Shown here: positions 1-38,066 of the stretch, piece by piece
How the letters are laid out: each line of letters opens with the position of its first letter
How positions within the stretch are numbered: position 1 is the stretch's first letter
Source of the DNA: Akkermansia muciniphila
GTDB taxonomy: Bacteria > Verrucomicrobiota > Verrucomicrobiia > Verrucomicrobiales > Akkermansiaceae
Direction: 5' to 3'
Length of the DNA: 38,066 nucleotides
Assembly (NCBI GenBank): GCA_945873305.1
Contig: CAMCCX010000021.1
Coordinates: 1 to 38,066 of the forward strand
Made by a program: the position numbers and the translations under genes
The notes under the pieces: generated by a model
Database searches by the model: none
What the model was told of the DNA's origin: nothing
The model's input: the letters and a program-made list of their open reading frames with translations, nothing else

Positions 1-93
1 GCGCCCTACGCCTCCACTCCGTCCGCACCAGCGGAAAACCTTGTCAAAACCACCCCGCAGAACCAAAACCAAACCAAGCGCCGGGTGTCATGA
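1..93 (+). CDS. possible 3' end of a gene cut by the window edge
   Basis: The first forward frame is open from base 1 to a TGA at 91-93 and would encode about 30 residues rich in Pro, Thr, Asn and Gln, ending KRRVS. The composition suits a disordered C-terminal tail but no family is recognisable. An open frame this short arises easily by chance at this GC content, so this is only a possibility. Nothing else is visible between here and the next gene. Confidence 0.2.
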   Translation, partial: APYASTPSAPAENLVKTTPQNQNQTKRRVS

Positions 94-239
94 ATCCTGG
101 CGCAACGACTCAGCCCCTTCGGTGTCATTTATCATTGGCGCAATACGGATCGCCAGCCCAAGAAAGCATGCGTGCCCCCATCCCGGCTGACTTTACGTTG
201 GATCTTGCCCCGGCAAGGCGCGATAAAGCCCCAACTCCC

Positions 240-473
240 ATGACCTCCGAACTCATCGAATTCCTCCGCCGCCGCACCGCCATCATCGCCGACCACGCCT
301 GGCGGGATCGCGACGCCGCGGAACATCTTGGCGCGCTCAAACAGGTTTCGGAGGAAATCTCCGCGTGGACGATCGCGCACCGGACCTCCGTCGATTCGCA
401 GCTCCGCCACTACCTCGCCAACGCCAGCTACCAGAAAGCCTTGGCCCATCTCGAAGCTCAGGACGGGAAATAA
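240..473 (+). CDS. small hypothetical protein (77 aa)
   Basis: I do not recognise a family. The ATG at 240 gives a compact 77-residue protein beginning MTSELIEFLRRR, predicted to be mostly helical and charged, with no signal peptide or membrane segment. The frame stays open upstream to an ATG at 90, but the added residues (Pro/Ala-rich, no conserved look) read like untranslated leader, so 240 is preferred. It ends 59 bases before the next forward gene. Codon use and GC match the neighbours, which supports real coding. Confidence 0.55.
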   Translation: MTSELIEFLRRRTAIIADHAWRDRDAAEHLGALKQVSEEISAWTIAHRTSVDSQLRHYLANASYQKALAHLEAQDGK

Positions 474-532
474 ACGCCCTTTTGAAATTTCTTTCCTAGG
501 ATCCGGCTGGTCGCTACGTATCACCCACATAC

Positions 533-1345
533 ATGAAATCGATCTCCACCCTCATTGGCATCGCTGCGGCTGGCACGCTTGGCTATCTGGCCGAGCCGCA
601 TCTGCGCTTCGAACTCACCGGGAAGTCGCCGAACTCCGCGAGGTTTGCTTCAGCGGTCCAACAACGCGAGGACGGAGCCTTGGAGATCGATCTCGGAGCC
701 CTCAGCCCCGAACAACTTCCCAAGCAGGTTCTCATCCATACGGTGGCAAAAGTGTCCGACCCGGCGACCGGCCTGACGATGAGCATCGACGCCGGCAACC
801 GCCTCACGCTCGTTCGCATCGAGGGCACCAACGTCATCATCAGTCCCGGCCAAGGGACGTTTCTCGGCACGCTGCCCATCCAGGAAACCGACCTCCTGCA
901 ACAAATCGCCGCAAACCCTCCGGCCCCGACAGCGCCCCCGGAAGTGAAACTCGCCGAGCCGCCCGTCCCCGCACCCGTCCCCGCACCCGCACCCGTCCCC
1001 GCACCCGTCCCCGTCCCCGTCCCCGCACCCGCACCCGCACCTGTCCCCGAACCGACTCCCACACCCGAACCCGCCCCTGCGCCAGCAAGCGGCCCCGTCG
1101 ATGCGGTGAAATTGATGCAGGAAAGCGTCCGCACCGGCCAGATCAAGGAGTTCACCTTCGACCAAGTCCTGACCTGGAAAGCCGAGGCCGACGAAACCAT
1201 CGACGGCGAAACCTATCAAACCGGCCTCGCCTCGTATAAAGCCGAGACCATTTTCGGCGTCAAAACCATCCAGGCCAAAGCCCTGATCAAAAACGCCAAA
1301 GTCCAGCGCTGGATCTGGCCCAAGAGCGGCATGGAAATCAAGTGA
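533..1345 (+). CDS. hypothetical protein with Pro-Ala/Pro-Val linker (270 aa)
   Basis: The protein starts with a short hydrophobic N-terminus (MKSISTLIGIAAAGTLGYLA) that could be a signal anchor. A globular segment of about 110 residues follows, then a linker at about residues 140-185 made almost only of PA, PV and PE dipeptides, and then a C-terminal domain of about 80 residues. That last domain ends with a Trp-rich stretch (RWIWPKSGMEIK) and carries the phrase DGETYQTGLASYKAETIFG. Pro-Ala linkers of this type are stiff spacers, as in TonB, so a tether from inner membrane to periplasm is plausible; that is inference. The linker DNA is a hexamer tandem array. No catalytic motif is visible. 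A terminator-like hairpin follows the stop. Confidence 0.7.
   Translation: MKSISTLIGIAAAGTLGYLAEPHLRFELTGKSPNSARFASAVQQREDGALEIDLGALSPEQLPKQVLIHTVAKVSDPATGLTMSIDAGNRLTLVRIEGTNVIISPGQGTFLGTLPIQETDLLQQIAANPPAPTAPPEVKLAEPPVPAPVPAPAPVPAPVPVPVPAPAPAPVPEPTPTPEPAPAPASGPVDAVKLMQESVRTGQIKEFTFDQVLTWKAEADETIDGETYQTGLASYKAETIFGVKTIQAKALIKNAKVQRWIWPKSGMEIK
962..1083 (+). repeat. hexamer tandem array (CCCGCA/CCCGTC) inside a gene
   Basis: About 20 units of a six-base repeat, alternating CCCGCA and CCCGTC, code for Pro-Ala and Pro-Val pairs. The period of six keeps the frame, so unit gain or loss would change linker length without disrupting the protein. Confidence 0.8.
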
Positions 1346-1350
1346 TCGGT

Positions 1351-1387
1351 CCGATTCCCCGGCATCCCGGAATCCGCGGCATTTTTT
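1351..1387 (+). terminator. probable terminator after the Pro-rich gene
   Basis: The arms GATTCC (1353-1358) and GGAATC (1369-1374) form a hairpin, followed after a short GC stretch by six T (1382-1387). It sits directly after the stop at 1345 and before serA. The T-run is slightly displaced from the stem, so strength is uncertain. Confidence 0.5.
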
Positions 1388-1437
1388 CCATCGCAAATCT
1401 TGCCAGCAAGCGGCCGGTGGGTTAATCCCCCGTCCCT

Positions 1438-3033
1438 ATGGCAACTTTTCGTGTGTTGGTTTCTGACCCTATTTCGGAAAAAGGCGTGGACGCCCTTCGC
1501 TCCGCCCCGGAGATTTCCGTCGATGTGAACACCGGCCTCAAGCCGGACGAACTTCTCAAAATCATCGGCGACTATCACGGTCTGGTGATTCGTTCCGAGA
1601 CGAAGGTCACCCCGGAAGTTTTCGCCGCCGCCAAAAACCTCAAAGCCATCGGCCGCGCCGGCGTGGGCGTGGACAACATCGACCGCTCCGCCGCCACCGA
1701 CCACGGCGTGGTGGTGATGAACACCCCCAGCGGCAACACCATTTCCACCGCCGAGCACGCCTTCGCCCTGATGCTTTCGCTCGCCCGCAACATCGGCCAG
1801 GCACACGGCTCGATGATCGCCGGAAAATGGGACCGCAAAACGCTCTCCGGCGTCGAAATGTTCGGCAAACGCCTCGCCATCCTCGGCATGGGCCGCATCG
1901 GCACCGAGTTCGCCAAGCGCGCGCAGGCCTTCGGCATGACCGTCGTCGCCTACGACCCCTTCCTCACCGCCGCCCGCGCGCAGTCGCTCAAGGTCGAGCT
2001 CGCGGAAAGCGCCGCCATCGCCCTGACCGGCGCGGACGTCGTCACCCTCCACATCCCGCTCACCCCGGACACCAAGCACGTCCTTGATGCCGAGCGCATC
2101 GCGCTGATGAACAAGGGCGCGCTCATCGTCAACTGCGCCCGCGGCGGCCTCGTCGATGAAGCCGCGGCCAAGGCCTCCATCGACGCCGGCCACCTCGCCG
2201 GCATCGCGCTCGACGTTTACGAAGTCGAGCCGCCGCCCGCTGATTTCCCGCTGTTTTCGGTGAAAAAATGTGTTTTCACCCCCCACCTCGGTGCCTCCAC
2301 CGCGGAAGCCCAGGAAAACGTCGGCATCGAAGTCGCCCACCAAGTCAAGAATTTCCTCCTCACCGGCGAAATCGTCAACGCGGTGAACATGCCCAACCTC
2401 GACAGCCGCACCCTCGAAAGCGTCGGCCCGTATCTCAACCTCGCCGACTCGCTCGGCAAGCTGCTCTCGAAAATCGCCCCCGCGCAGTGCGACGCCATCC
2501 GCGTTTCCTACCTCGGCCCGGTTTCCGAGCTCGATACCGAGCTGATCACCCGCAAGGTGCTCACCGGCTATCTCGCCGCCGCCCATAACGAAGCGCAGGT
2601 CAACCTGATCAACGCCCCGGCCATCGCCAAGGCGCACGGCATCAGCGTCACCGAATCGACCGTCGCCCTCGCCACCAACTGCGCCGAGCTCATCGAGGTT
2701 TCCGCCGTCAAGGGCAACGAAGTCTGCACCGTCGCCGGCACCTTCTTCGGCAAGTCCGCGCGCATCGTCCACATCGCCGGCCACTACGTCGAAACCAACC
2801 CGACCGGCAAATTCCTGTTTGTCGAAAACGACGACCGCCCCGGCATCGTCGGCACCATCGGCACCTCGCTCGGCAGCGCGTCCGTCAACATCGCCAACAT
2901 GGCCCTCAGCCGCACCAGCGACCGCAAACGCGCCGTCACCGTCATCGAGGTGGACACCGAGCCGCCGGCCGAACTCCTCGCCAAGCTCCGCGCCACGCCG
3001 GGAATCATCCGCGTTCTCAGCTTCGAACTGTAA
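1438..3033 (+). CDS. serA: D-3-phosphoglycerate dehydrogenase
   Basis: This is the first enzyme of the phosphorylated serine pathway; it oxidises 3-phosphoglycerate to 3-phosphohydroxypyruvate with NAD+. At 531 residues it is the long form, with substrate- and NAD-binding domains, an intervening (ASB) domain and a C-terminal ACT domain that usually binds serine for feedback control. Visible motifs are GRAGVGVDNID near residue 73, the nucleotide-binding GMGRIG at 150-155, and the catalytic set R235 (in NCARGGLVDE), E264 (YEVEPP) and H283 (TPHLGAST). The ACT part begins near VENDDRPGIVGTIG. No Shine-Dalgarno precedes the ATG. Strong match to the family over its full length. Confidence 0.97.
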   Translation: MATFRVLVSDPISEKGVDALRSAPEISVDVNTGLKPDELLKIIGDYHGLVIRSETKVTPEVFAAAKNLKAIGRAGVGVDNIDRSAATDHGVVVMNTPSGNTISTAEHAFALMLSLARNIGQAHGSMIAGKWDRKTLSGVEMFGKRLAILGMGRIGTEFAKRAQAFGMTVVAYDPFLTAARAQSLKVELAESAAIALTGADVVTLHIPLTPDTKHVLDAERIALMNKGALIVNCARGGLVDEAAAKASIDAGHLAGIALDVYEVEPPPADFPLFSVKKCVFTPHLGASTAEAQENVGIEVAHQVKNFLLTGEIVNAVNMPNLDSRTLESVGPYLNLADSLGKLLSKIAPAQCDAIRVSYLGPVSELDTELITRKVLTGYLAAAHNEAQVNLINAPAIAKAHGISVTESTVALATNCAELIEVSAVKGNEVCTVAGTFFGKSARIVHIAGHYVETNPTGKFLFVENDDRPGIVGTIGTSLGSASVNIANMALSRTSDRKRAVTVIEVDTEPPAELLAKLRATPGIIRVLSFEL

Positions 3034-3097
3034 AAATCCACGAATCCCGAAAAATCCGTTGCCAACCCGGATTCAGATTAATTACGTTCCTCCCAGC

Positions 3098-3529
3098 ATG
3101 AAAAAACTCCTCGTTATTGCTACCACCTTCGCGGCCCTGGCCAGCGTCGCCATCGCCGACATCCAAGCACCTCCGGGCTCCACTTACACCTCCACGCGCA
3201 AGCTTGGACGGGCCTTCAGCAACATCCTCTACGGCTTCATCGAAATCCCCGAGCAAATCGTCCGCAAAAACGACCAATACGGCCGCAAAGCCGGCTCGAC
3301 TTACGGTGCGGTGGACGGCACGAGCCGCGCGCTGCGTCGCCTCGGCTACGGCTTCTACGAACTCTTCACCTTCACCTGCCCGACTTATCGCGGCACTTTC
3401 AAGCCACCTTATGAGCGCTGCGGTGAAGACAACCGCATCGAGATGAACGTGCACGACGGCCTCTCCGAATTCCCGCCTGAGCTCGGATTCGAAACCGGTT
3501 TCGACCACGTCCGCACTCAGAAATACTGA
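3098..3529 (+). CDS. exosortase system-associated protein, TIGR04073 type
   Basis: A 143-residue secreted protein. Residues 1-20 (MKKLLVIATTFAALASVAIA) are a clear signal peptide, which fixes the ATG at 3098 even though the frame is open further upstream over the serA end. The mature part carries RKLGRAFSNILYGFIEIPEQ, then a Gly/Tyr-rich section (YGRKAGSTYGAVDGTSRALRR) and FTCPTYRGTFKPPY. From memory of the family this matches the small periplasmic proteins (TIGR04073) that co-occur with exosortase/PEP-CTERM systems in Verrucomicrobia and Lentisphaerae; their function is unknown. A PEP-CTERM protein lies about 29 kb downstream, but no exosortase is in the window. A rho-independent terminator follows. 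Confidence 0.72.
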   Translation: MKKLLVIATTFAALASVAIADIQAPPGSTYTSTRKLGRAFSNILYGFIEIPEQIVRKNDQYGRKAGSTYGAVDGTSRALRRLGYGFYELFTFTCPTYRGTFKPPYERCGEDNRIEMNVHDGLSEFPPELGFETGFDHVRTQKY

Positions 3530-3556
3530 GCCGTCTGGCACCCCGCCTGATTTCCG

Positions 3557-3594
3557 ATCCCGTCACCGGTCCATCCGCTGGCGGGATTTTTCTT
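3557..3594 (+). terminator. rho-independent terminator
   Basis: The arms ATCCCG (3557-3562) and CGGGAT (3582-3587) enclose a partly paired interior (CACCGG/CCGCTG) and are followed by a T-run with one C. It lies 28 bases after the TIGR04073-type gene and separates it from the oxidoreductase. Confidence 0.75.
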
Positions 3595-3666
3595 GAACGA
3601 CGCCGGACCGACTTCACCGCGGTGACGGCTACTGATTTTGAAAGATTCATTTCCACCGAGAAACAC

Positions 3667-5094
3667 ATGAAATCCATCCCCACAGCTCCGCGGTTCGCCG
3701 CATCCATGCCCCGCCGCGCCTTCGTCAAGAGCGCCCTCACCGCCGGAACCGCCGCGTTCCTGGCACCCCGCCCGGCCTTCGGCGCGAAGGCCGCCGCCGG
3801 GGAAAAAGTCAACCTCGCCTGCTGCGGCATCGGCAACCGCGGCGCGGAAATCATCAAGGAACTGCACAAGACCGGCCTCGCCAACATCGTCGCGTTGTGT
3901 GACACCGACCTGGGCGCGCCGCACACGCAGGCCATCCTCAAGCTGTTTCCCGACGTCCCGCGTTTCCAGGATTTCCGCCAGATGTTCGACAAGATGGGCA
4001 AGGACATCGAAGCCGTGAGCGTCGGCACGCCGGACTTCTCGCATTTCCCCATCGCCATGCTCGCGATGTCGCAGGGCAAGCACGTGTATTGCGAGAAACC
4101 GATGGGCCAGAGCTACCGGGAGATCCAGTTGATGATGGACGCCGCGACCAAATACAAAGTCGCCGCGCAGATGGGCAACCAAGGCCACTCGGAGGCCAAC
4201 TATTTCCAGTTCAAGACCTGGGTGGACGCGGGCATCATCAAGGACGTCACCAAAATCACCGCCTTCATGAACAACCCGCGGCGCTGGCACGGCATGAAGG
4301 TTTCCGACTTCCTGCCGAAACAACCCGTCCCGGACACCCTCGACTGGGACGCCTGGCTGGCGACGGCGCAATTCCACGAATACAACAAGGGATACATCAA
4401 CGGCGAGTGGCGCTCGTGGTACGACTTCGGCAACGGCGCGTTAGGTGATTGGGGCGCGCACATTTTCGACACCGCGCACCAGTTTCTCAATCTCGGCCTG
4501 CCCACGGAAGTGGACCCGGTGATGCTCGAAAGCCACAGTCCGCTCATTTTCCCGCAAGCGTCCACACTCGCCTTCCGCTTCCCCGCGCGCGGCTCGATGC
4601 CGCCGCTGGAACTCACCTGGTATGACGGCGTGAAAAACCTCCCGCCGCTGCCCGAAAACATCGGCGATGCCGTCGTGGACAGCGACATCCCGCCGCCATC
4701 CACCGGCAAGGTGCAAACCAAGGCCCGCCCACCCGGCAAGGTCATCTACGGCGGAGATCTCGCCTTCAAGGGCGGCTCCCACGGCAGCTCGCTGCAGATC
4801 CTCGGCCCCAAAGCGGCGGAAATGAAGTCGAGTCTGCCAGAGGTTCCGAAAAGCCCGTCCAACCATTTCAAGAATTTCCTGCTCGCCTGCAAGGGCCAGG
4901 AAACCTGCCGCTCATCGTTCGCGGTGGCCGGCCCGCTCTGCCAGGCGATGGCGCTGGGAGTGCTCGCCCAGCGGGTGAATGCGAAACTCACCTTCGACCC
5001 CGCTTCCAAACAGATCACCAACCACAAGGTCGCCAACGAGCTGCTGGCCGGTGCTCCGCCGCGCAAGGAATGGGAGCAGTTCTTCAAACTCTGA
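3667..5094 (+). CDS. Gfo/Idh/MocA family oxidoreductase with Tat signal
   Basis: A 475-residue NAD(P)-dependent oxidoreductase. The N-terminus from the ATG at 3667 has a twin-arginine signal (MPRRAFVKSALTAGTAAF) ending near PAFGAKAA, so the protein is probably exported folded with its cofactor. The Rossmann fold begins at VNLACCGIGNRGAEI (GIGNRG at 54-59), and the family lysine motif appears as YCEKPMGQSY. The long C-terminal part, with YDGVKNLPPLPE and CRSSFAVAGPLCQAMALG, resembles the secreted Gfo/Idh proteins abundant in Verrucomicrobia and Planctomycetes that act on sugars or cyclitols; the substrate here cannot be told. ispD starts 7 bases after the stop, so the two may be co-transcribed although functionally unrelated. 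Confidence 0.9.
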   Translation: MKSIPTAPRFAASMPRRAFVKSALTAGTAAFLAPRPAFGAKAAAGEKVNLACCGIGNRGAEIIKELHKTGLANIVALCDTDLGAPHTQAILKLFPDVPRFQDFRQMFDKMGKDIEAVSVGTPDFSHFPIAMLAMSQGKHVYCEKPMGQSYREIQLMMDAATKYKVAAQMGNQGHSEANYFQFKTWVDAGIIKDVTKITAFMNNPRRWHGMKVSDFLPKQPVPDTLDWDAWLATAQFHEYNKGYINGEWRSWYDFGNGALGDWGAHIFDTAHQFLNLGLPTEVDPVMLESHSPLIFPQASTLAFRFPARGSMPPLELTWYDGVKNLPPLPENIGDAVVDSDIPPPSTGKVQTKARPPGKVIYGGDLAFKGGSHGSSLQILGPKAAEMKSSLPEVPKSPSNHFKNFLLACKGQETCRSSFAVAGPLCQAMALGVLAQRVNAKLTFDPASKQITNHKVANELLAGAPPRKEWEQFFKL

Positions 5095-5101
5095 TCCGCG
5101 C

Positions 5102-5779
5102 ATGGCAGCCACTCCCCTCACTCGCACCTGCTCCGCGATTCTCGTGGCGGCGGGATCGAGCCGGCGGATGGGCTTCGACAAACTCGCCTCGCCGCTGGCC
5201 GGAATCGCGGTCTTGCGGCGGACCCTCGACGCGTTTCTCGCAGCGGATTCCATCGCGGAAATCGTGGTCGTTTGTCCCGCGGAACGCTGGAAGCTGCTAG
5301 GCGGCGGATTTTCAAAACCTGTCAGACGCGTGAACGGCGGCGCGGACCGCCAGGATTCCGTGGTGGCCGGACTGGCCGCTCTATCAGCGCAAACGGACCT
5401 CGTCGCGGTGCATGACGGCGCGCGCCCGCTGGTCTCGCCCGCGGACATCGATCGCTGTGTCGCGGCTGCCGTTGAGTTTCGCGCCGCCGCCCTCGCACGC
5501 CGCGTGACCGAGACCCTGAAGCGTTCCGACGCGGCGGACTTCAGCGCCGGCGCGGTTTCGCGGGAAAACCTCTGGTTCATGGAAACCCCGCAGGTTTTTG
5601 AAATCCCGCTGCTGTTGGAAGCCTACGAGGCCGTGGCCGCGCAAGGCCTGGCGGTGACGGATGAAGTCTCCGCGATGGAAGCGATCGGCGTGCAGGTGAA
5701 ATTCGTCGAGTCGATCCATCCGAATTTGAAAATCACCACGCCCGCGGATCTCGCGCTGGCGGAAGCCCTTTTACGATGA
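5102..5779 (+). CDS. ispD: 2-C-methyl-D-erythritol 4-phosphate cytidylyltransferase
   Basis: It transfers CMP from CTP to MEP, the third step of the non-mevalonate isoprenoid pathway, in the cytosol. The 225-residue length is typical. The CTP-binding start AILVAAGSSRRMGFDK, the central VHDGARPLVS, the TDEVSAMEA segment and the ending HPNLKITTPADLALAEALL are all in family order. The ATG at 5102 is chosen because it places the nucleotide loop about 11 residues in; the frame is open further upstream inside the oxidoreductase gene. Its stop overlaps the start of the M16 peptidase by four bases (ATGA), so translation is probably coupled. Confidence 0.95.
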   Translation: MAATPLTRTCSAILVAAGSSRRMGFDKLASPLAGIAVLRRTLDAFLAADSIAEIVVVCPAERWKLLGGGFSKPVRRVNGGADRQDSVVAGLAALSAQTDLVAVHDGARPLVSPADIDRCVAAAVEFRAAALARRVTETLKRSDAADFSAGAVSRENLWFMETPQVFEIPLLLEAYEAVAAQGLAVTDEVSAMEAIGVQVKFVESIHPNLKITTPADLALAEALLR

Positions 5780-7020
5780 GCAAGGCAATCTACGAATGGC
5801 GGCAAATCCCCGGCGGCCCGCGCCTGGCAGTCGCGACGGTGGCGGACTCCGAGTGCGCCGCGCTCTCGATTTACATCCCCGCAGGCAGCCGCGATGAATG
5901 GAACCTGCCCGCCGGTCTCGCGCACTTCGTCGAGCACATGGTTTTCAAGGGCACCGCCCGCCGCAGCGCCCGCGAGCTGAGTTTTGAAATCGAAAACGCG
6001 GGCGGACAACTCAACGCCTGCACCTCGGAGGACCAGACGGTTTACGAAGGCCACGGCGAGGCGGACCTGATGCCGCTGCTCGCCGACGTTCTATCCGACA
6101 TGGTCTGGCACGCGACCTTTCCCGAGCCGGAAATCGGCCTGGAACGCGAGGTCATCGGCGAGGAAATCACGATGTATCGCGAAGCCCCGGCGGACCACAT
6201 CGGCGATTTGATTTCAAGCGCGTTGTGGGGCGCCCACCCGCTGGGAAACGCGATCTCCGGCTCGCTGGAATCGATCGCCGCCATCGACCGGGAAATTCTA
6301 ATCAATTTCCGCGACCGCCACCATTTCCGCAACGACGTGGTCATCGCCGCGGCCGGCCCGTTCACTCTCGACGAGGTGCTGGCGATGGTTTCGCCGCACT
6401 TGCCGAAGGAATTCCACGCGCCGGACAAAGCCGTTCCGTTCGACCGGAGCACGGCGGTCCCGCAGACGATCGCGGAGGCGCGGGAAACCGACCAACTCCA
6501 ACTCGCGCTCGCCTGGCACACGCCGGGGCGGCTCTCGGAATCCCGCCACGCGCTGCGGATGCTGAGCATGATGCTGGGAGAAACCGCGAGCTCGCGACTG
6601 TTTCTCGAACTGCGCGAGGAACGCGGGCTTTGCTATCAGATCAGCAGCGACGTGACGTTCTTCGACGAGACCGGAGCCTTCGAAATCAGCGCCGGACTCG
6701 ACCCGGAATCGCGCGACGAGGCGCTCGCCTGCATCCGCCGCGAAATCGACGACCTCGTCGCTAACGGCCCGCGCGCCGGAGAGCTGGACCGCGCCAAGCG
6801 CCTGACCATCGCCCAGAGCAAACTCGCCTTTGAGACGACGAGTTCCCACGCCGGCTGGGCGGGCGAAGGCCTGCTCGACTTCGGCCACATCCCCGCCCCC
6901 ATGGACTGGCGGGCCAAGGTCATGGCGGTGACGGACGCCGACGTGCAAGCCATCGCCCGCGAGATTTTCCACGGCCGCGAACCGGCGATGGCGGAGATCG
7001 GCGGAGTCGACGCTGGTTGA
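5776..7020 (+). CDS. M16 family zinc metallopeptidase
   Basis: A 414-residue single-unit pitrilysin-family protein. The inverted zinc motif HxxEH is complete at H50, E53 and H54 (AHFVEHMVFKGT), and the third ligand is expected at E130 in EREVIGEEI, the usual spacing. The C-terminal half holds the conserved ELREERGLCYQISSD stretch that closes the substrate chamber. Family members process peptides or act as mitochondrial-type processing proteases; many bacterial ones work as homodimers. No signal peptide is visible, so it is likely cytosolic. It overlaps ispD by four bases, and the following membrane protein starts 11 bases after its stop, giving a tight forward cluster. Confidence 0.93.
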   Translation: MSKAIYEWRQIPGGPRLAVATVADSECAALSIYIPAGSRDEWNLPAGLAHFVEHMVFKGTARRSARELSFEIENAGGQLNACTSEDQTVYEGHGEADLMPLLADVLSDMVWHATFPEPEIGLEREVIGEEITMYREAPADHIGDLISSALWGAHPLGNAISGSLESIAAIDREILINFRDRHHFRNDVVIAAAGPFTLDEVLAMVSPHLPKEFHAPDKAVPFDRSTAVPQTIAEARETDQLQLALAWHTPGRLSESRHALRMLSMMLGETASSRLFLELREERGLCYQISSDVTFFDETGAFEISAGLDPESRDEALACIRREIDDLVANGPRAGELDRAKRLTIAQSKLAFETTSSHAGWAGEGLLDFGHIPAPMDWRAKVMAVTDADVQAIAREIFHGREPAMAEIGGVDAG

Positions 7021-7031
7021 TAGAACGCTTT

Positions 7032-7724
7032 ATGCCGCATCCCTTCCATCCGTTCACGCAAGAGCACTTCGTCGCGCTCGGCATCGGCGTGGCTGCTGCA
7101 GCGGCATTCCTCATCGTCGGAAAGCGCGGGGGAAATCAACGGAACCTGGCGACCGCGCTGCTGGCTTTCCTCAACCTGAGCGCCTATCCGCTCGGCCAGG
7201 CCGCGTGGCTTTCATTGGACGCGCCGAAATCGATCGACAACATCCTGCCGCTGCACCTCTGCGACATCGCCGCGATCACGGCCGGCTTCGCGTTGATCAC
7301 CAAGCGCCCGCTGCTCTGCGCGCTGACGTATTTCTGGGGACTTGCCGCGACCTTGCAGGCGCTCGTCACGCCGGCGATCACCGTCGGCTTTCCGCACCTG
7401 CCCTTCGCGATGTTTTTCATCCATCACTTCGCGGTGGTGACCGCCGCGCTCTATCTGCCACTGGTGGAAGGCTGGCGTCCGGCGCAACCGGTCTGGAAAA
7501 GCCCGCTCGTCATCTCCGGCTGGTCGCTCGGCTACCTCGGCATGGCGATGTCGGTAAACGCCGTGCTGGGCAGCAATTTCGGCTTCGCCTCCCGCCCGCC
7601 GGACAACCCCAGCCTGATCGACCACCTCGGCCCGTGGCCCTGGTATCTGTGCTCGATGTTCGGAATCGCGCTGCTGTTCTATTTCCTGCTCGCACTGCCG
7701 TTCGCAAAACGACCGGGCAAGTGA
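7032..7724 (+). CDS. YwaF/TIGR02206-like integral membrane protein
   Basis: A 230-residue protein with about six to seven hydrophobic segments. It has the family-like features PLHLCDIAAITAGFAL in the third segment, FFIHHFAVVTAALYLP, and the C-terminal LGPWPWYLCSMFGIALLFYFLLALPF. These match the YwaF (TIGR02206) family of bacterial membrane proteins of unknown function. The ATG at 7032 is preferred over a TTG at 7017 that would overlap the M16 stop. It closes the forward cluster; a dispersed palindromic repeat begins 30 bases later and may act as its 3' end. Confidence 0.8.
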   Translation: MPHPFHPFTQEHFVALGIGVAAAAAFLIVGKRGGNQRNLATALLAFLNLSAYPLGQAAWLSLDAPKSIDNILPLHLCDIAAITAGFALITKRPLLCALTYFWGLAATLQALVTPAITVGFPHLPFAMFFIHHFAVVTAALYLPLVEGWRPAQPVWKSPLVISGWSLGYLGMAMSVNAVLGSNFGFASRPPDNPSLIDHLGPWPWYLCSMFGIALLFYFLLALPFAKRPGK

Positions 7725-7753
7725 CAGAACAGGATCGGGTGCAACTCGCCCTC

Positions 7754-7863
7754 AAGGAACGGCGGTATCCGACCGCCGGGCGCATGGACAGCCCATGCTT
7801 GCGCGGCATCCCTCAGCTCATGATCACCTCATGCACATGGGCGGACGGATTCCGCCCTTCCTT
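7754..7863. repeat. dispersed palindromic repeat, copy A
   Basis: An element of about 110 bp between the convergent ends of the YwaF-like gene and rarA. The left arm contains AAGGAACGGCGGTATCCG followed by ACCGCC. The right arm, read in reverse complement, starts AAGGAAGGGCGGAATCCG followed by TCCGCCC, so the ends are long imperfect inverted repeats. Related copies lie at 24717, 26144 and 36041. It ends 10 bases from the rarA stop. Confidence 0.85.
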
Positions 7864-7873
7864 GCTGCTGACC

Positions 7874-9223
7874 TCACGCCGACGATCCGTCGCCCATGGA
7901 ATTCCGCCAGAAATCCAGCCGCTCCCGGATGCGTTTTTCCATCCCCTGGTCGCCGGGCTGATAGTAAATTTTCCCCTCCGGCAAATACGCCTGCGGAATG
8001 TAAGCGCCCTCGTAATCATGGGCGTAAAGATAGCGCATCGACTCCTCGGGCTCGCCGGACGCCGCGGCGATTTTCTTGCGGGTGTTCGTCCGCAAATGCA
8101 CCGGCACGGCGAGCGTGCGGCCGTTTTCCACGTCGTCCATCGCCCGGCCCAGCGCGGCGTAGGCGGTGTTGGATTTCGGCGCGGTCGCCAGATAGACGGT
8201 GGCGTGCGCCAGCGGAATCCTCCCCTCCGGCATGCCGATGAACTCGAACGCCGCGTGCGCGTCCATCGCCACCCGCAGCGCGTTGGAATCCGCCAGGCCG
8301 ATGTCCTCCGAAGCGGAAATCACCAGCCGCCGCGAGATGAAGCGCGGGTCCTCGCCGGCGTGCAGCATCTTCGCCAGCCAGTAGAGCGCGGCGTCCGGAT
8401 CGGAGCCGCGGATCGACTTGATGAAGGCGGAAATCGTGTCGTGATGCGCGTCGCCGTGCGCATCGTAAACCACCGCCTTGCGCTGGATGGATTCCTCCGC
8501 CACCGCCAACGTCAGACGCACCGCGCCGTCGTCATCGGGAGTGGTTAGGACCGCCAGCTCCAAGGCGCTCAACGCCTTTCTAACGTCGCCATCCGATTTC
8601 TCCGCCAAGTGCCGCAGCGCGGCGGGATCGGCGACCACGTGGTATGCTCCCAAACCCCGCTCCACATCGGCTAGGGCGCGCTCGAGCACGCCGATGACGT
8701 CATCCACCGGCACCGGCTCCAGCTGGAAAATCTGCGACCGCGAGACCAGCGGCGAGTTCACATGGAAATACGGGTTGTGCGTCGTCGCGCCGATGAACCT
8801 GACGACTCCGCGCTCGATGTGCGGCAGCAGCACGTCCTGCTGGGCTTTGTTGAAACGGTGGATCTCGTCGATGAACAGGATGGTCGTCTCGCCGCGCAAA
8901 TCCCGCCAGGTCCGCGCCTGGTCGATCTTCGCCCGGATCTCCGCGACGTTGGATTCCACGCCGTTGAGTGACTCGAAGCGCGAGCCGGTCGTCCGCGCGA
9001 TCACGCTGGCGAGCGTGGTTTTGCCGGTTCCTGGCGGGCCGTAGAAAATCAGCGAAGTGAAGCGATCCGACTCGATCGCCCGCCGCAGCAATTTCCCGGG
9101 AGCGAGAATATGTTGCTGCCCGGCCACCTCTTCAAGCGAGCGCGGCCGCATCCGCGCCGCCAAGGGCTCGGCGGGATTCGGCTTGTCGGCTAGGGCGGCG
9201 GGGGTGGTGAAAAGGTCGGACAC
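7874..9223 (-). CDS. rarA: replication-associated recombination protein A (AAA+ ATPase)
   Basis: RarA/MgsA is a clamp-loader-like AAA+ ATPase that acts at stalled replication forks. Walker A (GPPGTGKTT, residues 62-70), Walker B (ILFIDEIHRF from 115), sensor region (FIGATTHNPYFHVN) and the RarA C-terminal tetramerisation part (ASEDIGLADSNALRVA and YLPEGKIYYQPGDQG) are all present. The GTG at 9223 gives VSDLFTTPAAL, which fits the usual family N-terminus and 449 residues. Upstream in-frame starts at 9262 and 9316 add Arg/Trp-rich residues that do not look conserved. The gene runs convergent to the YwaF-like gene. Confidence 0.95.
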   Translation of the reverse strand: MSDLFTTPAALADKPNPAEPLAARMRPRSLEEVAGQQHILAPGKLLRRAIESDRFTSLIFYGPPGTGKTTLASVIARTTGSRFESLNGVESNVAEIRAKIDQARTWRDLRGETTILFIDEIHRFNKAQQDVLLPHIERGVVRFIGATTHNPYFHVNSPLVSRSQIFQLEPVPVDDVIGVLERALADVERGLGAYHVVADPAALRHLAEKSDGDVRKALSALELAVLTTPDDDGAVRLTLAVAEESIQRKAVVYDAHGDAHHDTISAFIKSIRGSDPDAALYWLAKMLHAGEDPRFISRRLVISASEDIGLADSNALRVAMDAHAAFEFIGMPEGRIPLAHATVYLATAPKSNTAYAALGRAMDDVENGRTLAVPVHLRTNTRKKIAAASGEPEESMRYLYAHDYEGAYIPQAYLPEGKIYYQPGDQGMEKRIRERLDFWRNSMGDGSSA

Positions 9224-9336
9224 GGCGGCTTTCCCGCACCATCGCCGCGCCACGCCGACCATTCCAGTCCATATTCCTCCCCGCGTTACCGGATTTCCAA
9301 CTTTCCTTAACTTCAAACCCCGATTTCGCCCTTTAT

Positions 9337-9376
9337 GGCCGATTTTGAGACCAGTTGGCCGGTTTTGGGACCACCA
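9337..9376. repeat. 20-base imperfect tandem repeat
   Basis: Two adjoining 20-base units, each starting GGCC, then GRTTTTGRGACCA; they differ at about five positions. The second unit overlaps the -35-like box of the proposed small RNA promoter, so it may be a binding site or a chance duplication. Confidence 0.5.
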
Positions 9377-9583
9377 AAAGCTTTCGTTATCCTGAATTTA
9401 AGGCAATTTGAATTCGTTCTGAGGCGCTTCGGTGCCGAAGAGCTCTCAGCCAAGAAGCCGAGTCCACACAAGTTCGTTTTTGATTTCCGGGGGGACGTCA
9501 ACCGATCAGGACAAAGCCGAGTGGCTCTGAAAGAAAGCGCGCGTTGTGAAATCCGGGGGGATATCCAACGCGCGCTTTTCTTT
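9365..9583 (+). ncRNA. candidate small RNA between the S41 protease gene and rarA
   Basis: This gene-poor stretch has the parts of a small transcript. A sigma-70-like promoter is visible (TTGGGA at 9365-9370, 17-base spacer, TATCCT at 9388-9393). A two-tier hairpin follows at 9419-9449 (CTGAG/CTCAG enclosing CTTCG/CGAAG). A strong rho-independent terminator closes it at 9534-9583. The expected RNA is about 180 nt. Two near-copies of a 23-base motif with a run of six G lie at 9481 and 9547. No known RNA family is recognised. An 85-residue open frame on the same strand (9335-9592) has no recognisable protein. The stretch could instead be only the 3' UTR of the S41 gene read on the other strand. 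Confidence 0.35.
9534..9583. terminator. strong bidirectional terminator
   Basis: The ten-base arms GCGCGCGTTG (9537-9546) and CAACGCGCGC (9566-9575) pair perfectly and are flanked by AAA on the left and TTTTCTTTT on the right. It works as a terminator on the forward strand, and on the reverse strand, where TTTCTTTC follows, it can serve the S41 protease gene. Confidence 0.8.
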
Positions 9584-9595
9584 TGTCCATGAGCA

Positions 9596-9610
9596 GGGAC
9601 GAGACGTCCC
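9596..9610. repeat. AGA-triloop hairpin at a gene 3' end
   Basis: The arms GGGACG and CGTCCC enclose the loop AGA. It lies seven bases from the stop of the S41 gene. Four other hairpins in the window share the CG-AGA-CG or CTG-AGA-CAG core. Confidence 0.65.
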
Positions 9611-9616
9611 CGCCCC

Positions 9617-10819
9617 CTAGAAAACCCTGACCGCCGCGGCAATCACCGGATCTTCCCACGCCTCGATAATTTTGCGCTCCTCAGGATTCAGCGCGTCGAT
9701 CTGGCAGCGTTTGGCGAAATTCGCGCGGCCCGTGTCGTCGATGACCACCGCGATGTCCGGCGTGATGCCCTTGCGATGAGGCGTGTTTCCCGATGGCGTG
9801 TGATAGGTGGCGATGGTGAGTCGCAACGCCGTGCCGCCGCCCATCGGGATGATGTTTTGCACCGAGCCCTTGCCGTAGCTGACCTCGCCGACGACGGTGG
9901 CGCGCTTCAAATCCTGGAGTGCGCCCGCGGTGAGTTCCGAGGCGGAGGCGGACATCCGGTCGAGCAGGACGACGAGCGGATAGTCACGTTTGCGGCGCTG
10001 GCGGTCCGGGGTTTTGAGCGGCTCCGCGGATTCCCCTTCCCGGCCGCGGGTGGTGACGACGGCGGTGTTGGGCGGCAGGAAAAGGCCGAGAATTTTCACG
10101 GTTTCATTCAAATCGCCGCCGCCGTTTTCGCGGAGATCAAAGACGAGGGATTTCATGCCGCGGTCTTCGAGTTCGTCGAGGGCGGCTTCCATTTCACGGG
10201 CGCAGCCGCTGCCGAAAGTCGCCAGGCGGACATAGCCAAGCCCGCTTTCCTTGTTCCAGATTTTCGACTCGGCGACCGACCGCTGTTCCACCACGCGATG
10301 AACGAGCGCGACCTCGAACGCCTGCGGAGCGGCCGGCGACTTGAGCAAAAAACGGCTGGTCTCGCCCGCGGCACGGCGCAGCGGTCCGAGCAACTCGGAG
10401 AAATCCACGCCCTGGGTTTTCCGCCCGTCGATTTCCAACAGCCCCGAGCCGGGCAGAACCCCGGCCAGCGCCGCCGCGCCCAGCGATGAAACGGCGGCGA
10501 TGTAAGGCCCGTCATCGCGCAATCCCAAGCTGATCCCGAGCGACGGCAACTCCGGATTGAGGTCCTTGTTCTCCTGCATCTGCCGGGCCATTTCCGGGTG
10601 AATGAACGACGAGTGCGGATCGAGGCTGGCGAGCATTCCTTCCAGCGCGTGGTTGACCAGCCGGTCGTAAGCCAGCCGGTCCACATCCGGGTGTCGCTTG
10701 CGGACCGCTTCCAGAACTTCCACGAACCGCTCGATCGCCGGGTAAGCCGCCTCGTCGGGATCAGGCGGCGCGGCGAAAGCGACCGAGCTGATTCCGCAGA
10801 GCAAACAGACGAATTTCAT
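9617..10819 (-). CDS. S41 family carboxy-terminal processing protease
   Basis: A 400-residue secreted serine protease of the CtpA/Prc type. Residues 1-17 (MKFVCLLCGISSVAFAA) form a signal peptide, which fixes the ATG at 10819; the frame is open much further upstream but that part is not protein-like. A PDZ-like segment covers about residues 90-170 (GISLGLRDDGPYIAAVSSLG). The catalytic Ser-Lys dyad is S292 (SASELTAGALQD) and K317 (SYGKGSVQ), with the expected 25-residue spacing. The substrate is probably a periplasmic protein C-terminus; the exact target cannot be inferred. The long gap upstream contains a candidate structured RNA on the other strand. Confidence 0.93.
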   Translation of the reverse strand: MKFVCLLCGISSVAFAAPPDPDEAAYPAIERFVEVLEAVRKRHPDVDRLAYDRLVNHALEGMLASLDPHSSFIHPEMARQMQENKDLNPELPSLGISLGLRDDGPYIAAVSSLGAAALAGVLPGSGLLEIDGRKTQGVDFSELLGPLRRAAGETSRFLLKSPAAPQAFEVALVHRVVEQRSVAESKIWNKESGLGYVRLATFGSGCAREMEAALDELEDRGMKSLVFDLRENGGGDLNETVKILGLFLPPNTAVVTTRGREGESAEPLKTPDRQRRKRDYPLVVLLDRMSASASELTAGALQDLKRATVVGEVSYGKGSVQNIIPMGGGTALRLTIATYHTPSGNTPHRKGITPDIAVVIDDTGRANFAKRCQIDALNPEERKIIEAWEDPVIAAAVRVF

Positions 10820-10887
10820 GACCGCAGAGGTAACATTTGCAGCTGCGGGCGATAGAGAAAAAATGATCTTCCGGCAGCATCGATTTT

Positions 10888-11112
10888 TAAAATAATTTCG
10901 GTTGCGGGAAGGCGGGCTCGCGGTAGTCTGCTGACGACTGCTGTGTACGACTATTTTGGTAGCTGGCCCGAACCGATATGATTGAACCGGGGTCATCTTC
11001 CGATGGACGATGTCACGCCTTTTCAGGAAGACGGAAACCCATTGGACGACCCCACTTATTGAGTTTACGGAACGTGGCTCACAGCGCCAAGGACGGCACA
11101 GCGGTCTTCTTT
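10888..11112 (+). ncRNA. candidate structured RNA or leader upstream of the YycJ-like gene
   Basis: The 337 bases between the two divergent starts hold no protein gene. A TAAAAT box (10888-10893) is followed by sequence with nested complementarity. GCTGTG (10940-10945) can pair with CACAGC at 11080-11085 or 11097-11102, GGGGTC (10989-10994) pairs with GACCCC (11048-11053), and small hairpins AGTC/GACT (10925-10939) and CATC/GATG (near 10995-11005) also form. It ends in TCTTCTTTTTT at 11103-11112, 45 bases before the downstream ATG. It could be an independent RNA of 6S-like size (about 210 nt) or an attenuating 5' leader. No family motif was recognised. Confidence 0.3.
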
Positions 11113-11156
11113 TTTCATGGCTTGATTTTACCTGGCCCGCCATGGTCTCGCGCGTG

Positions 11157-11933
11157 ATGCGATTTGCAGTGCTGGGCAGCGGGAGCGGAGGAAATGCGGC
11201 GGTCGTCGAGTGCGGCGGGCTGCGGCTGATGATCGATGCGGGATTAAGCGCGAAGCAGTTGTCGCTGCGGCTCCAACAGGTGGGAGTCGATCCCGCGTCG
11301 CTGGACGGGATTTTGCTCACCCACGAGCACGGCGACCACGTCCGCGGGCTGAAGGTTTTCCTCAAACAGAATCCGGTGCCGGTGTTCACCACGCCGGCCA
11401 CGGCGCGGGTCGTGCGGGAAAGCGGGATCGAGGGCGGGACATGGAAATTCTTCGAAGCGGGCCAGGTGTTCGCCATCGGCGGCATCGCGGTGGAGACCTT
11501 CGCGATCCAGCACGACGCGGTGGACCCGGTGGGCTTCGTGGTCGGGCATGACACGCGGCGGCTGGGATTTCTATCCGACGCGGGGTTCGTCACCCGCAGC
11601 ATGACCGAGCGGCTGCGCGGGCTGGACGGGATTTTCGTGGAGGCCAACTACGACGAGGGCCTGCTGGAGGCGGACACCAAACGGCCGTGGTCCATCAAGC
11701 AGCGGATCAGTTCGCGGCACGGGCATTTGTCAAACGGCCAGGTCACCGAGTTGATCCGCGACATCGCCCATCCGGCGCTGGGGCGAGTGGTGCTCGGCCA
11801 CTTGAGCTCGGACTGCAACACGCCGGACACGATTCTATCCATGCTGCGGAGCTGCTTGGCGGAACTGGGCCACGGCCACATCGGCCTGCACTGCGCGGGC
11901 CAGCACGAGCCGACGGATTGGTTTCAATTTTAG
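11157..11933 (+). CDS. YycJ/WalJ-like metallo-beta-lactamase-fold hydrolase
   Basis: A 258-residue cytosolic MBL-fold protein beginning MRFAVLGSGSGGNAAVVE, with the metal site THEHGDH at 55-61 and later FLSDAGFVTRS and LGHLSSDCNTPD. This is the pattern of the YycJ/WalJ family, small exonuclease-like phosphodiesterases linked to DNA mismatch repair in some bacteria and encoded beside the WalRK system in Firmicutes; here no such neighbour exists. ATG 11157 is preferred; ATG 11142 would add MVSRV. The stop overlaps the convergent TauE/SafE gene by four bases (11930-11933), so the two genes end in each other. Confidence 0.88.
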   Translation: MRFAVLGSGSGGNAAVVECGGLRLMIDAGLSAKQLSLRLQQVGVDPASLDGILLTHEHGDHVRGLKVFLKQNPVPVFTTPATARVVRESGIEGGTWKFFEAGQVFAIGGIAVETFAIQHDAVDPVGFVVGHDTRRLGFLSDAGFVTRSMTERLRGLDGIFVEANYDEGLLEADTKRPWSIKQRISSRHGHLSNGQVTELIRDIAHPALGRVVLGHLSSDCNTPDTILSMLRSCLAELGHGHIGLHCAGQHEPTDWFQF

Positions 11934-12670
11934 GGGAACGTCCGCCAAATCACGAAAGCGGCGGTGCACAACACCAGCCCCGCGAACGCAAGACGCAAGG
12001 TCCTTTCCGGAACCCGCGACGCCATTTTCCCGCCCGCCAAAACCCCGGTAACAGCGATCAACGAGAACACCGCCGCCAACAACCAGGGCGTGGGAGCCTC
12101 GCCGAGATGGCTGACAAATCCCGACGCGGAATTGGCCGCGATGATGGCGAGCGAGGTGCCGGTGGCCACGCGGATCGGCAGGCGCGCGAATTTCACCAGC
12201 GCGGGCATCAGCAGGAAACCGCCGCCCACGCCGAGAAATCCGGTGAGAATCCCGACTCCCGCGCCGGCGAGCAGGCATCGCGCCGGGTGACACTCCGGCT
12301 CCGGCTGAAGCAGGGATTTCCGCGGCACCAGCATCCGGATTCCTAACACGACCATCAGCGCCGCGAAAAAAAGCATGAGCGCAGCCGGCGGAACCAAGGG
12401 TGTCAACTTCGCGCCAAGCACCGCGCCCGCCATGCCGGAAAGGGCGAACATGCCGGCGGCTTTGAAATACACCTCCCCCGCCCTCGCGCGCTGCCAGGCC
12501 CCGGCCAGCGCCGACGCGCCGACGATGAACAAACTCAGCCCCACCGCCTCGCGCGGCGGAATCCCCGCCAGATAGACCAGCACCGGCAAGGTCAGGATGC
12601 TGCCGCCCGAACCCGTCAATCCGAGCGCGAGCCCGATGCCGACCGCACCTAGCAGCGCCAGGGCGTTCAT
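11930..12670 (-). CDS. TauE/SafE family (TSUP) sulfite/organosulfonate exporter
   Basis: A 246-residue inner-membrane protein with about seven to eight hydrophobic segments arranged as two homologous halves. The glycine motifs GLALGLTGSGGSILTLPVLV near the start and GVGILTGFLGVGGGFLLMPA in the middle are the internal repeats of the TSUP family. It starts within the stop of the MBL-rhodanese gene (ATGA overlap at 12667-12670), so it is translationally coupled to a persulfide-handling enzyme. By that context it most likely exports sulfite or thiosulfate made when persulfides are oxidised; the substrate is inferred from context only. Confidence 0.92.
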   Translation of the reverse strand: MNALALLGAVGIGLALGLTGSGGSILTLPVLVYLAGIPPREAVGLSLFIVGASALAGAWQRARAGEVYFKAAGMFALSGMAGAVLGAKLTPLVPPAALMLFFAALMVVLGIRMLVPRKSLLQPEPECHPARCLLAGAGVGILTGFLGVGGGFLLMPALVKFARLPIRVATGTSLAIIAANSASGFVSHLGEAPTPWLLAAVFSLIAVTGVLAGGKMASRVPERTLRLAFAGLVLCTAAFVIWRTFP

Positions 12671-14079
12671 GATTTCAGGTCTGCGTGGATTTCAGCGTAA
12701 CCGCCATCGACATGCACGACATCGCGGCCCTGGCTGGCCAGATAGGCGGCGGCGATGCCGGCCCGCAGGCCGCTGCCGCACTGAACGAACAGCGGCGAAC
12801 CGGACGGCACTTCATCGAGCCGCGCGGCGAGCCGCGTGTAGGCGATGTTCTTCGCGCCGACGACGTGGCCGGCGGCGAATTCATCCGCTCCGCGCACGTC
12901 GAGCACGTGCTTGCCGGCTTGGAGTTCACGCGTGGAAATTCTCGGATAGCTGGAAACGAGATCGCTGGCGGATAGAACTTCGTTGACTGGAATCCACGCT
13001 TCCACCCGGTCCAGCCCGATGCGGACCAACTGGCGCACCGCTTCGTCCAGCTGCGCCTCGTTTTCCACGACCAGCAGGATTCGGGCGGCTTCATCGACAT
13101 AAGATCCGGCGGCGACGGGCAGCTTGCCGCCGGGCATCGGCGCGAAAAGCGAGCCACGCAAATGTTTCTCCGCGAAGGCCGCGCGGTCCGCCCGCAGGTC
13201 GAGAACGACCCGGTCCTTTTGCCCGATCCAAGAGCCGAGCTGGTCCGCGGCGATCCGGCTTGGGACAGGGAGCTTGCCATCCGGCAACAGCGCGGGACCG
13301 AGGCGGTTGTCGCGCTTCATCCGGGCGAAATAGCGCGGCGGCTCAGGCTGGCCGTGAAGGATGTCGCTCACGAACTTGTCCTCGCCGGCGGTCAGCGCCT
13401 CGCGGAAGGCCGGATTGAATTTCCGTTCGTAGCCGAGAACGCTGTTAGGAATCGCGCCGAGCGCCTTGCCGCAAGCGCTGCCCGCACCGTGCGCGGGAAG
13501 GATTTGCAGATGCGCCGGCAAGTCCGCCGTCGCCCGCAGGCTGGCGTAAAGCGTCCGCGCGCTGGGCTCCATCGCGCCCGCCTGGCCGGCGGCGCTCTCC
13601 AACAGGTCCGGGCGGCCGACGTCGCCGACGAAGATGAAATCGCCGGTCAGCAAGGCCATCGGCTCGTCCGCGCCGCCGCCGGTGTCGGTGACCAGAAAGC
13701 TCATGTGCTCGGGCGTGTGGCCGGGAGTTAGAAGCGCCTTGAACTCGATGTTGCCGACGCGGAAGACATCGCCGTGTTTGAGAAAACGGGCGTTGGCACG
13801 GCCTTTCGCCCACTCGAACTGCCAGTCCGGCCCGCCTTCTTCCGAGAGATAGCCGGTCACGCCGTGGCGCTCCATCAGCTCGCGGGCACCGCTCAGGTAA
13901 TCGGCGTGGATGTGGGTGTCCGCGACGGCGGTGATGCGCAGGTCATTGTCCGCGGCGACCTGGAAATAGCGGTCGAGATCGCGCTCGGGGTCAACGAGGA
14001 CCGCCTCGCCCGTGCGTTGGCAGCCGATGAGATAGGCGTTCTGTGCGAGCGCTGAATCGGTGATTTGACGGAGGAACAT
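12667..14079 (-). CDS. MBL-fold persulfide dioxygenase-like / rhodanese fusion
   Basis: A 470-residue protein with an N-terminal ETHE1-like metallo-beta-lactamase domain and two rhodanese domains. The iron site begins THIHADYLSG (55-64) and continues with TPGHTPEHMSF and LLTGDFIFVGDVGRPDL. The first rhodanese repeat (around DRVVLDLRADRAAF) has ILLVVENEAQ where the active-site loop should be and lacks the cysteine. The second has an intact loop VQCGSGLRAG. The architecture resembles CstB-type enzymes, which oxidise persulfides to sulfite and thiosulfate. It is the middle gene of a three-gene reverse operon, 18 bases after the rhodanese-DUF2892 gene and overlapping the exporter. Confidence 0.9.
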   Translation of the reverse strand: MFLRQITDSALAQNAYLIGCQRTGEAVLVDPERDLDRYFQVAADNDLRITAVADTHIHADYLSGARELMERHGVTGYLSEEGGPDWQFEWAKGRANARFLKHGDVFRVGNIEFKALLTPGHTPEHMSFLVTDTGGGADEPMALLTGDFIFVGDVGRPDLLESAAGQAGAMEPSARTLYASLRATADLPAHLQILPAHGAGSACGKALGAIPNSVLGYERKFNPAFREALTAGEDKFVSDILHGQPEPPRYFARMKRDNRLGPALLPDGKLPVPSRIAADQLGSWIGQKDRVVLDLRADRAAFAEKHLRGSLFAPMPGGKLPVAAGSYVDEAARILLVVENEAQLDEAVRQLVRIGLDRVEAWIPVNEVLSASDLVSSYPRISTRELQAGKHVLDVRGADEFAAGHVVGAKNIAYTRLAARLDEVPSGSPLFVQCGSGLRAGIAAAYLASQGRDVVHVDGGYAEIHADLKS

Positions 14080-14097
14080 GGTGGCGGGGGTTGGAGG

Positions 14098-14649
14098 TTA
14101 AATCGCACACGAGTTGCCGACACACTTGGTGCCGGAGCGCTGGTTCCATGGCATTTTCGCCAAAACCATCGCCATGCCGCACCAATCGGTGACCCCGGCG
14201 AAGACCAGGCCGGCGCCGACGAAGGCGCTGAGGCCGTAGAAACCGGGATGCACCCAGGTGCCGAGAATCACACCGAGCAGCACCAGCGACCCGGCGGCGA
14301 TGCGCACCTGGCGCTCTAGCGAAACCGCCTTCGCGCCGCGCTCCACCGGCAGTCCGGCGCTTTCCCAAGCGGCCACGCCGCCATCGAGGATGACGAGATT
14401 CCCGCATCCCGCGGCGTGGAGTTTTTGATAGGCCTGCTCGGCGCGTTTGCCGCTGCGGCAGATGAGCACGCACTGCCCGGCTCCGCTGGCGGCGGACTTG
14501 ACGGCGTCGGCATCGAGTCGGTCGAGCGGCATCAATTGCGAGCCGGGGATGTGGACCTCCCCGTGCTCGGCGGGCGTGCGGACATCGATGAGGGAAACGG
14601 GTTTGCCGGATTGGATTTCGGCGTTAAGTTGTGTGGCTTGAATTTTCAT
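14098..14649 (-). CDS. rhodanese domain protein with C-terminal DUF2892 membrane segment
   Basis: A 183-residue protein. The N-terminal rhodanese domain carries LIDVRTPAEHGEVHIPGS and the active-site loop CRSGKR with C64. The C-terminal part (about 110-170) has two hydrophobic segments ending in DWCGMAMVLAKMPWN, typical of DUF2892. The pairing resembles E. coli YgaP, a membrane-tethered sulfurtransferase. It is the promoter-proximal gene of the sulfur operon and diverges from an ArsR-family regulator. Expected role: receive sulfane sulfur at the membrane and hand it to the downstream dioxygenase; this is inferred from gene order. Confidence 0.9.
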   Translation of the reverse strand: MKIQATQLNAEIQSGKPVSLIDVRTPAEHGEVHIPGSQLMPLDRLDADAVKSAASGAGQCVLICRSGKRAEQAYQKLHAAGCGNLVILDGGVAAWESAGLPVERGAKAVSLERQVRIAAGSLVLLGVILGTWVHPGFYGLSAFVGAGLVFAGVTDWCGMAMVLAKMPWNQRSGTKCVGNSCAI

Positions 14650-14664
14650 TGGCGCGAGTTACAA

Positions 14665-14717
14665 AATAACCGTATCACCACATAGTTATTCTTGCAACAT
14701 TATTTTCACGTGATACG
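14665..14717. promoter_or_regulatory. inverted repeats in the divergent arsR/rhodanese promoter region
   Basis: Two interlocking inverted repeats lie in the 77 bases between the divergent genes. AATAAC (14665-14670) pairs with GTTATT (14685-14690) across 14 bases. CGTATCAC (14671-14678) pairs with GTGATACG (14710-14717). The region is AT-rich compared with its surroundings. ArsR-family repressors bind such dyads, so this is the likely operator for autoregulation and for the sulfur operon. On the reverse strand a TTGCAA box (14692-14697) lies 17 bases from a weak TACGGT box, a possible operon promoter. Confidence 0.5.
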
Positions 14718-14726
14718 CCTTTGTTC

Positions 14727-15044
14727 GTGAAACTTCAACCCGCCGAACTCGAACGCGTCGCCGACTTGTTCCGCGCCTTCGCCGAACCCACGCGATTAGC
14801 GATCGTCCAGGAACTGAAAGCCGGCGAGCTGAGCGTCTCGGAAATCGTCGGGCTGCTGCCGACGAGCCAGGCCAACGTCTCCAAACAACTCAAAGTGCTC
14901 TATGACGCCGGGCTCCTGACCCGCCGCAAGCAGGGGACGCAGGTGCTCTACGCGATCGCCGAGCCGATGGTCTTCGAGCTTTGCAAGATCGCCTGCGACA
15001 AGCTGAACCGGGATGCCGCGAGACCCGCCAAGTTGAAATTCTAA
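14727..15044 (+). CDS. ArsR/SmtB family transcriptional regulator, probably sulfide-responsive
   Basis: A 105-residue winged-helix repressor. The helix-turn-helix is visible as LSVSEIVGLLPTSQANVSKQLKVL, followed by the wing RRKQGTQVLYAI. The metal motif ELCVCDL of arsenic/cadmium sensors is missing. The only cysteines are C86 and C90 in the C-terminal helix (FELCKIACDK), so sensing, if thiol-based, would use this i/i+4 pair rather than the widely spaced pair of BigR/SqrR. It diverges from the rhodanese operon, which points to persulfide or sulfide response. The GTG at 14727 is preferred to a TTG at 14721. Its stop overlaps the next convergent gene by four bases. Confidence 0.88.
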   Translation: MKLQPAELERVADLFRAFAEPTRLAIVQELKAGELSVSEIVGLLPTSQANVSKQLKVLYDAGLLTRRKQGTQVLYAIAEPMVFELCKIACDKLNRDAARPAKLKF

Positions 15045-15781
15045 TCCTTGAACACCGGAAAACCCGCCGCCGGGCGGAGCGTCAAAGGCGGCTCGATCTG
15101 GAACGATTCCGAACCACCGATCTGATAGGACCCGTAGGCAATGGGGATGACGGTCAGCAGCAGCGCGGGCTCGTCCTCGTGGAGGATCTTGGCAATGTGG
15201 ACGACGGCCGCGCAATTGGGGCTCTTTTTGACGCTCAGGATGTCGCCGGATTTGAAGGAGCCCGCGACCTCGGCTTGTTGGGTGGGGAAGACGTATTCGA
15301 TGAAAACCGGATAGGGCAGCGGCTGGGTGAAGTCGTCGGGTTTCACCAAGGCTTGCGCGCGGATGACGACGCCCGGATCAAAGAAATCCTGCCCGCCCAA
15401 TTTCCTGATTTCCCCGACCTGATAGTCGCCCTCGATGTAGTTCAAAAGGAGCGGCCGGTCGAAATTCGTGAGATAATTCCGCATCAACAGCGAGTTGGCG
15501 CGGACCCGCTGCTCCTCGGTGTAGCCGAAATAGCGCTTGTAGAGCTCCTTGGGAGCCAGCGCGTTGCCGTTAGGAACATCCAGCACGGTGTAGCGCTTCA
15601 GGACCGGCGAGCGGCCGAGCTTGCCGAGGATCTCGTAGTTTCTCGGAATTTCCGGATGGCCGAACACGTGCAGGCAGACCGCCCAGCTGACGACCGCGAA
15701 ACAGAGCGCGAGGGCGTTGGCCAACAACCACCAGAAATAGGCGGGACGGCTCGGCGGCAGCTCTTCAACAATGCGGGGCAC
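15041..15781 (-). CDS. one-TM hypothetical protein (246 aa)
   Basis: No recognisable family. An N-terminal transmembrane segment (WWLLANALALCFAVVSWAVCL, about 17-38) is followed by a periplasmic domain with FGHPEIPRNYEILGKLGR, YKRYFGYTEEQRVRAN and a C-terminal SGDILSVKKSPNCAAVVHIA that reads like a small beta-rich fold. Such proteins are common as lineage-specific genes in Verrucomicrobia. It starts 14 bases after the IscA-like gene, suggesting one transcript, and ends convergent with the ArsR regulator with a four-base overlap. Confidence 0.75.
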   Translation of the reverse strand: MPRIVEELPPSRPAYFWWLLANALALCFAVVSWAVCLHVFGHPEIPRNYEILGKLGRSPVLKRYTVLDVPNGNALAPKELYKRYFGYTEEQRVRANSLLMRNYLTNFDRPLLLNYIEGDYQVGEIRKLGGQDFFDPGVVIRAQALVKPDDFTQPLPYPVFIEYVFPTQQAEVAGSFKSGDILSVKKSPNCAAVVHIAKILHEDEPALLLTVIPIAYGSYQIGGSESFQIEPPLTLRPAAGFPVFKD

Positions 15782-15795
15782 GACGGCGGTGGATG

Positions 15796-16176
15796 TCAGG
15801 GTGTGCCGCAGGCCTCGCTGTCCGGCACCGCATGGGCGCCCGGCGCCTCGTCGGAAGCTTCGAACGAAGTGCCGCAGCCGCAGGATCTCGCGGCTTGGGG
15901 GTTGTGGATCTTGAAACCGGCGTCGGTCAGGTCGTCGGAGTAGTCGATTTCACAGCCGCGCAGGCGGTCGAAACTATCAGCCGCCACGATCACCCGCGCC
16001 GCGCCGGATTCGACGATCTCGTCGCCGGGCTCCGGATCGGCCACGTTCATCTCGTATTGCCAGCCGGCGCAACCGCCGCGGCGCACGGCGAGACGCAACC
16101 CGGATTGGGGAGACTTGGCCTTGCTCGCGAGGAGCTTGCCGAGTTCTTCGATGGCTTTGGGAGTGACGGTGATCAT
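15796..16176 (-). CDS. HesB/IscA/ErpA-type iron-sulfur cluster carrier
   Basis: A 126-residue A-type carrier that holds and delivers Fe-S clusters. The three ligand cysteines are in place: C36 (RRGGCAGWQY), C99 and C101 (RSCGCGTSFE). The core matches family length at about 107 residues; the last 20 or so (EASDEAPGAHAVPDSEACGTP) are an extra low-complexity tail. No isc/suf genes are nearby, so which apo-proteins it serves is unknown. It heads a reverse pair with the one-TM protein and diverges from rpoD across 281 bases. Confidence 0.92.
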   Translation of the reverse strand: MITVTPKAIEELGKLLASKAKSPQSGLRLAVRRGGCAGWQYEMNVADPEPGDEIVESGAARVIVAADSFDRLRGCEIDYSDDLTDAGFKIHNPQAARSCGCGTSFEASDEAPGAHAVPDSEACGTP

Positions 16177-16457
16177 GTGCGGTGGCGCAACCTAAGTGCT
16201 TCCCGGCGATTTGAAACCGGAAATCGGAGGAAGCTCAATCACGATCACTTCTTGCGCCCGATGAAAATCCGGGATATTGGATTTCTCCTGCGTCGCAAAG
16301 TCCCTTGAACCCTTGATTTTCCAGCAATTCAAATCGGAAGAAAGGTCTTGACGGGTCCTCGCTGCGCCTCTTCATTCCGCTCCGCCTGCGATTTTTTCGC
16401 AACGCCCCTAGGCTAGGTGAAATCTGGCCTGTTTTTTGACTCAAGCGCATTTATTCC

Positions 16458-18419
<1,962 letters not shown>

Positions 18420-18437
18420 CCTACCCTTCCCGCTTCC

Positions 18438-19202
18438 ATGGAGGTTCCCGAGGAGTTCACGAAAATCGAATCGATCTTCGTCCGGCATCGCAACGCGCTG
18501 CTGCTGCGCGGCCAGTTCACGCCGATTTACACGGACTACTATCTGCACCTGATGCAGCACGGCATCCGTCCTCCGGGCGAGCTCGACCAGATGCTCAAGG
18601 ACACGCTCGCCATGCTCGCGCTGCATCTCGTCGCGCGGCCGTGGGCGGAGTCCATCGCGTGGACCGCGAACCTCCGCGCGCCGCGGATGAACCTGTTCGT
18701 CACCGGCGGCTCGTTTGACGAATCCATCACCGGCCGGATCTTCACCGAGGACGTCCGCGAGCCGGACCGGAATTTTTTCTACGCCCAGACGACCACTGTT
18801 GAAAACAGCAAGCCGCGGCTCTCGACTCTGGAAATCAAAGGCAAGGACCCGATCGTCTGGCTCTCCCAGTATTACGACCAGTCCGAGCAACGCCCGGCGC
18901 GCGCGTTCCGGTTAGAGGATGAGAATTTCGCCATCGTCGCCGCGCAGCCGGATTGCGATCTCGAATGGCTCGAATCCCTCGACGCCGCCGCGGTCGCAAA
19001 AATCACCGAGACCGAGGAAACCACGATTCTCGAAACCCGCCGCTTCCGCTTCCACTGCGGCTGCACCATCAACAAGATCCTGCCCATCCTCGGCGGCTGG
19101 AAGGACCGACTCGACGACCTCTTCGGCGAGGAGGAATTCATCAACATCCAATGCCCGCGCTGCGCCGCCAAGTATCGCGTCACGCGTGACATGATCGTTT
19201 GA
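18438..19202 (+). CDS. hslO: Hsp33-like redox-regulated chaperone
   Basis: A 254-residue protein whose C-terminus has the Hsp33 zinc switch: CxC at C207 and C209 (FHCGCTINKILPILGG) and CxxC at C239 and C242 (QCPRCAAKYRV). The spacing of about 30 residues and the downstream KYRVTRDMI match Hsp33. The N-terminal domain is divergent but has the expected features, such as an early HLVARPWAESIAW segment. Hsp33 holds unfolding proteins during oxidative stress, when the cysteines release zinc and form disulfides. The symbol rests mainly on the zinc domain. It follows rpoD by 18 bases, and a hairpin lies after its stop before the convergent argA. Confidence 0.75.
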   Translation: MEVPEEFTKIESIFVRHRNALLLRGQFTPIYTDYYLHLMQHGIRPPGELDQMLKDTLAMLALHLVARPWAESIAWTANLRAPRMNLFVTGGSFDESITGRIFTEDVREPDRNFFYAQTTTVENSKPRLSTLEIKGKDPIVWLSQYYDQSEQRPARAFRLEDENFAIVAAQPDCDLEWLESLDAAAVAKITETEETTILETRRFRFHCGCTINKILPILGGWKDRLDDLFGEEEFINIQCPRCAAKYRVTRDMIV

Positions 19203-19212
19203 TCCGAATGTG

Positions 19213-19233
19213 TTCCGGCTGTCTCAGCCGGAA
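19213..19233. terminator. AGA-triloop hairpin between convergent genes
   Basis: The perfect nine-base arms TTCCGGCTG and CAGCCGGAA surround TCT (AGA on the reverse strand). It sits in the 37-base gap between the ends of the Hsp33-like gene and argA. There is no clear T-run, so it may be a bidirectional transcript end or an RNA-stabilising stem. A sister copy lies at 27971. Confidence 0.55.
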
Positions 19234-19239
19234 TCTTGA

Positions 19240-20322
19240 CTAACCAAGCCGGAGCGAGAAAACCAAGGAATCACGCCCGCTCGCCTCGAATTGCGCGCGT
19301 CTCGACTTCGGCAAATCCTCCACCGTGGCGGGGTCGTAGCCGAGCTTCCCGGTGAAAAAATTCGCCGCCCGGTTGCTCAGCGCGAACACCCGCGGGATTC
19401 CACGCTCGCGCGCGACCTCCTCCACGTGGCGCACCAGCTCGATGCCGTATCCCCGGCCCTCGTGCGCCTGCTTCACATACAAACAGGCCACCTCCGCGCA
19501 GTGCTCATCCGGATATTCGTGCAAGGCCACGCAGCCGACGACGTTGTCGTCGATGGCCATCACGTAAAAATCTGCGATCCGCGACTGGATGTCTTCGTAA
19601 GTGCGCTCGACCAGTTTCGTCCGGCGCACCGAGCGACCGATCATGCCTAGCAACTCCGGGATATCCTCCTCGCGCAGCTTGCGGATCAAGCGGTAGCTGT
19701 CGGCGTGGACCATGGTGCCGACGCCTTCGTTAGAGAACAGCTCGTCCACCAGCACGCCCTGCTGGCGGCCGTTGAGGACATGCACCCGCGGCACGCCGCG
19801 ATTGCAAGCCGCAGCCGCCGCCCGCAGCAGCGCGGCTCCGGCGACGTCGGTGCGGCTGGCCAGCGCCTCCGCATCCGCCGCGCGGATGGCGTGGGCCGGC
19901 GCGCCGTCGATGAGAATCGCCTCCTCTAGCAGCGTGATGATCTTGGCCACGCCGATCCCTTTGGCGAAGTCCACCACGGGAATGTCCAGCGGCCCGGTCG
20001 CCGAGGCGTCGATGACCGCGGACTGGCCGCGGCCGAGAATTTCCAGAACCTCGCGCACCGCCAGTGGATCGGTGATCGGCCGGGAAACACGCGCGGCCAT
20101 GATTTCGCACTCCAGCGTCCAGTCGTAGAGATCCTTCAAATCGCCGCCGAGCACGCCGAGCACCAGCTTGACGCCGAGGTCTTCGAGGACCGCGAGATCC
20201 AGCAGGGTTTCCGCCACCGCCGGCTCCGGCAACAGCCCGGCCTCGATGAGCACGAAAAAAATCTTCCCGCGGAATTGGGGAATATACTGGAGAACCTCCC
20301 GGACATCACTTTGCTGCGCCAC
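19240..20322 (-). CDS. argA: amino-acid N-acetyltransferase (N-acetylglutamate synthase)
   Basis: This is the first step of arginine synthesis: acetyl-CoA plus glutamate gives N-acetylglutamate. The 360-residue protein joins an amino-acid-kinase-like domain (about 1-205, with YIPQFRGKIFFVLIEAGLL at the start and RVHVLNGRQQGVLVDELFS near its end) to a C-terminal GNAT domain (about 215-355). The latter has the acetyl-CoA loop VKQAHEGRGYGIELVRHVEE. This is the ArgA bifunctional architecture; the kinase-like part usually binds arginine for inhibition. The start is a GTG at 20322. It lies 53 bases downstream of mnmA on the same strand. Confidence 0.88.
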   Translation of the reverse strand: MAQQSDVREVLQYIPQFRGKIFFVLIEAGLLPEPAVAETLLDLAVLEDLGVKLVLGVLGGDLKDLYDWTLECEIMAARVSRPITDPLAVREVLEILGRGQSAVIDASATGPLDIPVVDFAKGIGVAKIITLLEEAILIDGAPAHAIRAADAEALASRTDVAGAALLRAAAAACNRGVPRVHVLNGRQQGVLVDELFSNEGVGTMVHADSYRLIRKLREEDIPELLGMIGRSVRRTKLVERTYEDIQSRIADFYVMAIDDNVVGCVALHEYPDEHCAEVACLYVKQAHEGRGYGIELVRHVEEVARERGIPRVFALSNRAANFFTGKLGYDPATVEDLPKSRRAQFEASGRDSLVFSLRLG

Positions 20323-20375
20323 GGGCTTTTTCTACCAAACCCCGCCCGCCCCGCAAGCGCGGATCAAGCGATCTG

Positions 20376-21455
20376 TCACTTCACGCTTTCGAACACCCCG
20401 CCGCCTAGCAGCCTGCCGCCTTCGTAGAGCGCGCAGATCTGGCCGGGGGCGATGGCGCGTTGCGGGCGTTGGAACTTCAGGTGGATCTTCCCGCCTGCCA
20501 GCGGTTCTAACGTGGCTGGCTCGGCTTTGGCGCGGTAGCGCGGCTGGGCGTCGATCAGGCGGCGGGTATCGAACGGCTCGTTCAACGCGGTGAGCGTGCC
20601 GACGGTGCACTCGGTGGCGTAAAGGCCTGCGGATTCCTGGGTGTCCCAGCCGACGATGAGGCGGTTCTTTTCCGGGTCCTTGCCGACGACGACGTAGGCC
20701 ATGCCGTCGCGCGGCGAGGCGACGCCGTGGCCTTTCCGCTGGCCGAGCGTGTAGAGGTGCAGCCCGCGATGCTCGCCGAGCACCTTGCCGGATAGATCGA
20801 CGATTTCGCCCGGCGTGTCGGCGACGTAGTGGCGGAGGAAATCGCTCATTTTCACCTGACCGAGGAAGCAGATTCCCTGGCTGTCCTTTTTCTCCGCCAC
20901 CGGCAGGTTGAAGCGGCGGGCGACTTCGCGGACTTCCGGCTTGAGCATTTCCCCGGTCGGGAAAAGCGCGTGCGCGGCCTGGCGCCGGGTCATCAGCGAG
21001 AGGAAATAACTCTGATCCTTGTTAGGATCCGCGCCGCGGAGAATCGCCGCCGAGCCGTCGCTCAAAGTCCTCCGCCGGGCGTAGTGACCGGTGGCGACGT
21101 GCTCGAATCCCTGGGCGAGCGCGTAGTCGAGAAAGACGCCGAATTTCATCTCGCGGTTGCACCAGACGTCCGGGTTCGGCGTGATGCCGGAGCGGTAACC
21201 TTCGATGAGATACTCCACGATACGGTCGCGGTAAGAGTCGATTAGATCAATCACGCGGAACTCGATTCCTAACGAACTCGCCACCGCGCGCGCGTCCTCG
21301 ATGTCCTGCTCCCACGGGCAATCGCCGGGAATCCCCTCGTCGTTGATCCAATTCTTCATGTAGCCCGCGGCCACCTCGTGGCCCTGCTCCACCAGCAGCG
21401 CCGCCGCCACCGCGCTGTCCACTCCGCCGGAAAGTCCTACCAACACCTTCGCCAT
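20376..21455 (-). CDS. mnmA: tRNA-specific 2-thiouridylase
   Basis: MnmA thiolates U34 of tRNAs for Lys, Glu and Gln using ATP and relayed persulfide sulfur. The 359-residue protein starts MAKVLVGLSGGVDSA with the PP-loop at 7-14. The two catalytic cysteines are C99 (NPDVWCNREMKFG) and C196 (DSQGICFLGQ), matching the E. coli positions within three residues. GHYARR and DQSYFLS are also present. The ATG at 21455 is chosen; the frame continues upstream only into the palindromic repeat, whose translation (heptamer-derived SMLDVRCSMFDA) is not real protein. Confidence 0.96.
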   Translation of the reverse strand: MAKVLVGLSGGVDSAVAAALLVEQGHEVAAGYMKNWINDEGIPGDCPWEQDIEDARAVASSLGIEFRVIDLIDSYRDRIVEYLIEGYRSGITPNPDVWCNREMKFGVFLDYALAQGFEHVATGHYARRRTLSDGSAAILRGADPNKDQSYFLSLMTRRQAAHALFPTGEMLKPEVREVARRFNLPVAEKKDSQGICFLGQVKMSDFLRHYVADTPGEIVDLSGKVLGEHRGLHLYTLGQRKGHGVASPRDGMAYVVVGKDPEKNRLIVGWDTQESAGLYATECTVGTLTALNEPFDTRRLIDAQPRYRAKAEPATLEPLAGGKIHLKFQRPQRAIAPGQICALYEGGRLLGGGVFESVK

Positions 21456-21466
21456 GCGGGGAGCGT

Positions 21467-21562
21467 CGAACATCGAACATCGAACGTCCAACATCGAACG
21501 TTGAAAGAAAGAAAAATTTCCCGCTTCGATGTTCAATGTTGGACGTTCGATGTTCGATGTTC
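21467..21562. repeat. heptamer-built palindrome between mnmA and yicC
   Basis: The left arm is five 7-base units (CGAACAT, CGAACAT, CGAACGT, CCAACAT, CGAACGT). The right arm is five mirrored units (CGATGTT, CAATGTT, GGACGTT, CGATGTT, CGATGTT). The arms can pair over about 32 bases (21469-21500 with 21531-21562) with one mismatch, around an AT-rich loop. It fills the whole divergent promoter region between the two starts. From memory, similar GTTCGAT heptamer elements are widespread in PVC genomes and often mis-annotated as small proteins. Confidence 0.9.
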
Positions 21563-21573
21563 ATCCTCCGGCC

Positions 21574-22449
21574 ATGCATTCAATGACAGGATTCGGCCGC
21601 GGCTCGGCGGCGACGGCCGTGTGGCAGGCCACCGTGGAAATCAGCGCCGTCAACCGCAAGCAGGCCGAAGTCGTCGTGCAAGCGCCCCGCGAGCTCAACG
21701 AGCTCGACGCCCGCATCCGCCAGGCCGTGCTCGCCACGGTTTCCCGCGGCCGCATCCAGGTTTCTATCAATCTCGAGCGCGCCCACACCGCCATCGCGGA
21801 TTTCCGCATCGATCCGGCGCTGGCGCAGGCCTTCGCCGCGGCCTTCACCGCCTTGGGCGAGGCCATCGGCCACCCGGTGGTTCCCGCCGCGGCCGACTAC
21901 CTCCGCCAGCCCGGCCTGATCACGATGGGCAGCGGTGAGATCGATGCGGAAGCCGCGTGGCACGCCGTCGAGCCCGCCCTAACCGACGCTCTCGCCCAGC
22001 TCGCCGCGATGCGTTCCAGCGAGGGCGAGCACCTCAAGGCGGACTTCATCGCCCGCCTCGGCACGCTGGTTTCCTTTTCCCGGAAAATCGCCGCCGAGGC
22101 TCCCGGCCGCCCGGTCCGCCAGCGCGAGCTGCTGGCCAAGCGCCTGCGCGACGCCGGCCTCGAGCTCGATCCCGCCGACGAGCGCGTGGCCAAGGAAATC
22201 GCGCTGTTCGCCGACCGCTGCGACGTGAGCGAGGAAATCACCCGGCTCGACTCCCACTTCGCGAAATTCCACGAATACCTCGACGCCGCCGAACCGCCCG
22301 GCCGCGCGCTGGATTTCCTCTGTCAGGAACTCTTCCGCGAGTTCAACACCATCGGCTCCAAGGCGAACGACGCGTCCATCGCGCAAACCATCGTCGAGGC
22401 GAAGACCGAGCTGGAGAAAATCCGCGAGCAGGTGCAGAACATCGAGTGA
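21574..22449 (+). CDS. YicC/YloC family endoribonuclease
   Basis: A 291-residue protein beginning MHSMTGFGRGSAA, the standard family opening, which fixes the start. The N-terminal YicC domain (about 1-155) includes VNRKQAEVVVQAPRELNELD, the equivalent of the conserved NxR and ARI segments. The C-terminal DUF1732 part ends CQELFREFNTIGSKANDASI and EKIREQVQNIE, which are strongly conserved. Family members are RNases that take part in RNA decay and stress survival. Upstream lies the heptamer palindrome; downstream lie two tandem AGA-triloop hairpins. Confidence 0.93.
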   Translation: MHSMTGFGRGSAATAVWQATVEISAVNRKQAEVVVQAPRELNELDARIRQAVLATVSRGRIQVSINLERAHTAIADFRIDPALAQAFAAAFTALGEAIGHPVVPAAADYLRQPGLITMGSGEIDAEAAWHAVEPALTDALAQLAAMRSSEGEHLKADFIARLGTLVSFSRKIAAEAPGRPVRQRELLAKRLRDAGLELDPADERVAKEIALFADRCDVSEEITRLDSHFAKFHEYLDAAEPPGRALDFLCQELFREFNTIGSKANDASIAQTIVEAKTELEKIREQVQNIE

Positions 22450-22476
22450 TAGAAGCAACAGCTCCGCATTTGGACT

Positions 22477-22520
22477 CCGGGCGAGACGCCCGGCCAACGG
22501 TCTGGAGCGAGACGCTCCAG
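22477..22520. terminator. two tandem AGA-triloop hairpins
   Basis: The first has arms CCGGGCG and CGCCCGG (22477-22493); the second has arms CTGGAGCG and CGCTCCAG (22502-22520). Both enclose the loop AGA. They sit eight bases apart in the 80-base gap between the convergent yicC and penicillin-binding protein genes. No T-run follows, so they are not classic terminators, but they are well placed to end or protect transcripts. Confidence 0.55.
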
Positions 22521-22529
22521 CCACTTTCA

Positions 22530-24647
22530 TCAAGGCTCTTCGACACCTTCTTCGATCACCTCGTCCTCACCGACCGGGATCGCGCGGATGGCGCGCGGGC
22601 GCTCCTCCGTTAGTCCTTCGGAAATTGTTTCCCCGCCCGCATCGAGCCGCTCGACGGGAAGGGCTTTGAGGGGACCTTCCACCGGGATCGCGGCGGGTGG
22701 AGTGGCGTTGTCGGGATCATTCGGCAGCGCCTCTCCGGCAGGAGCAGGCACGCCTTCCGGCATCACGATCAAGGCTTTCTTGGGCGGCGCGATGTCGTCC
22801 TTGATGTCGTCCTTGATGCCCTCGAAAAACTTGCGGACCATCGGTGCGGCCATGCGTCCGCCGGAGACGGTTTCGCCGGGGCGGCCTTCATAAAGCACGG
22901 CGAACGAGTAGCGCGGATTGTCCTGTGGCAGAAATCCGGCGAACCAGGCAAGGCGCTGTTCCTTCACCGGCGGCCCCCATTGGGCGGTTCCGGTTTTCCC
23001 GCAGAGCGTGGTGTAGCTGAGGGCCGCGCCGTGACCGGTGCCGCCAGCGCCGTTGACGACGTCGCTCATGCCCTGGCGGACGATTTCCACGGCTTTCTGA
23101 TCGATCCCGAGCCAAGTCTTGCGCTCGGGAACCGCCGCCTGGACCACGCGGCCGCGGGTGTCCTGGGTCTGGCGGATGAGTTGGAGCTTCGGCAATGCGC
23201 CGCCGTTGGCGATGCCCGCCATCGCCTGCGCGACTTGCAGCGGCGAGGCTAACAAACTCCCCTGCCCGATGGATAGGTTCGCCGTGTCGCCGTTGAGGAT
23301 CCGGCGCTTTTCGTTCTTGAGCATCCACTCGTCGCTGGGGACCAGGCCGGGGCTTTCGCCGATGAGTGGCAGCCCGCTGCGCTCGCCGAACCCGAGGCGG
23401 CGGGAAAGACCGAGGAAGGCGGAGGGACCCACGTCGATGCCGACTTGATAGAACCAGGTGTTGCACGAGCGGGCGAGCGCGCGCTTCACGTTGATCGAGC
23501 CTTCGGGGGTTTTATTCCAGTTGTTGAACGTGGCGTTGCCGATGTTGAGGGCGGCGGGACAGTAAATTTCCGAGGTCTCCGTGACCTTGCCGTTGTTGAG
23601 CGCGGCGAGCGCGACGATGGGCTTGAAGGACGAGGCCGGCGGATAGGCGGACTGGAACGCGCGGCCGAAAAGCGGTTGCGCGGGATCGGCTTCGAGCGCT
23701 TTGAAATCCGTCTCGTTGATGCCGGGGATGAAATGGTTGAGATCAAACGACGGCCGCGAAGCCATCACCAGCACCTCGCCCGTCACCGCGTCGAGCACCA
23801 CGAACGCGCCGCGGCGGCAGCCTTTGAGGAGGGTTTCCTCGGCGCGTTTCTGCCACTTGAGGTTGAGGGTGGTGACGAGGGTTCCGCCGGGCCGCGGGCG
23901 GCTGACCTGTTCCTCCAGCAACTTGTTCCCGCTCTCATCGAAGAGCAGCCGCTTCATGCCGGGCTCGCCCGTGAGCTGGGTGTTGAAGAGTTTTTCCAAG
24001 CCCGCGCGGCCTTCGGATTCCTCCCACAGCGGCTCGTTGAAATTGATCGGGCCGGTGGGAAGTTTGCCGACGCTGCCGGAATAACCGATGATGTGCGAGG
24101 CGAGCCCGCCTTCCGGATAGAAACGCTGATAGATCGGATGCAGGACCAGCCCGGACGTGAGTTTCGTCTCGATGTCGCGGGCCTCGATCTCGCCGAACTG
24201 GCCGGTGACCAGCAAGGGCAGCCAGCGGCGGTGGCGGTAGTGGTCGAAGATTTCGTCGTCGGACTTCGTCACTTGGTTTTTGACGAGGGGCTGGAGCGAG
24301 TCGAGCCGGGTGCGGGCCCAGTTGATGACGAAATCGCGGTCGGCGTTTTCAAACTGCCGGAACTGGAGGGCGATTTGATAGGCGACTCGGTTCTGGGCGA
24401 TCGGCGCGCCCTCCCGGTCCACGATTTGGCCGCGCGGCGCGGGAATTCTCAGGGTGATGGCGCGCGCGTCCTTGCGGGTGCTGATCGCTCCGTCCGCGGC
24501 GCCGCGGGCGACGGGCTCCTCGGCCGTGATCGGGGCCGGGGCTGGCATGGCGGAGGGTTTCGGCGGGACCAGGTTCTGGGCGCCGACCGGCACTGCCGCG
24601 AGACACAGGACCAGGAAAAATCGAAAAAGAAACGAAGGGCTCACCAT
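22530..24647 (-). CDS. mrdA: penicillin-binding protein 2 (class B transpeptidase)
   Basis: This enzyme cross-links peptidoglycan during lateral wall growth. The 705-residue protein has an N-terminal hydrophobic segment (about 4-22), a Pro/Ala-rich stretch, the dimerisation domain (RGQIVDREGAPIAQNRVAY from about 72) and the transpeptidase domain. The active-site motifs are complete: SSFK (S339), SCN (394-396) and KTG (551-553). A C-terminal tail after about residue 610 is acidic and Pro-rich (VMPEGVPAPAGEALP) and includes a tandem KDDIKDDI from a 12-base repeat. No mreCD or rodA lie beside it, which is unusual for mrdA. PBP2 rather than FtsI is inferred from the dimerisation domain; moderately sure of the subtype. 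Confidence 0.88.
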   Translation of the reverse strand: MVSPSFLFRFFLVLCLAAVPVGAQNLVPPKPSAMPAPAPITAEEPVARGAADGAISTRKDARAITLRIPAPRGQIVDREGAPIAQNRVAYQIALQFRQFENADRDFVINWARTRLDSLQPLVKNQVTKSDDEIFDHYRHRRWLPLLVTGQFGEIEARDIETKLTSGLVLHPIYQRFYPEGGLASHIIGYSGSVGKLPTGPINFNEPLWEESEGRAGLEKLFNTQLTGEPGMKRLLFDESGNKLLEEQVSRPRPGGTLVTTLNLKWQKRAEETLLKGCRRGAFVVLDAVTGEVLVMASRPSFDLNHFIPGINETDFKALEADPAQPLFGRAFQSAYPPASSFKPIVALAALNNGKVTETSEIYCPAALNIGNATFNNWNKTPEGSINVKRALARSCNTWFYQVGIDVGPSAFLGLSRRLGFGERSGLPLIGESPGLVPSDEWMLKNEKRRILNGDTANLSIGQGSLLASPLQVAQAMAGIANGGALPKLQLIRQTQDTRGRVVQAAVPERKTWLGIDQKAVEIVRQGMSDVVNGAGGTGHGAALSYTTLCGKTGTAQWGPPVKEQRLAWFAGFLPQDNPRYSFAVLYEGRPGETVSGGRMAAPMVRKFFEGIKDDIKDDIAPPKKALIVMPEGVPAPAGEALPNDPDNATPPAAIPVEGPLKALPVERLDAGGETISEGLTEERPRAIRAIPVGEDEVIEEGVEEP

Positions 24648-24716
24648 GGGGATTTGCGCAAGCTAGGCGCGGATGGCGTTCAAGGCAACGCTCAATCCCA
24701 TGCGGATTAGGCACCC

Positions 24717-24824
24717 AAGGAGGGTGCGATATCTGATCGCCCTGCCCCTGGGGGGACCAGGAAAAGCGATTCTCTCATCTCATTGGCTTTCCATGGGCTC
24801 GGCGGTCAGATACCGCGGTTCCTT
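24717..24824. repeat. dispersed palindromic repeat, copy B
   Basis: The most diverged copy of the ~108-bp element, lying between the divergent starts of the PBP2 and M48 peptidase genes. The right half matches copy C closely (GAAAAGCGATTCTCTCA, CTCATTGGCTTTCCATGG, GGCGGTC, GATACCGC). The left arm is decayed (AAGGAGGGTGCGATATC) but alignable. Being in a divergent promoter region it may influence either gene. Confidence 0.75.
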
Positions 24825-24861
24825 GTAAACCGCCGCTCTTGCGGGCGGCGGGAGCGCGTGC

Positions 24862-26130
24862 ATGATGACCGCCATGAGCGAGTGGAATTTCATGGCGATA
24901 ATCATCCTGGTGGGGCTTTTCATGCTTTGGAAGCTGGAGTTCGCCGCGACCCTGCTCAATTTGAAAGCCTTCCCCGATGCGGTGCCAAAGGTGCTGGAAG
25001 GCCTGATGGATGGCGAAAAACTCGACAAGGCGCGTTCCTATCTGGTGGCGAACGCGCGCTTCGGCATCCTCCAATCCACCGTCTCGCTGGTCGTCCTGCT
25101 GGTGTTCTGGACGATGGGCGGCTTCGGCTGGCTGGATGCGCTGGCGCGGTCGTTCGCACCATCGACGGTGGTGGCGGGCCTGATTTTCCTGTCGCTGCTG
25201 ATGCTCGGGCAGGGCGTGATTTCACTGCCGTTTTCGGTGTATGACACCTTCGTCATCGAGCAGAAATTCGGCTTCAACCGCGCCACGCCCGCCACCTTCA
25301 TCCTGGACCGGCTCAAGGGCCTGGTGCTCGGCGCGGTCATCGGCCTGCCGTTGGCGGCGGCGGTTTTGTGGATTTTCGGCAACGTCGAAAACGCCTGGCT
25401 GTGGGCATGGGCGGTGTTGACCGGCTTCCAACTGATCCTCACCTACCTCGCGCCGTCGCTCATCATGCCGCTGTTCAACAAATTCACGCCGATGCCCGAG
25501 GGCGAGCTGAAGCAGGAAATCGAAGCGCTCGGCGTGAAATGCGGCTTCCCGCTCTCCGGCGTGTTCGTGATGGACGGCTCGAAGCGCTCGACCAAGGCGA
25601 ACGCGTTCTTCACCGGCCTCGGCAAGCGCAAGAAAATCGCGCTCTTCGACACGCTCGTCGAGAAAAGCAGCACCCCGGAACTGCTCGGCGTGCTCGCCCA
25701 TGAGATCGGCCATTTCCGCTGCGGCCACATCAAGCAGCGGCTCGCCGTGGGCATCCTCCAGACGGCGGTGATTTTCTATCTGCTCGGCCTCGCCACCGAC
25801 CCGGACGGCAAGTTCGCCCGCCTGTTATTCGACGCGTTCGGGGTGAGGGAAATTTCCCCGCACGTCGGGCTGGTGCTTTTCAGCATCCTGCTGGAGCCGG
25901 TGAGCAAAGCGCTCGGCGTGCTGGCCCACGCCTGGTCGCGCCGCCACGAATTCGAGGCCGACGCCTACGCCGCCAAAGTCACCGGTAACGGCGCGGCGCT
26001 CGGCGAGGCGTTGAAAAAAATGACCAGCGACCACCTTTCCCACCCGTCTCCCGCCGCGCTGCGCGTCTGGCTGGATTATTCGCATCCGCCGCTGGCCCGG
26101 CGGCTCGAAGCGCTGCGGAATGCGAACTGA
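24862..26130 (+). CDS. M48 family (Ste24-type) zinc metalloprotease
   Basis: A 422-residue integral membrane protease. About six hydrophobic segments flank the active site HEIGH (280-284) and the third ligand in EFEAD (363-367). The long N-terminal membrane part, the conserved GLVLGAVIGLPLAAAVLW region and NAFFTGLGKRKKIALFDTL before the zinc motif are those of Ste24/CAAX prenyl protease 1 homologues. Bacterial members probably degrade damaged or misfolded membrane proteins, since prenylated substrates are absent. A GGGAG motif nine bases before the ATG is one of the few Shine-Dalgarno-like sites in the window. A repeat element lies on each side of the gene. Confidence 0.94.
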   Translation: MMTAMSEWNFMAIIILVGLFMLWKLEFAATLLNLKAFPDAVPKVLEGLMDGEKLDKARSYLVANARFGILQSTVSLVVLLVFWTMGGFGWLDALARSFAPSTVVAGLIFLSLLMLGQGVISLPFSVYDTFVIEQKFGFNRATPATFILDRLKGLVLGAVIGLPLAAAVLWIFGNVENAWLWAWAVLTGFQLILTYLAPSLIMPLFNKFTPMPEGELKQEIEALGVKCGFPLSGVFVMDGSKRSTKANAFFTGLGKRKKIALFDTLVEKSSTPELLGVLAHEIGHFRCGHIKQRLAVGILQTAVIFYLLGLATDPDGKFARLLFDAFGVREISPHVGLVLFSILLEPVSKALGVLAHAWSRRHEFEADAYAAKVTGNGAALGEALKKMTSDHLSHPSPAALRVWLDYSHPPLARRLEALRNAN

Positions 26131-26143
26131 GCCGCGGCTCTTC

Positions 26144-26250
26144 AAGGAAGGGCGGTATCCGACCGCCCATGTCCATGAGAGGGCAATGAAAAGCGATTCT
26201 CTCAGCTCATTGGCTTTCCATGGACCCGGCGGTCGGATACCGCCGCTCCA
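26144..26250. repeat. dispersed palindromic repeat, copy C (best preserved)
   Basis: The left arm AAGGAAGGGCGGTATCCG plus ACCGCCC and the right arm GGCGGTCGGATACCGCC plus GCTCC form a long inverted repeat around a centre holding GCGATTCTCTCAGCTCATTG. The right 44 bases lie inside the 3' end of the ABC ATPase gene and supply its stop codon. Confidence 0.9.
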
Positions 26251-26920
26251 TGGGTTCGTGGATCGCGCCGTCCTTGATGATGAGCGTGCGGTCGCCGATT
26301 TTGGCTAAATTCTGATCATGGGTGACGACCACGAGGGTGACGCCGTGCTCGCTGGCGAGGTCGAGCAGGATGCCCATGATTTCCGCGCTGTTGCGGGAGT
26401 CGAGGTTGCCCGTCGGCTCGTCGGCGAAGAGGACTTTGGGCTCGTTGACGATGGCGCGGGCGATGGCGACGCGCTGCTGCTCGCCGCCGGAAAGCTCGGC
26501 CGGCAGGTGGTCGGTGCGGTCGGCGAGGCCGACGCGGGCGAGCGCCTTGAGCGCGAGCTCGGTGCTGTCCTTGCCGGAAATCGCGCCGGGCACGGCGACG
26601 TTTTCCAGCGCGGTGAGTTCCGGCAAGAGGTGGTAATTTTGGAACACGTAGCCGATCCGCTGGTTGCGGAAACTTGCCTGGGCGCGGCGGCCGAGGGCGT
26701 AGATGTCGGTGCCGTCGATGTGGACGCTGCCTTTTTCCGGGTGCTCGAGTCCGGCGAGCGTGTAGAGCAGGGTGGTTTTACCCGCGCCGCTGGGGCCGCA
26801 GAGGAAAACCTTCTCGCCGCGGTGGATTTGGAGGTCGATCCCGTGGAGCACTTCGATGGATTTCCGCCCGATCCGGTAGCTGCGGTGAAGGTCGGTTGTT
26901 TGAATCATCACGTCGCTCAT
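26207..26920 (-). CDS. LolD-like ABC transporter ATP-binding protein
   Basis: A 237-residue ATPase with Walker A GPSGAGKT (42-49), Q-loop VFQNYHLLPELTALENV, signature LSGGEQQR (143-150), Walker B VLFADEP (from 163), and the H-loop histidine at 201. The DEPTGNLDSRNS segment places it in the MacB/LolD/FtsE group, which drives lipoprotein release, macrolide export or similar membrane extraction with a FtsX-like permease; no permease is adjacent. The last 14 residues (MERRYPTAGSMESQ, 224-237) are encoded by the right half of a dispersed repeat and are not part of the normal fold. The end at HEP before them is where homologues would be expected to stop. Confidence 0.92.
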   Translation of the reverse strand: MSDVMIQTTDLHRSYRIGRKSIEVLHGIDLQIHRGEKVFLCGPSGAGKTTLLYTLAGLEHPEKGSVHIDGTDIYALGRRAQASFRNQRIGYVFQNYHLLPELTALENVAVPGAISGKDSTELALKALARVGLADRTDHLPAELSGGEQQRVAIARAIVNEPKVLFADEPTGNLDSRNSAEIMGILLDLASEHGVTLVVVTHDQNLAKIGDRTLIIKDGAIHEPMERRYPTAGSMESQ

Positions 26921-27101
26921 GCCGGAGGTTGTGCCATCCCGTTGGCCCGCGCAAGCGCCGGAACGTCATTCGGGCTGGCGTTCCGGCCGGGATTCCGCCA
27001 CGGTCCGCCCGCTGACGAAAAAATTTCCGGTTTTTTCACCTAAATCCGTGCGCGGCAGCAATCCTGCTCTAGAGATACCAAGTTTTTCACCTATTCTCAC
27101 C

Positions 27102-27962
27102 ATGGCTTACGATTCTGACAGCAGCATGAAACTCTATTTGCGGGAAATTTCCAGGACCCCGCTTCTCACCGTCGAGGAGGAAAACGCCCTCGCCGAGCGG
27201 ATCAAAATGGGGGACGACGAGGCCCGCACCCACATGATCAAGGCGAACCTGCGGCTGGTGGTGAAGATCGCCCACGATTACTCCGGCTATGGTTTGTCGC
27301 TGAGCGATCTGGTTTCGGAAGGCAACATCGGCCTGATGAACGCCGTCGAGCGGTTCGACCCGGAAAAAGGCGGCAAACTTTCGACTTACGGCGCATGGTG
27401 GATCAAGCAATCGATCAAACGCGCGCTGGCCAACCAGTCCAAGACCATCCGCCTGCCGATCCACATGGTGGACAAAATCGCCCGGATGCGGCGGATCTCC
27501 TCCACCCTCGCCGAATCCCTCGGCCGCGAACCGACCGATGACGAGCTGGCCTCGGAGCTCGGCCTGCCGCGCCAGAAGATCGCGATGCTCAAGCAAGCCG
27601 CGCAACGTCCGGCCTCGCTGGATGCGCCGGTGAATGAAGGCGAAGCCACCGAATACGGTGAAATCATCAGCGACGAGTCCGCCTCCGATCCGCTGGAACT
27701 CCTCACCGACAAGAATCTGCACGCCGAGATCGGCGGGCTGCTTTCCATCCTCAACGAGCGCGAGCGGCGGATTATCGACGAGCGGTTCGGCCTCAGCGGG
27801 CTCAAGCCGATGCTATTGGAGGACGTGGGCCGCGAGTTCGGAGTGTCCCGCGAGCGGATCCGGCAGTTGCAGAACTCGGCGCTGGCGAAGATGCGCAAGG
27901 CTCTGATGAAGAAGGACAAGCCCGCGCTACAGCCGTTTAACCCGGGGATGGCCGGGGCCTGA
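27102..27962 (+). CDS. alternative sigma-70 family factor (RpoS-like, group 2)
   Basis: A 286-residue sigma factor. Region 1.2 (SMKLYLREISRTPLLTVEEE) opens the protein, with no region 1.1 and no long insert, unlike the rpoD about 10 kb upstream. Region 2 holds LRLVVKIAHDYSGYGLSLSD and KLSTYGAWWIKQSIKRALAN; region 3 is REPTDDELASELGLPRQ; region 4.2 is VSRERIRQLQNSALAKMRKA. The lack of region 1.1 and the WIKQS variant suggest a group 2/RpoS-like stress or stationary-phase factor; this is inference. Two copies of TTTTTCACCTA lie upstream (27031 and 27083). A hairpin of the AGA-loop family follows the stop. Confidence 0.93.
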   Translation: MAYDSDSSMKLYLREISRTPLLTVEEENALAERIKMGDDEARTHMIKANLRLVVKIAHDYSGYGLSLSDLVSEGNIGLMNAVERFDPEKGGKLSTYGAWWIKQSIKRALANQSKTIRLPIHMVDKIARMRRISSTLAESLGREPTDDELASELGLPRQKIAMLKQAAQRPASLDAPVNEGEATEYGEIISDESASDPLELLTDKNLHAEIGGLLSILNERERRIIDERFGLSGLKPMLLEDVGREFGVSRERIRQLQNSALAKMRKALMKKDKPALQPFNPGMAGA

Positions 27963-27970
27963 GGCGACGC

Positions 27971-27991
27971 TCCCGGCTGAGACAGCTGGGA
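27971..27991. terminator. AGA-triloop hairpin between convergent genes
   Basis: The arms TCCCGGCTG and CAGCTGGGA, with one G-T pair, surround AGA. It sits eight bases after the sigma factor stop, in the 45-base gap to the convergent SYLF gene. It shares the core CGGCTGAGACAGC with the hairpin at 19213 read on the other strand. Confidence 0.55.
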
Positions 27992-28007
27992 CACGTTCTT
28001 CAGGGCA

Positions 28008-28589
28008 TTAGGGTTGCGGACGGATGCGGGTGATTTTCGAGCCTTGCAGGCCGAGTCCGCCCATCAGGCCGCGCTGGTCGAAGAAGAAGGCATACATGTT
28101 CTTGTCGAGCGTGGTGGTGGTGAGCGAGGTGGCCATTCCCTTGTCGACGATGACGAGGCTCGGGCTGCTGCCGATTTCCCAACCGCCGCTGCGGTTGATG
28201 CTGCGATAGGCGGCGTCATTCATGAAAAACAGGGCGTAGCCGAATTCCTGCACGCCGGCCTGAAGGCCGTAAGACGCGGCGGTTGTTTGGTAGAAACCGC
28301 TGATTTCGCCGGTGTCGCGGATCATCGCGCCATTGCCGGCCTGGGCGCCGACGATGAGCCCGCCTTTGACGACGGATGGAAACACGAGCACGCCCTTGGC
28401 CTGCTTGCCGATGGCTCGGGCGGCCGGGTTTTGGGCGTAGAGGGATTTCAGCGCGGCACGGGAGTCGCGGGAAATCTTGGAGGCGCTGGAAGTGGCGGCG
28501 TTCGCCTGGGTGATGGGATCGGTGGTGCAGCTAGGAAGGGCGGCGACGGCGGCGGAAGCGATGCAGAGGGCGATGAGGCGGGGGTTCAT
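28008..28589 (-). CDS. SYLF (YSC84-like) domain lipoprotein
   Basis: A 193-residue secreted protein. The signal peptide ends in a lipobox-like LPSC, so it is probably a lipoprotein with the lipidated Cys at about residue 21. The mature part is the SYLF/YSC84 lipid-binding domain: AKGVLVFPSVVKGGLIVGAQ, then SYGLQAGVQEFGYALFFMND and a closing GLMGGLGLQGSKITRI. Eukaryotic relatives bind phosphoinositides; the bacterial role is unknown but membrane-associated. It starts five bases after the alpha/beta-hydrolase stop, so the two lipoproteins are almost certainly one operon. Confidence 0.9.
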   Translation of the reverse strand: MNPRLIALCIASAAVAALPSCTTDPITQANAATSSASKISRDSRAALKSLYAQNPAARAIGKQAKGVLVFPSVVKGGLIVGAQAGNGAMIRDTGEISGFYQTTAASYGLQAGVQEFGYALFFMNDAAYRSINRSGGWEIGSSPSLVIVDKGMATSLTTTTLDKNMYAFFFDQRGLMGGLGLQGSKITRIRPQP

Positions 28590-28594
28590 GATGG

Positions 28595-30178
28595 TTAGTT
28601 TTGGTGGAGATGGAGGTGGAGAATGCGGCGGAGTTCGTCGAGGGTTTCCGGGAGTTCGCAGGCGCCGTGGGGGCCGGGCACGATTTTCTCGGACTTCCCG
28701 CCTTTGAGATGAGAACTCCAGTAAGGCACGATGCCGTCGGAACTGTTCGGCGTGTTGCCCTTGCCCTCGTCGCCGGCGATGGTGTGGTAGTTGGCTTGGA
28801 TGGGAATCGAGTCGAGGATTTTGAGGGTGGGATTCTTCGGCGAAAGTCCGGTCACGCTGGTAGGCATGCGGCCGGGTTCGCCGGTGAGAACGCCTATCGC
28901 CCCCATCGAGCTGGTGAGGGTGGAGGTGAGATCGAGGGGCAGCGAGATCAAGCGCATGCCGATTTCCCCGACTTTGCCGAGGGCCAGCTCACTGCCGCGG
29001 TGGGGCGTGCAGATGAAAATGATGCGGTCCACTTTCGGGTTCGCTTGGAAGACGGTGGAACGGTCGATCACGTCGCCCTTTTTGACATTGGCGAAGAATT
29101 TCGCGGCGTTGTCCTCACCGAGGATATTCCACGACTCGCGGGTCACGGTGGCGGCCTGCATGCGGGAAACGAGCCCGCCCATGCTGTGGCCGACGAGCAC
29201 GTAATCCGGGCAGTTTGGATAGAGTTCGCGGACTTTCGCGAGCTCCTCGCGAAACCGCATCGCCGAGTAGGCCGGCGGATTGCCGGTGGGGTAACCGAAA
29301 ACCCAGCACTGGTAGCGGCCGCGCAGTTCGGGGTCGGTTTCGAGCTCGTTGATCACGTTGCGCCACATCCGCGGGGTGGAAATAAGGCCGTGTACGAAGA
29401 TCAGCGGGATGCGGTCCGGATCATAGGGCTGGAGCATGTAGAGGCCGGTGGTTTTCATGTATTTGTCCACGCGGATCGCGCCCATGATGCCGTTCCAGTA
29501 TTCCGATCGCTGCGGGTAATAGGCCAGCGGCGCGGAGAAATCGGCCTCCAAGGTGCGCGTCACGCCGGAGATTGGAAACTTCGGTTTCTCCGTGGGATCG
29601 ATGAGCGTCAAGGTCACGTCGCGGCCTTTGAATTCGAGGGTGGCGGTGACCGGTGCGGTCACGCCGACCAACGGCGAGAAGTGCTCCAGCGGATCGGCCT
29701 TGCGAACTCCGACGAGCGCGCCGCCGATGCCGGACTGGAGATTCCGGCGATGCAGGTTTTTCTGCGCAACCTCGGCGGCGGCAGTGAAGGAAGTGAAGTA
29801 AGCGGGATCCCACACGCCATCGCGCCTGGGTCCGGCGAAGCGGAGGGAATAAGCGCCGCCGCCGGCGGCGATGGTCTGGGGACGGTTCCAATTCCGGCCG
29901 CCGTCGGACTCGCGCAGCAGGATGGTGAGGTCCGCCGCCGCTTTGTTATAAATTTGCCGGGCGGCCTCGCCGGAGGTCGGGGAAGCCAGCAGGGCACTCG
30001 CTTCACGGGCGGATTCCAGATAGAGAGCGGCGCGTTCCGCGGCGGGGAGCGTCTTTTGGGAAGCCGCCTTCAGGTGGACCGCGGCGGCGCGGTGCTCGCC
30101 CTCCGCGGATGGCAGGCTGGTGACACAAGCGGTGAGACCGAGTGTGAGGACGAAAGGCAGAAGGTGGGCGATTTTCAT
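28595..30178 (-). CDS. alpha/beta-hydrolase fold lipoprotein (lipase/esterase-like)
   Basis: A 527-residue exported protein. The N-terminus MKIAHLLPFVLTLGLTACVT is a lipoprotein signal with lipobox LTAC, which sets the start at 30178. Residues to about 260 form an N-terminal part rich in helices and strands (SPLVGVTAPVTATLEFKGRD). The hydrolase domain has the oxyanion segment PLIFVHGLISTPRMWRNV, the nucleophile elbow VLVGHSMGGLVSRM, and a C-terminal catalytic His candidate in VPGPHGACELPET. Bacterial proteins of this layout are predicted outer-membrane esterases; the substrate is unknown. It leads a two-gene lipoprotein operon with the SYLF gene. Confidence 0.85.
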   Translation of the reverse strand: MKIAHLLPFVLTLGLTACVTSLPSAEGEHRAAAVHLKAASQKTLPAAERAALYLESAREASALLASPTSGEAARQIYNKAAADLTILLRESDGGRNWNRPQTIAAGGGAYSLRFAGPRRDGVWDPAYFTSFTAAAEVAQKNLHRRNLQSGIGGALVGVRKADPLEHFSPLVGVTAPVTATLEFKGRDVTLTLIDPTEKPKFPISGVTRTLEADFSAPLAYYPQRSEYWNGIMGAIRVDKYMKTTGLYMLQPYDPDRIPLIFVHGLISTPRMWRNVINELETDPELRGRYQCWVFGYPTGNPPAYSAMRFREELAKVRELYPNCPDYVLVGHSMGGLVSRMQAATVTRESWNILGEDNAAKFFANVKKGDVIDRSTVFQANPKVDRIIFICTPHRGSELALGKVGEIGMRLISLPLDLTSTLTSSMGAIGVLTGEPGRMPTSVTGLSPKNPTLKILDSIPIQANYHTIAGDEGKGNTPNSSDGIVPYWSSHLKGGKSEKIVPGPHGACELPETLDELRRILHLHLHQN

Positions 30179-30282
30179 GAGCAAGTTCCCGGGGCGCGGC
30201 GGAATTTGGTACGTCCAAATGAGTGGCTTTTCAAAACTTTTTATTCGAACCCGCGCCAACCGTCCGTGGGGCGAGTGCCAAG

Positions 30283-30313
30283 AAAAAGGCCGCCCGGAGC
30301 GATCCGGACGGCC
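30283..30313 (-). terminator. rho-independent terminator of the beta-barrel gene
   Basis: On the reverse strand the arms GGCCGTCCGGA and TCCGGGCGGCC, with one mismatch, surround a four-base loop and are followed by TTTTT. It lies 30 bases beyond the stop of the beta-barrel gene and upstream of the hydrolase lipoprotein, so the two are separate transcripts. Confidence 0.85.
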
Positions 30314-30342
30314 AAGCGGTTGAAAACCTGAGCAACAGGGAA

Positions 30343-31035
30343 TTAGAAATTCACGCGGGCACCGATTTCCCAAGCGAACTCGTCGTCGAGTTCGAGTGAG
30401 GAATCGCCGAAATCCAGACTGTCGAGGTAGAGCCAGCGGGCGCCGCCGAACATCTCGAATTTCTCAGTGAAGTTATAGACGAGGCCCGCCGACGCTTGGG
30501 CGTAGAAGCCGCCGTCCGTGTCCGATACATCCAGGACATCCGAGTCCGTGAAGGCGTATCCAAGGCCCGCGCCCAGATAGAGTCCCAAGCCGCCGATCAG
30601 ATTGCGCTCCATTCCCAAGTTCACGGTCACCGGGACGATGTCGATGTCGGCATTGAGATCACCGAGGAGCTCGGCGATTTGCGGATCGCCGTCGAAGCTC
30701 ACGTCCGTGTCGCCGTCGAGGTAAGCCACTTCGAGGTAGGCGGTGGTGTTGAAGCCGTAAAAGCCATCCCCGAAATTTCGACCCAGATGCAGCGAGTACA
30801 TGTCGAAGTCGAACCCATCAAAATCGAAGTCGCTGGAATCCGCGTCCTCACCGATGGAGAAACCGTCACCGATGGTGCCGCCGACCTCGCTGAGACGACC
30901 GTAGCTGACACCGAAAAACCAGTCGCCGCCCATGACAGGCGGGTTGGCAGGTGGCGAGCGGGTTTCGGTGGTAGCGGTCCCGGCAAAGGCGGAGGCAGTC
31001 AAAGTGACTGCGAGCATGATTTGATGGAATTTCAT
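30343..31035 (-). CDS. outer-membrane beta-barrel protein
   Basis: A 230-residue protein with a signal peptide (MKFHQIMLAVTLTASAFA) and a mature part of alternating hydrophobic strands (GLYLGAGLGYAFTDSDVL, GGFYAQASAGLVYNFTEKFE), ending in IGARVNF with the C-terminal Phe typical of BAM-inserted barrels. Acidic loops are marked (DADSSDFDFDGFDFD). The length suits an eight-stranded OmpA/OmpW-like porin or attachment protein. Function cannot be told. It diverges from the metallophosphoesterase gene and has its own terminator. Confidence 0.82.
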   Translation of the reverse strand: MKFHQIMLAVTLTASAFAGTATTETRSPPANPPVMGGDWFFGVSYGRLSEVGGTIGDGFSIGEDADSSDFDFDGFDFDMYSLHLGRNFGDGFYGFNTTAYLEVAYLDGDTDVSFDGDPQIAELLGDLNADIDIVPVTVNLGMERNLIGGLGLYLGAGLGYAFTDSDVLDVSDTDGGFYAQASAGLVYNFTEKFEMFGGARWLYLDSLDFGDSSLELDDEFAWEIGARVNF

Positions 31036-31146
31036 GGTCGTGTGTATTGGTTAGTGGTCTGCAAGTCCGTGGACGTCATTCGTCCAGAGGGGTCACAGTA
31101 GCCTGCCCGGAAGCTCGGCGAAAGATGCTTCGCTATTCAAAAAACG

Positions 31147-31188
31147 AAAAACGCGCCAACGGGTCCGAGAGGTCGGCGCGGATTTTTT
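31147..31188 (+). terminator. terminator-like hairpin in the leader of the metallophosphoesterase gene
   Basis: The arms CGCGCC (31152-31157) and GGCGCG (31175-31180) enclose a partly paired interior. T6 follows on the forward strand (31183-31188), and TTTTTCGTTTTTT follows on the reverse strand. No gene ends here on either strand: the flanking genes diverge. The hairpin lies 62 bases before the ATG of the forward gene, so it may be an attenuator, or the end of a short unannotated RNA. Confidence 0.65.
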
Positions 31189-31249
31189 CCCGTTGCGCTT
31201 GGCGGATTCCGCCTCAAAATCAGGTGTCCCGCCCGGCGGGCTGCATTCC

Positions 31250-32419
31250 ATGCCTGTCGTTTTCTTCATCATTTTTGGAATCCCGCTGCTGTCGCTGGCG
31301 TGGTGGATCTGGGCGGATCGGCGCTTGCAGCGCTTGGGCGCGGGCCGCGCTGCCAGACTGGCTTTGTCCGTTGCGGTGCTGCTGGTTTTGGGCGGCTTTG
31401 TGTGGGTGATTTGCGCGCGGCGGGACGTCGTGACGATGCCGATCCCCGCACCGCTTTACTCGCTGGTCCTGCTGTGGGGCTTGATTTTCCTGCCGATGCT
31501 GGGCTTGCCGAGCATGATGGGTTGGTCGCTGTGGTCGCTCGGGCGGCGCTTGACCCGGAAAAATCCCGCGGCCGTGACGACGGGCCGGAACTGGACGCGG
31601 CGCGAGTGGCTCGGCGCGGCGGCGGTGAGCATGCCGGTGATGGCGACCTTCGGCACGACGGCTTACGGGATTCCGCAAATGACGCGGTTTCGGATCCGGG
31701 AACTGACGGTTTCGCTCAAGGATTTGCCGCAAGCGCTCGACGGCATGCGGATCGCGCACGTGACGGACACCCACGTCGGCAAGTTCACCCGCGGCCGGGT
31801 GCTGGATGAAATCGTGGCCGCGACCAACCGACTGGAGGCGGATTTGGTCCTGTTCACCGGCGACTTGATCGACAACACGATCCGCGACCTGCCCGACGGC
31901 GTGCGAATGCTCCAACAGATGCGGGCGAAGTCGGGCGTGTTCGTGGTGGAGGGAAACCACGACCTGTTCGACGATCCGAGGGAATTTGTGAGAGGCCTGC
32001 GGGACGGCGGCATCGCGCTGCTCCGGAACCAGGCGGCGACGGTGGAAGTGCGGGGCGAGGCGGTGCAGATTCTCGGGATTATTTGGAATCGCAGTGAGCA
32101 GGAAATGGCCCTGAGCGTGGAAGCCGTGGCCGGCCTGCGCGACCCGGACGCGTTCCCGATCCTGCTGGCGCACCATCCGCACGCCTTCGAGCGCGCGGCC
32201 GAGCTCGGAATCCCGCTGACCTTGGCGGGCCACACTCACGGCGGGCAATTGATGCTCACGCCCGAACTCGGCGCGGGCTCGGCGATGTTCCGTTATTGGT
32301 CCGGACTCTATCAAAAAGCCGGACGCGCGATGGTGGTCAGCAACGGCACGGGCAATTGGTTTCCCGTGCGGGTGAACGCTCCGGCGGAGATCATCCACCT
32401 CACGCTGCGGCGGGCGTGA
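31250..32419 (+). CDS. membrane-anchored metallophosphoesterase (calcineurin-like)
   Basis: A 389-residue protein. Three N-terminal hydrophobic segments (about 4-20, 38-56, 68-90) anchor it; an RREWLGAAAV stretch at about 117 looks like a Tat signal but is internal. The catalytic domain has the binuclear metal motifs DxH (D173, H175 in VTDTHVGK), GDLID, GNHD and GHTHGG in the right order. The best-known relatives are YkuE-like phosphodiesterases that act outside the cytoplasmic membrane, some on UDP-diacylglucosamine. A decayed second copy of its 3' half lies about 2.2 kb downstream (34489-34598), part of a locus duplication. Confidence 0.92.
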   Translation: MPVVFFIIFGIPLLSLAWWIWADRRLQRLGAGRAARLALSVAVLLVLGGFVWVICARRDVVTMPIPAPLYSLVLLWGLIFLPMLGLPSMMGWSLWSLGRRLTRKNPAAVTTGRNWTRREWLGAAAVSMPVMATFGTTAYGIPQMTRFRIRELTVSLKDLPQALDGMRIAHVTDTHVGKFTRGRVLDEIVAATNRLEADLVLFTGDLIDNTIRDLPDGVRMLQQMRAKSGVFVVEGNHDLFDDPREFVRGLRDGGIALLRNQAATVEVRGEAVQILGIIWNRSEQEMALSVEAVAGLRDPDAFPILLAHHPHAFERAAELGIPLTLAGHTHGGQLMLTPELGAGSAMFRYWSGLYQKAGRAMVVSNGTGNWFPVRVNAPAEIIHLTLRRA

Positions 32420-32429
32420 CCCGCCAGAC

Positions 32430-32578
32430 TCGCAGCCAGGCGCGCCGGACCGCAAGCCGCCGCCACCGAGCCTTGATGTAACAATCCGTGCTTGATCCGT
32501 CGCTGCCCCGCACCGGCTATTTTCCGGCCCGCGGCATCGACGATGTCATGGCTGACGGGGTTTTCAAAGCAAGCGGCA
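32430..32578 (-). pseudogene. fragment of the lipoate-ligase-like gene
   Basis: This stretch matches the intact ligase gene at about 34725-34863 almost base for base, including the codons for CFENPVSHDIVDAAGRK and GQRRIKHGLLHQGSVAAAC. The start of the gene (beyond 32578) and about 120 bases near its 3' end are missing. It keeps the reading frame but cannot make an enzyme, because the N-terminal half of the domain is absent. It directly follows the stop of the metallophosphoesterase gene. Confidence 0.85.
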
Positions 32579-32633
32579 GGCGGCCCTGCAATGAGTATTG
32601 ACGCCGGATATCGGTTTGCACAGTTTCCGCGAC

Positions 32634-33647
32634 ATGAAACCACTTGTCCAAGTCGCGAGCTTGCAATTGGCCTGGCTTGCCTCATCCGAAGCCTTGGTGG
32701 TCTCGCTGAATCCCGCCGGCGGCATGGATCCCAATGCCTTGGCGGGCTTTCAGGCCGCGGCGAACTATTGGCAGTCCAAGCTCACCGACAACGTCACCGT
32801 CAATATCGATGTGGGCTTCAGCGCTTTGGGCCCCGGAATCCTGGGCAGCGCGGGCTCTACCAGCGCGGTTTTCAGTGTTGCAGACGTCCGTGCCGCTCTG
32901 ATCGGAGACGCGACTTCTACTAACGACATGCTCGCGATTGGCAACCTGCCAACGCTTTCCGGTCTCGGAGGTATCAGTTTTCTTACTCAAGTGAACTCCG
33001 AGACGGGAAGCTCCGCAGTCACTCTCGACAACGACGATTCCGGCAACAACCGATTCCTCGATCTCAACACCGCCAACGCGAAAGCGCTCGGTTGGATCGC
33101 GCCGAATCCACTCGCCGCCGATGCCTCGATCACATTCAGCTCGTCGTTTTCCTGGGACTTCGATCAGAGCAACGGCGTCGGGGCCGGCCTGCAGGATTTT
33201 GTCGGCGTCGCCATCCACGAGATCGGCCATGCCCTCGGCTTTGTCAGCGGCGTCGACATCGTGGATGGTTATATCGGAAACCCGACGAATTTGGATAGCT
33301 ACGCGATTTACTCCGCCCTTGATTTCTTTCGCTTCAGCGCCCCCGGAACCCTGAATCTCGCGGCGGGCGACGCCGCGTATTTTTCCCTGGATGGCGGCAC
33401 CACCAATCTCGGCAACTTCTCCACCGGCTCCATCTACGGAGACGGCCGGCAAGCCAGCCACTGGAAGGACAATCTCGGCCTCGGCATCATGGACCCGACC
33501 GCCAACCCCGCCGGCCAAATCAACACCCCGTCCACGCTCGATCTGGTCGCCTTCGACGTCATCGGCTGGAATCTCGTTCCCGAGCCATCGTCGGCTCTGC
33601 TAGGTTCCCTCAGCCTCCTGTTCGTGATGACTCGGCGCCGCCGCTGA
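32634..33647 (+). CDS. PEP-CTERM metalloprotease (NF038122-like)
   Basis: A 337-residue secreted zinc protease. The N-terminus has a moderately hydrophobic signal-like stretch (MKPLVQVASLQLAWLASSEA) weaker than usual. The metzincin-type site is HEIGHALGFVSGVD with H195, E196 and H199. The C-terminus VPEPSSALLGSLSLLFVMTR plus Arg residues is a textbook PEP-CTERM sorting signal, so the protein should be cleaved and anchored by an exosortase encoded elsewhere. Early AGFQAAANYWQSKLTDNVTV matches the NF038122 group. The TTG at 32598 is less likely than the ATG at 32634. The 5' end lies only about 55 bases from the duplicated ligase fragment. Confidence 0.88.
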   Translation: MKPLVQVASLQLAWLASSEALVVSLNPAGGMDPNALAGFQAAANYWQSKLTDNVTVNIDVGFSALGPGILGSAGSTSAVFSVADVRAALIGDATSTNDMLAIGNLPTLSGLGGISFLTQVNSETGSSAVTLDNDDSGNNRFLDLNTANAKALGWIAPNPLAADASITFSSSFSWDFDQSNGVGAGLQDFVGVAIHEIGHALGFVSGVDIVDGYIGNPTNLDSYAIYSALDFFRFSAPGTLNLAAGDAAYFSLDGGTTNLGNFSTGSIYGDGRQASHWKDNLGLGIMDPTANPAGQINTPSTLDLVAFDVIGWNLVPEPSSALLGSLSLLFVMTRRRR

Positions 33648-33659
33648 AACCACAGGCGA

Positions 33660-34463
33660 ATGGGACTCGGAAATCAAATCGATCCGGCCCAACGCCGGAG
33701 CATCGGGCTGGAAAAGCTCATCATCGGAATCCTGCTACTCTCGGCACTCGCCATTACGCTCACCCTGCTGATCGGCGAGGGATTGATCCACCGGAAACCC
33801 AAGGCGGAACCCGCCATTCCCAAACCAGTCAGCACTCCACCCGCACGGATGGAACCCGCCGCGCTGGCCGCGTTAGAAGCGTTTTTTGAAGCGCCCGATC
33901 TCGCCGCCAAGACCTCGCTCGTCCGCGACGGCGCGCGCGTCAGGCCAATGATGGAAGACTTCCACGCACGCCGCGGCCACCCGTTTCCCACGCTCGGGCG
34001 GGCCTCACCAGGCCATTCCGCCAGACTCGGTGAAACGCCGATGGTGCTGTTTGAAGTCGAGCCATTCTCCGGCCCGCGCTACTTCGTCGCGGTCGTGTGG
34101 GATGGCCACCGCTTCGCGGTCGATTGGGAAAGCCTGACCTGTTACGGAACCATGGACTGGAGCGAATTCATCGACAGCCAGCCCGCAGCCCCCCAGACGC
34201 TGCGCGTATTCATTCGGCAAGCGGCGGAAACCGCCCGCCAGCCGGGCACCCCGGATCCGATCCGGTTCTTCCAAATCGAGCATCGGGACCATCCGCAGCC
34301 TCTCATCGCCGCCGCCAACGCCGCAGTCGCGGCGACGCTCCAGCCGCTGGTCGAAAACCGGCGGGCACCCGTGACTCTAGAGCTCGTCTGGAAACCGCTC
34401 CTCCCCGGCGCGACACCCGTTCCATGGATTGAGCGGATGGTCGCCGAAAAATGGAGTCCGTGA
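33660..34463 (+). CDS. one-TM hypothetical protein (267 aa)
   Basis: No family recognised. One transmembrane segment near the start (LIIGILLLSALAITLTLLIG, about 20-40) is followed by a Pro-rich spacer and a domain of about 200 residues. That domain contains FFEAPDLAAKTSLVRDGARV, YFVAVVWDGHRFAVDWESL and a closing WIERMVAEKWSP. A similar phrase about drag through 'WES' and 'DGHRFAVDW' occurs in other Verrucomicrobia one-TM proteins as I recall them, but no function is known. It starts 12 bases after the PEP-CTERM gene, so the two are probably co-transcribed, and they form the insert between the two halves of a duplicated locus. Confidence 0.75.
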   Translation: MGLGNQIDPAQRRSIGLEKLIIGILLLSALAITLTLLIGEGLIHRKPKAEPAIPKPVSTPPARMEPAALAALEAFFEAPDLAAKTSLVRDGARVRPMMEDFHARRGHPFPTLGRASPGHSARLGETPMVLFEVEPFSGPRYFVAVVWDGHRFAVDWESLTCYGTMDWSEFIDSQPAAPQTLRVFIRQAAETARQPGTPDPIRFFQIEHRDHPQPLIAAANAAVAATLQPLVENRRAPVTLELVWKPLLPGATPVPWIERMVAEKWSP

Positions 34464-34488
34464 AAATGACAGTCATCCTCAATCCTTC

Positions 34489-34598
34489 TGCTGGATGAAA
34501 TCGTGGCCGCGACCAACCGGCTGGAGGCGGTGCAACTGGTTTCCCCTGCGGGTGAACGTCCCGGCGGAAATAATCCACTGACGCTGCGGCGGGCGTGA
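34489..34598 (+). pseudogene. decayed remnant of the metallophosphoesterase gene
   Basis: Bases 34489-34530 match 31800-31841 with one difference (codons for LDEIVAATNRLEA). After an internal deletion of about 510 bases, 34532-34598 match 32353-32419, including the closing LRRA codons and the shared TGA. A one-base deletion near 34580 breaks the frame. It precedes the intact ligase gene exactly as the intact phosphoesterase precedes the ligase fragment. Confidence 0.88.
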
Positions 34599-34608
34599 CC
34601 CGCCGGTC

Positions 34609-35331
34609 TCAGCGCCGGGCGGTCCACGCGGCCAGCGCGTACCGCCCGCGCACCTTCGCGGAAATCACGTCTGCCGGCGGATGGAATTCATGCGTCTCCC
34701 AGTTTTGTGCCAAACTGGCAGCCAGGCGCATCGCATCGCAAGCCGCCGCCACCGAGCCTTGGTGCAGCAATCCGTGCTTGGTCCGTCGCTGCCCCGCACC
34801 GGCTATTTTCCGGCCCGCGGCATCGACGATGTCATGGCTGACGGGGTTTTCAAAACAAGCGGCCGCCCCGGTTTCCGCGGCACCCGAGCTGAGGCGGGCG
34901 TCGATCCCCCCGCCTGCCAGCGCCTCCGCAAGCGCCCCATGCAGGATCCGGTAACTCTCCGCGCCACGCGCTTTAACCAGCGCTTCTCCCGCCGGGGCCA
35001 CCACCGTGTAAGTCCAGTCCGCCCGGTGATCCACCGTGCCGCCGCCGGTCCAGCGCCGCACCCACCCGACTCCGGGAAACGCCGCCCGCGCCTCCGCCAG
35101 ATTGCCGAAATACCCGACGCTCCCCCACTCTCCCAGCCAGCCGTAAACCCGCAGCACCGGCGTTTCCGCCGTCTCCAGCAGCCACTCGTCCACCGCCATC
35201 GCCTCCGGTCCGGAGCGTTTCACCGGATCCATCCACAACCGCAAGCGCCCGAAAATCACCCGCTCGTGATAAGCGCCGCCCGCAACAACCGCAACCTTCT
35301 TCACCCGATCCGTCAACGCCGGCACGGTCAT
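34609..35331 (-). CDS. lipoate/biotin-protein ligase family protein
   Basis: A protein of about 240 residues with the BPL/LplA catalytic fold. Visible motifs are RRWTGGGTVDHRADWTYTVV (the RRxxGGGxVxH signature), then NPVSHDIVDAAGRKIAGAGQ with the expected catalytic Lys in GRKIAG, and KHGLLHQGSV. This is the order in lipoate ligases and octanoyl-transferases. The small LplA C-terminal domain appears absent, which is common in LipM/LplA-like proteins. Whether it loads lipoate or another acyl group is not decidable here. ATG 35331 is chosen; a GTG at 35346 would add five residues. A fragment of this gene lies at 32430-32578. Confidence 0.85.
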   Translation of the reverse strand: MTVPALTDRVKKVAVVAGGAYHERVIFGRLRLWMDPVKRSGPEAMAVDEWLLETAETPVLRVYGWLGEWGSVGYFGNLAEARAAFPGVGWVRRWTGGGTVDHRADWTYTVVAPAGEALVKARGAESYRILHGALAEALAGGGIDARLSSGAAETGAAACFENPVSHDIVDAAGRKIAGAGQRRTKHGLLHQGSVAAACDAMRLAASLAQNWETHEFHPPADVISAKVRGRYALAAWTARR

Positions 35332-35440
35332 GTCTTTGGGGAGCACCCGCGCGAATCAACAGCCGCCTCCCTCCCCTGTCTCCTGCTAGTTTGACCGTAT
35401 GTTCGTTAGCCAGGACTGCCACCAAAACAGGCGCGGATTA

Positions 35441-35914
35441 TTAGCCCTTGGGATTAAAGATCGGCTCTCGGGACTCCAGACGCTCCGCGAGACTTGTGAG
35501 CAGTTTAGGATCCTTCTTGCCCTCACCTGAAAGCTGCCCTGCTGCTTTGGTGAGCTTCCCTATCATGTTCTTCTCCTCATCGCTTTTCGGTTCGACGCGG
35601 TAAAATCGATTCTTGTGGATGACGATAAAGACTTGGCGGCGCTCCTTCTTGTCCTGCGCAGTCCAGTAGGCAGGATTGGCTACCATGAGATCGAATCTCT
35701 CGCCTCCATCAGACTCGAAGAAAAAGACCTTCGATCCGCCGTCGAATGGGACATCCCATCCGAGGAAATTCTTGATGCTCCAGTCCGAAAACTTCAGTTC
35801 TTGTAGTTCTGACCACTCCGCTCGCAAACCTTTGGACGGCAGATTCGCATCCTCCGCGTGCACCAAAGTGAGGGCGGTTGAAATCACCAGTAGTAGTCGG
35901 ACGAGAGTCTTCAT
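35441..35914 (-). CDS. secreted hypothetical protein (157 aa), atypical composition
   Basis: No family recognised. Residues 1-20 (MKTLVRLLLVISTALTLVHA) are a signal peptide. The mature part has FSDWSIKNFLGWDVPFDGG, then GERFDLMVANPAYWTAQDKK, a basic strand (RRQVFIVIHKNRFYRVEPK) and a Lys-rich helical tail. Its base composition is visibly lower in GC than every neighbour, and codon third positions are more mixed, which points to recent acquisition or relaxed selection. The flanking 500 bases share this composition. Confidence 0.7.
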   Translation of the reverse strand: MKTLVRLLLVISTALTLVHAEDANLPSKGLRAEWSELQELKFSDWSIKNFLGWDVPFDGGSKVFFFESDGGERFDLMVANPAYWTAQDKKERRQVFIVIHKNRFYRVEPKSDEEKNMIGKLTKAAGQLSGEGKKDPKLLTSLAERLESREPIFNPKG

Positions 35915-36040
35915 TTTCTGGCCTAACTTTGTAATTCCTTCCGTCGGAGGATGGGTGATGTCTGCCGAGTTTGACGAGAAGAATCTCGGTCGGGTTACCC
36001 GAACGACAATTCAGCCAACGGATGCTGGCGGAGGCTGGGC

Positions 36041-36148
36041 AAGGAAGGGCGGAATCCGTCCGCCCAAGTGCATGAGGCGACCATGAGACGCGAGAGTCGC
36101 TAGACATTGGCTTTCCATGCGCCCGGTGGTCGGATACCACCGCTCCTT
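36041..36148. repeat. dispersed palindromic repeat, copy D
   Basis: Same size and ends as the other three: AAGGAAGGGCGGAATCCG on the left and GGTGGTCGGATACCACC plus GCTCCTT on the right. The right arm has two compensating changes (GGTGG...CCACC), so its own small hairpin is preserved. The centre is shorter in similarity but keeps CATTGGCTTTCCATG. Confidence 0.88.
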
Positions 36149-36211
36149 GGTGTGGGAGATCAAGCGGCGGGGCGGCGGGTTCATTCGCGGTTTCAATTTC
36201 CCACTTTGAAT

Positions 36212-36247
36212 AAAAAATCCGCCGGCGGGACGGACCCGGCGGCGGAT
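36212..36247 (-). terminator. rho-independent terminator of the aminotransferase gene
   Basis: On the reverse strand, AATCCGCCGCCGGG and CCCGCCGGCGGATT pair with one mismatch around a five-base loop, then T6. It lies 43 bases beyond the stop of the aminotransferase gene. Confidence 0.85.
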
Positions 36248-36289
36248 TGGGAAACGGGAAGAACGACGGTCGCAGACCGACGCGACAAC

Positions 36290-37456
36290 TCAATGCTCGC
36301 GGCAGAACTGCTCGAAGCGGGTGAGTCCTTCGTTGAGGATGTCCAGCGTGGTGCAGTAGCTCAGGCGGATGCCCTCGTCGTAGCCGAAGGCGATGCCGGG
36401 AACGGCGGCGACCTTGTAGCGGGAAAGCAGCTTGTCGCAGAGGTTCATCGATTTCAGGCCGGTGTTGCCGGTGTAAACGAAGAAGTAGAACGCGCCGAGC
36501 GGCTCGACCACGCGGATGTTGTTGATCGCCTTGAGGCGGGCGAACATGAACTGGCGCTTGACGTCGTATTCGCCGCGAAGGTCTTCGATGAAGCTCTGGT
36601 CGCCTTCAAGGGCCGCAAGCGCGCCGTATTGGGCGAAGCTGTTGGCGTTGGAGGTGGTGTGGTTCTGGATCTTCTCGATCGCGTCCGCCAACGCTTTCGG
36701 CGCGGCGGTGTAGCCGAGGCGCCAGCCGGTCATCGAGTAGGCCTTGGAGAAGCCGTTGACGGTGATGGTCAGGTCGTAAAGTTCCTTGCTGAGCGAGGCG
36801 ATGGAAACGTGCTTCGCTTCGCCGTAAACGAGCTTTTCGTAAATTTCGTCGGACAGAATGACGATGTCCTCGCCGAGGGCGATTTCACCGAGGGCGCGAA
36901 GTTCGTCGGCGGTGTAGATGGCGCCGGTCGGGTTGCCGGGAGTGTTGATGATGACCATCTTGGTGGCCGGGGTCATCGCTTCCTCGAATTGCTCGGGAGT
37001 CATTTTCCAACCGGTCGATTCCTTGGTCTCGACGATGACGGGGACGCCGCCCGCGAGACGGACCATTTCCGGGTAGGAAACCCAGAATGGAGACGGGATG
37101 ATGACCTCGTCGCCTTCCTCGATCACGGCGAGAATGGCATTGTAGCAGGCCATTTTGGCGCCGCCGGTGACGCAGATCTGGCTCGGCGCGTAGTCGAGGT
37201 TGTTGTCGACCTTGAACTTGTTGGAAAGCGCGGCGCGGAGTTCGGGGATGCCGCCGGCCGGAGTGTATTTGGTCTTGCCGGCTTGGAGGGCTTCGATGGC
37301 CGCGTCCTTGATGAACTGCGGGGTATCGACTTCCGGCTCACCACCGGCGAGCGCGTAAACTTCTTCGCCCTTGGCGATCATCGCTTTGGCCTGTGCGGTG
37401 ACGGCAAGCGTGAGTGACGGGGAAACCTTGGCAATACGGGATGAGATGCTTTCCAT
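36290..37456 (-). CDS. pyridoxal-phosphate aminotransferase, aspartate aminotransferase type (class I)
   Basis: A 388-residue cytosolic enzyme starting MESISSRIAKVSPSLTLAVT, a typical opening for the thermophile/Rhizobium-type AspC subgroup. Conserved parts are YTPAGGIPELRAALSNKF, the PLP-binding VTGGAKMACYNAI, INTPGNPTGAIY, DEIYEKLVY, and the Schiff-base lysine in NGFSKAYSMTGWRLGY. The final Arg that binds the substrate carboxylate lies in GIRLSYCTT. It probably interconverts aspartate and oxaloacetate; related enzymes also act on prephenate. ATG 37456 is chosen because the upstream open frame is not conserved. It diverges from the DUF47-like gene and has a clear terminator. Confidence 0.94.
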   Translation of the reverse strand: MESISSRIAKVSPSLTLAVTAQAKAMIAKGEEVYALAGGEPEVDTPQFIKDAAIEALQAGKTKYTPAGGIPELRAALSNKFKVDNNLDYAPSQICVTGGAKMACYNAILAVIEEGDEVIIPSPFWVSYPEMVRLAGGVPVIVETKESTGWKMTPEQFEEAMTPATKMVIINTPGNPTGAIYTADELRALGEIALGEDIVILSDEIYEKLVYGEAKHVSIASLSKELYDLTITVNGFSKAYSMTGWRLGYTAAPKALADAIEKIQNHTTSNANSFAQYGALAALEGDQSFIEDLRGEYDVKRQFMFARLKAINNIRVVEPLGAFYFFVYTGNTGLKSMNLCDKLLSRYKVAAVPGIAFGYDEGIRLSYCTTLDILNEGLTRFEQFCREH

Positions 37457-37612
37457 TTGAGCGCGCGATTGAGGATTGGGCCGCCATCCCGGGCGGAGCA
37501 ACAGAATGTGCGCGACCCCGGTATGGGCGGAGCGCTTTTCTGAGGCTTCCCCCATGCGGTGGCAAGCGAAATGGTGCGCCAATCCTGAGCAGAAAACTCC
37601 GCTTGTCGGGGT

Positions 37613-37628
37613 GTGACGAAATTGTCAC
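37613..37628. promoter_or_regulatory. GTGAC palindrome ahead of the DUF47-like gene
   Basis: GTGAC and GTCAC surround GAAATT, ending nine bases before the proposed GTG start. The dyad is a possible operator for the phosphate-related gene or its divergent neighbour; it is not a canonical Pho box. Confidence 0.3.
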
Positions 37629-37637
37629 CTTCCCTCC

Positions 37638-38066
37638 GTGATCTCACTCGCGAAGCTGTTTGGAAAGTCGGACCGGTTCTTTGAACTCCTTGCCTCCAGC
37701 GCCAAATCGGCGCACCAGAGCATCGAAGCCCTCGCCCGGCTGTTGAAGGAATCAAACGGAAACGTCTCGCTCGCCGAGCTCGCCGTGGCCCGCCGCAACG
37801 AGAAAAGGAACTCGGAAATCATCAGCGAGGAGCTGGTCAAGGTCTTCATCACCGCGCTCGACCGCGAGGACATCGAGGCGCTCTCCAAGGCGCTTTACCG
37901 GATTCCCAAGACCGTCGAGAAATTCGGCGAGCGCTACGAAATCGTCCATCACTTGATGAAGCCCGAGGATTTCGCGCCGCAAATGGCCATCGCCCAGGAA
38001 GCCGCGCTGGTGGTCGTGCGGATGGTGGACATGCTCGCCAAGAGCCCGAAGCTCGAGGACATCAAG
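37638..38066 (+). CDS. DUF47/PhoU-like protein, 5' part only
   Basis: The frame from GTG 37638 is open to the window edge (143 codons, no stop), so the gene is truncated by the boundary. The start ISLAKLFGKSDRFFELLASS, the helical middle and EELVKVFITALDREDIEAL match the DUF47 (PhoU-like) family, whose members sit beside Pit-type phosphate transporters and probably regulate them. The FFELL and FITxLDREDI phrases are the diagnostic ones. A Pit permease would be expected just beyond the window; this is prediction. Confidence 0.82.
   Translation, partial: MISLAKLFGKSDRFFELLASSAKSAHQSIEALARLLKESNGNVSLAELAVARRNEKRNSEIISEELVKVFITALDREDIEALSKALYRIPKTVEKFGERYEIVHHLMKPEDFAPQMAIAQEAALVVVRMVDMLAKSPKLEDIK

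Follow-up and report, generated by a model that had tools for sequence, protein, structure and literature searches.

The closest described counterparts of the locus analyzed here are cases of recombination between incoming DNA and a partly homologous target. In the portion of one report on which we draw, 60 Escherichia coli clones had been sought as illegitimate integrants at lacZ; in 56 of these, PCR yielded the product that marks a partially duplicated homologous locus, and the other 4 had the appearance of true homology-facilitated illegitimate recombination (HFIR) (PMC3240628). The partial duplications spanned 109-950 bp in 14 sequenced clones and were ascribed in the same text to a re-circularised molecule that integrated by a single crossover (PMC3240628). 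HFIR has also been proposed, in the part of a second report cited here, for the replacement of T6SS effector modules in Vibrio, where orphan genes are left behind (PMC5361080).

We describe a locus in which a metalloprotease gene (P) and the adjoining gene for a one-TM protein (TM) stand between two incomplete copies of a metallophosphoesterase (MPE)-ligase gene pair. As far as the cited portion of the E. coli report goes, the locus resembles the lacZ integrants in that an insert lies between direct partial repeats of the target and the duplication is of the same order of size. The lacZ case was a laboratory conjugation, whereas our locus would record an old natural event with later deletions in both copies and a putative donor. 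The cited part of the Vibrio report describes one homologous and one illegitimate end, as we propose here, and we also counted as a likeness that an old gene gives way to the new module, with orphan genes left standing in order. The T6SS case differs in its effector and immunity genes, which are absent from the window (the whole stretch of 38,066 nt that we analyzed). HFIR is also expected, according to the excerpted E. coli text, to delete target DNA (PMC3240628), whereas the flank is duplicated here. The apparent event in the window is a known kind of genome change, instructive yet ordinary, and each gene of the pair is now present once in good and once in broken form. Among the papers listed for partial duplication of genes and for PEP-CTERM metalloproteases, none evidently concerned this locus.

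Organization of the duplicated locus

On the left, the native order that we presume, sigma-MPE-ligase, is anchored by a gene resembling those for sigma factors (27099..27962, plus strand). The names sigma, trpB, AAT, and PhoU are ones that we presume from sequence resemblance. Three other genes (28008-31035, minus strand) separate sigma from MPE(A), an intact metallophosphoesterase gene of 389 aa (31250..32419, plus strand) that we take to be the native copy. Its product matches Pfam PF00149 at 1.2e-12, and protein scans found a calcineurin-like phosphoesterase domain and a YaeI match below cutoff. Beside it lies lig' (32421..32577, minus strand), a ligase fragment that is cut at one end and has an internal gap toward the other. 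The 20-bp joint between lig' and P (32578..32597) resembles neither side, and similarity to the related genome G011 is found again from about 32598. P (32634..33647, plus strand) is followed by TM (33660..34463, plus strand; 267 aa) and by MPE(B), a remnant with two internal deletions (34466..34598, plus strand) whose start codon lies 2 nt past the TM stop. The remnant thus begins directly behind the TM gene, ahead of position 34489, from which it was first noted. An intact gene for a lipoate-ligase-type protein (34609..35346, minus strand; 245-aa ORF) matches PF21948 at 1e-14, and protein scans found a lipoate-ligase catalytic domain. The right anchor is the aminotransferase-like gene AAT (36290..37582, minus strand). 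The window keeps sigma on the left and AAT on the right, with the insert in between.

We compared the coding sequences with those of relatives. dN/dS was 0.17-0.18 for MPE(A) (against G013 and G011), 0.30-0.36 for the ligase (against G001, G013, and G011), and 0.16-0.36 across MPE, P, TM, and ligase between the compared genomes. From this range, all four genes appear to be under constraint.

A preliminary description of this DNA had reported a directly duplicated phosphoesterase-ligase locus, and the observation holds. Positions 31800-31841 match 34489-34530 (41/42 identical, 98%), positions 32352-32419 match 34532-34598 (60/67 aligned positions identical, 90%), and lig' at 32421-32577 matches 34707-34863 (144/157 identical, 92%). 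The longest exact match between the copies is 73 bp; when the 6.5-kb region was simulated 100 times with a first-order model, the longest exact repeat had a mean of 12.8 and never went beyond 17. Both blocks run in the same direction, as reported, but the pair itself is a convergent one. The repeated part comprises the 3' part of MPE and the adjoining end of the ligase, with deletions breaking both copies. Open reading frames and truncations bear out the reported asymmetry, in which the left side has an open MPE and a ligase fragment and the right side an MPE remnant and an open ligase. Two stretches that G011 has, about 530 and 510 bp long, are missing from the right MPE copy, which reads MTVILNPSAG*, with a stop after ten codons. 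The left ligase piece lacks 107 bp that are present in the right copy, with CCGCC at each gap end, and everything beyond 32577 is absent.

The window sits in a 3.06-Mb assembly of 171 contigs, and both key genomes are draft assemblies. With so many contigs and an exact repeat core of this length, two strains or an extrachromosomal form could have been merged at the repeat. We consider such an artefact very unlikely because the lig'|P joint, as judged from the assembly, offers no common sequence for a false join and because the right-hand block is intact in another assembly, that of G011. The differing deletions of the two copies also speak against a merger.

Gene order in related genomes

We examined MPE neighborhoods in a set of 73 genomes from the genus, the window's own included. 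An MPE match at E <= 1e-40 was present in 13 of them, and 12 of these were viewed, leaving out G081 (contig edge). P-TM adjoins MPE in two of the 12, namely the window and G011. A convergent ligase stands directly beside MPE in G011, G013, and G056 and one gene off in G053 and G063; the window also has a convergent ligase by MPE, and none was seen near MPE in the fetched stretches of the other six viewed genomes.

The most informative orders come from three relatives. G011 carries trpB-P-TM-MPE-ligase-AAT-PhoU, all open, on contig C5, which matches record CAMCUY010000005.1 (a MAG labelled Akkermansia muciniphila), and its genome has one MPE match and one AAT match. At the amino acid level, P is 88-89% and TM 93% identical to the G011 proteins. 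G013 has the order sigma-MPE-ligase with an intact MPE, and P-TM has no match in that genome. In G001, sigma is followed by a decayed MPE (below the 1e-40 threshold), an unrelated gene, the ligase, and AAT. Among the loci viewed, sigma is directly beside MPE only in G013 and G001. AAT adjoins the ligase in the window, G011, and G001, and it lies on a different contig from the ligase in G013. These gene orders indicate that the convergent MPE-ligase pair is old, and it seems that the gap between its two genes was invaded repeatedly.

The left flank of the window has its own history, since three genes separate sigma from MPE and since sigma in G011, on another contig, is followed by one of these three genes and no MPE. 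The trpB of the window's genome is on a separate contig, C50, with a different gene behind it. Two distant loci, L148 and L149, also carry trpB-P-TM, with other genes behind TM and no match to MPE in the stretches examined. The presence of trpB-P-TM without MPE at these loci makes trpB-P-TM look old and the TM-MPE joint look derived.

MPE start types distinguish the two copies

The 5' ends of the two MPE copies are of different types. The left MPE begins MPVVF, as do those of G013 and G001, and G009 begins MPVVY (A type). The G011 MPE begins MTVIL (B type). The first 16 of 16 nt of the right remnant are identical to the start of the G011 MPE, and the 2-nt spacing between TM and MPE is also as in G011. 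The window seems to contain a native sigma-side MPE followed by a unit of G011 type. This A/B argument depends on the opening codons and on the joint that precedes them. Taken as a whole, the left MPE is no closer to G013: when the remote outgroup G057 was used, 25 sites united G011 and G013, 19 the window and G011, and 11 the window and G013.

The preliminary description had offered as its main reading a tandem duplication of the MPE-ligase pair, after which the copies retained different genes; P-TM would have been inserted between them later. The repeats fit this reading in their order and orientation, as does the roughly equal distance among the left, right, and G011 copies. A tandem duplication would be expected to give both MPE copies the same 5' end, however, and we do not favor it because the two have different 5' ends, with that of G011 on the right. 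The joint between TM and the right MPE is moreover exactly that of G011, where MPE is single, and the same joint would have to form twice or be supplied by an extra transfer. P-TM is also not foreign to the unit, as in G011 it stands immediately in front of the only MPE-ligase pair. We regard tandem duplication with reciprocal loss as doubtful. The preliminary description had held that finding the protease pair always at this place without a duplication would speak against its account, and G011 goes part of the way toward that finding.

Its other reading, a recombinational insertion with duplication of the flanks, is largely borne out by the data and can be refined, in that the inserted unit would be P-TM-MPE-ligase and not P-TM alone. 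On balance, though the site counts for the left MPE lower our estimate slightly, we think it probable, as the simplest history, that a native MPE-ligase pair was invaded by a P-TM-MPE-ligase unit of G011 type via flank-duplicating recombination. The window would then be an apparent natural case of an accessory gene pair entering a locus via homology from a neighboring gene, with the scar still readable. What looks in one genome like duplication with reciprocal decay can be the trace of an insertion, and the 5' ends of the two copies help to decide.

A proposed route for the insertion

We propose that the target was a convergent MPE-ligase pair between the sigma-side and AAT-side flanks and that the incoming DNA was P-TM-MPE(B)-ligase, in the order still intact in G011. 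Because this DNA would have had MPE-ligase sequence in common with the target, it could have entered by homology on one side. Its other end would have been closed by the non-homologous joint lig'|P. The most economical route may be that a linear fragment was re-joined into a circle and then integrated by a single crossover; HFIR is an alternative. By either route the product would be MPE(A)-lig'|P-TM-MPE(B)-ligase, in which a partial duplication brackets the insert. The cut ligase piece would have been dead at once, and the redundant second MPE would have decayed later by deletions. We favor the circle because the flank is duplicated and not deleted, and it is from the duplication only that we infer this intermediate. 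An outside origin of the DNA and the donor are likewise parts of the proposal, whereas the truncations, the order of genes, the presence of two MPE start types, and the TM-MPE joint in common with G011 are observed. Homologous entry combined with a non-homologous joint would explain the gene order, the truncation, the start types, and the absence of trpB by one event.

Three features of the locus fit such an event. The insert is bounded by direct repeats of the target locus, the left copy has the target-type 5' end and the right copy the donor-type 5' end (by first codons and joint), and a donor-type locus in which the insert adjoins the homologous gene exists in G011.

The same parts could also have been brought together within one genome. 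An ancestor with both sigma-MPE(A)-ligase and trpB-P-TM-MPE(B)-ligase might have had its first ligase broken and joined to the interval between trpB and P. The divergence of P is consistent with such vertical descent, and the position of trpB on C50 with a different gene behind it also fits. A rearrangement of this kind would leave other products, but the window's genome has one MPE match and one AAT match, and a first look through 40 of 111 and 7 of 108 candidates found neither a second ligase stretch nor a leftover ligase half. No reciprocal product was found in that genome among the MPE, AAT, and ligase matches, and the renewed presence of AAT on the right would be chance. We consider an intragenomic rearrangement quite improbable and retain the invasion of a native pair as the preferred reading.

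Relative timing of the proposed insertion

The age of the event could not be taken from copy identity alone, and we rejected that approach: the ligase parts of the two copies differ by 8%, about as much as each differs from G011, so left, right, and G011 are about equally distant. The joint at 32577 made the left ligase piece useless, and its private changes therefore date the event. In the 157 nt of lig' we counted 5 private changes, or 6 if an ambiguous site is included. Private substitutions in the MPE(B) remnant, counted by eye on the alignment, number 3 (4) in 109 nt, and the remnant also has a 1-nt deletion. Private change in these dead pieces amounts to 3-4%.

We compared these counts with the neutral change expected from the time at which the window's lineage and G011 diverged. 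Over 29 ORFs, half the median synonymous distance between the two is 0.122, and on the assumptions of a clock and of this value as neutral, about 19 changes are expected in lig' and about 13 in the remnant. The Poisson probabilities of so few private changes are 0.003 or less. For the median, 34 non-overlapping ORFs were kept and 5 with pN/pS >= 0.6 (probable shadow frames) were dropped by a fixed rule; the resulting set of 29 contains P, TM, MPE, and ligase themselves and may retain a shadow frame. The scarcity of private changes in lig' suggests that the insertion is probably younger than the split between the window and G011. The preliminary description had suggested a recent event, which is right in this relative sense only; the dead pieces already carry changes of their own.

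Informative sites elsewhere group the window's genome with G011. The ligase gives 20/5/5 (with G011 against G013 and G001) and the trpB region 33/8/12; the grouping is weaker at sigma (14/10/4), and a lolD-like gene favors no side (5/5/2). The grouping at the ligase and the trpB region, the TM-MPE joint common to both genomes, and the median-level divergence of P would all suit an insertion that predates the split, after which G011 lost the left copy by recombination between two P-TM copies that placed trpB in front. That history is rather unlikely in our view, since lig' has rather few private changes for such an age, an extra P-TM copy and extra losses would be required, and no ligase-like sequence was seen in the 56-bp trpB-P interval of G011. 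The invasion of a native pair after the split remains our preferred reading.

The divergence of P bears on the putative source of the unit. Its synonymous distance from G011 is 0.242, against a median of 0.244 (29 ORFs, P included), and that of TM is 0.122, the second lowest of the 29. With P at the median and the event younger than the split, G011's own recent lineage would not be the donor. The donor would then be a relative about as distant as G011, or a former copy in the same genome. A recent P-TM transfer from G011's own lineage had seemed plausible from raw identity (92.4% for P-TM vs 88% for the sigma region), which looked high before the synonymous comparison; that reading was dropped once the synonymous distances had placed P in the middle of the 29 ORFs and TM near the bottom. 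In the 157-nt ligase piece, donor and native sequence are indistinguishable because the piece is short and its informative sites are few (left and right against G011, 4; left and G011, 3; right and G011, 1; gap columns set aside). We also considered a recombination switch within the right ligase, at which sliding identity hinted, and quartet counts gave no location for it.

The P-TM gene pair

We analyzed the two inserted genes that are not part of the MPE-ligase pair. P scores 315.6 bits against NF038122 of NCBIfam (curated cutoff 80) and contains the HEIGH motif, in both respects like the NF038122 metalloproteases. The protease and the one-TM protein reported between the copies are both present; the protease has a PEP-CTERM-like C-terminus, and PEP-CTERM models match below their cutoffs. 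No Pfam or NCBIfam model matches the neighboring TM protein at E up to 0.1. Its predicted fold has a mean pLDDT of 81 and a pTM of 0.60 and finds no PDB match at E <= 0.001. We rejected a transposon insertion, as P and TM match no transposase or recombinase family in Pfam or NCBIfam. Around the two other P-TM loci searched, no flank repeats were found at L135 (4000-10000), and L134 has one weak 58-nt pair (74% identity, 9.5 kb apart) flanking the gene pair.

The P-TM pairing is the most interesting loose end of this analysis, a side result that points to a conserved protease-partner pair of unknown function. A P-like stretch lies near TM in all eight loci found with the TM profile (partial at L147, with 30% identity), and three of the eight stand behind trpB. 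Weaker TM relatives occur in 45 of the 73 genus genomes (E up to 1e-5), and the eight-of-eight pairing covers the TM-profile loci. One possibility, which we suggest tentatively, is that P and TM make up a dedicated two-gene module in which a surface-type metalloprotease is partnered by an undescribed one-TM protein. Such a module would have stayed together in distant Verrucomicrobiota even as its location and internal orientation changed. The window may have caught this module moving, through recombination by way of an acquired neighbor (MPE), out of the trpB neighborhood and into another locus.

Genes around the metallophosphoesterase-ligase pair

We compared the interval between the metallophosphoesterase gene and its convergent lipoate-ligase-type neighbor in related genomes of the genus. 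Unrelated genes also lie between the two in G001 and in G053/G063 (L035 7619-9265; L140 5864-8068; L141 6324-8294). Two of these three interval loci were tested for direct repeats of at least 40 nt, and none were found in L035 (4500-11500) or L141.

The one-TM protein encoded in the window has no Pfam or NCBIfam match. A stretch resembling the NF038122 metalloprotease gene occurs near the TM gene in all eight loci compared (L144-L151), and in three of the eight the TM gene lies 3' of trpB (named from resemblance). The protease is on the strand opposite to TM in L146 and L147, and its match is split into two pieces in L145.

In G011, where the order is trpB-protease-TM-metallophosphoesterase-ligase-aminotransferase, a stretch upstream of trpB (L033 ~4064-4505) aligns at 94% identity with C5:41774-42219 on a contig of the same genome. 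The stretch falls within a short ORF and resembles what we take to be a purine-synthesis gene. The two sequences form another putative gene-fragment duplicate near this locus.

Repeats and a small RNA match

A dispersed repeat of ~110-134 bp is found at window positions 24704-24837, 26131-26264, and 36028-36161, with an inverted copy at 7753-7865. Further copies are present on other contigs of the same genome and in several genus members. A G+C-rich terminator-like repeat of ~30 bp (~27968-27999) lies 3' of a sigma-like gene (27099..27962, plus strand) and recurs at many further sites in this and related genomes. A 6S RNA match on the plus strand (10932-11111) scores marginally over the Rfam gathering score (47.8 versus 46.4 bits).
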